From Ectothiorhodospiraceae bacterium 2226 (GTDB lineage Bacteria > Pseudomonadota > Gammaproteobacteria > GCA-013348725): 64,000 nt of DNA. The position numbers and the translations under genes were made by a program. Of the stretch, positions 1 to 64,000 are shown one piece after another. The stretch spans positions 1,228,501 to 1,292,500 of the forward strand of contig CP054689.1 in NCBI GenBank assembly GCA_013348725.1. The letters run 5' to 3'. The notes beneath the pieces are model-generated. The model worked only from the letters and a program-made list of their open reading frames with translations. It did not search any database and was not told the DNA's origin. Position 1 is the stretch's first letter. Every line of letters starts with the position of its first letter.

Positions 1-63
1 CGGGACGCCGAGGGCGAGCGCTGCCAGCGTCAGCCCGACCAGTGTGCTCGACAACGCGCGCAT
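1..63 (-). CDS. N-terminus of a small secreted protein (cut by window edge)
   Basis: Only the first 21 codons are inside the window, reading MRALSSTLVGLTLAALALGVP, the beginning of a Sec signal peptide. The ATG is at 63 with an AAGGAGG ribosome site just upstream on the minus strand. A near copy of this start and of its leader (including a shared CCCACGGCCC block) lies at 6918-7022, where the gene is broken, so the two are paralogues. The mature protein is outside the window and its function is unknown. Confidence 0.6.
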   Translation of the reverse strand, partial: MRALSSTLVGLTLAALALGVP

Positions 64-191
64 GACGTTTCCTCCTTAGGAAGGGCCGTGGGCGACGCAC
101 GTATCTAGCCGGAGCGGCCGCCCGCGGCGAGGGGGTGTGGTCCTACACGATGGCTGGTTCGGCCTTGGGATTGGGGCCCGCGGCGCAGCGA

Positions 192-292
192 GCGATCCCG
201 CTACACGCCTCCCCAGCGGCCTCCGAGACGGAGGACAACCGTCATCGTAAGGATGCCCATGAGAAAGCATAGCGACACGAGGTGCAGCAACC
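192..292 (-). repeat. Conserved upstream element, copy 1
   Basis: Minus-strand block beginning GGTTGCTGCACCTCG at 292 and ending with a GATCCCGCT-like box near 192. It shares its order with copies at 7144-7204 and 7821-7910. All three lie roughly 120-230 bases upstream of the start codon of a small signal-peptide gene on the same strand. This copy is the most diverged (TATGCTTTCTC where the others have TATCCTTTCGG). The whole 64-443 stretch has no convincing gene and appears to be leader and promoter DNA for the gene at 1-63. The role could be a promoter, an RNA leader structure or a remnant of duplicated DNA. Confidence 0.5.
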
Positions 293-443
293 ACGTCTCG
301 CTCGCCGCCCGTGTAGCGGGTGAAGGGTTGGCGGGCCGAGCGACCACGCCGGTCTCTCCCGCACAAAGGGGCGCGCTGGCCGGTGTCGCGGATTAGTGCC
401 TACACGCCAAGCCTGCCCCCGCTGCCACAGGGCTGCCTGCGCT

Positions 444-992
444 TCAAGGCGGCTCGGTATCCGCCGCCCCAGGCGAGGACACGCCGTGCAGGCTCGAGCG
501 TGCACGCACGGCGGTGGGCGCGCCGCGCACCACGCTGAACGAGCCGTCGGTTTCCAACACCACCGCCTCCACCTCGCCCAGATCCACCGCGCCCGCCGAA
601 CGCACCGCCGCGCGCAATTCATCGACCGACACCCGCGCCGCCCGCAGCGCGGTCGGCAACAGCTCGCCGCGGTACAGCAACAGCGCCGGCTCCCCCGTGA
701 CCACGCGGCGCACCCATCTCGCGCGGACACTCGCCCACGCCACCGCGTATTGCAGTCCGATGAGCAGCGCGAGAGCGAGCGTACCCTGCGCCAGGGTGAC
801 GTCCTGGTTGAGCAGGATCGTGGCCAGGGTCGAACCGAGCGCCACCGTCACCACGAAGTCGAAGGCGTTCATCTTCGACAGCGTCCGGCGGCCCGATACG
901 CGCAGCAAAGCGATCAGGGTCACGTAGGCCAGCACCCCGACCACCGCCGTGCGCAGCAGCTGCGTCCAGCCGTCGAAAACGAGCGCGTCCAT
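444..992 (-). CDS. DUF421 (YetF-like) membrane protein
   Basis: A 182-residue protein. Residues about 10-85 hold three hydrophobic segments. They contain the family motif around VSGRRTLSKMNAFDFVV and the conserved VALGSTLA. Residues 95-160 form the soluble YetF-type domain, with GEPALLLYRGEL and the acidic DLGEVEAVVLETDGSFSVV. This matches the DUF421/YetF architecture, an inner-membrane family of unknown function. The start at 992 is chosen because TTGGAG sits five bases upstream; a longer reading frame extends further but is arginine-rich and not hydrophobic. The gene stands alone, with about 200 bases to the next gene upstream (DUF456), same strand. Confidence 0.85.
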   Translation of the reverse strand: MDALVFDGWTQLLRTAVVGVLAYVTLIALLRVSGRRTLSKMNAFDFVVTVALGSTLATILLNQDVTLAQGTLALALLIGLQYAVAWASVRARWVRRVVTGEPALLLYRGELLPTALRAARVSVDELRAAVRSAGAVDLGEVEAVVLETDGSFSVVRGAPTAVRARSSLHGVSSPGAADTEPP

Positions 993-1193
993 TAACTCCA
1001 ACCGCGCGTGCTGCCCGCGCTTGTGCCGTCGATCTCCCGCATGGCCAGCCCCCGGCCGCTGTGCTACCGGAAGCCTAGTCGAACGATGCCGGCGCCGTCT
1101 GCGCGCGAACACACCGCCAGCCTCGCCCGCCCGCTGAACCGCAATGGCGTGCGGGCGACAGGGTGCCCGCTCGGGGCTGAAACGCGTCTGGTG

Positions 1194-1679
1194 CTAGAGA
1201 AATCGCACGACCAAGAATACGCCGATCATCACGAAGCCCAGTGCGAGCTTCACGGCCGCGCCGATGGCCATGCCGAGCCAAGCGCCGACACCGGCGCGGC
1301 CGGCCGAGCCGATCGGCCGGCGCATGGACAGCTCGCCGATCACCGCGCCGACGAAGGGGCCGATCAGTACGCCCGGCAGTCCGAAGAACAGCCCAACCAG
1401 CGCGCCCACCGCCGCGCCCATCATGGCGCGCCCCGAGGCCCCGAAGTGGCGCGCGCCGTACGCCGTCGCGGCGAGATCCACCAGGTACATCAGTACCGCG
1501 AGGATCCCGAGGGCGATGAGCGTGCCCGCCCCCACGTGCGCGAAGTCCTCGGCCCATGCGGCGAACAACAAGCCGACGAACAACAGCGGCGGTCCGGGCA
1601 GCGCCGGCAAGATCAATCCCGCCAGGCCCGCGAAGACCAGCAGAACGGCGAACACCCACATCAAAACGGTCGCTTCCAT
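1194..1679 (-). CDS. DUF456 family membrane protein
   Basis: A 161-residue, very hydrophobic, glycine-rich protein. It has the DUF456 pattern: an N-terminal segment with GLILPALPGPPLLFVG, then VDLAATAYGARHFGASGRAMMGAAVGALVGLFFGLPG, then GPFVGAVIGEL, and a closing pair of membrane helices. The family is of unknown function. It is transcribed in the same direction as the ABC transporter genes upstream with a gap of about 110 bases, so co-transcription is possible but not shown. Confidence 0.85.
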   Translation of the reverse strand: MEATVLMWVFAVLLVFAGLAGLILPALPGPPLLFVGLLFAAWAEDFAHVGAGTLIALGILAVLMYLVDLAATAYGARHFGASGRAMMGAAVGALVGLFFGLPGVLIGPFVGAVIGELSMRRPIGSAGRAGVGAWLGMAIGAAVKLALGFVMIGVFLVVRFL

Positions 1680-1790
1680 GGAGGGGCATTCTAGCCGCAG
1701 GGGCTTGGTGGTGCGTCAGCAGCGAACAGCCGGGGCACGAACGCCGTCAGGATGGATGGCGACGAAGGGGCCACCGCGCCGCCGCCGGCG

Positions 1791-2594
1791 CTAGCCGCGC
1801 GCCAGACGCCGATTCAGCGCCCACAAGGAAAGCGGCGCGAACACCGCCATCACCGCGAGCGCCCACAGCAGCGACCAGAGGGCGGGCTCCAGGACCGACC
1901 CGCCCAGCAGCAGGCCGCGCGCGGCATCGGCGAGGTGCGAGACCGGGTTGTGCTCGACCACTACGCGCAGCCAGGGCGGCAGGGTCTCCACCGGCACAAA
2001 AACATTGCTGACGAAGGTCACCGGAAACAGCACGGTGAAGCCGAAGATCTGCACGTGCTCGGGCTCGCGCGCCATCACGCCCACCAGGATCATGGTCCAG
2101 GAGAAGGCGAGCGCCGCGACCAGCAGCAGCGCGCTCATCAACAGCACGCCGGCGAACGGTGCCTCGAGTCGGAAGCCGAGCAGGAACCCCACCGCGAGCA
2201 GCAGCAGTATCGACCAGCCCTGCTTCACCATATCGGCCAGGATGCGGCCGGCCAGCGGCGCCCAGCGCGCGATGGGCAGCGCGCGCAGGCGGTCGAACAC
2301 GCCCTTGGTGAGATCGGCATTGAGTCCGTAGCCGACGTAGACGGTGACGAACATCATGTTCATCACGATCAGGCCCGGCAGCATGAACTGTAGGTAGTCC
2401 GCGGGCGAGCCCGCGATGGCGCCGCCGAACACGAACAGGAACAGCAGCAGGAACAGAATCGGCTGGATGCTGAAATCCGCCAGCTCCATCGGATTGTGGC
2501 GGATCTGCAGCAGCGTGCGCCAGGCTAGGGTGAAGGTCTGCTGCAGCGCGCGGCCCAGGCCGACCCGCGGCGTAAGCTCCTGCGGGCCCCTCAT
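1791..2594 (-). CDS. ABC-2 type exporter permease (DrrB-like)
   Basis: A 267-residue integral membrane protein with about six hydrophobic segments. It has the ABC2_membrane arrangement: a short cytoplasmic N-terminus with a coupling-helix region around residue 30, then FSIQPILFLLLFLFVFGGAIAG and a large hydrophobic core. The motif VETLPPWLRVVVEHNPVSHLADAARGLLLG is typical of DrrB/daunorubicin-resistance permeases. Its ATG overlaps the stop of the ATPase gene (ATGA), so the two are translationally coupled. Together they should form an export pump; the substrate cannot be read from sequence and the drug name is only the family label. Confidence 0.9.
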   Translation of the reverse strand: MRGPQELTPRVGLGRALQQTFTLAWRTLLQIRHNPMELADFSIQPILFLLLFLFVFGGAIAGSPADYLQFMLPGLIVMNMMFVTVYVGYGLNADLTKGVFDRLRALPIARWAPLAGRILADMVKQGWSILLLLAVGFLLGFRLEAPFAGVLLMSALLLVAALAFSWTMILVGVMAREPEHVQIFGFTVLFPVTFVSNVFVPVETLPPWLRVVVEHNPVSHLADAARGLLLGGSVLEPALWSLLWALAVMAVFAPLSLWALNRRLARG

Positions 2595-3544
2595 GCCTCC
2601 CGCTCCTCTTCGTGCTCCCGGCGCTGCCCCGTGATGGCGAGAAACACATCATCCAGGCTGGCGCTGCGCAGCATGAGCTCCTCGACCACGATGCCCGCCG
2701 AATCGAGCCGGCGCACCAGTGCGGGCAGCTGATCGGACGCGCTCATCGGCACGCTGAGCCGCAGGCCGCCTACCTCGGGCGCCACGCCGGTCACCTCGTG
2801 CATCGCGGCCGCGATGGGCGCGACGTCCGCCTCGCGCGCCGCGCGCACCACCAGCGCCCGCGCGCCGACACGCGCCTTCAGCTCACTCGGCGTACCCGCG
2901 GCGATTACCCGCCCGCGGTCGATCACCATCACGTCGTCCGCCAGCGTATCGGCCTCCTCCAGGTACTGGGTGGTCAGCAGCACCGTGGTGCCCTGCCCCA
3001 CCAGCTCCCGGATCAGGCTCCACAGTTCCAGCCGCGCGCGCGGGTCTAGCCCGGTGGTCGGCTCGTCGAGGAACAGAATCGCCGGCCGGCTCACCAGACT
3101 GGCGGCCAGATCGAGCCGCCGGCGCATGCCGCCCGAGTAGAGGCCCACCGCCCGGTTGGCCGCCTCCTCCAGGCGAAACTCGGCCAGCAGGTCCGCGGCC
3201 CTCCGCCGCGCCGCGCCATGCGAGTAGCCGAGCAGGCGCGCGAACAGCAGCAGATTCTCCCGCCCCGTCAGCTTCTCGTCGACCGAAGCATACTGCCCGG
3301 TCAGCCCGACCAGCTGCCGCACCTGGTGGGCCTGCTTGCAGACGTCGTAGCCCGCCACCTCCGCATAGCCGCCATCGGGGCGGATCAGCGTCGCGAGGAT
3401 ACGCACGATGGTGGTCTTGCCCGCCCCGTTCGGCCCCAGCAAGCCGAGGATCGCCCCGCGCCGAACCTCGAGGTCCACGCCATCGAGCGCAGTGACGTTC
3501 CCGTAGCGCTTGACTAGCCTCTCCGTGCGAATTGCGTGACTCAT
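2591..3544 (-). CDS. ABC exporter ATPase (DrrA-like)
   Basis: A 317-residue ABC ATPase. Walker A GPNGAGKTT is near residue 40, the signature YSGGMRRRLDLA near 140, Walker B AILFLDEPTTGLD near 160 and the H-loop region TTQYLEEAD near 190. The C-terminal 80 residues form the extra domain of the DrrA subfamily (ELMLRSASLDDVFLAITG). It energises the permease encoded next, whose start codon overlaps its stop. The upstream Fic gene ends only 39 bases before this start, on the same strand, so read-through from the Fic promoter is possible. Confidence 0.93.
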   Translation of the reverse strand: MSHAIRTERLVKRYGNVTALDGVDLEVRRGAILGLLGPNGAGKTTIVRILATLIRPDGGYAEVAGYDVCKQAHQVRQLVGLTGQYASVDEKLTGRENLLLFARLLGYSHGAARRRAADLLAEFRLEEAANRAVGLYSGGMRRRLDLAASLVSRPAILFLDEPTTGLDPRARLELWSLIRELVGQGTTVLLTTQYLEEADTLADDVMVIDRGRVIAAGTPSELKARVGARALVVRAAREADVAPIAAAMHEVTGVAPEVGGLRLSVPMSASDQLPALVRRLDSAGIVVEELMLRSASLDDVFLAITGQRREHEEEREA

Positions 3545-3583
3545 CGCTCTCGCGGCTCCATGTCGAATTCGTTCATCGAACTG

Positions 3584-4981
3584 TCAGCGCCAGCTTTCCC
3601 GCCAAGCCCGGTACTCGACCGGCCGCAGCCGGTAGCGCGCAATGTTTCCTTCATGGAGGCTCATGATCTCGGTCTCCACGACTTCGACGAATCGTGTTTG
3701 GTCCACTGCCGGCACCTGCTCTGTTGCGCTTTGCCGCACTCGTGCAGCCGCGCGCTTTCTGTCCATCCCGCTCCGGACCACGGCGGCGACTATCTCCGCA
3801 ATCAGCGCGCGGTAACGCAGGCGGAAAGGATCGGGCTCACCCAGGGACTGGCGGACCGCCGAGTAGCGGGCGCTGGAGCGCTCGTACGCCCATACGAAGA
3901 CGTCGCGCAACAGCTCGACGCGATTCAGCTCATAGATTCCCAGCACGCCTTCGACATAGGCACGCTCCGGGACATCCACGAAAGATAGTGGACAGAGGTT
4001 TCCGCGTATCAGCGGGATATTCGCCGCTAGGCGAGATACGCGTTTGTTGACGTCCTCGAAGGCCTGTAAGTAGGCGAGGTGCACCAGGGCGAAGAAGGCC
4101 TGCTCGAACGGATCGACTATCGCCGCCGCGGTCTCCAGAATAATCCCAAAGCATTCTTCGATGAGCTGCGGCACCTCCAGCGGATGGTAGACCGTGCCAC
4201 CGACACCCACCGGAATGTGCCGCAAGCGACCGCCGGCCTGCGGGTCGGCAAGCAGGTTTTCCGCAAGCAAGGCGTGCAGGTTCAGGATGGTGTATGGATT
4301 GAAACCGATCTCGTCAACCTGGTCCACGAGTAGCTCGATGGCCGCCTTGTGGTTCAGGATCATCTGCGCTTCCAGCGCGTCCTTGCCTTCGGCGGGCTCC
4401 CCCAGATCCAGCAGACGCTCGGTTTCCAACAGTGAGTAGGTATTACCCTCCAAGCGGCTGGAGTTCCAGGACAGGTCAATGAGCAGGCGGCTGTAGATTG
4501 TGCGCGCATAGGTTCCCGCCGGGCGCTCACCACCCGGCGGGCGACCTATCATCAGCAAGCGCTGGCGCGTTTCTGCTGGCAAATAGTAGGTAACGTTGGG
4601 CTGGTAATCATCCAGAAAGTCGCGCCGGTAGCCGACCGGTTTCCGGCTCTGTATGGGCGCGCGCACCGCCTGCCTGATGTCCTCCCCCTCGGGAGAGAGA
4701 GGAACGTAAAGCTCGCCCCGCGCCTCAACCGTTGCTTTGCCCACGATCAGATTTGCTGCGCCGGTAATGGCGACAGGCGCGCAATAGCGCCGGCCCTTGC
4801 CCTCGCCTTCCGCGATCAGCCGCTGCTTATCGACCAACAGGGCGAGGCGACGCTGCAGCGTGCGTCTCTCCAGTTCGGCGGGCAGAGCCTCGAGGATGGC
4901 ACTGACCGGCATGCCCTCTGGCTGTGCAGCTACAACCGCGACGATGGCATCGAGCTCTTTTTCCGGGATTCGCTTCGGCAT
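3584..4981 (-). CDS. Fic family protein with N-terminal winged helix
   Basis: A 465-residue protein. Residues 1-70 look like a winged-helix DNA-binding domain. The inhibitory-helix motif S174-x3-E178-G179-N180 lies N-terminal to the catalytic core, as in class II Fic proteins. The active-site loop runs from H301 to R314 (HLAYLQAFEDVNKR), a variant of HPFx(D/E)GN(G/K)R seen in a large Fic subgroup (phenylalanine, aspartate, asparagine and arginine kept; glycine replaced by valine). Fic enzymes usually transfer AMP or another nucleotide to protein hydroxyls. The target is unknown. The DNA-binding domain and the palindromic sites over its own promoter (4989-5082) suggest autoregulation. Confidence 0.88.
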   Translation of the reverse strand: MPKRIPEKELDAIVAVVAAQPEGMPVSAILEALPAELERRTLQRRLALLVDKQRLIAEGEGKGRRYCAPVAITGAANLIVGKATVEARGELYVPLSPEGEDIRQAVRAPIQSRKPVGYRRDFLDDYQPNVTYYLPAETRQRLLMIGRPPGGERPAGTYARTIYSRLLIDLSWNSSRLEGNTYSLLETERLLDLGEPAEGKDALEAQMILNHKAAIELLVDQVDEIGFNPYTILNLHALLAENLLADPQAGGRLRHIPVGVGGTVYHPLEVPQLIEECFGIILETAAAIVDPFEQAFFALVHLAYLQAFEDVNKRVSRLAANIPLIRGNLCPLSFVDVPERAYVEGVLGIYELNRVELLRDVFVWAYERSSARYSAVRQSLGEPDPFRLRYRALIAEIVAAVVRSGMDRKRAAARVRQSATEQVPAVDQTRFVEVVETEIMSLHEGNIARYRLRPVEYRAWRESWR

Positions 4982-4988
4982 GGGGCGG

Positions 4989-5082
4989 ATTATATGTCAC
5001 GAAAAGCCATATTCGCGACATATTAAGAGCTCTTTTGTCGCGCATTTATCGTTTTGACGCAAAAGAGGATCTGTCGCGAATA
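4989..5082 (-). promoter_or_regulatory. Fic promoter with paired palindromic sites
   Basis: On the minus strand a perfect TATAAT lies at 4994-4989, only about eight bases before the ATG, so the transcript would be almost leaderless. TATTCGCGACA at 5010-5020 is matched by its exact reverse complement TGTCGCGAATA at 5072-5082. A related GTGACATAT half-site abuts the -10 box, and TTTTGTCGCG occurs between them at 5033-5042. No good -35 box is seen. The arrangement suits an operator bound by a winged-helix autoregulator, possibly the Fic protein itself. Confidence 0.5.
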
Positions 5083-5360
5083 CCCGGCCAACCCCGCAGC
5101 TTGCCCACCACGCAGGGCGCCGCCGCCGTGACGAGCAAGACGATGGGCCAGATGATGCCTCCCCGGAACGTGTACGCCTCTAACAGCACAGGCCAGGACT
5201 TGCCCTGCGTGAGGCCGAACGAGAAATCGAACACCAGTGTGAGGGCCAGCCAGCCAACGCCCACCGCGACAAGCTCGCCGGCCCGGCGGGAACCTACGCA
5301 GGGGAGGAGTACGTAAGCCACCGCCAGTATGAGCGCCTCCAGCGCGCTGCCGTCAATGGA
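5046..5360 (-). pseudogene. Remnant of a small integral membrane protein gene
   Basis: Minus-strand reading gives about 100 residues with three hydrophobic stretches (LEALILAVAYVLLPCVG, LVAVGVGWLALTLVFDFSFG, GGIIWPIVLLVTAAAP). The pattern resembles the C-terminal two thirds of a widespread four-helix membrane protein family. The expected N-terminal helix and start are absent: upstream the frame becomes arginine-rich and unstructured and no ribosome site fits. I read it as a 5'-truncated gene. The 3' end overlaps the distal palindrome of the Fic promoter. Confidence 0.4.
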
Positions 5361-5516
5361 TTCCCTGCACTCTATTGGCGATATACGTCGCCTTCTGCAA
5401 GCAATCCCAGTCAAAAGCCGTGAGCAAGTGCGGACACGTCGCGATGCCCGTTTACATCTGTGCCCTTGGCGTGAATGATCCACCCGCAATCATCAACGCG
5501 AGAATTGGATGTGGAC

Positions 5517-6353
5517 ATGCAACAAGCCCAACGGACCTTAGCGCCTATGGCAGCGGCACTCCTACTCGTGAGTCCGTGTCTTTGGGCGAACGCACCTAGC
5601 GATGTGCGGGCAACCCCCGCTGAACCCCAGATCCATCATCAATGGGCCACCACCGCACGACTGAGCGAAACCACAGTTAGTATCCAGCATCTAGGTACCG
5701 CCACTTACGGAACTCGCGTGGTCGTCGACGAACAAGCCTTGGTTCCAGATGGCTGGCTCGTTGAACAGCAGACAGTTGGCAGGGGGAAGAAGTCTATCAT
5801 CCACATCGCTGCCAAGAATCACGTATGCGCAAAGCTAGCAGAGAACACGAGTCACACGGGACATGCGCGCGCGGGCGAGCGCACCACCGGCAAATCACCT
5901 GGAGATGAGCCCCTTCATCCGCTTCTAACTCGATGCGCCGGCGCCAATCTACCGCCCGATCCGGGTCCGGCTGGCAAAGCAACCCTTGTCGGCATCGACA
6001 GTGACGGCAGTGGCGTACGGGATGATGTCCAGCGCTACATTCTGCTCGAGCATACGGACAAGCTGGAGCTCATTCCGCCATTGATGCTTCATGCGGCAAC
6101 GATCCAGGAAGCTTTCCAGGCGTTCGAGCTCGGCGATCCGCCACCAGCCGGATATGTAGAGATCGTCACCGCTAATGTGCGCTGCGTCGCTTATCTATCG
6201 AGTGACGGCGTCGAACGCTTACTCCGGCTCACCGACCTCATTATGAACACGCCACAGAGGTGGGCCGCCAAGCTCTCAGTTGACAAACAGGCAGTCGGCG
6301 GAACGAGCATCCCCGTTCGCGGCAACGGCGTAAGCGACTGTTCGCACATCTGA
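5517..6353 (+). CDS. Exported protein with a calcium-loop-like DxDGxG motif
   Basis: A 278-residue protein if started at ATG 5517, which puts a signal peptide (MQQAQRTLAPMAAALLLVSPCLWANA) directly at the N-terminus; an ATG at 5475 would add 14 polar residues. At about residues 165-185 it has GIDSDGSGVRDDVQRYI, an EF-hand/thrombospondin-type Ca-binding loop followed by a helix. This signature occurs in many uncharacterised proteobacterial exported proteins. The rest is unrecognised. Codon use and GC content look lower than in the core genes around it. The following 150 bases may contain its frameshifted tail (see 6377-6510). Confidence 0.6.
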   Translation: MQQAQRTLAPMAAALLLVSPCLWANAPSDVRATPAEPQIHHQWATTARLSETTVSIQHLGTATYGTRVVVDEQALVPDGWLVEQQTVGRGKKSIIHIAAKNHVCAKLAENTSHTGHARAGERTTGKSPGDEPLHPLLTRCAGANLPPDPGPAGKATLVGIDSDGSGVRDDVQRYILLEHTDKLELIPPLMLHAATIQEAFQAFELGDPPPAGYVEIVTANVRCVAYLSSDGVERLLRLTDLIMNTPQRWAAKLSVDKQAVGGTSIPVRGNGVSDCSHI

Positions 6354-6376
6354 CCAAGATTCGAGACGCGACATGA

Positions 6377-6510
6377 AACCACTACGCCAATGGATTGCCC
6401 ACCGGGCTAGTCGGACTTTACGTCGGATCCAGCGCCGCATCATGCCCCGAGAACGGGTCGCAGCTGGATATCGGTTACATCAATGGAATGCTGACTAGCC
6501 TGGAACGCGC
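6377..6510 (+). other. Possible frameshifted tail of the preceding gene
   Basis: In another frame just past the stop at 6353 the DNA reads HYANGLPTGLVGLYVGSSAA and then LDIGYINGMLTSLERA, which looks like ordinary protein rather than shadow sequence. It lacks its own start or ribosome site. A single-base change near 6350-6375 would fuse it to the upstream gene. The remainder of 6354-6917 has no gene that I can support; it carries the short repeats at 6528-6641. Confidence 0.25.
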
Positions 6511-6527
6511 ACAGAGCAATGCAGAGG

Positions 6528-6641
6528 CCTGTCCCCGATTGTTTTTGCGTTCGGCCGACTGCTCACAGCAGTTGGGCGCGTCGGAACGCTCGAAAACCGG
6601 GGTCTGTCCCCGATTGTTTGCGGGGTCTGTCCCCGATTGTT
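6528..6641 (+). repeat. Three copies of a CTGTCCCCGATTGTT repeat
   Basis: CTGTCCCCGATTGTT occurs at about 6529-6543, 6604-6618 and 6627-6641. The last two copies are preceded by CGGGGT, so each forms a small GGGG-TCTGT-CCCC hairpin. Strings of this GGGGACAGACCCC type are commonly seen beside REP-associated tyrosine transposases in proteobacteria, and one such gene is at 8061-9038. Two copies are nearly contiguous and one is 60 bases away. Confidence 0.65.
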
Positions 6642-6813
6642 GCACGCATTCCCTCGCCTTGACCACTTCCAGGGGGGTGCATCCGGCACACGTCACACGC
6701 AGCGACGCGAGCTGCGAGGGCCGCTCGTGCTCAGCGCGGCAGGCTGTCTCAGCGCCGTCCGCCGCAAAAGGCCACGCTGCAGCGTGCGACGAGCCGCCAA
6801 CCGCTCTACCACG

Positions 6814-7022
6814 CTAAGGACCTACGCCCGGCTGGCTCACGTCCAGTTCGTCCAGGGGTAGCGTAGTGGGATCGAGCGAGGCGAATCCGCCGCTTACGTG
6901 TTCCACCAGCGTAGAAGTCAACGGTCTCCTCGCTGATGCCGCTGCCTTCCGTATTTGGTGCCGGCACGCCGAGCAAAGACCCCCAATGTCAGTCCGACGA
7001 GTGTGCTTAACAACGCACGCAT
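6814..7022 (-). pseudogene. Broken paralogue of the window-edge secreted-protein gene
   Basis: ATG at 7022 follows a GGAGGGA site and opens MRALLSTLVGLTLG, almost identical to the gene start at 63. After codon 14 the frame departs from the paralogue: compared with it, one base appears to be missing near 6976 (CTCGGCG alignment), and the open frame ends at 6918. A plausible C-terminus (SGGFASLDPTTLPLDELDVSQPG) is present in a different frame down to 6814. This suggests more than one frameshift. Alternatively it is a short intact 34-residue peptide, which I think less likely. Confidence 0.4.
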
Positions 7023-7143
7023 GCCGTTCCCTCCGTGGGAGCACGGGCCGTGGGCAGCGCGCAGTGTGACGCGGTCATCGCGCGGGAGCGGACGCCCGCA
7101 GCGTTCACATGCCATCCCACACGCCACGCCCTGCCGTTCCGGA

Positions 7144-7204
7144 CGATCCTGCTGCTCTATCCGCCAGGCCACCCGAAAGGATAGGTCCGCGAGGTGCAGC
7201 AACC
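7144..7204 (-). repeat. Conserved upstream element, copy 2
   Basis: Minus strand: GGTTGCTGCACCTCGCG at 7204, then CTATCCTTTCGG, then a short spacer and GATAGAGCAGCAGGATCG ending at 7144. The closest relative is the copy at 7821-7910, which has about 30 extra bases in the spacer. It lies some 120-180 bases upstream of the broken secreted-protein gene starting at 7022. Confidence 0.6.
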
Positions 7205-7262
7205 GCCCCGGGTATGCCCTGCCAGATCGTCCCTTACACTCGGATCCAGGCGACGCGCCGTG

Positions 7263-7703
7263 TTACGGACCGGGCGGTTCCCCGACAAACCCGGTGGTCA
7301 CGCGCTCCGCTTCCCCGACAACAACATCCTCGCCGGAGACGCGTACGAACTTGAAGGACTGTCCGGCCGGCCCCAGATAAAGGTCGTTTATCGTCCCGTC
7401 GGCAACCTCCATGGAAGCGGAACAATTGCTCTCGATGCTGTAAGTCCCGCTCTGAGTGAGCTGCTCCCGTTCCACGGAGCGGCTAGCCAGGATCGCGAGG
7501 TTGCCGTCCCCATCAAAGGACATGATGCCGGCGGAGGCATACGGCTCCCCTGCCAGGGTGCCCATTGCGGAGTAGACATAGCTGCCGTCCAGGCTGGAAA
7601 CGGAGCATTCTGTTGCTGTCTCGTCGGTGTCGGCGAAGGCCGCGCCGCCGGCGCCCACCGTAAGGCCACCGAAAGCCAAGGCAAACAAGGCCGTTCTGTT
7701 CAT
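7263..7703 (-). CDS. Small secreted protein of unknown function
   Basis: A 146-residue protein with a clear Sec signal peptide (MNRTALFALAFGGLTVGAGGAAFA, cleavage before DTDE). The mature part reads SLDGSYVYSAMGTLAG, GIMSFDGDGNLAI, SGTYSIESNCSASM and so on. This repeating pattern of short beta strands, with a cysteine near each end, is found in many small exported proteins annotated only as hypothetical. The start at 7703 is preceded by an AGAGGACG site. Upstream lies element copy 3 (7821-7910). No partner gene is adjacent. An extracellular or periplasmic beta-sandwich or barrel is likely. Confidence 0.7.
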   Translation of the reverse strand: MNRTALFALAFGGLTVGAGGAAFADTDETATECSVSSLDGSYVYSAMGTLAGEPYASAGIMSFDGDGNLAILASRSVEREQLTQSGTYSIESNCSASMEVADGTINDLYLGPAGQSFKFVRVSGEDVVVGEAERVTTGFVGEPPGP

Positions 7704-7820
7704 GTCGATGCGTCCTCTGCGTGGGTATCACATGGGCGGGACCGTCCCGAGCTGGTCCCGACCGACTGCCCGTTAAAACCGCACGACGGCCCGCACTTCC
7801 GGCTCTGCGCGCCTGAGGGA

Positions 7821-7910
7821 GCGATCCTGCTGCTCTATCTGCTGCGTAGTTCCGAGGCGGCCATCGCCGCGAGCCCATCCGAAAGGATAGCCGCGCGAGG
7901 TGCAGCAACC
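7821..7910 (-). repeat. Conserved upstream element, copy 3
   Basis: Minus strand: GGTTGCTGCACCTCGCG from 7910, CTATCCTTTCGG, a spacer of about 45 bases, then GATAGAGCAGCAGGATCG down to 7821. It is in the 357-base gap (7704-8060) between a secreted-protein gene and the RAYT gene and lies about 120-210 bases upstream of the secreted gene's ATG. I see no other gene in this gap. Confidence 0.6.
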
Positions 7911-8060
7911 ACACCCGGTCTGCCCTGCGTGATCATCGCGTACGCCCGGCGGATGCCATGCCGTGGTCATCCTGTACCAAGCGCCGGAGCTTGTCGTTCT
8001 CGTGGAGGGGCGCCACGCGCCGGCGCGGGGATCGGGCTACCTCTGCCGGCCCCTGCTCTT

Positions 8061-9038
8061 CTAGCCGCCGGTGGCGCCGGTCTCGAGATCGCGCCTGACC
8101 CGCTCCGCCACCTTGCGCAGGCCCGCGTCGTTCTGCAGCAGTCCGCGGATGCGGCGCACCGACGAGCCGGCACCCGCATAGCCGCTCAGGCCAAAGCGCT
8201 CGGCAATCTCCGCCAAGGTGAGGCCGCCGACCTCCTGACACAGGTACATCGCCAACGGGCGCGCCGGCGTGCGCACTGCGCGCCCACGGCGACCGACCCA
8301 CACCTCCTGCTCGTCGACGCCCATGCGCCGGCACACGGCGGCCACGATCTCATCCACCGACGGACGCACCTGCGCCGCCCGCACCGCCGGCCGATCGGGG
8401 TCCGGCGCCTTGCCCGCCAGCACCCGCGCGCGAAACGCCTCGTCACCCAGGATGCCGCTGCCCGAGCGCTGCTCATAGTACGCCCGCAACGCCTCGTCCG
8501 TATCGCCCGCCACGAACGCCCGGTAGCGCCGCTGGCGATCCCGCGCGCCGATCGCCTTGAGCACGTCGTCGGTACGCAAACACGGCGGGCGCGGCTCCAG
8601 GCCTACATAGGCGCGGTAGCTCGACCAGGGGTAGTCGTCCAGATCGCGCACCATGCCCGCCTCCAGCGGATTGCGGTGGATGTAGCGCGAGAGCTCCAGC
8701 CAATGGGCATCCGCGTCCACCAGCACCGCCCTGTAGCGCCCCCGGAACAGCGCCCCGTCGCGCCGTTCCGCGCGATTGAAGAACTGGGTATACAGCCCGT
8801 TGACGTGCCGCATCACCCGCTGGAGATTCCCCTCCGGGGTGCGCAGCAACAGATGGTAGTGGTTGTCCATCAGGCAGTAGGCATGCCACTCCGCCCGATA
8901 GCGCTCCGCCGTCGCGGCGAGCAACTGAAGGAAATACTCCCGCTGCGCATCGGTCTTGAACACCCGCTTGCGCCCCGCCCCACGGTTCATCACGTGATAC
9001 CACGCACCGGGATACTCGATTCGGAGAGGTCTGGCCAT
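8061..9038 (-). CDS. REP-associated tyrosine transposase (RAYT)
   Basis: A 325-residue protein of the IS200/Y1-transposase superfamily. The N-terminal catalytic domain shows MARPLRIEYPGAWYHVMNRG, the metal-binding MDNHYHLLL around residues 58-66, and the nucleophile tyrosine in LELSRYIHRNP near 125. The C-terminal 90 residues (RPSVDEIVAAVCRRMGVD to YAGAGSSVRRI) resemble the DnaA-type helix-turn-helix domain often fused to this family. RAYTs act as single-strand DNA nucleases at short palindromic REP sequences and are usually single-copy, domesticated genes. No frameshift is seen, so it is probably functional. An IS3 element sits 39 bases upstream of its ATG, which likely separates it from its native promoter. 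Confidence 0.9.
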   Translation of the reverse strand: MARPLRIEYPGAWYHVMNRGAGRKRVFKTDAQREYFLQLLAATAERYRAEWHAYCLMDNHYHLLLRTPEGNLQRVMRHVNGLYTQFFNRAERRDGALFRGRYRAVLVDADAHWLELSRYIHRNPLEAGMVRDLDDYPWSSYRAYVGLEPRPPCLRTDDVLKAIGARDRQRRYRAFVAGDTDEALRAYYEQRSGSGILGDEAFRARVLAGKAPDPDRPAVRAAQVRPSVDEIVAAVCRRMGVDEQEVWVGRRGRAVRTPARPLAMYLCQEVGGLTLAEIAERFGLSGYAGAGSSVRRIRGLLQNDAGLRKVAERVRRDLETGATGG

Positions 9039-9108
9039 GGCGGGAGGCTACGAAGGAATGCTATGCAAAACGAGATTTGAGCTAACCCGGATTCCTCGGA
9101 CAGGTTAA

Positions 9109-9968
9109 TTAAGCATTTCGCCATTCGCCATCAACTTCCTCCGGCGTGCGATAGCCCAGAGTCTGGTGCAATCGCTGCCGGTTATAGTACACCTCGATGT
9201 AGTCGAAGATCGCGGCCTTGGCATAGTCCCGCGTCGGGAAGTCGCGGTGGTGCACGAGCTCGTTCTTTAGGCTCGAGAAGAAACTCTCCGCGACCGCATT
9301 GTCGTAAGCGCTCTTGCGACCACTCATGCTGGGAAGGGCGCCCGCTGCTTGTAAGCGATCCCGATACATAGCGGCGCTGTAGGTGGCTCCGCGGTCCGTG
9401 TGGTGGATGAGGCCCGGTGGGGGCGCCCGGTGCGCGAGCGCCATGTTCAACGCAGCTAGAGCGAGATCTTTGTCCGGACGCGTTCCCATCGCCCAGCCCA
9501 CCACTTTGCGGGAGTAGAGGTCGAGCAGCACCGCGAGGTTGAGCCACCTCCCGGGTGCGGATGAAGGTGATATCCCCGACCCACGCACGATTGGGCGCCG
9601 ACGCGAGGAAACGACGCTCCAGTCTATCGGGCGCCGCCAGAGGTGTCTGGTGGTGCTCGATGATCACCCGAAAGCGGCGCTTGCGGTTGGCTTCGATGCC
9701 ATCGCGCTTCCTCAGCCGCGCCACACGGTGCTTGCCACAGGGGACGCCTTCGCGGCGTAGAACATGCCAAGTCTTGAGCGCGCCGCACGCCTGTCGGTGT
9801 TCACGGTGGATGCGGCGGATCTCGATCAGGAGGGCGGCATCAGACTGCGCGCGGGCGCTAGTCCCGCGCCCCTGCCAACATAAAAGCGCTGCGCGAGACC
9901 TGTAGGGCACGGCACAATGAGGCCAAGGAGTACTGCGAGCGCGACACTGCGATGTAGGCGTACTTCAC
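9109..9968 (-). pseudogene. IS3 orfB (DDE transposase), two frameshifts
   Basis: GTG at 9968 overlaps the orfA stop (GTGA) and opens KYAYIAVSRSQYSLASLCRAL. The frame breaks near 9876-9881 (after SRSAFY, before WQGRG). It breaks again near 9546-9552 (after TFIRTRE, before WLNLAVLLDLYSRKVVGW). Both breaks go in the same direction, as if one base were inserted or two lost. All catalytic parts are still readable across the three frames: D in VGDITFI, D in HHTDRGATY and E in NAVAESFF. The end is DYIEVYYNRQRLHQTLGY. The natural IS3 -1 frameshift joins orfA and orfB and cannot explain breaks inside orfB. Confidence 0.85.
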
Positions 9969-10294
9969 GTCAGATCCTTCGCGAAGTACGCCGCAGCTTT
10001 TTTTAAGATGTCGCGCTCCTCGGTGACCCGCTTGAGCTCTCGGCGCAGGCGTTCGATTTCGCTCTGCTCGTCAAGGGGCTTGCGGCCTGGTCCACGGAAA
10101 GCGCGATCTGTTCCAGCGACGTCGAGCTGCTCCCTCCATTTATAAAGCTGGTTGCGCGCGACTCCCAGTTCCAGCGCGAGCTGGGTCGCTGGCTTCTGGC
10201 CAAGCTCCAATAGGCGTACTGCTTCGAGCTTGAACTCTTTCGTATACCGGGTGCGCAGGCGCTCCGGATTCACCTTATTCTTCTTCGTTCCCAT
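9965..10294 (-). CDS. IS3 orfA (transposase helix-turn-helix subunit)
   Basis: A 109-residue protein. It has the IS3 orfA pattern: a helix-turn-helix (YTKEFKLEAVRLLELG, ATQLALELGVARNQLYKWREQL) and a leucine-zipper-like coiled coil (SEIERLRRELKRVTEERDILKKAAAYFAK). Near the 3' end a run of seven A residues (minus strand, about 10004-9998) followed by a CTTCGCGAAG inverted repeat is the kind of slippery site and stem used for -1 frameshifting to make the OrfAB transposase. The ATG at 10294 has a CAGGAGGTGTCCG site upstream. Confidence 0.9.
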   Translation of the reverse strand: MGTKKNKVNPERLRTRYTKEFKLEAVRLLELGQKPATQLALELGVARNQLYKWREQLDVAGTDRAFRGPGRKPLDEQSEIERLRRELKRVTEERDILKKAAAYFAKDLT

Positions 10295-10358
10295 CGGACA
10301 CCTCCTGAGGTATTGTCTACCTTCAAAAGTGTCCGAGAAAAGCGGGTTAGCTCAATTC

Positions 10359-10385
10359 GACCCCTCTGGTTTGACCCCTCTGGTT
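10359..10385 (+). repeat. Tandem GACCCCTCTGGTT repeat
   Basis: GACCCCTCTGGTT occurs at 10359-10371 and again at 10373-10385. It is immediately outside the right end of the IS3 element. Before the insertion it would have been about 40-50 bases upstream of the RAYT start codon. It is best read as part of the RAYT-associated repeat set that the IS separated from its gene. Confidence 0.6.
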
Positions 10386-10464
10386 CTTGGTTCTCTGGTA
10401 TCCTTGGTGCTAAACGGTGTAATATGATCGCGCGAGGGTCCCGCACATGCCGAGATGAATAAGA

Positions 10465-10644
10465 ATGCCAGACATGAAGCGTTTCAGCGTGTCCCTAGAC
10501 CTTGACGAGTGTGAAGAGTTACGCCGTATCGCTGCCGCACATCGGCAACCGCTTTCCCTTCAGTATGTCATCCGTTGCGCATTGCAAAGGTTTATTGACT
10601 ACCACAAAGGCAAACAACTTCTTCTGCCGCTCGACCGGAAATAG
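10465..10644 (+). CDS. Small ribbon-helix-helix-like protein
   Basis: A 59-residue protein, MPDMKRFSVSLDLDECEELR..., with the Arc/MetJ/CopG pattern: a short strand (KRFSVSLD), an amphipathic helix (LDECEELRRIAAAHR), a turn with LS, and a second helix (QYVIRCALQRFIDYHKG). Its stop is 12 bases before the methyltransferase start and the gap contains that gene's AAGG site, so the two are one transcript. A second ATG at 10474 is also possible. RHH proteins of this size normally bind operator DNA as dimers. Here an autoregulator of the restriction-modification operon is the natural inference. A TATGAT box at 10423-10428 could be its -10, but no clear -35 is seen. Confidence 0.65.
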   Translation: MPDMKRFSVSLDLDECEELRRIAAAHRQPLSLQYVIRCALQRFIDYHKGKQLLLPLDRK

Positions 10645-10656
10645 AGGACGTTAAGG

Positions 10657-11967
10657 TTGAGCGCACATCGGTTTATTGATCTGTTTGCAGGCCTGGGAGG
10701 CTTCCATCAGGCACTCAGCGCGCGCGGGGCAGAATGCGTGTTTGCGTCCGAACTCAATCCGCAACTGTCCAATCTGTACGAGAAGAACTTTGGCATCAAG
10801 CCCGCAGGTGATATACGCAAAGTAGATCTCAAAACCATACCGGACCACGACGTTTTATGCGCTGGATTCCCCTGCCAGCCTTTTTCTAAGGCAGGAGATC
10901 AAAAGGGGCTAGAATGTCCACAGTGGGGTAATCTGTTCGGATATGTTGTAAAGATTCTCAAGTTCAAGGAACCACGTTACTTCATCATCGAGAACGTTCC
11001 CAACCTTGTGAAGCACGACAACGGGAAGACTTGGGAAACTATTTGCGACCAACTATCCGAAGATTACGACATCAGCTATCACATGCTATCGCCGCACATG
11101 TTCGGAATTCCTCAAAAGCGGGAACGGGCGTTCATCGTCGGAGACCGTCTTGGGCTTAACGGGTTTAAATGGCCAGAGCCAGCGACTTTCCCCAAAACTT
11201 CCATAAGGGACGTGCTCGACGACGAACCGGCTGATGCCCATAGCCTCAATGACAATCACGTCCGCTACCTGGAAACCTGGCAAGAATTTTTAACTGGGTT
11301 TCCCAAAGACGTAGAGCTGCCGTCCTTTCCTATATGGGCCATGGAGTTCGGAGCAACATATCCCCTAGATGGACCTACTCCCCACAAGCGGGGCTACATC
11401 GGACTTGACAAATACAAAGGAGCATTCGGGCAACCGCTCAAAGGGCTAACGCCGGATCAAGTGCGTTCTGCTCTCCCTGGTTACGCCCATACTGCCATCA
11501 ACACATTTCCGGCCTGGAAGGTAGACTTTATCCTGAAGAATCGGGAACTCTACAAGAACCACAAGGTGCTCATAGATAGGCTGATCGAGAAGATTAGAAC
11601 ATTCCCGCCCAGCTTCCAGAAGCTAGAGTGGAACTGCAAAGGGAGCGAGCGAAACATCTGGCAACATGTCCTGCAGTTTAGGGCGAGTGGTATACGTGTT
11701 AAGAAAGAGGACACAGCACCATCGCTGATTGCTATGACGACCAGCCAGGTCCCGATCATTGCCTGGAAGAAGCGTTTTATGACACCGCGCGAATGCAGTC
11801 GTCTCCAAAGCATGGGGGAGTTGAAGCATCTTCCCGATTCTAAGGGCGATGCTTACAAGGCATTCGGCAATGCGGTAAACGTTGACGTTGTGCAGAACAT
11901 TTACGATGCACTCGTCCGGCGGACGGCAGAAATGCGCGACATCGATCAGGTCATGGCGGCCGAGTGA
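10657..11967 (+). CDS. DNA (cytosine-5) methyltransferase
   Basis: A 436-residue m5C methyltransferase starting at TTG 10657 behind AAGG. Motif I is FAGLGGFH (10-17), motif IV GFPCQPFS with the nucleophile C73, motif VI ENV (112-114), motif VIII QKRER (153-157) and motif X AFGNAVNVDVV near 412. The target-recognition region lies about 180-370 and is not recognisable, so the methylated sequence is unknown. It is the modification arm of the operon and should protect host DNA. Its stop TGA shares a base with the ATG of the next gene. GC content is visibly lower than in flanking core genes, which suggests horizontal acquisition. Confidence 0.95.
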   Translation: MSAHRFIDLFAGLGGFHQALSARGAECVFASELNPQLSNLYEKNFGIKPAGDIRKVDLKTIPDHDVLCAGFPCQPFSKAGDQKGLECPQWGNLFGYVVKILKFKEPRYFIIENVPNLVKHDNGKTWETICDQLSEDYDISYHMLSPHMFGIPQKRERAFIVGDRLGLNGFKWPEPATFPKTSIRDVLDDEPADAHSLNDNHVRYLETWQEFLTGFPKDVELPSFPIWAMEFGATYPLDGPTPHKRGYIGLDKYKGAFGQPLKGLTPDQVRSALPGYAHTAINTFPAWKVDFILKNRELYKNHKVLIDRLIEKIRTFPPSFQKLEWNCKGSERNIWQHVLQFRASGIRVKKEDTAPSLIAMTTSQVPIIAWKKRFMTPRECSRLQSMGELKHLPDSKGDAYKAFGNAVNVDVVQNIYDALVRRTAEMRDIDQVMAAE

Positions 11968-13541
11968 TGGCCCTTCTACAGTCAATAAATATACTCCCTG
12001 GCGTTAACGTCCTTTCTGTGCTGCCTCACCTCAACTACAAGGCCTGGTTCGCAATCGCGGAGTTCGTTGACAATGCGATTCAGAGCAGCATTGATCGTCA
12101 GAAAGAGCTACAGGCCGCGCACAAGGACACTTATAGACTCACCATTGACATAGACGTCTACCCTCATGAAGGAAGCATAACGATCCGAGATAATGCTGCA
12201 GGCATCTCGGCAAACGACTACGCACGGGCCTTCCGGCCCGCAGAAATTCCACCCAACGCCTCGGGGCTTTCCGAGTTTGGCATGGGGATGAAAAGTGCGG
12301 CCTGTTGGTTTTCTCCCAACTGGAGTGTCACGACAACGGCTCTCGGCGAGAACGTTCAGAGAGCCGTTTACTTTGACATCGACACAATTGTTGAAGACCG
12401 CATCGAAGAACTCCATGTCATTCATACGCACGTATCGGCGGAAAAGCATTTCACCGAAGTAAGGCTAGACAACATCCGGCGGTTCCCGCAGGGCAATACG
12501 ATCAAGAAGATTAAGAGTCACCTCGCGAGCATCTATAGGATATTCCTGCGAGAACGAAGCTTGATCCTTCGCATCAATGGCGAAGCGTTGGTCTACGAAG
12601 AACCCGAGATCTTAGTGGCTCCCTCCTACCGGGACCCCGATGGACCGGAGATCGAGTGGAAGAAGGAAATTGAGATCGACCTCGGAGGCAACAAGTCAGC
12701 GGTTGGTTTCGTCGCCATTAGGAGAACCATTAGCAATCAGTTTGCGGGATTAGCACTGTTTCGCCGAAAGAGACTGATCCTCGGCAGCTATGATGAGACT
12801 TATAGGCCAAAAGACATTTTCGGTGCCTCGAATACTTACGCGTATTTGCGTGTCTTCGGGGAAATCCACCTTAAGGGTTTCCAAGTCAGCCATACCAAAG
12901 ACGGCATTCAGTGGGAGGAGACCGAGGAGAGGTTTTTAATCAAGCTCCGCGGAGAGCTTTCGAAAGACGATTTTCCGCTGCTTCAGCAAGTCCGGGAGTA
13001 CCGCAGCAAAAGAGATGTCAAGACAACACGTAAGGATGCAGCTACCGCTCTCAAGACCATGGCCGCGCGACTGCACGGCAAGGATGTGTCGAACCCATAC
13101 TCAGAAGAACCGCAACCTCCGGCCCTGTCGGACACATCCGGGCAAACCAACCCCGCCCCAACACAGCTTCCCAAGATCGCGGACGCCGAGCAGGAGCGGG
13201 TTGAGTTTAAGATGCGGTTCCGAGATGAGTTGTGGATCGTCTCCATCGAGTTGTCTTACGCAGATGAAAACAGCAACTGGGTGGAGATCAGTAACCGGCC
13301 CTCGTTCACGGACCCCGAACCACGTCAGGTTACAATTCGCATCTCCATGCTTCACCCCTTCATGGCGCAGTTCCCAACGCTCGACTCCGAAAGCTTCCTC
13401 GCCGTGCTTAACGTGGCAGCCGCCATGGCTCTCGCGGAGGTCGCGGCAGGTGAGCGCGCCGAAAGACATCCCTCTGCCGTGCGCCGCTTCACGAACGAAA
13501 TTCTCCGAGATCAACTTTCGAAGCCAATCTCCAATGACTAG
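11967..13541 (+). CDS. MORC/MutL-like GHKL ATPase
   Basis: A 524-residue protein with the GHKL ATP-binding fold at its N-terminus: N-box EFVDNA (E32, N36), G1 box DNAAGI (75-80) and G2 box SEFGMGMKSAA (102-112). The S5-like second half of the ATPase follows, including RRTISNQFAGLALFRRKRLILG near 250. The K-rich VSHTKDGIQWEE is near 310. This is the prokaryotic MORC type found in predicted restriction-modification operons. A polar proline-rich linker near 375-405 leads to a C-terminal domain I do not recognise. A GTG at 11964 is an alternative start. The 3' end overlaps the Z1 gene by eight bases. An ATP-driven clamp on DNA is inferred from MORC and MutL biology. Confidence 0.9.
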   Translation: MALLQSINILPGVNVLSVLPHLNYKAWFAIAEFVDNAIQSSIDRQKELQAAHKDTYRLTIDIDVYPHEGSITIRDNAAGISANDYARAFRPAEIPPNASGLSEFGMGMKSAACWFSPNWSVTTTALGENVQRAVYFDIDTIVEDRIEELHVIHTHVSAEKHFTEVRLDNIRRFPQGNTIKKIKSHLASIYRIFLRERSLILRINGEALVYEEPEILVAPSYRDPDGPEIEWKKEIEIDLGGNKSAVGFVAIRRTISNQFAGLALFRRKRLILGSYDETYRPKDIFGASNTYAYLRVFGEIHLKGFQVSHTKDGIQWEETEERFLIKLRGELSKDDFPLLQQVREYRSKRDVKTTRKDAATALKTMAARLHGKDVSNPYSEEPQPPALSDTSGQTNPAPTQLPKIADAEQERVEFKMRFRDELWIVSIELSYADENSNWVEISNRPSFTDPEPRQVTIRISMLHPFMAQFPTLDSESFLAVLNVAAAMALAEVAAGERAERHPSAVRRFTNEILRDQLSKPISND

Positions 13542-15735
13542 TAAGCCCAACGTGATAGCTGTTTCCCCTGCTTCCGTGACCCATAATGGCAAGTGGTCGC
13601 CCATACAGAGGTCCGCGCTAACTGACCTCCTTGAGTCCAATCGCGATCTCTCGCCGGAGGAAAAGGAAAGGCTCGTTCAAGAGACAACGTCGATCTTGAG
13701 CGAGTGCGTCGCACCGGACGCCAGCGACGAGACCAACACGGGTCTAGTGATTGGCTATGTCCAAAGCGGCAAGACGCTTTCCTTCACAAGTTTGACCGCT
13801 TTGGCGCGAGATAATGGTTACAGGCTCGTGATCCTGCTGGCGGGCACCACTAACAACCTCGTTGAGCAGTCGTTTGACCGTCTGAAGAACGACCTTGACG
13901 TTGCGGGCGCGCGCGAGTGGAACGTCTTTACCACTCAGATGAAGGCGTTCCAGGAAAGCGAAGTCAGGCGTGTCGACAAGGAACTCGGAGCATGGCGTAG
14001 GAAAAGCGCCCGGGCAAGGACGATCATCATCGTCTCGATGAAGCAGCATCAGCATCTAGACAACCTCACCAAGCTGCTAGCGGGTTCCGACTTCTCCGAT
14101 GTTCCGACGCTCATCATCGACGATGAGGGCGACCAAGCTGGCTTGAACACCAAGGCCAAGCAAGACGACGAGAGTACCACCTATGAGAGGATCAAAGCGC
14201 TTCGCGCCTTATTCCCGCACCATAGCTATGTGCTCTATACAGCCACGCCCCAGGCACCGCTGCTGATCAGCCGCATCGACGCCCTATCACCGGACTTCGG
14301 CAGAGTAATTACTCCCGGAACGAACTATGTTGGCGGGCAAGAGTTTTTTGTCGATGGTCACGATCGGTACATCGAACTGATACCAAGTTCAGATGTACCG
14401 GACAAAAATGATCCGCCCCTGCACCCGCCAGAAAGCCTCAAAGATGCGCTTCGTGACTTTTTCATCGGCGTTGCGATTGGTTTTTTAGAGGACGAGTTCA
14501 AGAAAGGTCGAAACCGCTCAATGATGATTCATCCAGCGGTTGGCAAAGATGATCACTTGATGTATGCGCGCTGGGCGCGCCAAATCAAGGATCATTGGGC
14601 TACCATACTCCAAGACCCGTCCCATCCGGAGCATACGGATTTAATCGAAGATTTCCGCGCAGCCACGAGAGATCTCCTCGAAACCTACGACACAACGCTG
14701 ACGTTTGAGGACATCGAACCGGTTCTCTTTGAGGCTATGGAGGAAACGACCGTCGCCGAACTCAATACACGAGAAAAGGACCGGATAGCACCGGTTGAGT
14801 GGGCAGGCGAGTATAGTTGGATATTGGTCGGCGGCATCGGCCTTGACCGGGGCTTCACGGTCGAAGGTCTCACTGTAAGCTACATTCCTCGCTCAACCGG
14901 GGTTGGAAACGCTGATAATATCCAGCAGCGCGCGCGATTTTTTGGATATAAGAAGCGTTATCTTGGCCTATGCCGCATTTATCTGACCGAGGAGAATATA
15001 AACGCTTTCACTGATTATGTCCGCCATGAAGAAGCCATCCGCAGTCACATCCGAAAGCATTTGGATAGCGGCAAGACGCTGAAAGAATGGGTACGAACCT
15101 ATCCGCTCGACGCCAGCCTGAAACCAACAAGATCATCAGTCATTTTGCTTGAAATGTATCAATCAAGGGGAAAGGGTGGGTGGATCGTTCCTAAGCATCC
15201 ATTCGACGACGGTGATGTTGTATCGGAGAACCGTGAGACAGTGGATCGAATTCTAGAAAGTTTTGCGTTTTCTCCTTACGGCGAGGATGGTTGGAACGAG
15301 TTACAGATCATCCCGGCTTTTAGTAAAGACATTGTGCTATCTGACATTGTTCCTATGATCGGTCAGTTCCGCTACAAGTGGCCGGACGACACCCTGGAGC
15401 ATAGCGCGCTTATGCTGAACTTGGAGCGCATGATCGCCGACGACCCGGCGATGCGGTGTACCTTCTACGCGTTTTCTGGTCCTTGGTCAGGTGTAGAGTC
15501 GAAGCGTACGCTTACCGATAAAGAGCCGTCAAAAATCAGAGCTCTCTTCCAAGGCTCGAACGCTCGTACAAACTATCCAGGAGCTCGCGCTCTGATCTCT
15601 GCCGAGACGGTGACCTTTCAACTTCACCGGTATCACGTCCAAACTGCTGACAAGAGGAGAACCATTCGCGACGTGCCTATCCTCGCTGTGCATATCCCTG
15701 ACGCCCTTATGGAGCGTTTTTGGATCGAGCGATAG
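13534..15735 (+). CDS. Z1-domain P-loop ATPase
   Basis: A 733-residue protein started at ATG 13534, eight bases inside the MORC gene. A much longer open frame upstream is a shadow of MORC. Walker A is GYVQSGKT (74-81). A Walker-B-like IIDDEGDQA is at 193-201, which resembles superfamily-2 helicase DExx boxes. The Z1 hallmark is the later segment GGIGLDRGFTVEGLTVSYIPR and NIQQRARFFGYK near residues 430-470. The Z1 family is known almost only from MORC-associated operons and is predicted to couple ATP hydrolysis to DNA translocation or processing. It is the largest subunit here. The next gene starts six bases after its stop. Confidence 0.92.
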   Translation: MTSKPNVIAVSPASVTHNGKWSPIQRSALTDLLESNRDLSPEEKERLVQETTSILSECVAPDASDETNTGLVIGYVQSGKTLSFTSLTALARDNGYRLVILLAGTTNNLVEQSFDRLKNDLDVAGAREWNVFTTQMKAFQESEVRRVDKELGAWRRKSARARTIIIVSMKQHQHLDNLTKLLAGSDFSDVPTLIIDDEGDQAGLNTKAKQDDESTTYERIKALRALFPHHSYVLYTATPQAPLLISRIDALSPDFGRVITPGTNYVGGQEFFVDGHDRYIELIPSSDVPDKNDPPLHPPESLKDALRDFFIGVAIGFLEDEFKKGRNRSMMIHPAVGKDDHLMYARWARQIKDHWATILQDPSHPEHTDLIEDFRAATRDLLETYDTTLTFEDIEPVLFEAMEETTVAELNTREKDRIAPVEWAGEYSWILVGGIGLDRGFTVEGLTVSYIPRSTGVGNADNIQQRARFFGYKKRYLGLCRIYLTEENINAFTDYVRHEEAIRSHIRKHLDSGKTLKEWVRTYPLDASLKPTRSSVILLEMYQSRGKGGWIVPKHPFDDGDVVSENRETVDRILESFAFSPYGEDGWNELQIIPAFSKDIVLSDIVPMIGQFRYKWPDDTLEHSALMLNLERMIADDPAMRCTFYAFSGPWSGVESKRTLTDKEPSKIRALFQGSNARTNYPGARALISAETVTFQLHRYHVQTADKRRTIRDVPILAVHIPDALMERFWIER

Positions 15736-15741
15736 CTCCCT

Positions 15742-16704
15742 ATGCTTTCTGACCTTTATATTAGCCTTTGCGATAATGTGCCTCAGCGGGAGGGCCAGAT
15801 ATTTGGTCTCCCGTTGGGAGCGAATGATGTGCGTTGGTTAGGCATTGACGAGAAGAGGTATCCTGCACTTCTACTCCCGGCCAGACCTGACGATATTCGC
15901 TCGGACATCGCCCTCCGGTCCGTAGATGTGGAGTTTTCGCGATTATGTGCCATCCAGGCTGCGGATGGGGCGGCGCATGAGGGCTGCTATTCGATCATCC
16001 GACTTAAAGATGCTGATGTAGATATCGTTCGGCTCTTCCTGCGCATTCTCGAAGAGAGGTTCTGTGTTGCGCCACCTCCAAGCACGAATGCAGTAATCGC
16101 CGAGAATGTTCTGGAAATCGCGTCGCTGTTCAGTCAGCTTTCTCTCGACGCGCGTGATGTTGTCGGACTTTGGGGCGAGCTTTTCGCGATAGAGTGTTCC
16201 TCCGATGTCGAAGCCGCAGTAAAGTGTTGGAGTTCGAAAAAGCTCGCGAAATACGATTTCGTCACAACTCGTTATGTCCTTGATGTCAAGACGACACTGT
16301 CACATGTGCCAAAGCATCATTTTTCGCTTGAGCAACTAAGGCCAGTAGGAGGTTATGAAGCCTACGTCTTTTCCCTTCGCCTCGTCGAGCAGCACGGCGG
16401 CTTGACCGTTGGCGAATTGATGGATCGTATCGCCGAAAAGATCACCGATCCGGAACTGCGTGGTAATTTCTTCCGCGTATGCGTGATTAAGGGTGGCCGC
16501 GACATATATCGTAGCGATTTGCGGCTTCTTCCTTTTCCGGAAGCGGACTCATTTATGTTATTCCACGCGAGTATGCTCCCAGTACCGACTATCGTGGAGA
16601 ACGATCCCATCTCGAATATTCGTTTCGATGTTGACCTTTCCAGGCTTGAGGCTCTTGCGCGCGCCGAGGCCTCTCACATCTTGGCATTCAGGCCCGCGAC
16701 TTAG
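15742..16704 (+). CDS. PD-(D/E)XK nuclease-like protein (DUF4420 type)
   Basis: A 320-residue protein. The restriction-endonuclease-like core has E146 in LWGELFAIE, D172 in KYDFVTTRY and D181-V-K183 in LDVKTTLSH, which fits the E...PD...(D/E)XK pattern. It is followed by HFSLEQLRPVGGYEAYVFSLRL, characteristic of the DUF4420 family that accompanies MORC-Z1 operons. It is the best candidate for the DNA-cutting subunit. The ATG at 15742 is six bases after the Z1 stop, with GATAG/CTCCCT rather than a strong ribosome site, so translational coupling is likely. Transposase debris begins about 60 bases after its end. Confidence 0.88.
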   Translation: MLSDLYISLCDNVPQREGQIFGLPLGANDVRWLGIDEKRYPALLLPARPDDIRSDIALRSVDVEFSRLCAIQAADGAAHEGCYSIIRLKDADVDIVRLFLRILEERFCVAPPPSTNAVIAENVLEIASLFSQLSLDARDVVGLWGELFAIECSSDVEAAVKCWSSKKLAKYDFVTTRYVLDVKTTLSHVPKHHFSLEQLRPVGGYEAYVFSLRLVEQHGGLTVGELMDRIAEKITDPELRGNFFRVCVIKGGRDIYRSDLRLLPFPEADSFMLFHASMLPVPTIVENDPISNIRFDVDLSRLEALARAEASHILAFRPAT

Positions 16705-16767
16705 TGGCTCGCGGGTGGAAGGGTAATCCTCCCCGTTCTTGGCAACGTCCAGAAGTAGACTAGGCCG

Positions 16768-16986
16768 CTAAGGCCATTTTTTCTTCGGGGTGATACTTCC
16801 CACGCCCATATTGGGCCGTTCATTGATGTAGGTCCCAAGCCAGTGGGTCGCATACTCGCGCACCTCATCCAGCGTGTCGAAGAGGTGCTGGGCGAGCCAG
16901 TCGTCACGCACCGTGCGGTTGTAGCGCTCGATGTAAGCGTTCTGTTGTGGTTTGCCCGGGATGTCGATGCCGTTGCAGTGAATGTC
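16768..16986 (-). pseudogene. IS3-type transposase orfB remnant
   Basis: About 73 codons of the 3' end of an IS3 orfB survive: GIDIPGKPQQNAYIERYNRTVRDDWL with the catalytic E, then EVREYATHWLGTYINERPNMG. The DDE aspartates and all of orfA are gone. It belongs to a different IS3 subgroup from the element at 9078-10354. It fills most of the 340-base gap between the nuclease gene and metH and marks the right edge of the accessory island. No other gene is visible in 16705-17044. Confidence 0.85.
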
Positions 16987-17044
16987 AGGGGCAGGTTCGA
17001 ATACCGCACTGTTCGGCTGGTCGCGCGACAAACACTGCCTCTAG

Positions 17045-20893
<3,849 letters not shown>

Positions 20894-20985
20894 AGTGGGC
20901 GCAATAACTTGAAGTTAAACGCGCGATTGTAGCACGCGGGCGCCCGGCGCCCCGGGCGGGGCAAGGAACAACGCGGAAGGCGAAA

Positions 20986-21004
20986 CCGCCCGTAAAACGG
21001 ACGG
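20986..21004 (-). terminator. Weak stem-loop after the 21011-21391 gene
   Basis: On the minus strand CCGTCCG-TTTTA-CGGGCGG (one mismatch) is followed by TTTCGCC. It is placed seven bases after the stop of the small membrane-protein gene and before the metH promoter. The T-run is short, so termination strength is doubtful. Confidence 0.4.
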
Positions 21005-21010
21005 GGAGTC

Positions 21011-21391
21011 TCAGCCGGCCAGCGGCGGCAGCACCTCGATGCGCGGCTCGCGGCGACGGCCGGGCGGCGGCAGCGGCTCCGCGACCGCTTCCTCGGGCTG
21101 CTGCTCTTCGTAAGCGGCTTCGGGCTCCACGGCCACCTCATGGGCCGGCAGGCGCCGGTCGAGCATGTCGTGCAAGAGATCGACCTGCTCCTGCGCCAGG
21201 GCCACCAGCTTGCCGAGGCCGGCGACGATCAGGCCGGTGATGAACAGCCCGCCGCTCAGCGCGAGGGTGGTGGCGATGGTGCCCCATTGCACCGCGTCGG
21301 GCGCGCCCGCGGCGGTTACGGCCGCCGCCAACAGCACCAGGAAGCCGACCACCATCAACATCCAACCTACGATTCTCAACGCCGATTCCAT
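21011..21391 (-). CDS. Small two-helix membrane protein of unknown function
   Basis: A 126-residue protein. Two hydrophobic helices (IVGWMLMVVGFLVLLAAAV at 7-25 and a second at about 40-62, ALSGGLFITGLIVAGLGKLVALA) are followed by an amphipathic segment QEQVDLLHDMLDRRLPA. The tail is acidic and proline-rich and ends in a basic patch (PPPGRRREPRIEVLPPLAG). No family is recognised. It lies between metH and rhodanese on the same strand but with its own gaps on both sides. Confidence 0.65.
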   Translation of the reverse strand: MESALRIVGWMLMVVGFLVLLAAAVTAAGAPDAVQWGTIATTLALSGGLFITGLIVAGLGKLVALAQEQVDLLHDMLDRRLPAHEVAVEPEAAYEEQQPEEAVAEPLPPPGRRREPRIEVLPPLAG

Positions 21392-21540
21392 ACTTCCCCC
21401 GAAAGGTCCAGGTTGCTGAAGACCCGTCCTTGGGTACCGACATGGACTGCTTGTCCGGCGCGCGTACGCGCTGCCTGTGAACGTGATCCGCGCGCAAGGC
21501 TTCCTACCTTGGCGTTAGCGGGCTGTTCTTCAACAGACTG

Positions 21541-21975
21541 CTAAGACTGCTCCCACGGTAGGCCGCGAAAGCGCCAGCCGTTGATCGTGCTGCGCTGGTG
21601 GTTCTCGTCCAGCTCGCCCTCGAAGCCCTCGGTCACGTTGTAAACGTGCTGAAAGCCGTGGCGCAACAACTCGCGGCCGGCCTCGAGCGAGCGCTTACCG
21701 CTGCGGCAGATGAGCAGAATCGGTACGCACTCCTCCTCCGCCTCGCAGGCCTGTCCGCCCAGCACCAGCTTGCGGATCTCCTTCACGAAGTTGGGATTGT
21801 GCACCCAATCGGGCTCGTCAATCCATGACACATGCACGGCTCCGACCGGATGTCCGACGAACAGGTACTCCATGGTGGAGCGCACGTCGACGAACACGGT
21901 GCGGGGATTGCGCTGGATCAGGTCGTAAGCGTCCTGCGCCGAGATGCTGTGGACCTCTGTCTGCTGCTGGCTCAT
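21541..21975 (-). CDS. Single-domain rhodanese-like sulfurtransferase
   Basis: A 144-residue protein covering one rhodanese domain: ISAQDAYDLIQRNPRTVFVDVRSTMEYLFVGHPVGAVHV, then the active-site loop ILLICRSGKRS with C90, and the closing LLRHGFQHVYNVTEGFEGELD. It carries sulfane sulfur on the cysteine. ATG at 21975. Divergent from ttcA with only 69 bases between the starts. Delivery of persulfide sulfur to tRNA thiolation, or a role with the Sox pathway, are possibilities suggested by context only. Confidence 0.92.
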   Translation of the reverse strand: MSQQQTEVHSISAQDAYDLIQRNPRTVFVDVRSTMEYLFVGHPVGAVHVSWIDEPDWVHNPNFVKEIRKLVLGGQACEAEEECVPILLICRSGKRSLEAGRELLRHGFQHVYNVTEGFEGELDENHQRSTINGWRFRGLPWEQS

Positions 21976-22044
21976 ACGCCGACCCGAGGGATTGGGGCGG
22001 CGCGCATACGCCCGCGCCGACCGTTGCGGTAAACTTGCCCGGCC

Positions 22045-22773
22045 ATGGAAACACGCCCTATTACACCCCCCAAGGCCCTGCTGCGGCCGGTGGGGCGCGC
22101 GATCGCCGATTTCGACATGATTCGGGATGACGACAGTATCCTGCTGGGTCTGTCCGGTGGCAAGGACTCGCTCGCGCTGCTGCACATCCTCGCGCACCTG
22201 CAGCGCCGCGCGCCGGTGCGCTTTCGCCTGGGCGTGGTGACCATCGACCCCTGCATCGACGGTTTCGACCCCTCGCCGCTGCAGGACTACGTCGCGGCGC
22301 TCGGCATCCCGTACTTCTACGAGCGTCAGCACATCGCCGAGCGCGCGGCCGACACCATGGGCAACGACTCCTTCTGCGCGTATTGCGCGCGCATGAAGCG
22401 CGGCGCGATGTACCGCGTGGCGCGCGAGCACGGCTACAACGTGCTGGCGCTCGCCCAGCACCTCGACGATCTGGCCGAGAGCTTTCTGATGTCCGCCTTC
22501 CACGGCGGCAAGCTCGGCACCATGAAGGCGCACTACACGGTGGACGCCGGCGACCTGCGCGTGATTCGCCCGCTGGCCTACGTGCGCGAGCGCCAGACCG
22601 CCGCCTTCGCCGCCGACGCCGGACTGCCGGTGATCGGCGACAACTGCCCCGCTTGCTTCGCCATGCCCACCGAACGCGCCCATATAAAAGGTCTTCTGGC
22701 GCAGGAAGAGGCGCGCCACCACGGGCTGTTCAAGAGCCTGCTCACCGCCATGCAGCCCTTGCTCGCGCGATGA
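22045..22773 (+). CDS. ttcA: tRNA 2-thiocytidine synthetase TtcA
   Basis: A 242-residue PP-loop ATPase with SGGKDSLALL near residue 37. The CxxC pairs typical of TtcA are FCAYCARMKRG (about 112-122) and CPACFAMP near 202. The family binds an iron-sulfur cluster and thiolates cytidine 32 of certain tRNAs. It is shorter than E. coli TtcA (311 residues) mainly at the C-terminus, which is within the range of the family. It is followed by the repeat array at 22806-23211. Confidence 0.92.
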   Translation: METRPITPPKALLRPVGRAIADFDMIRDDDSILLGLSGGKDSLALLHILAHLQRRAPVRFRLGVVTIDPCIDGFDPSPLQDYVAALGIPYFYERQHIAERAADTMGNDSFCAYCARMKRGAMYRVAREHGYNVLALAQHLDDLAESFLMSAFHGGKLGTMKAHYTVDAGDLRVIRPLAYVRERQTAAFAADAGLPVIGDNCPACFAMPTERAHIKGLLAQEEARHHGLFKSLLTAMQPLLAR

Positions 22774-22805
22774 AGGAGCAGCGCATGCGGAGCTTGAACA
22801 TCCCC

Positions 22806-23211
22806 CCGCGGCTGCGCCGCGGCCCCCTCCCCAGCCCTTCCCCGCCCGTGCGGGGGAGGGCGCAAACCCTGCGCGGCCACCGCGGCTGCGCCGCGGCCCC
22901 CTCCCCAGCCCTCCCCCGCCGGTGCGGGGGAGGGAGCAAACCCTGCGCCGTCCAACGCCCCCTCCCGCGCCCGTGGGAGGGGGCTGGGGGGAGGGCCGCT
23001 TGCGCACGCAAGCGGGGGGCCTTTAGCGTCTTGCTGCAGGGGGGAATCTCTAGCGTCTCACCGCGGCTGCGCCGCGATCCCCTCCCCAGCCCTTCCCCGC
23101 CCTTGGGGGGGAGGGAGCAAACCCTGCGCGGCCACCGCGGCTGGGCCGCGGCCCGCTCCCCAGCCCTCCCCCGCCTGTGCGGGGGAGGGAGCAAACCCTG
23201 CGCCGCCGCAA
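22806..23211. repeat. Four-copy palindromic GC repeat array
   Basis: A unit of about 76 bases starts CCGCGGCTGCGCCGCGG, continues CCCCTCCCCAGCCC and a CCCCGCC...GGGGGAGGG hairpin, and ends AAACCCTGCGC. Copies start at 22806, 22880, 23061 and 23135: two head-to-tail pairs separated by about 100 bases (22957-23060). That spacer has its own inverted CCCCCTCCC / GGGAGGGGG pair and an AAGCGG / CCGCTT stem. The array fills the 463-base gap between ttcA and the first acyltransferase. There are no unique spacers, so it is not CRISPR. It should form strong hairpins in RNA. Confidence 0.85.
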
Positions 23212-23236
23212 CCGCAACCGCACGGCGGCCCCACTG

Positions 23237-24121
23237 ATGCGCGCGCGGCTGATCAGCTGGGCGCTGCGCGCCCTGGCCCGGCTGCCTTTGCGCGCCGTGC
23301 ACGCGGTGGGGGCGTTCGGCGGCTGGTGTCTGGCCACCTTCCCCAACCGCCAGAAGCGGGCCGCGCGGGTGAATGTGGACCTGTGCCTGCCTGAGCTGCC
23401 GGTGGTCGAACGCCGGCGCCTGGCGCGGCGCAGCCTGTACGAGACCGGTAAGGCGGGCGCCGAGGCGGCGCCGCTGCTGCTGTGGGAGGGCGCGCGCGCT
23501 TTGGAGTTGGTGCGCGAGGTGCGCGGCGAGGAACACCTGCAGCAGGCGATGGACGCGGGGCGCGGCGTGCTCCTGGCGGTGCCGCACCTCGGCTGCTGGG
23601 AGATCGTGGGGCTGTATTGCTCACCCCGCTATCCGATGACCAGCCTGTATCGCAGTCTGAAGGTGCCCGAACTCGAAGAGGTTGTGCGCGGCGGGCGTGA
23701 GCGCCTGGGGGCGCGGCTGGTCACGGCCGATGCGCGCGGGGTGCGCGCCGCGGCCCACGCGTTGAAGCGGGGCGAACTTGTGGCCATCCTGCCCGACCAG
23801 GACCCGCGCCGCGGGGCGGGGGTGTTCGTGCCGTTCTTCGGCGTGCCGGCCAAGACCATGGTGCTGCTGCCGCGCCTGGTGCATCGTACCGGCGCGGCGG
23901 TGGTGTTCGCCTACGCCGAGCGCCTGCCGCGCGGCGCCGGCTATCGGCTGTGTTTCACGCCGCCGGCGGTGGCGATCGCACCCGACGCGGATATCGAGGC
24001 CGCCGCGGCGGCGATGAACCGCGGCGTCGAGGCGTGCGTGCGCGCGCTGCCCGAACAATACCAATGGGGCTACAAGCGCTTCCGCTCCCGCCCCCCCGGC
24101 GAGACCGACTTTTACAAATGA
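23237..24121 (+). CDS. LpxL/HtrB-family acyltransferase, first copy
   Basis: A 294-residue member of the bacterial lipid A lauroyl/myristoyl acyltransferase family. An N-terminal membrane-anchoring helix region is at 1-35. The HX4(D/E) catalytic motif is HLGCWE near residue 123. Also present are LPDQDPRRGAGVFVPFFG near 195 and the C-terminal ALPEQYQWGYKRFRSRPPGE. ATG at 23237; upstream in-frame codons translate the repeat array and are excluded. Its stop overlaps the start of the next gene (ATGA). It adds a secondary acyl chain to lipid A or a related glycolipid at the inner membrane. Which chain cannot be told. Confidence 0.9.
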   Translation: MRARLISWALRALARLPLRAVHAVGAFGGWCLATFPNRQKRAARVNVDLCLPELPVVERRRLARRSLYETGKAGAEAAPLLLWEGARALELVREVRGEEHLQQAMDAGRGVLLAVPHLGCWEIVGLYCSPRYPMTSLYRSLKVPELEEVVRGGRERLGARLVTADARGVRAAAHALKRGELVAILPDQDPRRGAGVFVPFFGVPAKTMVLLPRLVHRTGAAVVFAYAERLPRGAGYRLCFTPPAVAIAPDADIEAAAAAMNRGVEACVRALPEQYQWGYKRFRSRPPGETDFYK

Positions 24122-24996
24122 ACGACACCCTCACGCGCGCGGCGTTGCGCGCCACCGGGCTGCTGCCCCTGTCGCTGTTGCAGGGCCTGGGCGCCGCCGC
24201 CGGCTGGCTCGGCGCGCTGCTGCCCAACGGCCATCGGCGCATCAGCGACATCAACCTGCGGCTGTGCTTCCCTGGCATGGGGCGCCGCGCGCGCCGGCGG
24301 CTGATGCGCCGCAGCCTGCAGGAGACGGTGAAGGTGGCGCTGGAATGTCCCTGGGTATGGCGCGCCGGGCGCGAGACGCTGCTCGGCAAGGTGCGCGCGG
24401 TGGAGGGCCGCGAGCGACTGGACGCGGCGCTGGCCGAGGGCAAGGGGGTGATCCTCGCCTCCCCGCATCTCGGCAATTGGGAGGTGGTGGGGCTGTGGCT
24501 GTCGCACCACTACCCCATCACCAGCATGTTCCGCCCGCAACGCTCCAAGGCGCTCGACACGCTGATGCTCACCGCGCGCGAGCGCTTCGGCGCCAAGCTG
24601 GTGCCGAGCGACGCGAGCGGCGTGCGCCGTCAACTCGAGGCCCTGCGCCGCGGGGAGATCGTGGGGCTCTTGCCCGACCAGAACCCGGGCAAGGGCACCG
24701 GCGTGTTCGCACCTTTCTTCGGCATCCAGACCAACACCCCGGTGCTGCCCGGACGACTCGCGGCCAAGACCGGCGCGCCGCTGCTGTTCGTGTTCGCCGA
24801 GCGCCTGCCCTGGGGGCGCGGCTGGCGGCTGCGCTTCCAGCGCGCGCCGGCGGAGGTGGGCGCGCGCGATGCCGCGGTCGGCGCCGCGGCCCTGAATGCG
24901 GGTCTCGAGGCCTGCATCCGCGCGCTGCCGGAGCAGTATTGGTGGAGCTACAAGCGCTTTCGCCGCCGGCCCGAGGGTGAGCCACGGCTCTATTGA
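24118..24996 (+). CDS. LpxL/HtrB-family acyltransferase, second copy
   Basis: A 292-residue paralogue of the preceding protein, with HLGNWE as the catalytic motif, LLPDQNPGKGTGVFAPFFG and ALPEQYWWSYKRFRRRPEGE. It is translationally coupled to the first copy by the ATGA overlap. The pair is probably a tandem duplication that diverged to transfer different acyl chains or act at successive steps, as LpxL and LpxM do; this is inference. No transport or glycosyltransferase gene is adjacent. Confidence 0.9.
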   Translation: MNDTLTRAALRATGLLPLSLLQGLGAAAGWLGALLPNGHRRISDINLRLCFPGMGRRARRRLMRRSLQETVKVALECPWVWRAGRETLLGKVRAVEGRERLDAALAEGKGVILASPHLGNWEVVGLWLSHHYPITSMFRPQRSKALDTLMLTARERFGAKLVPSDASGVRRQLEALRRGEIVGLLPDQNPGKGTGVFAPFFGIQTNTPVLPGRLAAKTGAPLLFVFAERLPWGRGWRLRFQRAPAEVGARDAAVGAAALNAGLEACIRALPEQYWWSYKRFRRRPEGEPRLY

Positions 24997-25134
24997 GCAC
25001 CGCTTGGGTACCGGTACGCCGTTCGGCCGCCAGGCGGGCCGGCGCCGAGGTCCTGGTCACGCGGCTGAGGCCGCGCTCACGCCCCCACGTAGGCGCGGGT
25101 CGCGCTCGCCTGGCTACGCGCGCTTCCTGACGCC

Positions 25135-26511
25135 TCAGTGCGCTTGGCGCGGCACCAGCACCTCCATGCCCTGCTGCTTCGAAATGATGTAGGTCTCCAG
25201 ATCAGCGTACTCGGGTGAGTCGCCCGGCAGGTAATTGGTGCCGAGCGGCGTCATGCACCACTGCATGCGCACGCGGATGTCCCATAAGGCCTGCTCGTTG
25301 GTGCGCCAGTAGGGATGGTTGATCATGCCGTCGTTCACGTTGGCGAGCATGCGTCCGCCCAGGAACTTGTCGGCTCCGCCGCGCTCGGTATGGCAGTCGG
25401 CGCAGGCGTGCTGACGTTGGCCCACCGGGCGGTGGAAAAGTTGCTCACCCCGGTCGATCGCCGCCTGCACGTTGGGGTCATCGGTCTCGAGCTGATAGGG
25501 CTGGCCGTTGGCCTGCATGCGCACCAGCACCGACATGGTGATGTTCTCCAGCCCCTGCGCGGGCAGCTCGTGACCGGTGGTCTGCGGCGAGTGCACCGCG
25601 AGGAAATCCTCGACCGACATCATGCGCTCGTGGTCGTCGAACCAGCGCGGGTAGCGTGCGCCCACATCCTCCAGCGTCGCGATCACGCCGAGCGGGCGCA
25701 GTTCGTCCGCGGGTCCGAGGGCCCCATGGCAATCGGCGCACGACTGTCCCTTTGGTCCGCGCGCGTCCCACAGCGGCACCGCGACGTCCTCGGTCACCGA
25801 GAGCCCGGGATTCTCGAACGGGTCGAGCGGATCGCCGTAGTCGGGCCGCACCACGTCGCGCGTGAACGGGTTCCACTGCTTGTCGTCGGTCACGTCCTCC
25901 GGCGTGCCGGGCGGATCGCCGGTAAGCTGCTGCAGGTAGGTCACGATATCGACGATCTCCTGCTCGCTCAGCACGCCGATCAGCCCGAGCGGGGGCATCG
26001 GCGTGTCGGTGCCGAACACGGCGCGCGGATCGTAAATGATCTGGTAGATCTGCTCGTCGGACATCTCGCGATGGCCGTAGGTGCGCATGTCCGGCCCTAC
26101 ATTGCCCATCGGCCAGACCTCGGGGTCCGGGATCAGATGGCACGCGACGCACGGGCCGTGATCGCGCGAGCGGAACAACTCATGGCCGCGCTCCGCGTCG
26201 CCCGCCAGCGCCGGCATCTCCACCTTGCGCGGCCCCGGGAACGTGACCGTCTCGTAGGCGTGGGTCGGGTAATCCTCGTAGTTGCCGGTCTCGCGCGCGA
26301 AACCGCCGGTCTGGTAGCGCATCTGCACGCGCTCGCCGTCGACCTCCACCACACGGCCTTGCGATTCAGGTATCGCGCGCGACTCCCACGGCGGGGGAAT
26401 CTCGCCTTCGACGCGCTGCACGTCCCGCTCCTGCTCCTCGGCGGTAAGCAGGGCAGAACTCATCAACAGCAGGGGGAGAGAGAAAAGGGAAACCAGGACG
26501 CCGCTGCGCAT
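25135..26511 (-). CDS. soxXA: Fused SoxX-SoxA thiosulfate-oxidation cytochrome c
   Basis: A 458-residue exported triheme cytochrome. A signal peptide (to about 24, LLTAEEQ) is followed by a SoxX-like part: heme motif CVACH at 121-125, MGNVGPDMRTYG near 135-146 and a methionine-ligand region PMPPLG at 171-176. The SoxA-like part has CADCH at 258-262 and 370-374, LGGRMLANVNDGMINHPYWR, and C419 in RMQWCMTP at the place of the SoxA persulfide cysteine. SoxXA couples thiosulfate to SoxYZ in the periplasm. The two subunits are normally separate genes. ATG at 26511 follows GGAGG. No other sox gene lies nearby. Confidence 0.85.
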   Translation of the reverse strand: MRSGVLVSLFSLPLLLMSSALLTAEEQERDVQRVEGEIPPPWESRAIPESQGRVVEVDGERVQMRYQTGGFARETGNYEDYPTHAYETVTFPGPRKVEMPALAGDAERGHELFRSRDHGPCVACHLIPDPEVWPMGNVGPDMRTYGHREMSDEQIYQIIYDPRAVFGTDTPMPPLGLIGVLSEQEIVDIVTYLQQLTGDPPGTPEDVTDDKQWNPFTRDVVRPDYGDPLDPFENPGLSVTEDVAVPLWDARGPKGQSCADCHGALGPADELRPLGVIATLEDVGARYPRWFDDHERMMSVEDFLAVHSPQTTGHELPAQGLENITMSVLVRMQANGQPYQLETDDPNVQAAIDRGEQLFHRPVGQRQHACADCHTERGGADKFLGGRMLANVNDGMINHPYWRTNEQALWDIRVRMQWCMTPLGTNYLPGDSPEYADLETYIISKQQGMEVLVPRQAH

Positions 26512-26736
26512 GACGCAATCCTCCCTGGAACGGCGGGGCGCCCGGCGGGGCGTTCCGCGCGGCCGAACCGCAAGCCAGGGAGCGGCGGGTGTCCGTTCGC
26601 GGGCTTGCCGAAGAGCGGAGCGCCGCCCCTGCCTCGCGCGACAAGAACCGGCGACCCATCCTCTAGCGTAGTTCATGGTGCCTGCCGCGCCACGTCGACA
26701 GGCACTGCAAGCACCTGCTGCTGCTGAAGAAAATCG

Positions 26737-27621
26737 CTACGCGCGCAGCTCGGCGAGCAGGGTGTCCAGCATGCGCTCGGCCTGGGAGCGGTAGCCGCCG
26801 CCGAACAGGTTGAGGTGGTTAAGGATGTGATAGAGGTTGTACAGGGTGCGCCGCACGGCGTAGCCGGCATCCAGCGGCAGCACCTCATTGTAGGCGGCCA
26901 GGAAGTCGGCGCCGAAACCGCCGAACAGTTCGGTCATGGCGATATCCGCTTCGCGGTCGCCGTAATAGCAGGCGGGATCGAAGATCACCGGCCGACCGTC
27001 CGCGTCCGCCGCGGCATTGCCGGACCACAGGTCGCCGTGCAGCAGACTCGGATAGGGATGGTAGTCGGCGAAGAACACCGGCAGATGCTCGATCAGGCGC
27101 TCGCCCTTGGCGCGCAGTGCGGCGTAGCCGTTGCGTGCCGCCAACGCGAGCTGGAAGCCCAGCCGGTGCTCGGCGTAGAAGGGCACCCACGCCTCGGCGC
27201 GGGGATTGGGCTGCGGTGTGGAGCCGATGGTGTTGTCCCGATGCCAGCCGAAGAACGGCTGGCGCACGCGGTGCATCTCGGCCAGCGCTGCCCCGAGCCG
27301 GCGCAGGGCCGCCGCGTCGGCGCCGCGCAGATCCAACCACTCCAGCACCAGAAAACTCGCCTGCGTGTCGGCGCCCTGGCACACCACGCGCGGGACCCGG
27401 ACGCTCTCGGTACGCGCCATGTCCTCCAGGCCCGCCGCCTCGGCGTCGAACATCGCTGTCTCCGCCGGGGCATTGGTCTTGACGAAGTAGCGCCGTCCAT
27501 CCTCACCTTCCAGGCGCCAAGCGGCGTTGATACACCCACCGCCCACGGCGCGGTGGCGGCGGATCGTGTATGGCGCACCCGATGCCCGGCTGATCGCCTG
27601 CTCGACCGTCGTCCAATCCAT
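26737..27621 (-). CDS. Fructosamine kinase family protein
   Basis: A 294-residue protein of the fructosamine/ketosamine-3-kinase family, APH-like kinase fold. It shows RAVGGGCINAAWRLEG near the N-terminus, RRYFVKTN with the ATP-binding lysine, LHGDLWSGNAA (catalytic HGDxxxxN) near 195, and VIFDPACYYGDREADIAM (metal-binding DPA) near 215. It should phosphorylate sugars attached to protein amines, which leads to deglycation. ATG at 27621 matches the family N-terminus; an ATG at 27633 with AAGGGAG nine bases upstream is a good alternative. It stands alone and is divergent from the GGDEF-EAL gene. Confidence 0.9.
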   Translation of the reverse strand: MDWTTVEQAISRASGAPYTIRRHRAVGGGCINAAWRLEGEDGRRYFVKTNAPAETAMFDAEAAGLEDMARTESVRVPRVVCQGADTQASFLVLEWLDLRGADAAALRRLGAALAEMHRVRQPFFGWHRDNTIGSTPQPNPRAEAWVPFYAEHRLGFQLALAARNGYAALRAKGERLIEHLPVFFADYHPYPSLLHGDLWSGNAAADADGRPVIFDPACYYGDREADIAMTELFGGFGADFLAAYNEVLPLDAGYAVRRTLYNLYHILNHLNLFGGGYRSQAERMLDTLLAELRA

Positions 27622-28001
27622 TGTCGCCCCCATCGTCCACATCTCCCTTCGCCTCAGTCTAAACGAGCCGCCCCGAACCGGCTTCGCGGGCGCGCTGCAC
27701 GCGGGTAACTCAGTGATCACCTAAGGGAATTCCACGACTCGACCGACGCGGCGCGGGCACCGATACTAAACGCCACTTGGGCTCCGCATGGGGGCTCCTC
27801 GGGCGATAACGGCATCGGCAGTGCGCACCGGCCCGCGCAACGATGCGCCGCGCCCACCGCCGCTGCCGTGCAGCCGGCGAAGGACGGGGCCGGTAGCGAA
27901 GAATCAAGGAACGAGGTATTCAATGGCCGAAGATCCCCGCACGCGCACTGCATCCCGGCCGCACCGCCACCGCCCACCGCTCGGCCAGGGAGGCGGCCGC
28001 C
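27622..28001. promoter_or_regulatory. Divergent intergenic region with a possible leader ORF
   Basis: Between the divergent kinase and GGDEF-EAL genes. On the plus strand a 28-codon frame starts at ATG 27923 and ends in TAA at 28007-28009, so it overlaps the GGDEF-EAL ATG by a few bases (ATGCATAA). It is arginine/proline/histidine rich and may be only chance. GGGAGG at 27986-27991 is the ribosome site for 28002. I see no other gene in this stretch. Confidence 0.3.
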
Positions 28002-30575
28002 ATGCATAACCCGCCGCGTCTCGAATCCGCCCCGCTGCGAGCAAACGAGGGCCACGCAACCCTGGCGGGCGCGGGCCTCTTCCAGCGCGTCGTTGAAACC
28101 ATGCGCGAAGGCGCCGCCTCGCTCGGTATCGACGGCACCCTCCACTACTGCAACCGCGGACTGTGCACCATGCTCGGGCGCAGCGTGAGTCAGTTGCGTG
28201 GCTCCTCGCTGCATCAGTATCTGGTGCAGGACCGGGAACTGACCGCCGACCTGCTGGAGCAGGCTGCCTTGGCCGAGCACACCGCCGAGGCGATGCTACG
28301 GCGCAGCGACGGCAGCGTGTTACACGCGCGGCTGTCGTTCGCGCCCCTGGAGAACCCGGGCGCGCCGCTGTGCCTGGTGGTGACCGACCTCAGCCACGAG
28401 CGGCGCCATTCGGAAGCGCTGGCCGCCGAGCGCCTGGCCCGCTCCATACTCGAGCAGGCGGCGGAGGCGGTGGTGGTGTGCGATCCGGAGGGGCGCATCA
28501 TCCGCGCCAGCGCCAAAGCGCACGAACTCTGCGGCTACAGCCCGATGTTCAAGCGCTTCGAGGCGGCCTTTCCCCTGCACTTCGACAGCTCCACGCTGCG
28601 CGGGCGCTCGCTCGCGCTGGACTACGTATTGAGCGGCAACCTGATCCGCGGCGCCGACGCGCGCATGATGCGCCCGCGCGTCGGCGGCCTCGACACGCTG
28701 GTGAGCCATTTGCTGGTCAGCGCCGCGCCGCTGCGCGACGAGGCGGGGGCGATCGTCGGGTGTGTGGTTTCGCTGTCCGACATCACGCCGCTCAAACGCA
28801 CCGAGGAGAAGCTGCGCCTGGCGGCCAACGCGCTTGCCAACACTGCCGACGGCGTGGTGATCACCGACCGCGCCGGCGCCGTGGTCACGGTGAACAAGGC
28901 GTTCACGGACATCTCCGGCTACAGGGCCGAGGATGTGGTCGGGCAGCGCCTGCTCGCCTACACGGGGCGGCGCGACCGCTTGCCCGAGGCTATGTGGCAG
29001 CAACTCGGCAACAGCGGTCGCTGGCAGGGCGAGGTGTGGACGCGCCACAAGAGCGGGCGGCGCTTCCCGATCTCCCTGAGCGTGAGCGCGGTCTGCGACG
29101 AGGCCTCGGGCGCGCGTCATTACGTGGCGGTGATCTCCGACATTTCGCAGCGCAAGGAAGACGAGCAGCGCCTGGCCTACATGGCGCACCACGACACGCT
29201 GACCGAACTGCCCAACCGGCTGCTGCTCCAGGAGCGTTTCGCCGAGGCGGCGGCCGGCAACCGGGGACGCGCCCGTAAGCGACCGATGGCGCTGCTGTAC
29301 ATCGACCTCGACGGCTTCAAGGCGGTGAACGACTCGCTGGGCCACGCCGCCGGCGACACACTGTTGCAGGCGGTCGCGCGGCGCTTCGCCGAGCGGGTGC
29401 GCGAGCACGACACCGTCGCGCGCCTCGGCGGCGACGAGTTCGCCATCCTGTTGAACGGTCTGCCGCCGCACGAGGCGGGGGCGATGGCGCAGGCCTTGAT
29501 CGACAGCCTGAGCGAGCCGTTCACGGTGGCGGGCCATGTGCTGTACGTCTCCGCGAGCATCGGTATCAGCGGCTATCCGAGCGACGGGCGCGATGTCGAC
29601 GAGCTGCTCAAGAACGCCGACGTTGCGATGTACCGCGCAAAGGAGCAGGGCCGCAGCACGTTCCGCCACTACCGGCCGGAGATGAACGCGCGCGCGCTCG
29701 ATCACCTCTTGATGGCCTCGCACCTGCACCAGGCGCTGGAACGCGGCGAATTCCAACTCGATTACCAACCCTGCATCGACCTGCGGAGCGGGCGCATCAA
29801 CTCGGTGGAGGCCCTGCTGCGCTGGCGTCACCCCACATTGGGCTTGGTCGCCCCGGAGCGCTTCATCCCCCTGGCCGAGGAGACCGGCATCATCCGCGTC
29901 ACCGGCGACTGGGTGCTGCGCACCGCCTGCCGCCAGGCCAAGGCTTGGCAGGACGCGGGCCTTGCGCCGATACCCATGGGGGTGAATCTCTCCGCACGGC
30001 AGTTCCATCGGCCCAAGCTCGTGGCGCGCGTGCTGGACATCCTGGAGGAGACCGGCCTCGCCCCGGAGTGGCTCAAGCTCGAGATCACCGAAAGCTGTAT
30101 GATTCGCTCGGCCGATCACGGCGGGCGCATCCTGCGGGAGCTGGCCGACGCCGGCGTGCAGATCGCGATCGACGACTTCGGCACCGGCTACTCGTCGCTG
30201 AGTTATCTCAAGCAGTTCCCGATCCACTATCTAAAGATCGACAAGTCATTCATCAGCGGGCTGCCGCACGACGGCGACGACGCGGCCATCACGGATACCA
30301 TACTCACCATGGCCAAAGGGCTTAGCATGAAAGTGATCGCCGAGGGCGTGGAGACCGACGCGCAATGCGAGTTCCTGCGCCGCCGGGACTGCGAAGAAGG
30401 GCAGGGCTTTTTGTTCAGCCGTCCGCGCTCGGGCGAAGCCGTACAGGCCCTGTTGCAGCAGGGTCACGTGCATCGCTTCGATGCGGTGCGCGACGCCTCG
30501 GCCGACAGCGCGCCCCTGCTGCGCCGCGCCACCCGCGCCGACCGGCTCGCGCACCACGGGCCGGGGCGGGCATGA
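28002..30575 (+). CDS. PAS-GGDEF-EAL cyclic-di-GMP enzyme
   Basis: An 857-residue cytoplasmic protein with no membrane segment. Residues about 25-385 hold PAS-type sensor domains (ADGVVITDRAGAVVTVNKAFTDISGY is a clear third PAS, with a PAC segment). The GGDEF domain has GGDEF at 476-480 and an inhibitory RxxD (REHD) five residues before it. The EAL domain has EALLRW at 603, N in GVNLSARQ, E in KLEITES, DDFGTGYSS, K in LKIDKSFI and EGVET. Both active sites look intact, so it may make and break c-di-GMP. Its stop overlaps the start of a globin gene (ATGA), which hints at a gas or redox input. Confidence 0.93.
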   Translation: MHNPPRLESAPLRANEGHATLAGAGLFQRVVETMREGAASLGIDGTLHYCNRGLCTMLGRSVSQLRGSSLHQYLVQDRELTADLLEQAALAEHTAEAMLRRSDGSVLHARLSFAPLENPGAPLCLVVTDLSHERRHSEALAAERLARSILEQAAEAVVVCDPEGRIIRASAKAHELCGYSPMFKRFEAAFPLHFDSSTLRGRSLALDYVLSGNLIRGADARMMRPRVGGLDTLVSHLLVSAAPLRDEAGAIVGCVVSLSDITPLKRTEEKLRLAANALANTADGVVITDRAGAVVTVNKAFTDISGYRAEDVVGQRLLAYTGRRDRLPEAMWQQLGNSGRWQGEVWTRHKSGRRFPISLSVSAVCDEASGARHYVAVISDISQRKEDEQRLAYMAHHDTLTELPNRLLLQERFAEAAAGNRGRARKRPMALLYIDLDGFKAVNDSLGHAAGDTLLQAVARRFAERVREHDTVARLGGDEFAILLNGLPPHEAGAMAQALIDSLSEPFTVAGHVLYVSASIGISGYPSDGRDVDELLKNADVAMYRAKEQGRSTFRHYRPEMNARALDHLLMASHLHQALERGEFQLDYQPCIDLRSGRINSVEALLRWRHPTLGLVAPERFIPLAEETGIIRVTGDWVLRTACRQAKAWQDAGLAPIPMGVNLSARQFHRPKLVARVLDILEETGLAPEWLKLEITESCMIRSADHGGRILRELADAGVQIAIDDFGTGYSSLSYLKQFPIHYLKIDKSFISGLPHDGDDAAITDTILTMAKGLSMKVIAEGVETDAQCEFLRRRDCEEGQGFLFSRPRSGEAVQALLQQGHVHRFDAVRDASADSAPLLRRATRADRLAHHGPGRA

Positions 30576-30979
30576 TCGCTGCGAGCGGGGGCGCGCCGCC
30601 ACGGCGCTTGATTCCACTGTGCGACAAGATCGGCGCCGAGCGGGTCGAGGCCGTGGTACGCGCGTTCTATGAACGACTGCACGCCGACCCGGAACTGGGC
30701 CCGGTGTTCGCGCGGATCGCGGATTTCGAGGCGCATCAACAGCGCGTCATTCAGTTCTGGTGGCTGGCCATGGGCGGGCGCTGCAGCCGGCCGGATTACG
30801 TGGACATGGTGGGCGTACACCGGCCCGTGGGCGTGACGCCGGCGCTGCTCGAGCGCTGGCTGGCGCTGTTCGACGCTGCGCTGGAGGCGGAGCTCCCGCC
30901 CGAACTCGCGCGCGAGTGGTCGCACATGGCACACGGCATCGGCGGCACGCTGCGCAATCGGCTGGGACTCGGGGGCTAG
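30572..30979 (+). CDS. Group III truncated haemoglobin
   Basis: A 135-residue globin. It has the group III pattern: VVRAFYERLHADPELGPVFARI, then DFEAHQQRVIQFWW (helix E with distal residues), the proximal histidine in VGVHRPVGVTP near residue 85, and LLERWLALFDAAL (helix G). It binds haem and probably O2 or NO. ATG at 30572 overlaps the stop of the c-di-GMP enzyme gene, so the two are made together. Other starts further upstream read the shadow of that gene. Confidence 0.82.
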   Translation: MIAASGGAPPRRLIPLCDKIGAERVEAVVRAFYERLHADPELGPVFARIADFEAHQQRVIQFWWLAMGGRCSRPDYVDMVGVHRPVGVTPALLERWLALFDAALEAELPPELAREWSHMAHGIGGTLRNRLGLGG

Positions 30980-31005
30980 GGCCCCGTTCGCCCCTCGGTT
31001 GCCGC

Positions 31006-31257
31006 CTACTTCACCGGCGTCGGCAGGTTCTCGATCAAGTCCAGACGGATCTCGACGCACTCCCCCTCGGCCGTCTCCGCCGCGAGGTAGTCCATGCCGT
31101 CGCGCGAGACCAACTCGCGCGGGTGGAGCGCGGCGACATGGGCCATCGCGCCTTCCTCGTCACGCCAATGCAGCTGCAGGCGCTCGTCGCACAGAATCGC
31201 GATGGTGAAGCGCTCGCGAACGAAGTTGGGTACCGGTCGGTAAGGGGTGCGTGCCAT
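31006..31257 (-). CDS. Small conserved protein, possibly Rof-like
   Basis: An 83-residue protein: MARTPYRPVPNFVRERFTIA, then HWRDEEGAMAHVAALHPRELVSRDGMDYLAAE, and a closing ECVEIRLDLIENLPT. The alternating strands and the ending EIRLDxIxxL are reminiscent of small Sm-like barrels such as Rof (YaeO), but the match is weak. ATG at 31257 has a GAGGAGGC site upstream. Convergent with the globin gene and divergent from the PNPOx gene. Confidence 0.55.
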   Translation of the reverse strand: MARTPYRPVPNFVRERFTIAILCDERLQLHWRDEEGAMAHVAALHPRELVSRDGMDYLAAETAEGECVEIRLDLIENLPTPVK

Positions 31258-31326
31258 AATGCCTCCTCGCCCGGATTCTATCAGCTAACGCATCACGGGC
31301 CGTCGTCCCACTGCCGCAGACCCGCT

Positions 31327-31890
31327 ATGGCCAAGACCTATCCCGAGATCGACGCCCGCCTCGCGCAATGGATCGCCGCCCAGCCGCTGTTCTTCGTGGG
31401 CACGGCGCCACGCGCGGGCGAACACGTCAACCTCTCGCCGCGCGGGCTCGATACGCTGCGCGTGCTCGCCCCGCGCGAAGTGGCCTTCCTCGACCTGACC
31501 GGCAGCGGCAACGAGACCGCCGCCCACCTGCACGAGAACGGCCGCATCACCCTGATGCTTTGTGCTTTCGAAGGCGATCCGCGCATTCTGCGCCTATACG
31601 GTCGCGGTGAGGTCGTCACGCCTCGCGACGCGCGATGGGGCGCCCTGCGCGCGCACTTCGGCGCGCCCGTGCCCGGCGAACGCCAGATCGTGCGCATCGA
31701 CGTACAGCGGGTGCAGACCTCCTGTGGCTTCGGCGTGCCACTGATGGCCTATCAAGGCCAGCGGGACGTGTTGCCGCGCTGGGCGGAGCGCAAGGGCCCC
31801 GATGGCATCCGGGCCTACTGGGCGGAGAAGAACGCGCGCAGCCTCGACGATCTGCCCACGCCTACGCCCGCCGAGGACGCTGAGCGCTAG
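31327..31890 (+). CDS. Pyridoxamine 5'-phosphate oxidase family protein
   Basis: A 187-residue flavin-binding split-barrel protein. It shows PLFFVGTAPRAGEHVNLSPRGLDTLRVL, VAFLDLTGSGNETAAHLHENGRITLMLCAFEGDPRILRLYGRGEVV and, near 140, TSCGFGVPLMAY. This is the PNPOx-like subfamily (general stress or flavin reductase-like) rather than true PdxH. It probably binds FMN or F420. ATG at 31327; it is the last gene before the AT-rich gap. Confidence 0.88.
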   Translation: MAKTYPEIDARLAQWIAAQPLFFVGTAPRAGEHVNLSPRGLDTLRVLAPREVAFLDLTGSGNETAAHLHENGRITLMLCAFEGDPRILRLYGRGEVVTPRDARWGALRAHFGAPVPGERQIVRIDVQRVQTSCGFGVPLMAYQGQRDVLPRWAERKGPDGIRAYWAEKNARSLDDLPTPTPAEDAER

Positions 31891-32185
31891 CCCCGCCAAA
31901 CCTGTGACGGTGGCGCCACGCCCCCCGCCCCGACCGACCGCGACGCGCCAACGATTTGGCGAGCAGCAGCCTCTTTAGGGATTTCCCTGATTGCGCTTAT
32001 ACACAATTACCGGGCTCCCGCCTGAAATGAGACCCAGCGCACACCCGAACTTCATCAGAAACCGCTAATAATCATTAAGTAATTGTTACGAAAGGTGTTT
32101 TTTGGGCGGCTACTTTTTGGCCAAAGTGTCAGGAAGCTAGGCGGGACGGGCCTTCCGCGGGCTTTCCCGCAATTGTTCCACAAAG

Positions 32186-32208
32186 TTATCCACAGGTTTT
32201 GTGGATAA
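32186..32208. promoter_or_regulatory. Inverted pair of perfect DnaA boxes
   Basis: TTATCCACA at 32186-32194 and its exact inverse TGTGGATAA at 32200-32208, separated by five bases, so they also form a 9-bp hairpin. A weaker box-like TTGTTCCACA ends at 32183. They sit in a 444-base gap (31891-32334), noticeably AT-rich between about 31975 and 32260, about 130 bases before priA. No gene is visible in the gap. Use as a DnaA-responsive promoter, a DnaA-titration or reactivation site, or part of an origin are all open; I do not claim oriC. Confidence 0.65.
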
Positions 32209-32334
32209 TACGGCGACGGCTCTCGGGACATATACTTACGGCATTCCACCTAGAAATTTTCTGAGCTTCCCTAGCCAAATCAGCCCCGCTCGCGCGGGGC
32301 CGCCTTGCCCTCGGGGCGTGATACATTCGCCCCC

Positions 32335-34530
32335 ATGCCGGCCCCGATCTTGCGCCTCGCCATCCCCTCGCCCCTGCGGCGCACCTTCGATTACCTGCCA
32401 CCGCCAGGGGCGGCGGCGGAGCAACTCGCGCCCGGCGTGCGGCTGCACGTGCCCTTCGGGCGCCGGCGCGTGGTGGGGCTGCTGCTCGAGCGGGTCGCCG
32501 AGAGCGAGGTGCCGGCGGAGCGGCTGAGGCCCGCACTGGCGGTGCTGGACGACGCGCCGCTCGTGCCGCCCGATGTCCTGGCCCTGCTGCGCTGGGCCGC
32601 CGACTACTACCACCACCCCCTCGGCGATGCGGTGGCCACCGCGCTGCCGCCCCTGCTGCGCCAGGCGCGGGCGCCGCGCGTGCCCGCGCCGCAGGCCTGG
32701 GCGCTCACGGACGCCGGCCGCGCGGCGCTGGCCGACCCGCCCGCCCGCGCGGCCAAACAAGCGGCACTGTTGCAGGCGCTGGCCCGCGGCGCGGCCGCCG
32801 CGGCCGATCTGGACGCGCAGTTCGAGAACTGGCGCCCCACCCTGCGCCGGCTGCTGGACAAGGGCTGGGCGGAGGCCGCCTCCGCCCCGGCGCGCTGCCT
32901 ACAGGGTGGAACACCGGCGCACGCCCCCCCGCTCGGCAAGGCGCAGGCCGCCGCCGTGGCCGCGGTGCGCGCGCAAGCCGAGCAGTTTGGCGTGTACCTG
33001 CTCGACGGCGTGACCGGCAGCGGCAAGACCGAGGTCTACCTGCGACTCATCGAGGACGCGGTGGCGCGCGGGCAGCAGGCCCTGGTGCTGGTGCCCGAGA
33101 TCGGGCTCACCCCGCAGCTGGTGCAGCGCTTTCGCGCCCGGCTCGGCTGCGCCATCGCCGTGTTGCATTCCGGGCTCGCCGAGGGCGAGCGGCTGAGTGC
33201 CTGGCAGGCGGCACGCGAGGGGCGCGCCGGCGTGCTGATCGGCACCCGCTCGGCCATTTTCGTCCCGCTGGCGCGGCCGGGGCTGCTGATCATCGACGAG
33301 GAGCACGACGCCTCGTACAAGCAGCAGGACGGCTTCCGCTATTCGGCGCGCGATCTGGCCATCTGGCGCGGCCGCCAATTGGGCATACCGGTGGTACTGG
33401 GCTCGGCCACCCCGTCGCTGGAGAGCCTGCACAACGCGCGCGTGGGACGTTACCGCCACCTCGTGCTGCCCGAGCGGGCGGGCACGGCCCAGCCGCCCAC
33501 CACGCGCGTGCTGGACATTCGCCGTGCGGTGCTGGAGGAGGGTCTGTCGCCGCCGCTGCTGGACGCGCTGGCGCGGCACCTGAACGCGGGCCGCCAGGCC
33601 CTATTGTTCCTCAACCGGCGCGGCTACGCGCCGCTGCTCCTGTGCCACGACTGCGGCTGGATGGGCGAGTGCGCGCGCTGCGACGTGAGCTACACCCTGC
33701 ACCGCAGCAGCGGCCGCCTGCGCTGCCACCACTGCGGCAGCGAGCGGCCGGTACCGCACCACTGCCAGCGTTGCGGCAGCGTGGACCTGCGCGCCGTCGG
33801 CTATGGCACACAGCGGCTCGAACCTGCGCTGCAAGCCCACTTCCCCGACGTGCCGGTGGTGCGCATCGACCGCGACGCGATGCGCCGCAAGGGCAGCCTG
33901 GAACAGGCCTTCGCCGAGGCCGCGGCGGATGGGCCGCGCATCCTGGTCGGCACCCAGATGCTCGCCAAGGGCCACCATCTGCCCAACGTCACGCTGGCAG
34001 CGGTGCTCGACGCCGACGCGGGACTGTTCAGCACGGACTTTCGTGCCGCCGAGCGCCTCGCCCAGCTCATCGTGCAGGTGGCCGGGCGCTCGGGGCGCGC
34101 CGACGCCCCCGGGGAGTTCCTCATTCAGACCCGCCACCCCGACCATCCGCTGCTGCAGATCCTGCTGCGCGCCGGCTACGGCGCCTTCGCCAACCAAGCG
34201 CTCGCCGAGCGCGAGCAGGCCGAACTGCCGCCGTTCAGCCACCTCGCGCTACTGCGCGCCGAGGCCCCGCAGCGCGCCGCCGCGCACGACTTTCTGCAGC
34301 AGGCCGCCGAACGTGCCGACGCTGCCGACGGCGACGGCGTTTACGCCCTCGGCCCCGTGCCGGCCGCGCTCGAACGCGTCGCGGGCCGCTACCGCGCCCA
34401 ACTCCTGCTGCAAGCGGCCCAGCGCACCCCGCTGCACGCATTGCTCAACAATTTGATTCCACAATTGGAAGCCCTGCCCGCCGCGCGGCGCGTGCGTTGG
34501 TCGCTGGACGTCGACCCCGCCGAGACCTGA
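32335..34530 (+). CDS. priA: Primosomal replication protein N' (PriA helicase)
   Basis: A 731-residue superfamily-2 helicase that restarts stalled forks. It has an N-terminal 3' DNA-end-binding domain (RRTFDYLPPPG, VPFGRRRVVG), Walker A GVTGSGKTE near residue 225, DEEH box (LIIDEEHDASYKQ) near 320, and the zinc-binding insertion with CHDCGWMGECARCD and CHHCGSERPVPHHCQRCGS near 440-485. ATG at 32335 gives the usual N-terminus; its promoter gap holds paired DnaA boxes. Confidence 0.96.
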   Translation: MPAPILRLAIPSPLRRTFDYLPPPGAAAEQLAPGVRLHVPFGRRRVVGLLLERVAESEVPAERLRPALAVLDDAPLVPPDVLALLRWAADYYHHPLGDAVATALPPLLRQARAPRVPAPQAWALTDAGRAALADPPARAAKQAALLQALARGAAAAADLDAQFENWRPTLRRLLDKGWAEAASAPARCLQGGTPAHAPPLGKAQAAAVAAVRAQAEQFGVYLLDGVTGSGKTEVYLRLIEDAVARGQQALVLVPEIGLTPQLVQRFRARLGCAIAVLHSGLAEGERLSAWQAAREGRAGVLIGTRSAIFVPLARPGLLIIDEEHDASYKQQDGFRYSARDLAIWRGRQLGIPVVLGSATPSLESLHNARVGRYRHLVLPERAGTAQPPTTRVLDIRRAVLEEGLSPPLLDALARHLNAGRQALLFLNRRGYAPLLLCHDCGWMGECARCDVSYTLHRSSGRLRCHHCGSERPVPHHCQRCGSVDLRAVGYGTQRLEPALQAHFPDVPVVRIDRDAMRRKGSLEQAFAEAAADGPRILVGTQMLAKGHHLPNVTLAAVLDADAGLFSTDFRAAERLAQLIVQVAGRSGRADAPGEFLIQTRHPDHPLLQILLRAGYGAFANQALAEREQAELPPFSHLALLRAEAPQRAAAHDFLQQAAERADAADGDGVYALGPVPAALERVAGRYRAQLLLQAAQRTPLHALLNNLIPQLEALPAARRVRWSLDVDPAET

Positions 34531-34739
34531 ACAGGGGCTCGGCATGGATCGGACGACGGACTCCGGAGTGGCCGCGGGACTTGCACGCCACTCTCTCCGC
34601 AAGACGCTCCGCCTGCAGCACCAGGAAACAAATACCTACCGAAAACTCGGCAATTCCTGCGTGAAATGCCTATCGCAAGGGGCGGATGCTTCACCTATGC
34701 TGAGGCGAAATTCGCCCTCACCAGGGAGGTAGATTTGCC

Positions 34740-35759
34740 ATGGAAGGCGCCTTTCGACGTACTCGCTTGAGCGTAGTGTTGCCGTTCACCTTCGTCCTGT
34801 ACGCCTGCGGCGGAGGCACCACTAGCGGCAATTCCGCCCTGGCGAGCGAGGCGCCGCTACCCGGGGAGGAAATCTTCGAAGAAGCAGCGCTCATCGACGC
34901 GGACAATGCGCTAAGTGTCGCGGGCGCGGCCCACCATTTATCGGTCGACGGTCAAGTGGGCGGTGAGACCGAGCAATTGCTCGAAGACAACGTCAACGCG
35001 GATGCCGGTGCGTCCTGGTTCCTCGATGTTCACCAGCGCACGCTGCGCCAGCTCGATCGCTGGCACGCGATCGGCTTCGGCGGCGCGCAAGTCAGTAACA
35101 CCATTCCCTGTGACGTCGGCGGCGAGGTCGAGGCCACGCTGACCTCGACCGGCGTGCGCATACGCTACGACCAATGCGACGACGGGCAAGGCGAAGTGCT
35201 GCACGGCGTGGTCGAGTTGCGCGACCTCGAACTGGATGAGACGGCCCCCGGTGTCGTGGACGGCACGGCAACCGTGGTATACGAGGACCTGCAAATCACC
35301 TTCCATGATGAGCGACCCACACAGATCGGCAACGGGACGCTCGAACTCGCGTGGCACGAGGACAGCAACACCTGGCAGGCCACCGACCGCTTCGCCGGCA
35401 CACTGGTCCTGCAGTTAGGCGAGGAGTTTGCCGGTTTTCAGGACGCCGAACGCATCACTGTCGAGAACTGGACTGCTCAGTGGGGCGGCCTGCTCGACTG
35501 GGAAAACACCGTGCGCAGCATGCGCACCGCGAGCAGCGCCCTCGGCGGGTACGTGGATCTCGCGACGCCCACGCCGGTCACTGGCGACGCGCACGAGGCG
35601 TGCCCGCTCGGCGGCATCGTGCGGGCCGACGGTGCGCAGGGCAGTGTACTGGAGGTGCTCTATGGCGAGGATGCGACCGGCGCCGTCGATATCCACCTGA
35701 ACGGCGAACCGTTCGCATCCTATTCGAGCTGCCAGCCTTTTCTCGAGAACCTCGACTAG
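34740..35759 (+). CDS. Predicted lipoprotein of unknown function
   Basis: A 339-residue protein. The signal peptide ends in a lipobox (LYAC, cysteine at 23) followed by GGG and a flexible acidic stretch. The rest is beta-rich and acidic (many E, D, T) with cysteines in TIPCDVGGEV, YDQCDDG, EACPLGG and SSCQPF. It likely faces the periplasm or the cell surface. ATG at 34740 follows GGGAGGT. It ends ENLD-stop, and that tail is tandemly duplicated just after the stop (35745-35787). Confidence 0.7.
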   Translation: MEGAFRRTRLSVVLPFTFVLYACGGGTTSGNSALASEAPLPGEEIFEEAALIDADNALSVAGAAHHLSVDGQVGGETEQLLEDNVNADAGASWFLDVHQRTLRQLDRWHAIGFGGAQVSNTIPCDVGGEVEATLTSTGVRIRYDQCDDGQGEVLHGVVELRDLELDETAPGVVDGTATVVYEDLQITFHDERPTQIGNGTLELAWHEDSNTWQATDRFAGTLVLQLGEEFAGFQDAERITVENWTAQWGGLLDWENTVRSMRTASSALGGYVDLATPTPVTGDAHEACPLGGIVRADGAQGSVLEVLYGEDATGAVDIHLNGEPFASYSSCQPFLENLD

Positions 35760-35787
35760 CTCCTAGAGAACCTCGACTAAGTCGAGG
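35745..35787 (+). repeat. 21-bp tandem duplication over a stop codon, plus hairpin
   Basis: GAGAACCTCGACTA occurs at 35745-35758 and 35766-35779. The period of 21 keeps the reading frame, so the DNA reads ENLD-stop-LLENLD-stop. The second copy extends into the palindrome CCTCGACT-A-AGTCGAGG (35771-35787), a short hairpin without a T-run. It may act as a weak terminator of the lipoprotein gene before argS. Confidence 0.55.
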
Positions 35788-35905
35788 AGATCCGCCCGCA
35801 CATAGACCTGGGCGACCGTCCACCGGCGACGGTCGCCTGTTTCCCACCCGCCGCAACTGGTAGAATCGGCGCTCGCCCGAAATCATCCACGCGCGGAACG
35901 AACCC

Positions 35906-37669
35906 TTGCTCAAACCCCACCTGCAACAGCTGCTCGATCGGTCCCTTTCCTCCCTCGTCGACCAGGGCGAGCTGCCGCCCGACGTGCCGCGCGAAATCCA
36001 CCTGGAGCGCGCGCGCGACAAGCAACACGGCGACTTCGCGAGCAACCTCGCCATGACCCTGGCGCGGGTGGCGCGCCGTAAGCCGCGCGAGCTGGCCGAG
36101 CTCCTGGTGGCGCACCTGCCCGCCTCCGATGAGGTGGCGAAGGTGGAGATCGCCGGACCCGGGTTCATCAACTTCTACCTGACGCCCACGGCATGGCACC
36201 GGGCGGTGGGCGAGATCCTCGAGGTCGGCGCGGCCTTCGGCCGCTCCGAAGTGGGTGCGCAGCGCCGCGTGCAGGTCGAGTTCGTCTCGGCGAACCCCAC
36301 CGGACCGCTGCACGTGGGGCACGGCCGCGGGGCGGCCTACGGCGCCTCGGTGGCCGACCTGCTCGAGGCGGTCGGCTTCGAGGTGGACCGCGAGTATTAC
36401 GTGAACGACGCCGGGCGGCAGATGGACATCTTGGCCGCGAGCGTGTGGCTGCGCTATCTGGAGCGCTGCGGCGAGACGCTGCCCTTTCCCGCCAACGCCT
36501 ACAAAGGCGCCTACGTGCGCGACATCGCCGGCGACCTGCACCGCGTCGAGGGCGAGCGCCTGCGCCACCCGGTCGCCGAGGTGCTGGAGGGACTGCCCGC
36601 GGACGAGCCGGCCGGCGGCGACAAGGAGGTCTACATCGACGCGGTGATCGCGCGCGCCAAGCAGCTGCTCGGCGCCGAGCACTACCGCATCGTGTTCGAC
36701 TTCGGGCTGCACGCGATCCTGGACGACATCCGCGACGATCTCGCCGAGTTCGGGGTCACCTACCAGGAGTGGTTCTCCGAGCGTTCGCTCACCGAGCGCG
36801 GCGCGGTGGAGCGCGCCATCGAGCGCCTCAAGGCCTCCGGGCACCTGTACGAGCGCGAGGGCGCGCTGTGGTTCCGCTCGACTGATTTCGGCGACGAGAA
36901 GGATCGCGTGGTCATCCGCGAGAACGGTCAGCGCACCTACTTCGCGTCCGACATCGCCTACCATATGGACAAGCTCGAGCGCGGCTTCGAGCAGATCATC
37001 AACGTCTGGGGCGCCGACCATCACGGCTACGTGCCGCGCGTGCGCGCCGCGCTGCAGGCGCTCGGCGGCGACCCGAGCAAGCTGGACGTGCTGCTGGTGC
37101 AGTTCGCCATCCTCTACCGCGGCGGCGAACGCGCGCAGATGTCCACCCGCTCGGGCGAGTTCGTCACCCTGCGCCAACTACGCGACGAGGTGGGCAAGGA
37201 CGCGGCACGGTTCTTCTACGTCATGCGCAAGTGCGAGCAGCACCTGGACTTCGATCTCGATCTGGCCAAATCGCAGAGTTCGGACAACCCGGTGTACTAC
37301 ATTCAGTACGCCCACGCGCGCATCCACAGCGTGCTGCGCCAACTCGAGGAGAAGGGGCTCGACTTCGACCAGGCGCGCGGCCTGACCCAACTCGGCCGCC
37401 TCGGCGAGACGCACGAGCAGGATCTGATCGTCGCCCTCTCGCGCTATCCCGAGGTGGTGGAGGCCGCGGCGCTGCAGCACGAGCCGCATCAGCTGGCGCA
37501 CTACCTGCGCGAGCTCGCCAATGCCTTCCACACCTACTACAACGCGCACCAGTTCCTGGTGGATGATGCGGACTTGCGTCACGCTCGCCTTTGTTTGATC
37601 CTGGCGGCTCGGCAAGTGATACGCAACGGGTTGGGTTTGCTGGGAGTATCGGCACCCGAGGCGATGTGA
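35906..37669 (+). CDS. argS: Arginyl-tRNA synthetase
   Basis: A 587-residue class I tRNA synthetase. It has an N-terminal Add-1 domain ([18 protein letters not shown]), the HIGH motif as [16 protein letters not shown] near residue 130, and [15 protein letters not shown] in place of KMSK, as in many ArgRS. The DALR anticodon domain is at the C-terminus ([10 protein letters not shown] ... [20 protein letters not shown]). The start is TTG 35906, with only a poor GGAA site upstream; no better start agrees with the family. The SPOR-domain gene follows three bases after the stop. Confidence 0.96.
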
Positions 37670-37672
37670 ACC

Positions 37673-38332
37673 ATGGCGCGAGACTACGCCAAGAAACCTG
37701 CCAGCCGCCGCACCCGCACGGGAACGCCGGGCTGGGTGTGGCTGAGCGCCGGCCTGGCGATCGGCCTGTTCGTGGCGTTTCTGATTTATCTGCAGGGCAC
37801 CGGCCCGCGCAATGCCTCCGAGACCACGACCACGCAGACACCGGCGCAGGCACCCGCCGGCGGCTCGCAGGAGGCGCGCGGCGTGCGCAAGAGCCCCGCA
37901 CCGACCGCCCCCGAACCGCCGGCCTCGGAGCCGCGCTTCGACTTCTACCGCATCCTGCCGGAGATGGAGGCCACGCGCGTCGAGCCGCCCGATAGCCGCC
38001 CGCGCCCCACCCAGACCGAGGCGCCCGAGACCACCGCACGCGCCCGCCAGCCCGAGGAGCTGCAACCCTCCGCGCCAGCCGGCCGCCTGGCGCCGGGCAG
38101 TTACGTCCTGCAAGTGGGCGCGTTCCGCCAGTTCGAGGAAGCCGATCGCCTGAAGGCCAACCTCGCCCTGCTCGGCGTCGAGGCCACCATCCAAACGGTA
38201 CGTGCCGCCAACGACGAGACCTGGCACCGCGTGCGAGTGGGTCCGCTCAGCGATCTGCAGCGCCTGGAAACCATTCGTTCGCGCCTCAAGGACAACCAGA
38301 TCGAAGCCATGCTACTCAAGGTGAGCACGTAG
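37673..38332 (+). CDS. SPOR-domain membrane protein (FtsN-like)
   Basis: A 219-residue bitopic protein. It has a short basic cytoplasmic N-terminus (MARDYAKKPASRRTRT), one transmembrane helix (WVWLSAGLAIGLFVAFLIYL, about 20-39), a proline-rich periplasmic linker with alternate charge, and a C-terminal SPOR domain (PGSYVLQVGAFRQFEEADRLKANLALLGVEATIQTV) that binds septal peptidoglycan. Location after argS is the usual place of ftsN-like genes in gammaproteobacteria. It starts three bases after the argS stop, so they are co-transcribed. Confidence 0.9.
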   Translation: MARDYAKKPASRRTRTGTPGWVWLSAGLAIGLFVAFLIYLQGTGPRNASETTTTQTPAQAPAGGSQEARGVRKSPAPTAPEPPASEPRFDFYRILPEMEATRVEPPDSRPRPTQTEAPETTARARQPEELQPSAPAGRLAPGSYVLQVGAFRQFEEADRLKANLALLGVEATIQTVRAANDETWHRVRVGPLSDLQRLETIRSRLKDNQIEAMLLKVST

Positions 38333-38366
38333 GCCTCTGGCGCGCTCGCCTCTTATAACCAGAGGC
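38333..38366 (+). terminator. Inverted repeat after the argS-SPOR operon
   Basis: GCCTCTGG at 38333-38340 pairs exactly with CCAGAGGC at 38359-38366, with an 18-base loop. A short TTT and then an A-run follow. It directly follows the SPOR stop and precedes the porin-like gene. Large loop and weak T-tract make it only a candidate. Confidence 0.35.
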
Positions 38367-38398
38367 ACCTTTCCGAAAAAAAACGCACGAGGAACATC

Positions 38399-38953
38399 AT
38401 GAAGAAGAAGATTTTGGCGGCCGCGTTGGTCGCCGCTGGGGCAACGTTCTCTCTGCACGCGGGTGCGCAGGAAACGTATTTTGGGGCGCAGTTGGGTATC
38501 GCGGACGTGTCCGGATTCAGCGACGGGACTGCACTGATACTCACGCTCGGTCAGGACAGGTCGGACGTTACCCCTGGATTCTCCATCGAGGGCGAGTTCA
38601 CGACCACGCTCTCTGACCCGGACGTCACGTTCCGTAATGGCCCTTGGACGGACACTTTCTCGGTCTCGTATTGGTCAATCGGCGGATATGGCGCCTTTAG
38701 ACATGCTCTGAATGAACAGCTGAGCCTTCGGGCGCGTGCAGGCCTGCTCTATCACAAATATGAGGTGGAGTGGACGGAATCCTTTGAGGGCGATGTCGTG
38801 AGCACGATGTCCGGCTCCGACTCGGACATCGAGCTGAGCTTCGGCTTCGGTGTCCTTTACGCGGTGAACCCCAATCTCAGCATCGTCGGCGAGTACACCC
38901 GCATTAGTTCGGACGTGAACCACCTCTCGGCGGGCGTGCAGTACCGCTTCTAG
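38399..38953 (+). CDS. Outer-membrane beta-barrel protein, copy 1
   Basis: A 184-residue exported protein: signal peptide MKKKILAAALVAAGATFSLHAGAQ, then TYFGAQLGIADVSGF and alternating amphipathic strands, ending VNHLSAGVQYRF. A terminal aromatic after a final beta strand is the outer-membrane insertion signal. It resembles the small OmpA/OmpX-like eight-strand barrels. ATG at 38399 follows GAGGAA. It is the first of three neighbouring paralogues and the most diverged; function is unknown. Confidence 0.85.
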   Translation: MKKKILAAALVAAGATFSLHAGAQETYFGAQLGIADVSGFSDGTALILTLGQDRSDVTPGFSIEGEFTTTLSDPDVTFRNGPWTDTFSVSYWSIGGYGAFRHALNEQLSLRARAGLLYHKYEVEWTESFEGDVVSTMSGSDSDIELSFGFGVLYAVNPNLSIVGEYTRISSDVNHLSAGVQYRF

Positions 38954-39123
38954 CCGTTCCCCGCGGGCGAGGGATCGCCCGATTACCTTCTCCTCGCCGC
39001 GAACCCGCCGCCTCCGACCACCACCCAATTCGCGCCGCGCGCCGGACTGGGAGCCACGTCCGGGTCTTTCGCGCCCTCCTCCTTATCCTTGTGCGCTTCC
39101 CCAGGGCCAAGGAGAAGGCAAGT

Positions 39124-39618
39124 TTGAAGCGAATCATATTGGCCATGGCCGGGGCGCTCACGTTCGCCTGCCCCGCCTTGGCACAGGATACCTTCTACGG
39201 CGGGATTTCACTCGGCATCGCCGACTACAGCTTCGCGGACTCGGAAGGCATCGTCACCGTCGCCACCGTCGGCCTGGCGCTCCCGCAACTCGGCGAGAAA
39301 TTCGCCATCGAGGGCGAGATGACGCGCACCCTGTGGCGCCCCGATACCGCGCAGTTCGGGGGTATCTCGTACACCACAGCGGGCGGTTACGGGGTACACG
39401 CGCTGGGCATCGGCCCCAAGCTCGACCTGCGCACGCGCATCGGTATGACCTACAAGCGGGTGGACTTCGGGGATGAGATCGCCGACAGCAGCCTTTCGGG
39501 CAGTCTGAGCCTCGGCCTAGCATACGAACTGCAAGACGGTCTGCGGCTGGTCGCCGACCACACCTTGATCGGCACCGACATCACCAACACCTCCATCGGT
39601 CTGCAGTACCGCTTCTAG
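39124..39618 (+). CDS. Outer-membrane beta-barrel protein, copy 2
   Basis: A 164-residue protein, start taken as TTG 39124 behind AAGGAG because this gives a clean signal peptide (MKRIILAMAGALTFACPALAQ); an ATG upstream would add charged residues. The mature part begins DTFYGGISLGIADYSF and ends SIGLQYRF. It has the same plan as the copies at 38399 and 39719, including a conserved LVADHTLIGTDITNTSIG near the end. Probable eight-strand barrel of unknown function. Confidence 0.83.
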   Translation: MKRIILAMAGALTFACPALAQDTFYGGISLGIADYSFADSEGIVTVATVGLALPQLGEKFAIEGEMTRTLWRPDTAQFGGISYTTAGGYGVHALGIGPKLDLRTRIGMTYKRVDFGDEIADSSLSGSLSLGLAYELQDGLRLVADHTLIGTDITNTSIGLQYRF

Positions 39619-39718
39619 CTTCTCGGCGCGCCGTGCCGCTGCCGGCCCTCCTTCCGTGTTTCTTGTGTGTTAGCAGCCACTTGCGTATCCTTATGCGCAA
39701 TCACACGCTAAGGAGAGC

Positions 39719-40219
39719 ATGATGAAGAAAGGAATCTTCACGGCCACAGCCCTTGCGGCTATGGCGGTCACTGCCGCCCCCGCCGCGGCGCAGCAGGACT
39801 TCTACGGCAGCCTGCAGGTCGGTATCGCCGATTTCGTGTTCACCGAGTCCAACGGACTCTCCGCCGTGGCCACGCTCGGGATGCCACTGCGTCAGTTCGG
39901 CGACAACGTCGCTTTCGAGGCCGAGTACTCAACCACGCTGTCCGACCCGGAGCTCGGGGGCTTCGAGGTCTCGTACGATACCTTTGCCGGCTATGGCGTC
40001 TACGCGCTACCGATCGGGGAGGAGCTGGCGATTCGGACGCGACTGGGTCTCGCCTACGAGCGGGTCGAAATCGGCGCCGCCAGCGATTCCAACATCGCCG
40101 GCAGCGGCAGCGTCGGATTCACCTACCAGCTGCAGAACAATCTGCGCCTCATCGCCGACCACACCGTGATCGGGACGGACATCGCCAACACCACCGTCGG
40201 CGTCCAGATGAGCTTCTGA
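39719..40219 (+). CDS. Outer-membrane beta-barrel protein, copy 3
   Basis: A 166-residue protein: signal peptide MMKKGIFTATALAAMAVTAAPAAAQ, then DFYGSLQVGIADFVFTE, and end LIADHTVIGTDIANTTVG plus VQMSF. It is closest to copy 2, with which it shares the C-terminal two strands almost completely. ATG 39719 or 39722 follows AAGGAG. The protease gene starts 12 bases after its stop and may be co-transcribed. Confidence 0.85.
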   Translation: MMKKGIFTATALAAMAVTAAPAAAQQDFYGSLQVGIADFVFTESNGLSAVATLGMPLRQFGDNVAFEAEYSTTLSDPELGGFEVSYDTFAGYGVYALPIGEELAIRTRLGLAYERVEIGAASDSNIAGSGSVGFTYQLQNNLRLIADHTVIGTDIANTTVGVQMSF

Positions 40220-40231
40220 TGAGGACCGTCG

Positions 40232-40918
40232 ATGCACATCGCCCTGCCCCTGCTGCTGATTCTGGCGCTGGTATTCGGCCCGCAACTGTGGGTGCGTTAC
40301 CAGATGCGGCGCCACAGCGCGCCGCTGCCGGAACTACCGGGCACGGGCGGTGAGCTGGCGCGGCATCTGCTGAACCGTTTCGGGCTGAACGACGTGCGCG
40401 TGGAAGCCACCCCACGCGGCGACCACTACGACCCCGAGGCACGCGCGGTGCGGCTGCTGCCCGAGCACCTGGACGGCAAATCGCTCACCGCCGTGGCCAT
40501 TGCGGCGCACGAGGTCGGCCATGCCCTACAGCACCATAGCGGCGACCGCATGCTGCACCTGCGCAGCCGGATGGTGCAACTGGCCCGGCCGGTGGAGCGG
40601 CTCGGGGCACTGGCCATGGTGGCCATACCCGTCATCGCGCTGGCCACCCGGGCGCCGGGGGCGGGGCTGATGCTGGTGGCGGCGGGGCTGCTAAGCCTCG
40701 CCTTCATGGCGTTGGTGCACCTGGTCACCCTGCCGGTGGAGTGGGACGCGAGCTTCGGCAAGGCCCTGCCCATTTTGCGCGGCGGCGGCTACATCCAGCC
40801 GGAGCAGGAAGCGGCGGTGCAGAGCGTGCTGCGCGCCGCGGCGCTGACCTACGTCGCGGTGTCGCTGGCCAGCCTGCTGAACGTGGCGCGTTGGGCGGCG
40901 ATCTTGTTACGCCGATAG
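40232..40918 (+). CDS. Membrane zinc metallopeptidase (YugP-like)
   Basis: A 228-residue protein. An N-terminal hydrophobic helix (HIALPLLLILALVFGPQLWV) and further helices near 120-165 and 205-220 flank a cytoplasmic or periplasmic catalytic part with AAHEVGHALQHH near residue 90, the HExxH zinc site. This is the DUF2268/YugP-type neutral zinc metallopeptidase family; substrates are unknown. ATG at 40232 follows GATGAGGA. Confidence 0.9.
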   Translation: MHIALPLLLILALVFGPQLWVRYQMRRHSAPLPELPGTGGELARHLLNRFGLNDVRVEATPRGDHYDPEARAVRLLPEHLDGKSLTAVAIAAHEVGHALQHHSGDRMLHLRSRMVQLARPVERLGALAMVAIPVIALATRAPGAGLMLVAAGLLSLAFMALVHLVTLPVEWDASFGKALPILRGGGYIQPEQEAAVQSVLRAAALTYVAVSLASLLNVARWAAILLRR

Positions 40919-41017
40919 TCCCTCCTCCGCCTCGACCGCGCGGTGTCGTGGGCGCCGCCGGGCAACACGCTTCGCTTCTAACCCTACTATCTACTCGGCA
41001 ACGCTGCGCCTTTGGCT

Positions 41018-41049
41018 GTAGGGCGCATTAAGCGCAGCGCAATGCGCCG
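41018..41049. repeat. Dispersed palindromic intergenic repeat
   Basis: TGTAGGGCGCATTAAGCGCAGCGC is followed by AATGCGCC. GGCGCATT at 41022-41029 pairs exactly with AATGCGCC at 41041-41048. Sequences of this GTAGGGCGCATTAAGCGC type are widely dispersed between genes in proteobacterial genomes. It lies between convergent genes. I see no second copy in this window. Confidence 0.5.
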
Positions 41050-41074
41050 GCACCCATTGCCGGACACGATGCGG

Positions 41075-41374
41075 CTATGACCGGCACCCCTCAGTCGGGA
41101 CACCAAAGACGTAATGCTTGCGCACCGGCGCGTGCACCTGCCAACGGCAGGCCATACCGGCGGGGAAGGTGACCAGGTCGCCGCGCCCCATGCGCACCGG
41201 CGGGCCGCCCTCGGGCGTGACCGTGACGTCGCCCTCCAGGAAGTAGCAGGTCTCCGAGTCCTCGTAACGCCAGGGAAAATCCGACACCTCCTTGGTCCAG
41301 ATCGACCAACCGGATACGCCCAATTGGTCCAGGCGTTCCGGCGCGGGTTCGCGTTCGAGGCGGATCTCGCTCAT
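41075..41374 (-). CDS. Small cupin-domain protein
   Basis: A 99-residue single cupin: SGWSIWTKEVSDFPWRYEDSETCYFLEGDVTVTPEGG, then GRGDLVTFPAGMACRWQVHAPVRKHY. This is the DUF861/EutQ-like small cupin type. It starts seven bases after the speA stop on the same strand, so it is the second gene of the speA operon. A role in polyamine metabolism is inferred only from that position. Confidence 0.87.
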   Translation of the reverse strand: MSEIRLEREPAPERLDQLGVSGWSIWTKEVSDFPWRYEDSETCYFLEGDVTVTPEGGPPVRMGRGDLVTFPAGMACRWQVHAPVRKHYVFGVPTEGCRS

Positions 41375-41381
41375 AGGCACG

Positions 41382-43283
41382 TCAGTCCTCCAGATAGGTG
41401 TAGCCGGTGAGACCGGCACGCAACTCCTCCAGATAATCCAGGCGCTGCGCTTCGGTCACCGCGGCGTCCTTGATCTTGCGCCGATAGCGCTCGAGCAGCA
41501 CGTCGGCGCTGAAATGTACGTAGCGCAGGACCGAATCCACGGTGTCGCCGCGCTGCGGTTCCACGAGGCGATGACCGCCGTCTTCGGTCAGGGTCACATG
41601 CACCGAGTCGGTGTCGCCGAACAGGTTGTGCATGTCGCCGAGGATCTCCTGGTAGGCGCCCACCAGGAAGATGCCGAGTAGATACGGCTCGCCCTCGCGC
41701 AGCGGATGCACCGCGAGGCTCGGCTCGATGCCGTGGCCGTCCACATAGCTGCTGATGCGCCCGTCCGAGTCGCAGGTGATGTCCTGCAGCACGGCGCGGC
41801 GCGTGGGCGGCTCGTCCAGGCGGTGGACCGGCATGATGGGGAAGATCTGGTCGATGGCCCACACGTCGGGCAGCGACTGAAACACCGAGAAGTTGCAGAA
41901 ATACTTGTCGGCGAGCTTCTCGTCGAGCTCGTCCAGCACCTCGCGGTGCGCGCGCGCCGCGGGCTGCAGCAATTCGCGCGCCCGCCGACAGGTGGCGAAG
42001 TAAAGCTCCTCGGCACGCGCCCGCTGCTCGATGCCGAGCACGCCGTGGGTGTACATGGTGTGCGCCTCCGACAGCCAATGCACCGCGTCGTGGTAAGCCT
42101 CGATGGCGCTGCGGGCGGAGGCGTCGGGCTCCTGCAGGGCGGCGACCCCGTGCCACAGGTCCTGGATGATGAGCGGCTCGTCGTCGGTGACGGGCTCGAG
42201 TTGCGCGCGCTCCAGGGCGCGCTCCATGTCGATCACGTTGGCGAGCAGCACCGCGTGGTGCGCGGTCAGGGCGCGCCCGGACTCGGTGATGATGTGCGGG
42301 TGCGGCAGCTCGTGCTCGACGCTGGTCTCCCACAGTGCGTGGACCACGTTGCGGGCGTACTCCTGCACGCTGTAGTTCATGGAGCAATAGCTGCGCGAGC
42401 GGGTGCCTTCGTAATCGATGCCCAGGCCGCCGCCGACGTCCACGGTGCCGATAGACGCCCCCAGCCGATGCAGCTCGGCGTAATAGCGCGCGCACTCGCG
42501 CATGCCGCGCTGGATGTCGCGGATGTTGGCGATCTGCGAGCCGAGGTGGAAGTGCAGGAGCTGCAAGGCCTCGAGCCTGCCGGCCTGCTTGAGGCGCTCG
42601 ACCACGGTGAGCACCTGCGCGGCGGAGAGGCCGAACTTGGACTTCTCGCCGCCGGTGTTCTGCCACTTACCCGCGCCGATCGAGGCCAGGCGCACGCGCA
42701 CGCCGAGCAGCGGTTCGACCCCCATCGCGGACGCCTCGTCCAGCACCAGCTGCAACTCGGAGAGCTTCTCCACCACGATGTACACGCGGTGACCGAGCTG
42801 GCGCCCGATGAGGGCAAGGCGGATGTACTCTCGGTCCTTGTAGCCGTTGCAGACGATCACGCCGCCGGAGGGGGCGATGCCGAGCACCGCCATCAGCTCG
42901 GGTTTGCTGCCGGCCTCGAGGCCGACATTGCCGTTGCCGGAGCCGAGTATCTCCTCCACCACGCGGCGCTGCTGGTTCACCTTGATCGGATAGACGGCGG
43001 TGAAGCCGCCGGTGTAGCCGTCTTCGTCCATGGCCTCGGCAAAGGCTTGGCACTGGGTGTTGACCCTGTCGTGGAGGATGTCGGTGAAACGCACCAGCAC
43101 CGGCAGCGTGAGGCCCGCGGCGCGAATGTCTTCCGCAAGCCGGTAGAGGTCGACGCCGGCGTGGTCGGGGTCGCGCTTGGGACGCGCGACCACGTGCCCG
43201 GCGGGGTTGACGTCGAAGTACCCGCCGCCCCAGTGGGCGATGTTGTACTGCTCGCGCGCCTGCTTGATGCTCCATTCGGTCAT
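41382..43283 (-). CDS. speA: Biosynthetic arginine decarboxylase
   Basis: A 633-residue PLP enzyme that makes agmatine from arginine. It shows YPIKVNQQRRVVEEIL with the PLP lysine near residue 105, the LHFHLGSQIANI and VDVGGGLGIDY segments of the alanine-racemase-like barrel, and the C-terminal LPDVWAIDQIFPIMPVHRL with the active-site region. Length and order are typical for SpeA. ATG at 43283 follows GGGAG. Divergent from speE, cupin gene downstream. Putrescine from agmatine needs genes that are not in this window. Confidence 0.96.
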   Translation of the reverse strand: MTEWSIKQAREQYNIAHWGGGYFDVNPAGHVVARPKRDPDHAGVDLYRLAEDIRAAGLTLPVLVRFTDILHDRVNTQCQAFAEAMDEDGYTGGFTAVYPIKVNQQRRVVEEILGSGNGNVGLEAGSKPELMAVLGIAPSGGVIVCNGYKDREYIRLALIGRQLGHRVYIVVEKLSELQLVLDEASAMGVEPLLGVRVRLASIGAGKWQNTGGEKSKFGLSAAQVLTVVERLKQAGRLEALQLLHFHLGSQIANIRDIQRGMRECARYYAELHRLGASIGTVDVGGGLGIDYEGTRSRSYCSMNYSVQEYARNVVHALWETSVEHELPHPHIITESGRALTAHHAVLLANVIDMERALERAQLEPVTDDEPLIIQDLWHGVAALQEPDASARSAIEAYHDAVHWLSEAHTMYTHGVLGIEQRARAEELYFATCRRARELLQPAARAHREVLDELDEKLADKYFCNFSVFQSLPDVWAIDQIFPIMPVHRLDEPPTRRAVLQDITCDSDGRISSYVDGHGIEPSLAVHPLREGEPYLLGIFLVGAYQEILGDMHNLFGDTDSVHVTLTEDGGHRLVEPQRGDTVDSVLRYVHFSADVLLERYRRKIKDAAVTEAQRLDYLEELRAGLTGYTYLED

Positions 43284-43415
43284 GCACGTCTCCCAAACCG
43301 TGGCTGCGCGCGGCATCCGCGAGCCGTCGGCGGCGGGTTTCGAGCCCGCCGCGAAAATCTGCGATAATAGCGGTTTTTCGTCTGCATCGTAATCCAATTG
43401 GACACGGGGGTAAGT
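43284..43415. promoter_or_regulatory. Divergent speA/speE promoter region
   Basis: 132 bases between divergent starts. On the plus strand GATAAT at 43363-43368 could be the speE -10. A stem-loop GGCGGG-TTTCGAG-CCCGCC lies at 43332-43350. GGGGG at about 43407 is the speE ribosome site. The shared region would allow joint control of the two polyamine genes. Confidence 0.4.
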
Positions 43416-44267
43416 ATGGCTCTGGACAGCGGCTGGTTCACCGAGATCAACACGTCGAACGGCTTTGCCATGTCGCTGAAGGTGAAGGCGAAACTCCACG
43501 AGGAGCAGTCCGAGTACCAGCGTATCGAGGTGTACGAGACCGAGACCTTCGGGCGCCTGATGACCATCGACGGCCTGGTCATGCTGACCGACCGCGACAA
43601 CTTCATCTACCACGAGATGATGTCGCACCCCGCCTTGTTCGCTCACCCCCATCCGCGCAACGTGCTGATCATCGGCGGCGGCGACTGTGGCACCCTGCGC
43701 GAGGTGCTCAAGCACCCCGACGTGCAGCGCGTACAGCAGGTGGAGATCGACGAGCGCGTCACGCGCGTCTCCGAGCAATTCTTCCCCGAGCTGTGCGAGT
43801 CCAACGACGACCCGCGCGCCGAGCTGCACTTCGTGGACGGCATCAAGTGGGTGAAGGATGCCGAGGACGGCTTCTACGACGTCATCATCGTCGACAGCAC
43901 CGACCCGGTCGGCCCCGCCAAGGGCCTGTTCTCACGCGACTTCTACCGCGACTGCCGGCGCGCGCTGGGCACCAACGGCATCATCGTGGGACAGAGCGAA
44001 TCACCGCTGTTCCACCTCGACCTGCTCAAGGAAATGCACGGGGAGATGCGCGCCGCCGAGTTCCTCGACATCCTCACGCTCAACTTCCCGCAGTGCACCT
44101 ACCCCTCGGGCTGGTGGAGCTGCACCATGGCCTGCAAGGACATGCCGCTGTCGGGTTTTCGCGAGGAGGCGGTGGTCGAGCGCCCGTTCAAGACCCGCTA
44201 TTACAACCACGGCATCCACAGCGCCGCGATGACCGCGCCGACCTTCCTGTTCGACGCCCTGCTCTGA
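43416..44267 (+). CDS. speE: Spermidine synthase
   Basis: A 283-residue aminopropyltransferase. It shows YQRIEVYETETFGRLMTIDGLVMLTDRDNFIYHEMMSH, the nucleotide-binding VLIIGGGDCGTLREVLKH, the acidic VEIDERVTRVSEQFFP, and the catalytic aspartate in DVIIVDSTDPVGPAKGLF. It joins decarboxylated AdoMet to putrescine. ATG at 43416 is preceded by GGGGG. It ends 25 bases before a bidirectional terminator. Confidence 0.96.
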   Translation: MALDSGWFTEINTSNGFAMSLKVKAKLHEEQSEYQRIEVYETETFGRLMTIDGLVMLTDRDNFIYHEMMSHPALFAHPHPRNVLIIGGGDCGTLREVLKHPDVQRVQQVEIDERVTRVSEQFFPELCESNDDPRAELHFVDGIKWVKDAEDGFYDVIIVDSTDPVGPAKGLFSRDFYRDCRRALGTNGIIVGQSESPLFHLDLLKEMHGEMRAAEFLDILTLNFPQCTYPSGWWSCTMACKDMPLSGFREEAVVERPFKTRYYNHGIHSAAMTAPTFLFDALL

Positions 44268-44292
44268 GGGCGGCGCGGCGCGCGGCAGAAAA

Positions 44293-44316
44293 AAAGCCGC
44301 TCCTAGGAGCGGCTTT
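44293..44316. terminator. Bidirectional terminator between speE and hemE
   Basis: AAAGCCGCTCC followed immediately by TAGGAGCGGCTTT forms a perfect palindrome, with an A-run on the left (44289-44295) and a T-rich right side. It serves convergent speE (plus) and hemE (minus). Confidence 0.9.
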
Positions 44317-44339
44317 CTTCGTTCAGCGGGTAAGCCCGC

Positions 44340-45413
44340 CTACGCGCCGGCGGTGTGGTAGGCCGGCGACAGTTCGTGCACCGCCTCGATGAAGGCGGTG
44401 ACGTGCTCGGGCTCGATGTGCTGGTGGATGCCGTGGCCGAGGTTGAACACGTGCCCGCTGCCGTGGCCGTAGCTCTCCAGGATCAGCCCGACCTCTTGGC
44501 GGATGCGCTCGGGCGAGGCGTACAGCACGCAGGGGTCCATGTTGCCCTGCAGCGCGACACGATCGCCCACGCGCGCCCGCGCCTCGCTGAGGTCCACCGT
44601 CCAGTCCACCCCCAGCGCATCGGGACCGGCGTCGGCCTGTCCTTCCAGCCAGGCGCCGCCGCCCTTGGTGAACAGGATCACCGGCACGCGCCGCCCCTCG
44701 TGTTCGCGCGGCAGCCCGGCCACGATGCGCTGCATGTAGGCCAGCGAAAAGGCGCGGTAGTCGCGCGGGCTCAAGACGCCACCCCAGGTGTCGAAGATCA
44801 TGACGGCCTGGGCACCCGCCGCGATCTGCGCGCGCAGGTAGGCGGTCACCGCATCGGCCACCGTACCGAGCAGCCGGTGCATCAACTCGGGGCGGTCGAA
44901 CATCATGCCTTTGACGTGCGCGTACTCCTTGCTGGAGCTGCCCTCCACCATGTAGGTGGCCAACGTCCAGGGGCTACCGGCAAAGCCGATCAGCGGCACC
45001 CGGCCGTGCAGCTCACGGCGGATGGTGCGCACGGCGTCCATCACGTAGCCGAGTTCGTCCTCGGGATCAGGCACGCCGAGGCGCGCGACGTCCGCCTCGC
45101 TGCGCACCGGGCGCTCGAAGCGCGGCCCCTCGCCCTCTGAAAAATAGAGCCCGAGGCCCATGGCGTCGGGCACGGTGAGGATGTCGGAGAACAGGATCGC
45201 CGCATCGAGCCGGTAGCGCGCGAGCGGCTGCAGCGTGACCTCGCAGGCGAGCTCGGCGTTGCGGCACAGGTCCATGAAGCTGCCGGCGCGCGTGCGCGTG
45301 GCGCGGTATTCGGGGAGGTAGCGCCCCGCCTGGCGCATCATCCACACCGGCGTGCGCTCCACCGGCTGGCGGAGCAGCGCGCGCAGCAGCAGGTCGTTGG
45401 CGAGTTGGCTCAC
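44340..45413 (-). CDS. hemE: Uroporphyrinogen decarboxylase
   Basis: A 357-residue enzyme of haem synthesis, removing four carboxyls from uroporphyrinogen III. It shows [17 protein letters not shown] near residue 22, [14 protein letters not shown] with the catalytic aspartate near 85, [16 protein letters not shown] and the late [14 protein letters not shown]. The start is GTG 45413, two bases beyond the gltD stop, so translation is coupled. The longer in-frame extension reads the shadow of gltD. It is the last gene of the minus-strand cluster. Confidence 0.95.
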
Positions 45414-45414
45414 G

Positions 45415-46848
<1,434 letters not shown>

Positions 46849-49800
46849 TTACGCCGCGTTCAGGAGGCTGTCCAGGAGCGTCGCGAGTTCCGCCGCCTTG
46901 GGTTTGACCAACCAGAACTTGCCCGCGTACTCGGGGAAGTTGTCCAGTATCTGCTGGCCCCAGGCGCTGCCGGTTTCGGCCACGAACTCGCGAATGATGC
47001 CCATGAGGTAGTTGCGGTACGCCTCCATGTTCTCGGGCGCGACGCGGTGGATATCGATCAGTTCGTGGTTGTAACGATCCACGAATCGGTTCTCGACATC
47101 CAGCACGTAGGCGAAGCCGCCGGTCATGCCGGCACCGAAGTTCACGCCGGTGGAGCCGAGCACGGTCACCACACCGCCGGTCATGTACTCGCAGCCGTGG
47201 TCACCCACGCCCTCCACCACCGCGCAGGCGCCGGAGTTGCGCACCGCGAAACGCTCACCGGCGAGCCCCGCGGCGAACAGCTTGCCGCCGGTCGCGCCGT
47301 ACAGGCAGGTGTTGCCGATGATGGTGGTCTCGTTGGACGCGAAGCGGCTCGCGCGCGGCGGATAGATGACCAGCTTGCCGCCGGCCATACCCTTGCCCAC
47401 GTAGTCGTTGGCGTCGCCCTCGAGGTACATGTGCAGACCGCCCGCGTTCCACACGCCGAAGCTCTGCCCCGCGGTGCCGGTCAGGCGCACCTCGATGGGG
47501 GCATCCTCCATGCCGAGGTTGCCGTAACGCAGCGCGATCTCGCCCGACAGGCGCGCACCGATGGAGCGGTGCACGTTCTCAACGTGGAAGGTGTAACTGC
47601 CGCCGCTGCGCGCCTCGATGGCGGGCAGGCACTCGTGCACCATGGTCTCGGCGAGCTCCCCTTTGTCGAAGGGCTCGTTGCGCGGCTCGGTGCAGAAACG
47701 CGGCTTGTCGGCCGGCACGCCCGCGTCGGAGACGATGGGCTCGAGCACCAGGCGGCGCTGCTTGGGCGTGTCGCCCTCGAGCAGCTCCAGCAGGTCGGTG
47801 CGGCCGATCAGCTCCTCCATGGTGCGCACGCCGAGGCTCGCCATGATCTCGCGCGTCTCCTCGGCGATGAACTTGAAGTAGTTCATCACCATCTCGGGCA
47901 GGCCGATGAAGTGCTCCATGCGCAGCACCTTGTCCTGGGTGGCCACGCCCGTCGCGCAGTTGTTCAGGTGGCAGATGCGCAAATACTTGCAGCCGAGCGC
48001 GATCATCGGCCCGGTGCCGAAGCCGAAGGACTCGGCACCGAGGATCGCGGCCTTCACCACGTCCAACCCCGTCTTCAGGCCGCCGTCGGTCTGCACGCGC
48101 ACCTTGTCGCGCAGGTCGTTCTTGCGCAGCGTCTGGTGGGTCTCGGTGAGGCCCAGCTCCCACGGGCTGCCGGCGTACTTCACGCTGGTCAGCGGCGAGG
48201 CGCCGGTGCCGCCGTCGTGGCCGGCGATGGTGATGAGGTCGGCGTAGGCCTTGGCGACGCCCGCCGCCACGGTGCCCACCCCCGCCTCGGCCACCAGCTT
48301 CACCGACACCAGCGCCTTGGGGTTCACCTGCTTCAAATCGAAGATGAGCTGCGCCAGGTCCTCGATGGAGTAGATGTCGTGGTGCGGCGGCGGCGAGATC
48401 AGCGCCACCCCGGGCTTGGCATAACGCAGCTTGGCGATCAGCGGATTGACCTTGTCGCCCGGCAGCTGGCCGCCCTCGCCGGGCTTGGCGCCCTGCGCGA
48501 TCTTGATCTGCAGCACCTCGGCGTTCACCAAATACGCGGGCGTCACGCCGAAGCGGCCCGAGGCGACCTGCTTGATCTTGGACATGCGCTCGGTGCCGTA
48601 GCGCTCGGGGTCTTCGCCGCCCTCGCCCGAATTCGAGCGCCCGCCGAGGCGGTTCATGGCGATGGCGAGCGCCTCGTGCGCCTCCGGCGAGAGCGCGCCG
48701 AGCGACATGCCCGCGCTGTCGAAGCGCTTGGTGATCGCCTCGAGGGGCTCGACCTCGTCCACCGCGATCGGCTGCACGTCCTTGCGCAGGCGCAGCATGT
48801 CGCGGAAGGCGAAGATCGGCCGCTCGTTCACCAAGCGGCTGTACTCGCGGAACCTCTCGATACTGCCCGTGCGACAGGCCTCGCGCAGCGCGGTGACCAC
48901 GTCGGGGTTGTAGGCGTGATACTCGCCGCCGTGCACGAACTTCAGCAGGCCGCCCTGTTCACGCTGCTTGCGCAGGTTCCAGGCGCGCTGGGCCAGCACC
49001 CGCTGATCGGCCTCGAGCTCGTCGAAGTGCGCGCCCGACAGGCGGTTGGTGGTGCCCTTGAAGCACAGCTCCACCACCTCCTCGTGCAAGCCGACCGACT
49101 CGAACAGCTGGGCGCCGCGGTAGCTCGCGATGGTCGAGATGCCCATCTTGGAGATGATCTTGTAGAGACCCTTGTTGATCGCCTTGCGGTAGTTACTCTC
49201 CAGGCGCAGCGCCGCCTGTGCCTGGGCGTCCTCGTGCGTGGCGATTTCCAGGGGCATGGCGATCTCGCGCGTGCGCAGCATGTGACGCAGCGACTCGTAC
49301 GCGAGGTAGGGGTAGACCGCGGTGGCGCCGTAACCGATCAGCACCGCGAAGTGGTGCGAATCGCGCGCGCTGCCGGTCTCCACGATGATATTGGCATCGC
49401 AGCGCAGGCCCTCGCGGATCAGGCGGTGATGCACCGCGCCCACCGCCAGCAGCGCGTGCACCGGCAGCTTGCCGGGCGTGATCGCGCGGTCGGACAGCAC
49501 GATCACCACCTTGCCGGCGCGCACCGCGGCCACCGCCTGCTCGCAGACGGCTCCTACCGCGGCGCGCAGGCGGGAGGGCTCGCCCTCGGCCGCGGGGGTG
49601 TAGTTGAGGTCGATGCGCTCGTGCGCATAGTCCGCCTCGTCGAGCGCGAGCAGCTGTTCGAACTTGTGGGTGGACAGCACCGGCGAGTCCACCAGCAGAC
49701 GCGCGGCGTGCTCGGGCGTCTCCTCGAACAGATTCTTCTCGCGGCCCAGGCAGGTCTCCAGCGACATCACGATCTGCTCGCGCAGCGGGTCGATGGGCGG

Positions 49801-51363
49801 GTTGGTGACCTGCGCGAACTGCTGGCGGAAGTAGTCGTACAAGGAGCGCTGCTGACGCGACAGCACGGCGACCGGGGTGTCATCACCCATGGAGCCGACC
49901 GCCTCCTGGCCGGCCTCGGCCAGCACGCGCAGCACCTGGTCGCGCTCCTCGAAGCTCACCTGGAACTGCTTCTCGTAGGCGAGCAGGGTGTCGTCGTCGA
50001 ACGCGGGCGCGCGCGGGGGTTCATCCAGGATGGCATCGAGCCGGCGCGCGTGTTTGTTGAGCCACTCGCGGTAGGGTCGGCGCTCCTTGAGACGCTGATC
50101 GATGTCCTCGGGCAGCAGCAACTCGCCGGTGTCGGTATCGACCGCGATCATCTGGCCGGGCTTCAGGCGGCCCTTGGCCACCACGTCCTCGGGCTGATAC
50201 GGATACACGCCGATCTCGGAGGCCAGCGTGATGTGGCGGTCCTGGGTGATCACGTAGCGGGCGGGCCGCAGGCCGTTGCGGTCCATGCTGCAGGCCGCGT
50301 AGCGCCCGTCGGTCATCACGATGCCGGCCGGGCCGTCCCACGGCTCCATGTGCATGGAGTTATATTCGTAGAACGCGCGCAGGTTCGAGTCCATGGTCTC
50401 GATGTTCTGCCACGCCGGCGGCACCAGCAGGCGCATGGCGCGGAAGATGTCCATGCCGCCGGCGAGCAGCGCCTCCAGCATGTTGTCGAGGCTGTTCGAG
50501 TCGGAGCCGGTCATGGACACCAGCGGGCGCACATCTTCCATGTTCGGGATGAGCGGCGTCTGGAACTTGTAGCCGCGCGCCATCGACCAGTTGCGGTTGC
50601 CCTGCACGGTGTTGATCTCACCGTTGTGCGCCAGGAAGCGGAACGGCTGCGCGAGGCGCCACTGCGGCCAGGTGTTGGTGGAGAAGCGCTGGTGGAACAC
50701 GCACAGCGCGGACTCCAGACGCGGATCGTTCAGGTCCTGGTAGAACAGCGGCAGGTTGGCCGGCATCACCAAGCCCTTGTACGCCAGCACGCGGCTGGAC
50801 AGGCTGGGCACGTAGAAGGTGGGATCGTCCGCCTCCAGGGCCTTCTCGGCGCGGCGGCGGGCAATATAAAGGTGGCGCTCGAAGGCGTCGCCGTCCATGT
50901 CGGCCGGCGCGTTCACGAACACGTGCTCGATGACCGGCAGGCTCTTGAGCGCCTCGGCACCGCAAGCGGCGGGGTCGGTCGGCAGCGGGCGCCAGCCGAG
51001 CACCTCGAGTCCTTCGCGGGCGAGTTCGCCCGCGAGCGTGTCGCGCGCACGCTGCGCCAGCGCGGCGTCCTGGTTCAGGAACACCGCGCCCGCGGCGAAG
51101 TTCTCGCCGAGGCGCCAGCCCTGGTCCTCGGCCACCGCGCGCAAGAAGGCGTCGGGGCGCTTCATCAGCAGTCCGCAGCCGTCGCCGGTCTTGCGGTCGG
51201 CCGCCACCGCGCCGCGATGCGTCAGGCGGGCCAGCGAGTCGATGGCGGTCTGCACGAGCCAATGACTCGGCGTGCCGTCCATCTGCGCGATGAGGCCGAA
51301 GCCGCAGTTATCCTTTTCGAAGGCGGGCTGGTACAACCCGGCGGGGGTCTGTCGTTCAGTCAC
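46849..51363 (-). CDS. gltB: Glutamate synthase large subunit
   Basis: About 1504 residues. The N-terminal glutaminase begins at the nucleophile cysteine in [10 protein letters not shown], released from a short propeptide; [29 protein letters not shown] follows. The central domain is next, then the FMN barrel ([30 protein letters not shown], with the cysteines of the 3Fe-4S cluster near 1100), and the C-terminal beta helix. It makes two glutamates from glutamine and 2-oxoglutarate. Start taken as GTG 51363, which gives the usual N-terminus; ATG 51390 is possible. Confidence 0.96.
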
Positions 51364-51551
51364 TTCTGCCGTAACCTTTCTGCCGTGCATGGGCGCTTGT
51401 CGGCTAGCGCGGGGCGAGCCGGCGCTCGCGTGCGTGCGTCGAGCGGGAGGGCCGAGCGAGCGGCCAAATGGTCAGGCAGTATACAGGCGCGAGGGAAGCG
51501 GGATCAACGCGCGGCACGCGGCCGCAGCAGCACCGTGGGGCAAACGCGAAC

Positions 51552-53549
51552 TCAGTCCAGCCGGACCGAACGCTGCACGCTGGCGAAGGTGCGTGGCCAG
51601 GGCCCTGCCTCACGCAGGGCGGCGGGCAGATCGGCGACCGCCGCGCGCGCCGCCTCGGCGCTGGGGTAGCTACCGTAGATCAACACATACCACGGCTGGT
51701 CGTCGCGCGCGGTGGTGAAGTAGGCGGCGTGACGCTCGATCCCCTCGCGGGCGATCAATTCGCGCACCGCCGCCTCGCTGCCCGACGCGGTGAGCTGCAG
51801 GGTGTAATGGGCCTGATCCTGCGCCCACAGCCAGACCATGCCGCGGCCGGCCGAGCCGACCGACGAGGCGGCCGGCTCGGAGCCTCCGGTGATCGCGCCC
51901 GCGTCGGGCGCGGGCTCCCCCGGCGCCGCGCCACCGGCCGAGGCGGACGTGGGGCGCGGGCCGGGGGATGGGCTCGAAGCGGACACCGCAACCACCTCGC
52001 CCTCTCCCTCCAAGCTCCCGATCCGACGCGGCCACGGCGGGATCTCCAACTGTGTCTGCAGGCGATCGCGCGCGGCCTCGGCCGCCGCGCGGTCGGCAAA
52101 CGCGCCGAACACCAGGGTGTACCATGGCGCACCGTCGCGCATCCCGGCGATCAACGCCGCCTCACCGTCTAGAGGCTGGCGCGCCGCATAGGCACGCAGC
52201 GCCTCCGACCGACCGCCGGCGGCGAGCTGGAGCGTGTAATGCTCGGGGTCGCGTTCGGCGAGCCAACCGCCCGCGGCGCGCATCGGCCGCTCCGCGACGG
52301 CCGACGCGGGGTCAGGATCCGTGGCTGCTGGTTCGGGCTGGGCAGCGGCCGCGTGGCCCGGCGCGGCCACCGTCGGCTGCGCCGGACGCGGTTGCGCCGG
52401 CGCGTCGGCCCGTGGCGGCAGCGGCAACTCCTGCACGATGGGCGGCCCGGCCGGGGCGCGGCGCGGCGCAGCCTCGGGCACCGCCGGTGCCACGCGCGCC
52501 TCGGGCCGCTCGGGCGTGGTCGCGTCGGGCGCCCGGGCGACCGGCACGGCCGGCTCTTCGACCGCCCCTCGGGGGAGAATCAGGACGACGGCGACGAGGA
52601 TGGCGAATGTGATGGCCGCCCCGACGCCGACGCTCGCCCGCGCGTGCAACCACGCCTTCGCCGCGGAAAGATCAATCGCAGCGCGCACGGTAGACGCCGA
52701 CTGCACCGCCGTCCCGACGGGCGCTACGTCGCGCGCCCCGCCAGGACTCCTAGCACCGCGTAGCGCACCGACCGGCAGACGGTCACGCCACGCCCGCACG
52801 CGCGCCAGCACGAGCGCGCCGGCATCGCGCAGGCGGTCGAGCCGGCCATACGGCTCAGCGCCTCCGCGGGCCACAATCTCGGCAAGCTCGCGTTCGATAT
52901 CGCCCGGGTTGCCCCCGGTCAGGTGATGCAGGCGCGCGATCTGCGCCCGATCGAAGACCGGCGGGTCGTCCAACACCTCCAGGCGGTGTTCGACATAGGC
53001 AGCGACCTGCGCCGGCGTGAAGGGCGCCAGGGTGAGGCGCTGGACGCAGATCGGCGGCAGCTCGAGATGCTCGTCGGCGAACAGCACGACGCGCACGGCC
53101 GGCGGCGGCTCCTCGTCGGCCTCGCGCCCGAACGCGAGCAGTACGGCGAGCGCCTCCGGCGGCAGACGGTCCGCATCGTCGACGACCAATACCGCCTGCT
53201 CGCCCATCCGAAAAAGCGCCGCTTCCAACGCCGCGCCGCTGACCGCCTCCGCCTCGCTCAAGACCAGCGTATGCGCAAGGTGCTGGAGCAGAAGCTCGGC
53301 GGTGAGGTCCGGCTCCGCCTGGAAGCAACACACCCGGCCGTGGGCACTGCAGCGCGTTGCAAGTTCGGCGGCCAACACGGACTTGCCACGTCCGGCGGGT
53401 GCCGCCACCAACAAGACCTGGGCGCTGTAGTCGACGAGGTGCTGGAGGATGTCGAGCAGGTGGCTCCGCCCCTGATCGAGGAAGGGCCGCGGCGACGGCG
53501 GCAGGGCCGCGCCCGCGAGTGCGCCGGAATGCGCCGGGTCCGTATTCAC
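51552..53549 (-). CDS. DamX-like ATPase with two SPOR domains
   Basis: A 665-residue protein. The N-terminal AAA-type ATPase has Walker A APAGRGKSVLAA near residue 50 and Walker B QAVLVVDDADRLP near 120. A transmembrane helix (AAITFAILVAVVLILP) is at about 310-326. A long alanine/proline linker leads to two SPOR domains: HYTLQLAAGGRSEALRAYA near 475 and HYTLQLTASGSEAAVRELI near 590. DamX of E. coli has one SPOR domain at the end. It binds septal peptidoglycan and takes part in cell division. The start GTG at 53549 overlaps the WGR gene stop (GTGA). It occupies the usual place between aroB and gltB. Confidence 0.88.
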   Translation of the reverse strand: MNTDPAHSGALAGAALPPSPRPFLDQGRSHLLDILQHLVDYSAQVLLVAAPAGRGKSVLAAELATRCSAHGRVCCFQAEPDLTAELLLQHLAHTLVLSEAEAVSGAALEAALFRMGEQAVLVVDDADRLPPEALAVLLAFGREADEEPPPAVRVVLFADEHLELPPICVQRLTLAPFTPAQVAAYVEHRLEVLDDPPVFDRAQIARLHHLTGGNPGDIERELAEIVARGGAEPYGRLDRLRDAGALVLARVRAWRDRLPVGALRGARSPGGARDVAPVGTAVQSASTVRAAIDLSAAKAWLHARASVGVGAAITFAILVAVVLILPRGAVEEPAVPVARAPDATTPERPEARVAPAVPEAAPRRAPAGPPIVQELPLPPRADAPAQPRPAQPTVAAPGHAAAAQPEPAATDPDPASAVAERPMRAAGGWLAERDPEHYTLQLAAGGRSEALRAYAARQPLDGEAALIAGMRDGAPWYTLVFGAFADRAAAEAARDRLQTQLEIPPWPRRIGSLEGEGEVVAVSASSPSPGPRPTSASAGGAAPGEPAPDAGAITGGSEPAASSVGSAGRGMVWLWAQDQAHYTLQLTASGSEAAVRELIAREGIERHAAYFTTARDDQPWYVLIYGSYPSAEAARAAVADLPAALREAGPWPRTFASVQRSVRLD

Positions 53550-53797
53550 TGGCGACCTACGCCTTCGACGAACATCACCCGATAACCCCGCGCGATCTGG
53601 GCGTCGCGCGCCCGGACGAGGGCCGCCTCGGCCGCATCGAAGCTCGGGTAATGCACGCGCTTGATGCGGCGCGCACCGTTCGGGGCACCTGCCTCCTGGA
53701 TCAAGGTCCAACCCTCCAGCAGGTCCTGCTGAAGCATGAGCTGGCAAAAACGGGGCGGACCCTCGGCCGTCGGCGGCGTTTGCATGTAGATGCGCAT
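53546..53797 (-). CDS. Small WGR-like protein
   Basis: An 83-residue protein: RFCQLMLQQDLLEGWTLIQEAGAPNGARRIKRVHYPSFDAAEAALVRARDAQIARGYRVMF. It fits the WGR pattern, a small fold of unclear function, although the W-G-R motif itself is altered (GARR). Its stop overlaps the DamX-like start and it is 41 bases after aroB, so it belongs to the operon. I know of no function for such a gene in this cluster. Confidence 0.65.
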   Translation of the reverse strand: MRIYMQTPPTAEGPPRFCQLMLQQDLLEGWTLIQEAGAPNGARRIKRVHYPSFDAAEAALVRARDAQIARGYRVMFVEGVGRQ

Positions 53798-53838
53798 GGT
53801 TCAGCAGCGTACAGCAGACGGGCGAATGAGTGGGCGCC

Positions 53839-54924
53839 TCACGCCAATGCGCGGTGCGCGACCACCGTCTCGCAGATCAGATCCGGTGCGACGCCATCGG
53901 CGATCACCGCCTCGCCGATGCCCTTCAACAACACCAAGCGCAGACGGGCGTCCTGAACCTTCTTGTCGACCGCCATCAACTCGGCGAAACGGCCGCAATC
54001 GAGTTGCGCCGGCGCGCGGGTGGGCAGCTGGGCCCGGTCGATGAGGTTCTCCACACGGTGTATATCGTTCGCGTTGAGCCAGCCCAGCCGACCGGACAGA
54101 TCGGCCGCCATCAGCATCCCCGTGGCCACTGCCTCGCCGTGCAGCCAGGCGCCGTAACCGACCCCGGTCTCGATCGCGTGACCGAAGGTATGGCCGAGAT
54201 TGAGCAAGGCGCGTTGGCCCGCCTCGCGCTCGTCGGCCGCTACCACTTCCGCCTTGTTGCGGCAGGAGCGCTCGATGGCGTACGCGAGCGCCTCGTGGTC
54301 GCGCGCGAGCAGGCGCGCCATGTTCTCCTCCAGCCACGTGAAGAACTCGGGGTCGCGGATCAGTCCGTACTTGATGACCTCGGCGATGCCGGCGGCCAAT
54401 TCGCGCTGATCGAGGGTACGCAGGGTCTCCGTGTCGATCAGCACGCAGTTCGGTTGGTGGAAGGCGCCGATCATGTTCTTGCCGAGCGGATGATTCACGC
54501 CGGTCTTGCCGCCCACCGAGGAATCGACCTGAGCGAGCAAGGTGGTCGGGATCTGCACGAAGGCGACGCCGCGCTGATAACAGGCCGCCGCGAAACCCGC
54601 CATGTCGCCGATCACTCCCCCGCCGAGCGCGACGATAGTGCAACGCCGGTCGAGGCGGTTCTCCAGCAGGGTATCGAAAATCGTGGTGACGGTGTCCAGC
54701 GTCTTGTAGCGCTCACCGTCGGGCAGGATGCAGGTATGGCACTGGAAGCCGTCGAGCAAACGCAGAGCGGCATCGAGGTAAAGGGGGGCAACGGTCTCGT
54801 TGGTGACCACCAGCACCTGGCGGCCGGCGATGGCCGGCGCGATAAGGTCGCGGCGGGCCAACAGCCCCGGGCCGATGTGGATGGGGTAACTGCGCGCGCC
54901 GAGGTCTACCTGCAGTGTCTTCAT
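53839..54924 (-). CDS. aroB: 3-Dehydroquinate synthase
   Basis: A 361-residue enzyme of the shikimate pathway. It has NAD-binding [23 protein letters not shown] near residue 100, then [28 protein letters not shown], and zinc ligands in [12 protein letters not shown] near 250 with the glutamate before it. Start taken as ATG 54924 ([15 protein letters not shown]); ATG 54939 is also possible. It follows aroK by about 55 bases. Confidence 0.96.
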
Positions 54925-54978
54925 GAGCGAGTCGTTCATTGCGTAAGCGCCTGGACCGGCAGTATAGCCGACCATGGC

Positions 54979-55527
54979 CTACGACTTGGCGCTCAGGGCG
55001 GGATGGCCGAGGATCTCGGCGACCACATGACGGACCCCGCGCTTGTCCGTGGCCACCACGACATCGGCGATCTCCCGGTACAGGGGGTCGCGCTCCACCA
55101 TGAGCTGCTTCAGCTTGGCGCGCGGGTCCTGGGTCTGCAACAGCGGGCGGTTGCGGTCGCGCGAGGTGCGCCGCCAGAGCTGCTCCAGCGAGGCGCTCAG
55201 GTAGATCACCAAACCGCGTTCCGCCAGGTGGCGGCGGTTGGCCGGATCCAGGACCGCGCCGCCGCCCGTCGCCAACACCACGCCGCGTCGCTGCGTGAGT
55301 TCATCGATCACCGCCGCCTCGCGGCGCCGGAAACCCGCCTCACCCTCCACATCGAAGATCAGCGGGATGCTGGCACCCGTGCGCCGCTCGATCTCGTGGT
55401 CACTGTCCACGAACTCGAGCTGCAGCGCCTCGGCGAGACGCCGGCCGACCGTGGTCTTGCCGGCGCCCATGAGTCCGACCAGGAATATCCGTCGCGCCGA
55501 AGGCGCCTGCTGCGCGTCTGCCATCAT
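54979..55527 (-). CDS. aroK: Shikimate kinase
   Basis: A 182-residue P-loop kinase with Walker [12 protein letters not shown] near residue 20, the shikimate-binding [27 protein letters not shown] and [12 protein letters not shown]. It phosphorylates shikimate. ATG at 55527 or the next codon. It directly follows pilQ (gap about 70 bases), the conserved order in gammaproteobacteria. Confidence 0.95.
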
Positions 55528-55596
55528 TCAGTTGCCTGGGAACGTCCCGGCGATTATACGGGCCGCCCGCTCGCGCGCGAGCCGGGCTGGCGCCGG

Positions 55597-57702
55597 TCAC
55601 TGGCCGCTAAGGCTTTCGCTCAGAATTTTCGGCGTCACGAACACGAGCAACTCAGACCGGTCATCCTGGTTGAACGTGTTGCGGAACAGGACACCGATCA
55701 GAGGGAGATCGCTGAAGAAGGGAACCCGACGGACACTGGTGGCCTTGGTCTGCTCGTAGATACCACCCAGCACCACCGTCTCGCCGTTGTCCACCAACAC
55801 CTGGGTCTGCACTTCCTGCTTGTTGATGGGCGGGTTGCCCTGCACGGCACTACCGAAGTCCGGGCTGTCCTTGTTGATCTGCAGGCTCATGATGATGCGG
55901 TCGTCGGGGGTGATCTGCGGCGTCACGGTCAGCGCCAGCAGGGCCTCCTTGAACTGCACCGTGGGCGGATTGTTGGCGGTGCCGGGCACGGTGAAGGGGA
56001 TTTCCACGCCCTGCTTAATGACCGCCTCACGCTGATTGGCGGTGATGACGCGCGGGCTGGATACGGTTTCCGAGCGTCCTTCGGCCTGCGCGGCGGACAG
56101 CTCGAGGTCGAGCAGGATGCCGCGGCGCAGATTGGCCACGGCAAGGCCGATGGTGCCGGCGCTGCCCGACAGGCTGGTCACCGGGAAGTTGACGTTGAGA
56201 CGATCCGGGGGAGTCGTGGCATCGATGCCGCTGCGACGGGCCGTATCGGCGCCGCCGATGTTGCCGCCGACACCCACTTGGTGGCTACCGGTGGTGCGGT
56301 CCCCCGACACCCCGAATTTCACGCCCAACTCCCGGCTGAAGTCGTTGCTGGCGAGCACCACGCGCGACTCGATCAGCACTTGGCGCACCGGCACGTCGAG
56401 CTGGGCGACGAGATTGCGCACCGCCTCGATGTGGTCGGGGGTGTCGAGCAGCAGGAGCTGGTTGGTGCGGGCATCGACCGCGATGTTACCGCGACCGGAC
56501 AACAAGGTATTCTGCTCGTTGCGCAGCAGCGACGCGATGTCCTGAGCGCGGGCGTAGTTGATCTGGATCGCCTCGTTCATCAGCGGCACCAGCTCGGACA
56601 TACCCTGCCGTGCCTCCAGTTCGGCCCGCTCGCGCGCGGCGATCTCCGCCGCGGGCGCGACCATCCACACATTGCCGTGCTGGCGCATGCCGAGGCCGCG
56701 GCTGTTGAGAATGATGTCCATGGCCTGATCCCACGGCACGTTCTGTAGGCGCAGCGTGAGACTGCCGGAGACGCTGTCGGTGGTCACGAGGTTCACGTCG
56801 TTGAAATCCGCCAGCACCTGCAGCAGGGCGCGCACCTCGATGTCCTGGAAGTTGAGCGACAGGCGCTCCCCAGTGTACTTGGGCTGCCCCACGACGCCGT
56901 CCTGCGAGGGCCCGCTCGGCAGCACCTTCACCGCCAGCGTGAAGCGGTCCTCGACCTGGTAGGCACCGTACTCGAAGGGCCCGTCGGGCGTGACCACCAT
57001 GCGCACGTTGTTGCCTTGGGCGTAGGTGTCGATGGACTTCACGGGCGTGGCGAAGTCCGCCACATCCAGGCTGCGCTCGAGTTCCTGCGGCAGGGTGGCA
57101 TTCTGAAATTCGGCCACCAGGCGGTTACCGGTGCGCTGCACGTCCACCGCCATGTTCGGGTCGCCCAGGCGCACCACGACCAGGCCCTCGCCCGCGTCGC
57201 CGCGGCGGAAATCAATGTCGTTCACCCGCACCTCGCGCCGAGCCGTGGCCGGCACCCCGGCGCCGCCCCCGGCGGCCTCCAGCACCAGATAGAGTTGATT
57301 GCCCTCGGTACGCGTCTCGAAGGGGACGAGGCGGGCGAGGTTGAGCACCACGCGGGTGCGCCCGCCCGCCTCGACCACCGTCATGCTGCGCGCCGCCCCG
57401 GTGCCGATGGTGCGGCTACGCGTGGCCAGCGCATTGCGCGTGCCCGGCAGGTCCAGCGCGAGGCGGGCCGGGTTGTCGATGGTAAAGGTGTTGGGCGATG
57501 GCGCGGGGCCGCTCATGGTGAACTTCAGTTCGACGCGATTGCCGGGCAGCGCCGCGACGCTGACGTCCTGCAGCGCCACCTCGTCGGCGGCGATGGCCGT
57601 CCCGCCGGCAAGCAGCACGCCCGACAGCAGGACCAGCAGGCCGACCACGGTGTGGCGCGCGCATCCCGTCAGGATGGTCGAGGAAAAGCTTCGGACGCTC
57701 AT
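55597..57702 (-). CDS. pilQ: Type IV pilus secretin
   Basis: About 701 residues. The signal peptide ends in GTAIA. AMIN domains for peptidoglycan binding (EVALQDVSVAALPGNRVELKF and a second one near 190) come next, then the STN domain near 300 (LSLNFQDIEVRALLQVLADFNDVNLVTTDSVSG), a secretin N0/N1 part, and the outer-membrane gate with VASPRVITANQREA-like SSPRVITANQREAVIKQGVEIPF. Its end is LLVFVTPKILSE. It forms the outer-membrane pore for the pilus. ATG 57702 with AGGGG six bases upstream is preferred over 57726, which overlaps the pilP stop. Confidence 0.95.
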   Translation of the reverse strand: MSVRSFSSTILTGCARHTVVGLLVLLSGVLLAGGTAIAADEVALQDVSVAALPGNRVELKFTMSGPAPSPNTFTIDNPARLALDLPGTRNALATRSRTIGTGAARSMTVVEAGGRTRVVLNLARLVPFETRTEGNQLYLVLEAAGGGAGVPATARREVRVNDIDFRRGDAGEGLVVVRLGDPNMAVDVQRTGNRLVAEFQNATLPQELERSLDVADFATPVKSIDTYAQGNNVRMVVTPDGPFEYGAYQVEDRFTLAVKVLPSGPSQDGVVGQPKYTGERLSLNFQDIEVRALLQVLADFNDVNLVTTDSVSGSLTLRLQNVPWDQAMDIILNSRGLGMRQHGNVWMVAPAAEIAARERAELEARQGMSELVPLMNEAIQINYARAQDIASLLRNEQNTLLSGRGNIAVDARTNQLLLLDTPDHIEAVRNLVAQLDVPVRQVLIESRVVLASNDFSRELGVKFGVSGDRTTGSHQVGVGGNIGGADTARRSGIDATTPPDRLNVNFPVTSLSGSAGTIGLAVANLRRGILLDLELSAAQAEGRSETVSSPRVITANQREAVIKQGVEIPFTVPGTANNPPTVQFKEALLALTVTPQITPDDRIIMSLQINKDSPDFGSAVQGNPPINKQEVQTQVLVDNGETVVLGGIYEQTKATSVRRVPFFSDLPLIGVLFRNTFNQDDRSELLVFVTPKILSESLSGQ

Positions 57703-57722
57703 CGTGTGCCCCTTGGTTTGTG

Positions 57723-58262
57723 TCATTCGCTCAGCACCAGGCTGGCTTCGCGCTCGAGCCAGCTACCGGTGCCGGTGGGTACGAGTTCGGTCAGGTGCAG
57801 GCTGCGCTCGGTGATGTTGTGGATGCGACCGTCGTTCTGTCCGATGTAGTTGCCGCGGCGCACGCGGTGCACCCGACCGTCGGGGGCCCGCACGATAGCC
57901 CAGTGCGCATCGTCCCGCTGGACGCTGCCCACGAACCTTAGGGCGTCGAGCGGCACCTCTTCCAGCACCTCGCGCGTGCGGTTCGGATCCGGCCGCACGC
58001 CATTGTCGTCCGGCGCTGCCTGAGCACGTGCCACCACGGGCCTGAACGGGTCCCGCAGGTCCTCGGCGCCGTAGTGGTGGGTCACGTAAGGCTGGATCTC
58101 CGGTAGCGGGTCCACGCGCCCCTGCTGCTTGGCCTTGTACGCGTTCATGTACTGCACCAGGTCCTCGTGCTGCTGCTGCGCGCAGCCGGCGAGCCCGCCA
58201 AGCAGCAGGCCGCCTAGCAGCACTGCCAGGATGCGGTAATGTCCGTTTCGCGTTTCGCTCAT
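57723..58262 (-). CDS. pilP: Type IV pilus lipoprotein PilP
   Basis: A 179-residue lipoprotein: signal peptide with lipobox LAGC, then a charged linker and the PilP beta domain (RDPFRPVVARAQ, LDALRFVGSVQRDDAHWAIVRAPDGRVHRVRRGNYIGQNDGRI). It links PilO/PilN in the inner membrane to the PilQ secretin. ATG 58262 follows GGAG; a GTG 12 bases earlier is possible. Its stop overlaps a pilQ in-frame ATG. Confidence 0.93.
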   Translation of the reverse strand: MSETRNGHYRILAVLLGGLLLGGLAGCAQQQHEDLVQYMNAYKAKQQGRVDPLPEIQPYVTHHYGAEDLRDPFRPVVARAQAAPDDNGVRPDPNRTREVLEEVPLDALRFVGSVQRDDAHWAIVRAPDGRVHRVRRGNYIGQNDGRIHNITERSLHLTELVPTGTGSWLEREASLVLSE

Positions 58263-58277
58263 CTCGATCTCCACGCG

Positions 58278-58916
58278 TCAACGCCGGCGCCGCGCGGCCG
58301 GTTGCTGGCTGCGCTGCTGCGCGGCGACTTCGTCCTCGTCCAGATAACGGTAAGTGCGCGCGACGATGTCCATGGTGAGCTTGCCGCCGGACTGTGCCCC
58401 GGGGCCGCTGATGCTGACATTGTGCAGCGTCACGATGCGCGGCAGCGCGGCGATACCGCTCACGAAGCGACCGAACTCGTGATACGTGCCTACGACGCTC
58501 ATTTGAATCGGCAGCTCCGCGTAGAACTCCTTGGGGCTTTCCTGCTGCGGGCGGAACAATCGGAACTCGAGTCCGCTCGCAAGGCCCGTCTGAGAGATAT
58601 CGACCAGCAGCTCGGCAACTTCAGTGCGGCTCGGCAGCTGGCGCAACATGGCGCCGAACGAATCCTCCATGACCTCCATCTGCGCGCGGTAGGCGTCCAG
58701 GTTGGCGGCCTGGGCGGCGCGCTGTTCGAAGTTGCGGCGCAGGTCCTGCTCGCGCTGAACGACGCGCTCGTACTGCTCGATCTGACCCTTGATGTGGAAC
58801 CAGTACCCCGCGAACAGAATGGCCCCGCCCAACAAGGCGATGACGAACAGGCGCCCGGCCAGCGGCCAGGAACCGATCTGACTGAAATCGATATCGTTGA
58901 GGTCGAGGTTCTTCAT
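58278..58916 (-). CDS. pilO: Type IV pilus alignment protein PilO
   Basis: A 212-residue inner-membrane protein. A single helix (LFVIALLGGAILFAGYWFHI, about 22-41) is followed by a coiled coil with EQYERVVQREQDLRRNFEQRA, then the PilO ferredoxin-like domain (LPSRTEVAELLVDISQTGLASGLEF). It pairs with PilN. ATG overlaps the pilN stop by four bases. Confidence 0.93.
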   Translation of the reverse strand: MKNLDLNDIDFSQIGSWPLAGRLFVIALLGGAILFAGYWFHIKGQIEQYERVVQREQDLRRNFEQRAAQAANLDAYRAQMEVMEDSFGAMLRQLPSRTEVAELLVDISQTGLASGLEFRLFRPQQESPKEFYAELPIQMSVVGTYHEFGRFVSGIAALPRIVTLHNVSISGPGAQSGGKLTMDIVARTYRYLDEDEVAAQQRSQQPAARRRR

Positions 58917-59475
58917 GAGGCCACCTTCGCCGCCGCGCCACGCACCTGGGTCACCCGCAACGTGAAAGTGCTGGTGCGCGCGCCACCCTGACGGTCCGCC
59001 TGAATCACGTCCAGGCGCGGGTTCGTCAACCAGGGGGAGGCATCGAGGTTGCGCATCAGGGCCGACACGCGCGCGTTGGACTGCGCGACGCCCTGCAGCA
59101 CCAAAGCGTTCCCCTGCTGACGAATGTCCGTGTAGTGCACGCCGTCGGGCAGGGCCTCGGCCAACACCTCCAGCAGATGCACGATCTCGGCGCGGTTGCC
59201 CTGCAGCTGCTGAATGACGTTCATGCGCGCGAGCAACCGCTCCTTTTGACTCTCCAGCGCGCGGATATCGCGGATTTTGCGGTCAAGATCGGCGATCTCG
59301 CGCTCCAGCAGGGTGTTGCGCGACTGCTGCGTCTCCATCAGGCCGGCGATGTGGAAGTGCGCGTACACGATCACCATCCCCATCAGCAAAACCACGCCGC
59401 CGGCCATGCCCACGAACTGGCGTTGGCGCTCCTTGCGTTGCGCCTCGCGCCAAGGAAGGAGGTTGATGCGCGCCA

Positions 59476-59476
<1 letters not shown>
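58913..59476 (-). CDS. pilN: Type IV pilus assembly protein PilN
   Basis: A 187-residue protein. MARINLLPWREAQRKERQRQF is the conserved tail that docks into PilM. One helix (VVLLMGMVIVYAHFHI) and a periplasmic coiled coil and domain (LPDGVHYTDIRQQGNALVLQGVAQSNARVSALMRNLDAS) follow. ATG at 59476 shares a base with the pilM stop. Confidence 0.95.
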
Positions 59477-60725
<1,249 letters not shown>

Positions 60726-63179
60726 ATGAAATATTTCTACGCCCTGCTGCGTTACGGCCTGGCGACCTTGTTCGCCCTGGTAACCGCCGGCGCGGTGGCG
60801 GCGGTCGGCACCTACCTTTATCTGGCGCCGCAGCTGCCTTCCATCGAAGTCCTCACCGACGTTCGCTTCCAGGTGCCGCTGCGCGTGTACTCCCGCGACG
60901 GCGCGCTGATGGCCGAGTTCGGCGAGCAGCGGCGTTCACCGCTCTCCTACGAGGAGATGCCGGAGCAGATGATCCAGGCCGTGCTCGCCGCCGAGGATGA
61001 TCGTTTCTTCAGCCATCCCGGTGTCGACTACCAGGGCATCGCCCGCGCCGCGCTGCACCTCGCCCGCACCGGCGAGAAGGCGCAAGGCGGCAGCACCATC
61101 ACCATGCAGCTCGCGCGGAACTTCTTCCTCTCGCGCGAGAAGACTTATCTTCGCAAGATCAACGAGATCTTGCTGGCGCTGAAGATCGAGAGGGAGCTCA
61201 GCAAGGAGCAGATTCTCGAGCTCTATCTCAACAAGATCTTCCTCGGCAACCGGGCCTACGGCGTCGGCGCCGCCGCTTTGGGTTATTACGGCACCACGCT
61301 CGAGAACCTTAGCGTCGCGCAGACCGCGATGATCGCCGGGCTGCCCAAGGCCCCGGCCGCCTACAACCCGCTGGTAAACCCCCAACGCGCCCTGCTGCGC
61401 CGCAACTACGTGCTCGGGCGCATGCACCTGCTCGGTTACATCGACGACGAGACCTACCAGGCGGCGATGGCGGAGGAGGATCAGGCACGCGCGCACGGCC
61501 CGGTCGCCGAACTGGAGGCGCCTTACGTGGCGGAGATGGTACGGGCGGACATGCTCGCGCGCTTCGGCAACGAGGCGTACACCGCGGGCTACCGGGTCTA
61601 TACCACCTTGGACGGCAACGCGCAGCGGGCCGCCAACCAGGCGCTGCGCGCCGGGCTGATGACCTACGACACGCGCCACGGATACCGCGGCCCCGAGGCT
61701 CAAGTCGATGTCGATCCCGATGAGCCGGACGGGTGGGACCGCCACCTGGTATCGGCCGTCGGCGGCCTGCGCAGCGCGCTGATCGTCGACGTCGAGGAGC
61801 GCGCTGCGATCGCCTACATCGGCCGCGGCCAAACCGTGCGCCTCGAATGGCCGGGCCTGTCCTGGGCGCGTCGCTACATCAACGCCAATGCCCAGGGTCC
61901 GGCGCCGCAGGCGGCTAGCGAGATAGTAGCCGTTGGGGATCGCGTGCGTGTGCGCCTGGACGAGGATGGGGCTTGGCATCTCGCCCAGGTACCGGATGCC
62001 GGTGCGGCGCTGGTGGCACTCGACCCGCGCAATGGGGCCATCACTGCGCTGGTGGGCGGATTCGACTTCTTCCATAGTCATTACAACCGAGCCTTCCAGG
62101 CCCAGCGCCAGGCAGGCTCGGCGTTCAAGCCCTTCGTCTACTCCGCGGCCCTGGAGCGGGGCTACACCCCCGCCAGCCTGGTCAACGACGCCCCGGTGGT
62201 GTTCGACGACCCGGGCCTGGAAGCCACTTGGCGCCCGGAGAACTACACGGGGCGCTTCTATGGACCGACGCGGTTGCGCGAATCGCTGGTGCATTCGCGC
62301 AACCTGGTCTCGATTCGCCTGCTGCGGTCGATCGGCATTCCCTACACCATCAACCACACCGTGCCGTTTGGCTTCGACCGCGACCGCCTACCGCGGGACC
62401 TGTCGCTGTCGCTCGGCAGCGGGAGCGTGACGCCGCTGGAACTGACCGCCGGTTACGCCGTGTTCGCCAACGGCGGCTATCGGGTCGAGCCGCACTTCAT
62501 CGAGCGCATCGTCGACGCCGCCGGGGACGAGGTGTTCCGCGCCGATCCGCCCACGGTCTGCCCCGAGTGCCCCTCGGATTCGGCGGCCCGCGGACTACTG
62601 CCGGTAAGCGACACGGCAGCGCTGCAGACCGACGACGGGTATCCGCTGATCGCACCGCTGGACCTGAGCCCGCCGCCGCGCCCCGCCGAACGGGTCATCA
62701 GCGCGCAGAACGCTTACTTGATGACCTCCATGATGCGCGACGTGATCGATCGCGGCACCGCACGCGCGGCGCGCCAGCTGCGCCGCGCCGACCTGGCGGG
62801 CAAGACCGGCACCACCAACGATCTGCGCGACGCGTGGTTCGCCGGCTACAACGGCCAAGTGGTCGCCAGCGCCTGGGTGGGCTTCGACACGCCCCGCTCG
62901 CTCGGCGCGCGGGAAACCGGCGGCCGTACGGCGCTACCCATCTGGATGGACTTCATGGGGCGCGTGCTTGACGGCGTGGAGGAACAACCGTTTACCCAAC
63001 CGCCCGGGTTGGTGACCGTGCGCATCGATCCCGCCAGCGGGCTGTTGAGCACGCCGGGCAGCGGCGATGCGATCTTCGAAACCTTCCCAGCGGACCAAGT
63101 CCCGCAGCAGGCGGCGGCGCCGGCCGCGCGTGACGAAGCCGGCGGCTCGACGCCCAGCGTGATGGACCAGTTGTTCTGA
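60726..63179 (+). CDS. mrcA: Penicillin-binding protein 1A
   Basis: An 817-residue bifunctional peptidoglycan synthase. An N-terminal membrane helix (GLATLFALVTAGAVAAVGTYLYL) is followed by the glycosyltransferase domain with AAEDDRFFSHPGVDYQGIARA (catalytic E) and QGGSTITMQLARNFFL, an OB-like insert near 320-420, and the transpeptidase with SxxK in GSAFKPFVYSAAL, SRN in VHSRNLVSI and KTG in GKTGTTNDLRDAWFAGY. It polymerises and cross-links glycan in the periplasm. Divergent from pilM, as in Pseudomonas. Confidence 0.96.
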   Translation: MKYFYALLRYGLATLFALVTAGAVAAVGTYLYLAPQLPSIEVLTDVRFQVPLRVYSRDGALMAEFGEQRRSPLSYEEMPEQMIQAVLAAEDDRFFSHPGVDYQGIARAALHLARTGEKAQGGSTITMQLARNFFLSREKTYLRKINEILLALKIERELSKEQILELYLNKIFLGNRAYGVGAAALGYYGTTLENLSVAQTAMIAGLPKAPAAYNPLVNPQRALLRRNYVLGRMHLLGYIDDETYQAAMAEEDQARAHGPVAELEAPYVAEMVRADMLARFGNEAYTAGYRVYTTLDGNAQRAANQALRAGLMTYDTRHGYRGPEAQVDVDPDEPDGWDRHLVSAVGGLRSALIVDVEERAAIAYIGRGQTVRLEWPGLSWARRYINANAQGPAPQAASEIVAVGDRVRVRLDEDGAWHLAQVPDAGAALVALDPRNGAITALVGGFDFFHSHYNRAFQAQRQAGSAFKPFVYSAALERGYTPASLVNDAPVVFDDPGLEATWRPENYTGRFYGPTRLRESLVHSRNLVSIRLLRSIGIPYTINHTVPFGFDRDRLPRDLSLSLGSGSVTPLELTAGYAVFANGGYRVEPHFIERIVDAAGDEVFRADPPTVCPECPSDSAARGLLPVSDTAALQTDDGYPLIAPLDLSPPPRPAERVISAQNAYLMTSMMRDVIDRGTARAARQLRRADLAGKTGTTNDLRDAWFAGYNGQVVASAWVGFDTPRSLGARETGGRTALPIWMDFMGRVLDGVEEQPFTQPPGLVTVRIDPASGLLSTPGSGDAIFETFPADQVPQQAAAPAARDEAGGSTPSVMDQLF

Positions 63180-63276
63180 GCACGCCACGGCGCGCCCGGC
63201 GGTAACACCGCGAAGGCGAAGCCGTGGCCGCCCCACACCTCCCGGGCTTCCGGGCCGACGCATGAGGAAGGACGCC

Positions 63277-63906
63277 ATGCCCCAGAACCAGGGAACCAAG
63301 GACCGCCAGATGCGCCACCGCATCGCCCAGGAGGCGGCGCGCCTGATCGCCGAGACCGGCCTCACCGATTACTACGCCGCCAAGCGTAAGGCCGCCACGC
63401 TGCTCGGTGCGCCCGACACCCGCAATATGCCGCGCAACGTGGAGGTCGAAGAGGCCCTGCATACTCACCTGCGCCTGTTCCGCCGCACCAGCCACCTAGA
63501 TGCACTGCGCGACTTGCGCGCGGCCGCGTTGCGGGCCATGCGCCTCACCGAGCGCTTCGAGCCGCGCCTGGTCGGGCCCGTGCTCGCGGGCACCGCCGAC
63601 ATCCACTCCCCTGTCCACCTGCACCTTTTCGCCGATACCACGGAAGAGGTCAGCCTGTTCCTGATGGAGCGCAATATTCCGTTCGAACTGGACGAGCGGC
63701 GCGTGCGCCTGGATGCCGAGCGGACTGAGAACTTCCCCGTGTTCCGCTTCATGGCGGGCGAGGCGGTGCTGGAATTGACGGTGTTCCCGCGGCGCGGCCT
63801 GCGCCAAGCACCCCTGAGTCCGGTCGACGGTCGCCCCATGCAACGGGCCGGCGCCACCGCGGTGGAGGCCCTGTTGGCCGCAGACGGCGAGGCCGGCGCG
63901 CTCTAG
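63277..63906 (+). CDS. Conserved hypothetical protein
   Basis: A 209-residue protein: RIAQEAARLIAETGLTDYYAAKRKAATLLGAPDTRNMPRNVEVEEAL, then FEPRLVGPVLAGTADIHSPVHLHLFADTTEEVSLFLMERNIPFELDERRVRL. This arrangement recurs in uncharacterised gammaproteobacterial proteins; the GTADxHS...HLHLF part resembles a nucleotidyltransferase fold but catalytic residues are not certain. Start ATG 63277 after AGGAAGGA; ATG 63262 is possible. Its stop TAG overlaps by two bases the stop of the convergent gene. Confidence 0.7.
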   Translation: MPQNQGTKDRQMRHRIAQEAARLIAETGLTDYYAAKRKAATLLGAPDTRNMPRNVEVEEALHTHLRLFRRTSHLDALRDLRAAALRAMRLTERFEPRLVGPVLAGTADIHSPVHLHLFADTTEEVSLFLMERNIPFELDERRVRLDAERTENFPVFRFMAGEAVLELTVFPRRGLRQAPLSPVDGRPMQRAGATAVEALLAADGEAGAL

Positions 63907-64000
63907 TCGTCGGCGCGGGCGTATTCTGCGGGCAGGGGCACGCGGGACATCCCCGCCGCCACTGCCGCCCGCGCCACGGCGCCGGCTACTGTCGTACGCA
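63903..64000 (-). CDS. C-terminus of a probable malic enzyme (cut by window edge)
   Basis: The last 31 codons on the minus strand read RTTVAGAVARAAVAAG, then MSRVPLPAEYARADD and a stop at 63903-63905. The VAxAVARAAxxxGxxRxP pattern is typical of the end of NAD(P)-dependent malic enzymes, and in Pseudomonas a malic enzyme gene lies at this place next to the mrcA homologue. Only a short tail is visible, so the call rests on pattern and synteny. Confidence 0.4.
   Translation of the reverse strand, partial: RTTVAGAVARAAVAAGMSRVPLPAEYARADD

Follow-up and report, generated by a model that had tools for sequence, protein, structure and literature searches.

A MORC-Z1-DUF4420 operon of Ectothiorhodospiraceae bacterium 2226, a predicted restriction-modification-like system with a conserved methylase recognition region

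Introduction

It has been proposed that the MORC silencing ATPases of eukaryotes derive from bacterial MORC proteins (Iyer 2008, PMC2292703). In that work, Iyer, Abhiman and Aravind assigned a third class of MORC operons to restriction-modification, as a prediction only (PMC2292703). A putative defence system described by Miller et al. in 2022 has a core of a Z1 protein, a PD-(D/E)XK protein and a cytosine methylase and is reported to be linked to MORC proteins, a transcriptional regulator and repair endonucleases (PMC9523054). A tested relative is MZA (Gao et al. 2020), a validated defence system (PMC9523054). In CglI and NgoAVII, the Z1 SF2 ATPase assembles with a separate nuclease, and the complex cleaves at unmethylated sites while consuming much ATP; the Z1 ATPases are needed for the ATP-dependent cleavage of unmethylated GCCGC sites (PMC4267653). 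Our literature search found no MORC-Z1 restriction operon that had been studied biochemically.

Here we describe an operon of this kind in the window, a stretch of 64,000 nucleotides of the Ectothiorhodospiraceae bacterium 2226 genome. The core of the operon is not new, as the set was predicted in 2008 (PMC2292703) and again in 2022 (PMC9523054). New in this analysis are the observations that, across phyla, the target-recognition region of the methylase matches its catalytic core in conservation, and that a ribbon-helix-helix (RHH) gene marks a subset of the loci and is accompanied by an upstream TGGTGCA triple repeat. A further new point is that the nuclease is apparently replaceable, a few loci being without one and one carrying a Vsr-type gene instead.

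Results

Layout and composition of the operon

As the first-pass annotation had proposed, the five genes lie on one strand, the forward one, at 10465-16704; all reading frames are open and intact. An RHH (CopG-type) protein of 59 residues, the putative autoregulator of the operon, is encoded at 10465..10644 (+) and is followed after a gap of 12 bases by the gene for a C5-cytosine DNA methyltransferase of 436 residues with a TTG start (10657..11967, +). The gene for a MORC-type GHKL-S5 ATPase of 525 residues (11964..13541, +) begins at GTG 11964 or ATG 11967, overlapping the methylase gene by 4 or 1 bases. It is overlapped by 8 bases by the gene for a Z1-domain SF2 ATPase of 733 residues (13534..15735, +), and 6 bases further on is the gene for a DUF4420 PD-(D/E)XK nuclease of 320 residues (15742..16704, +). 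The junctions of 12, -1, -8 and 6 given earlier are those obtained with the ATG start of MORC. All five proteins exceed the Pfam cut-offs, including Z1 and DUF4420, so the families named from the letters alone were borne out. RHH_1 does so barely (21.4 bits against a cut-off of 20.5, E 2e-4), and the E-values of the others are 1.5e-71 (DNA_methylase), 7.6e-14 (HATPase_c_3), 9e-37 (Z1) and 2.9e-18 (DUF4420). The genome has one Z1 gene and one DUF4420 gene, both within the operon.

The lower GC content noted in the first pass is confirmed, at 0.52-0.57 in the operon against about 0.65-0.75 nearby, and the four larger genes have a GC3 of 0.55-0.64 against 0.93 in the neighbouring metH-like gene. 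From this composition, lateral acquisition of the operon can fairly be inferred. The operon is absent from the nearest genomes compared, which are of the same class only and none closer.

Insertion sequences had been reported on both sides, and this holds for the left border. An intact IS3-type element (9078..10354, -), outside the system, has inverted ends and is flanked by a 3-bp duplication, ATT, at 9075-9077 and 10355-10357; it ends 110 bp before the RHH start. The genome holds two more near-identical copies, so the element was probably active recently. Its own duplication, inverted ends and further copies mark it as a separate simple insertion and not as the carrier of the operon. On the right there is only an unrelated fragment, a C-terminal transposase (rve_3) remnant at 16768..17031 (-), also outside the system, with one copy elsewhere that is 85% identical. 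A composite transposon was considered and rejected, as the left element carries a target duplication of its own and is not related to the right remnant. Farther left, the window encodes a Y1 (IS200-like) transposase with a DnaA-type helix-turn-helix C-terminal domain (8061-9038, -) and, about 4 kb upstream of the IS3-type element, a Fic/DOC-domain protein (3584-4981, -).

Active sites and structural models

The methylase has its catalytic cysteine, C73, in an intact PCQ motif, as previously suggested, and the ENV and QxRxR motifs are also conserved. In MORC, the N, G1 and G2 boxes of the GHKL fold are intact as E33, D36 and N37, DNAAGI at 76-81 and GLSEFGMGMKSA at 101-112, all near-invariant among 80 homologues; the earlier numbering E32/N36 is exact with the ATG start and one residue off with the GTG start. 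The MORC-defining motif G-h-x-h-h-p-x-x-R-h-l reads GLALFRRKRLI at 262-272 and is kept in 81/81 sequences. An AlphaFold model of the protein (mean pLDDT 84), with a C-terminal domain at about 406-518, shows structural matches to Hsp90/TRAP1 and to DNA-bound human MORC2. The Z1 protein, which scores 164 bits against the PADLOC type II helicase, carries GYVQSGKT, DDEGDQ, YTATPQA and DNIQQRARFFG, conserved across 79 sequences, the last within the column pattern GnaD.iqQRaRFfGYK.

In the nuclease, the D181/K183 pair proposed earlier is accompanied by E146, D172 and Q198, and the catalytic residues are conserved in relatives, with position 181 being E in 57 and D in 12 of 69 sequences. A search of the PDB with its structure model (pLDDT 92) gave nothing significant, MutH appearing only at non-significant E-values, and a PDB sequence search with MORC, the nuclease and Z1 gave no useful match; the predicted restriction-endonuclease fold of the nuclease is thus an assignment by sequence and Pfam profile. 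The operon is a real, intact and probably functional member of a known, predicted restriction-modification-like class.

Comparison with described systems

The link drawn earlier to the predicted MORC/Z1/REase/methylase set stands, since the family assignments are right and the operon matches the third class of Iyer et al. (PMC2292703). Common to both are a MORC protein with GhXhhpXXRhl, a restriction-endonuclease-fold protein with E-D-ExK and a cytosine methylase, sometimes with Vsr (PMC2292703). The operon has the MORC signature, the GHKL motifs with an S5 fold, the SF2 motif and the E-D-ExK residues of that class, the SF2 motif DThhQXuRhFG (PMC2292703) occurring here as DNIQQRARFFG with N in place of T. 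The GhXhhpXXRhl motif is also found in two of three MzaB proteins and does not separate this class from MZA. The RHH regulator found here is not mentioned in the portion of the Iyer text compared (PMC2292703). With the system of Miller et al. the operon shares the core; their type II has an AIPR protein that the operon lacks (PMC9523054).

MZA likewise has a GHKL ATPase, a Z1 ATPase and a DUF4420 nuclease in the same order with an m5C methylase nearby (PMC9523054). In contrast to the operon, MZA has the AIPR protein MzaE, and its methylase is of a different subfamily. An AIPR gene was not matched in any of 89 loci or among the window genes, and the NCBIfam equivalog scores are 26 bits for MzaB, 126 for MzaC and 29 for MzaD against cut-offs of 850, 1500 and 420. 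Assignment to MZA was accordingly rejected, the scores being far below the curated cut-offs and AIPR missing; on these comparisons the operon is a distant, AIPR-less cousin of MZA. CglI and NgoAVII share an m5C methylase, a Z1-domain SF2 ATPase and a separate nuclease with the operon, but their nuclease is a PLD enzyme with a B3-like domain and they have no MORC, whereas the operon has a DUF4420 PD-(D/E)XK nuclease and MORC (PMC4267653). The recognition region of their methylases is unrelated to the one found here.

Distribution and co-inheritance

A scan of 84,980 genomes for the MORC protein confirmed 193 relatives, of which the best 80 were kept. These best 80 come from Alphaproteobacteria, other proteobacteria, Acidobacteriota, Bacteroidota, Chloroflexota, Poribacteria, Planctomycetota, Gemmatimonadota and a Nanoarchaeota bin. 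Every one of the best 80 loci has a Z1 homologue, and the neighbours of MORC include the methylase in 74, Z1 in 75 and the nuclease in 68. The set also occurs on nine virus-like contigs, in some cases interrupted by contig ends; no MORC protein was found in phage records. The pairwise distances of the four larger proteins are correlated (r = 0.77-0.95, permutation p <= 0.001, 62 sequence sets), which argues that they are inherited together, the co-divergence partly reflecting sampling by MORC similarity.

Some loci depart from this arrangement, and they count against a restriction-modification reading. In 6 of the 80 the methylase is not directly upstream on the same strand. Several missing nucleases are explained by contig ends, and seven loci (L017, L029, L034, L038, L057, L061, L066) have no recognizable nuclease in the available sequence. 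In L034 a Vsr-type gene occupies the nuclease position after Z1; for the other six an unlinked or unrecognized effector is possible. Vsr-type endonuclease genes lie beside the operon in 14 related loci, among them L029, L034, L035, L036 and L037.

A conserved target-recognition region in the methylase

The recognition region of m5C methylases normally varies freely between specificities. Here it comprises about 180 residues (approximately 195-372), and its identity closely follows that of the catalytic part: within the closest clade the values are 0.72 and 0.73, respectively, and to the other loci 0.50 and 0.54, while nuclease identity in the same comparison drops to 0.19-0.33. Same-class control methylases (27 usable, five aberrant or truncated ones being excluded) behave differently at low relatedness: where catalytic identity is 0.3-0.4, mean identity of the recognition region is 0.15 in control pairs and 0.46 in this family, and at 0.4-0.5 the means are 0.27 and 0.43. 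At 0.5-0.6 the two means no longer differ (0.45 and 0.44), with minima of 0.00 in the controls and 0.33 in the family. A profile of the recognition region only matches 84/89 operon loci and 0/29 control methylases; since most of those loci went into building it, it is the comparison with the controls that carries the information. The five misses are L053 and L092, where the contig ends there, and L039, L061 and L079, which have other methylases, L061 being one of the loci without a nuclease. A recognition region as conserved as the catalytic core and absent from the controls suggests that the family keeps one fixed target sequence across phyla. Taking that target from M.NgoAVII (GCCGC) or the MZA methylases (GCAGC) was rejected, as only the catalytic parts align; similarity to M.HhaI is likewise mainly in the catalytic part.

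The RHH gene and its upstream repeats

In 10 other loci, from four genomes and six virus-like contigs, the same methylase gene is immediately preceded by an RHH homologue. All 10 have three TGGTGCA-type direct repeats at 10-bp spacing just upstream of the RHH gene, scoring 17-20/21 (for example L042, L047, L052 and L094-L098), whereas upstream of the methylase in 74 RHH-less loci the score is at most 14; the consensus was derived from these loci in advance of the test and is therefore post hoc, and several of the loci are close kin. In the window, no palindromic operator was found upstream of the RHH gene. Instead there are three TGGTGCA-type direct repeats 9-10 bp apart (TGGTATCCTTGGTGCTAAACGGTGTA) at 10396..10421 (+), with spacings of 9 and 10 and a score of 15/21 (shuffle p = 0.009). 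As a candidate RHH operator, the repeats are a strong lead in the ten loci but a less strong one in the window. In L042, MORC is encoded on one strand and the RHH-methylase pair on the other; therefore, the RHH gene goes with the methylase gene.

Discussion

We consider it likely, short of confidence, that the operon encodes a restriction system of the MORC-Z1-DUF4420 class that depends on ATP and is directed by cytosine methylation. The restriction-modification-like function put forward in the first pass thus stands as the reading with the best support, which comes from gene content, co-inheritance and homology to the biochemically studied Z1 ATPases of CglI and NgoAVII. It draws on the profile matches, the conserved catalytic residues, the gene order in 80 loci, the co-divergence and the class of Iyer et al., together with the diverged domain set of MZA, the CglI/NgoAVII precedent, the foreign composition and the virus-like contigs. 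Under this scenario, the methylase, whose m5C catalytic motifs are in place, would mark one sequence on host DNA, a sequence that the conserved recognition region suggests is fixed. A MORC dimer, with the GHKL and S5 folds of the model, would close on DNA upon binding ATP, and the Z1 SF2 ATPase, with its motifs present, would couple MORC to the PD-(D/E)XK nuclease. The nuclease would then cut DNA with unmethylated sites, such as that of a phage, by analogy with the Z1 ATPases of CglI and NgoAVII that license a PLD nuclease. The clamp-plus-motor sensing put forward in the first pass, and an effect on phage, are likewise hypothetical. Repression of the methylase-led operon by the RHH protein, via the upstream direct repeats, is probable and would limit expression when the operon enters a new host.

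Since the operon encodes diverged counterparts of MzaB, MzaC and MzaD, an abortive or stress-triggered defence like that of MZA is also conceivable, with rather low probability. Methylation would then be a side mark, and the GHKL/Z1/nuclease complex would detect intermediates of phage replication or DNA ends, not unmethylated sites. In favour of this, MZA has an m5C methylase in addition to its AIPR protein, and some of our loci have no adjacent methylase; however, AIPR is found in 0/89 loci, and the methylase is the nearest partner in 74/80 and co-diverges with the other proteins. It appears quite improbable that the operon is silent in this host, a relic severed from its promoter by the IS3-type element. 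That element ends close to the RHH gene and the stretch left between them has no sigma-70-like promoter match, yet the five frames are intact, the active sites are conserved and the candidate operator remains in that stretch.

Vsr genes commonly accompany m5C methylases, where they repair deaminated sites. This weakens the argument that the 14 Vsr-bearing loci offer for a still slightly less probable role, in which the mark set by the methylase is epigenetic and serves repair or silencing instead of restriction, with Vsr and MORC acting as in mismatch repair or MORC silencing. The relation of GHKL proteins to MutL would fit such a role and one fixed target would suit a genome-wide mark, but the patchy lateral distribution, the virus-like contigs and the predicted nuclease favour defence. 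The Vsr association was also noted by Iyer et al. (PMC2292703).

A feature that counts against the restriction reading itself is that restriction-modification systems usually diversify target recognition and the MORC-Z1-DUF4420 family does not. The structure model of the nuclease, with no significant match to a solved structure, also counts against it. Tentatively, and with more doubt than belief, we propose that the family keeps one unchanging target across bacterial phyla and the Nanoarchaeota bin while its nuclease diverges fast, that self and non-self are read by a conserved ATPase (MORC or Z1) and not by a target-matched nuclease, and that a mobile subset is timed by an RHH repressor acting on the TGGTGCA repeats. 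An intact and compact member with a conserved recognition region opens a direct test of whether there is one methylated motif and of which ATPase senses its absence. The link between RHH protein and operator, if true, would be an added layer of control that could explain safe establishment in new hosts.

The methylase subfamily may also extend beyond the MORC-Z1-DUF4420 system, as the PADLOC DruM2 model aligns over the full length of the protein.
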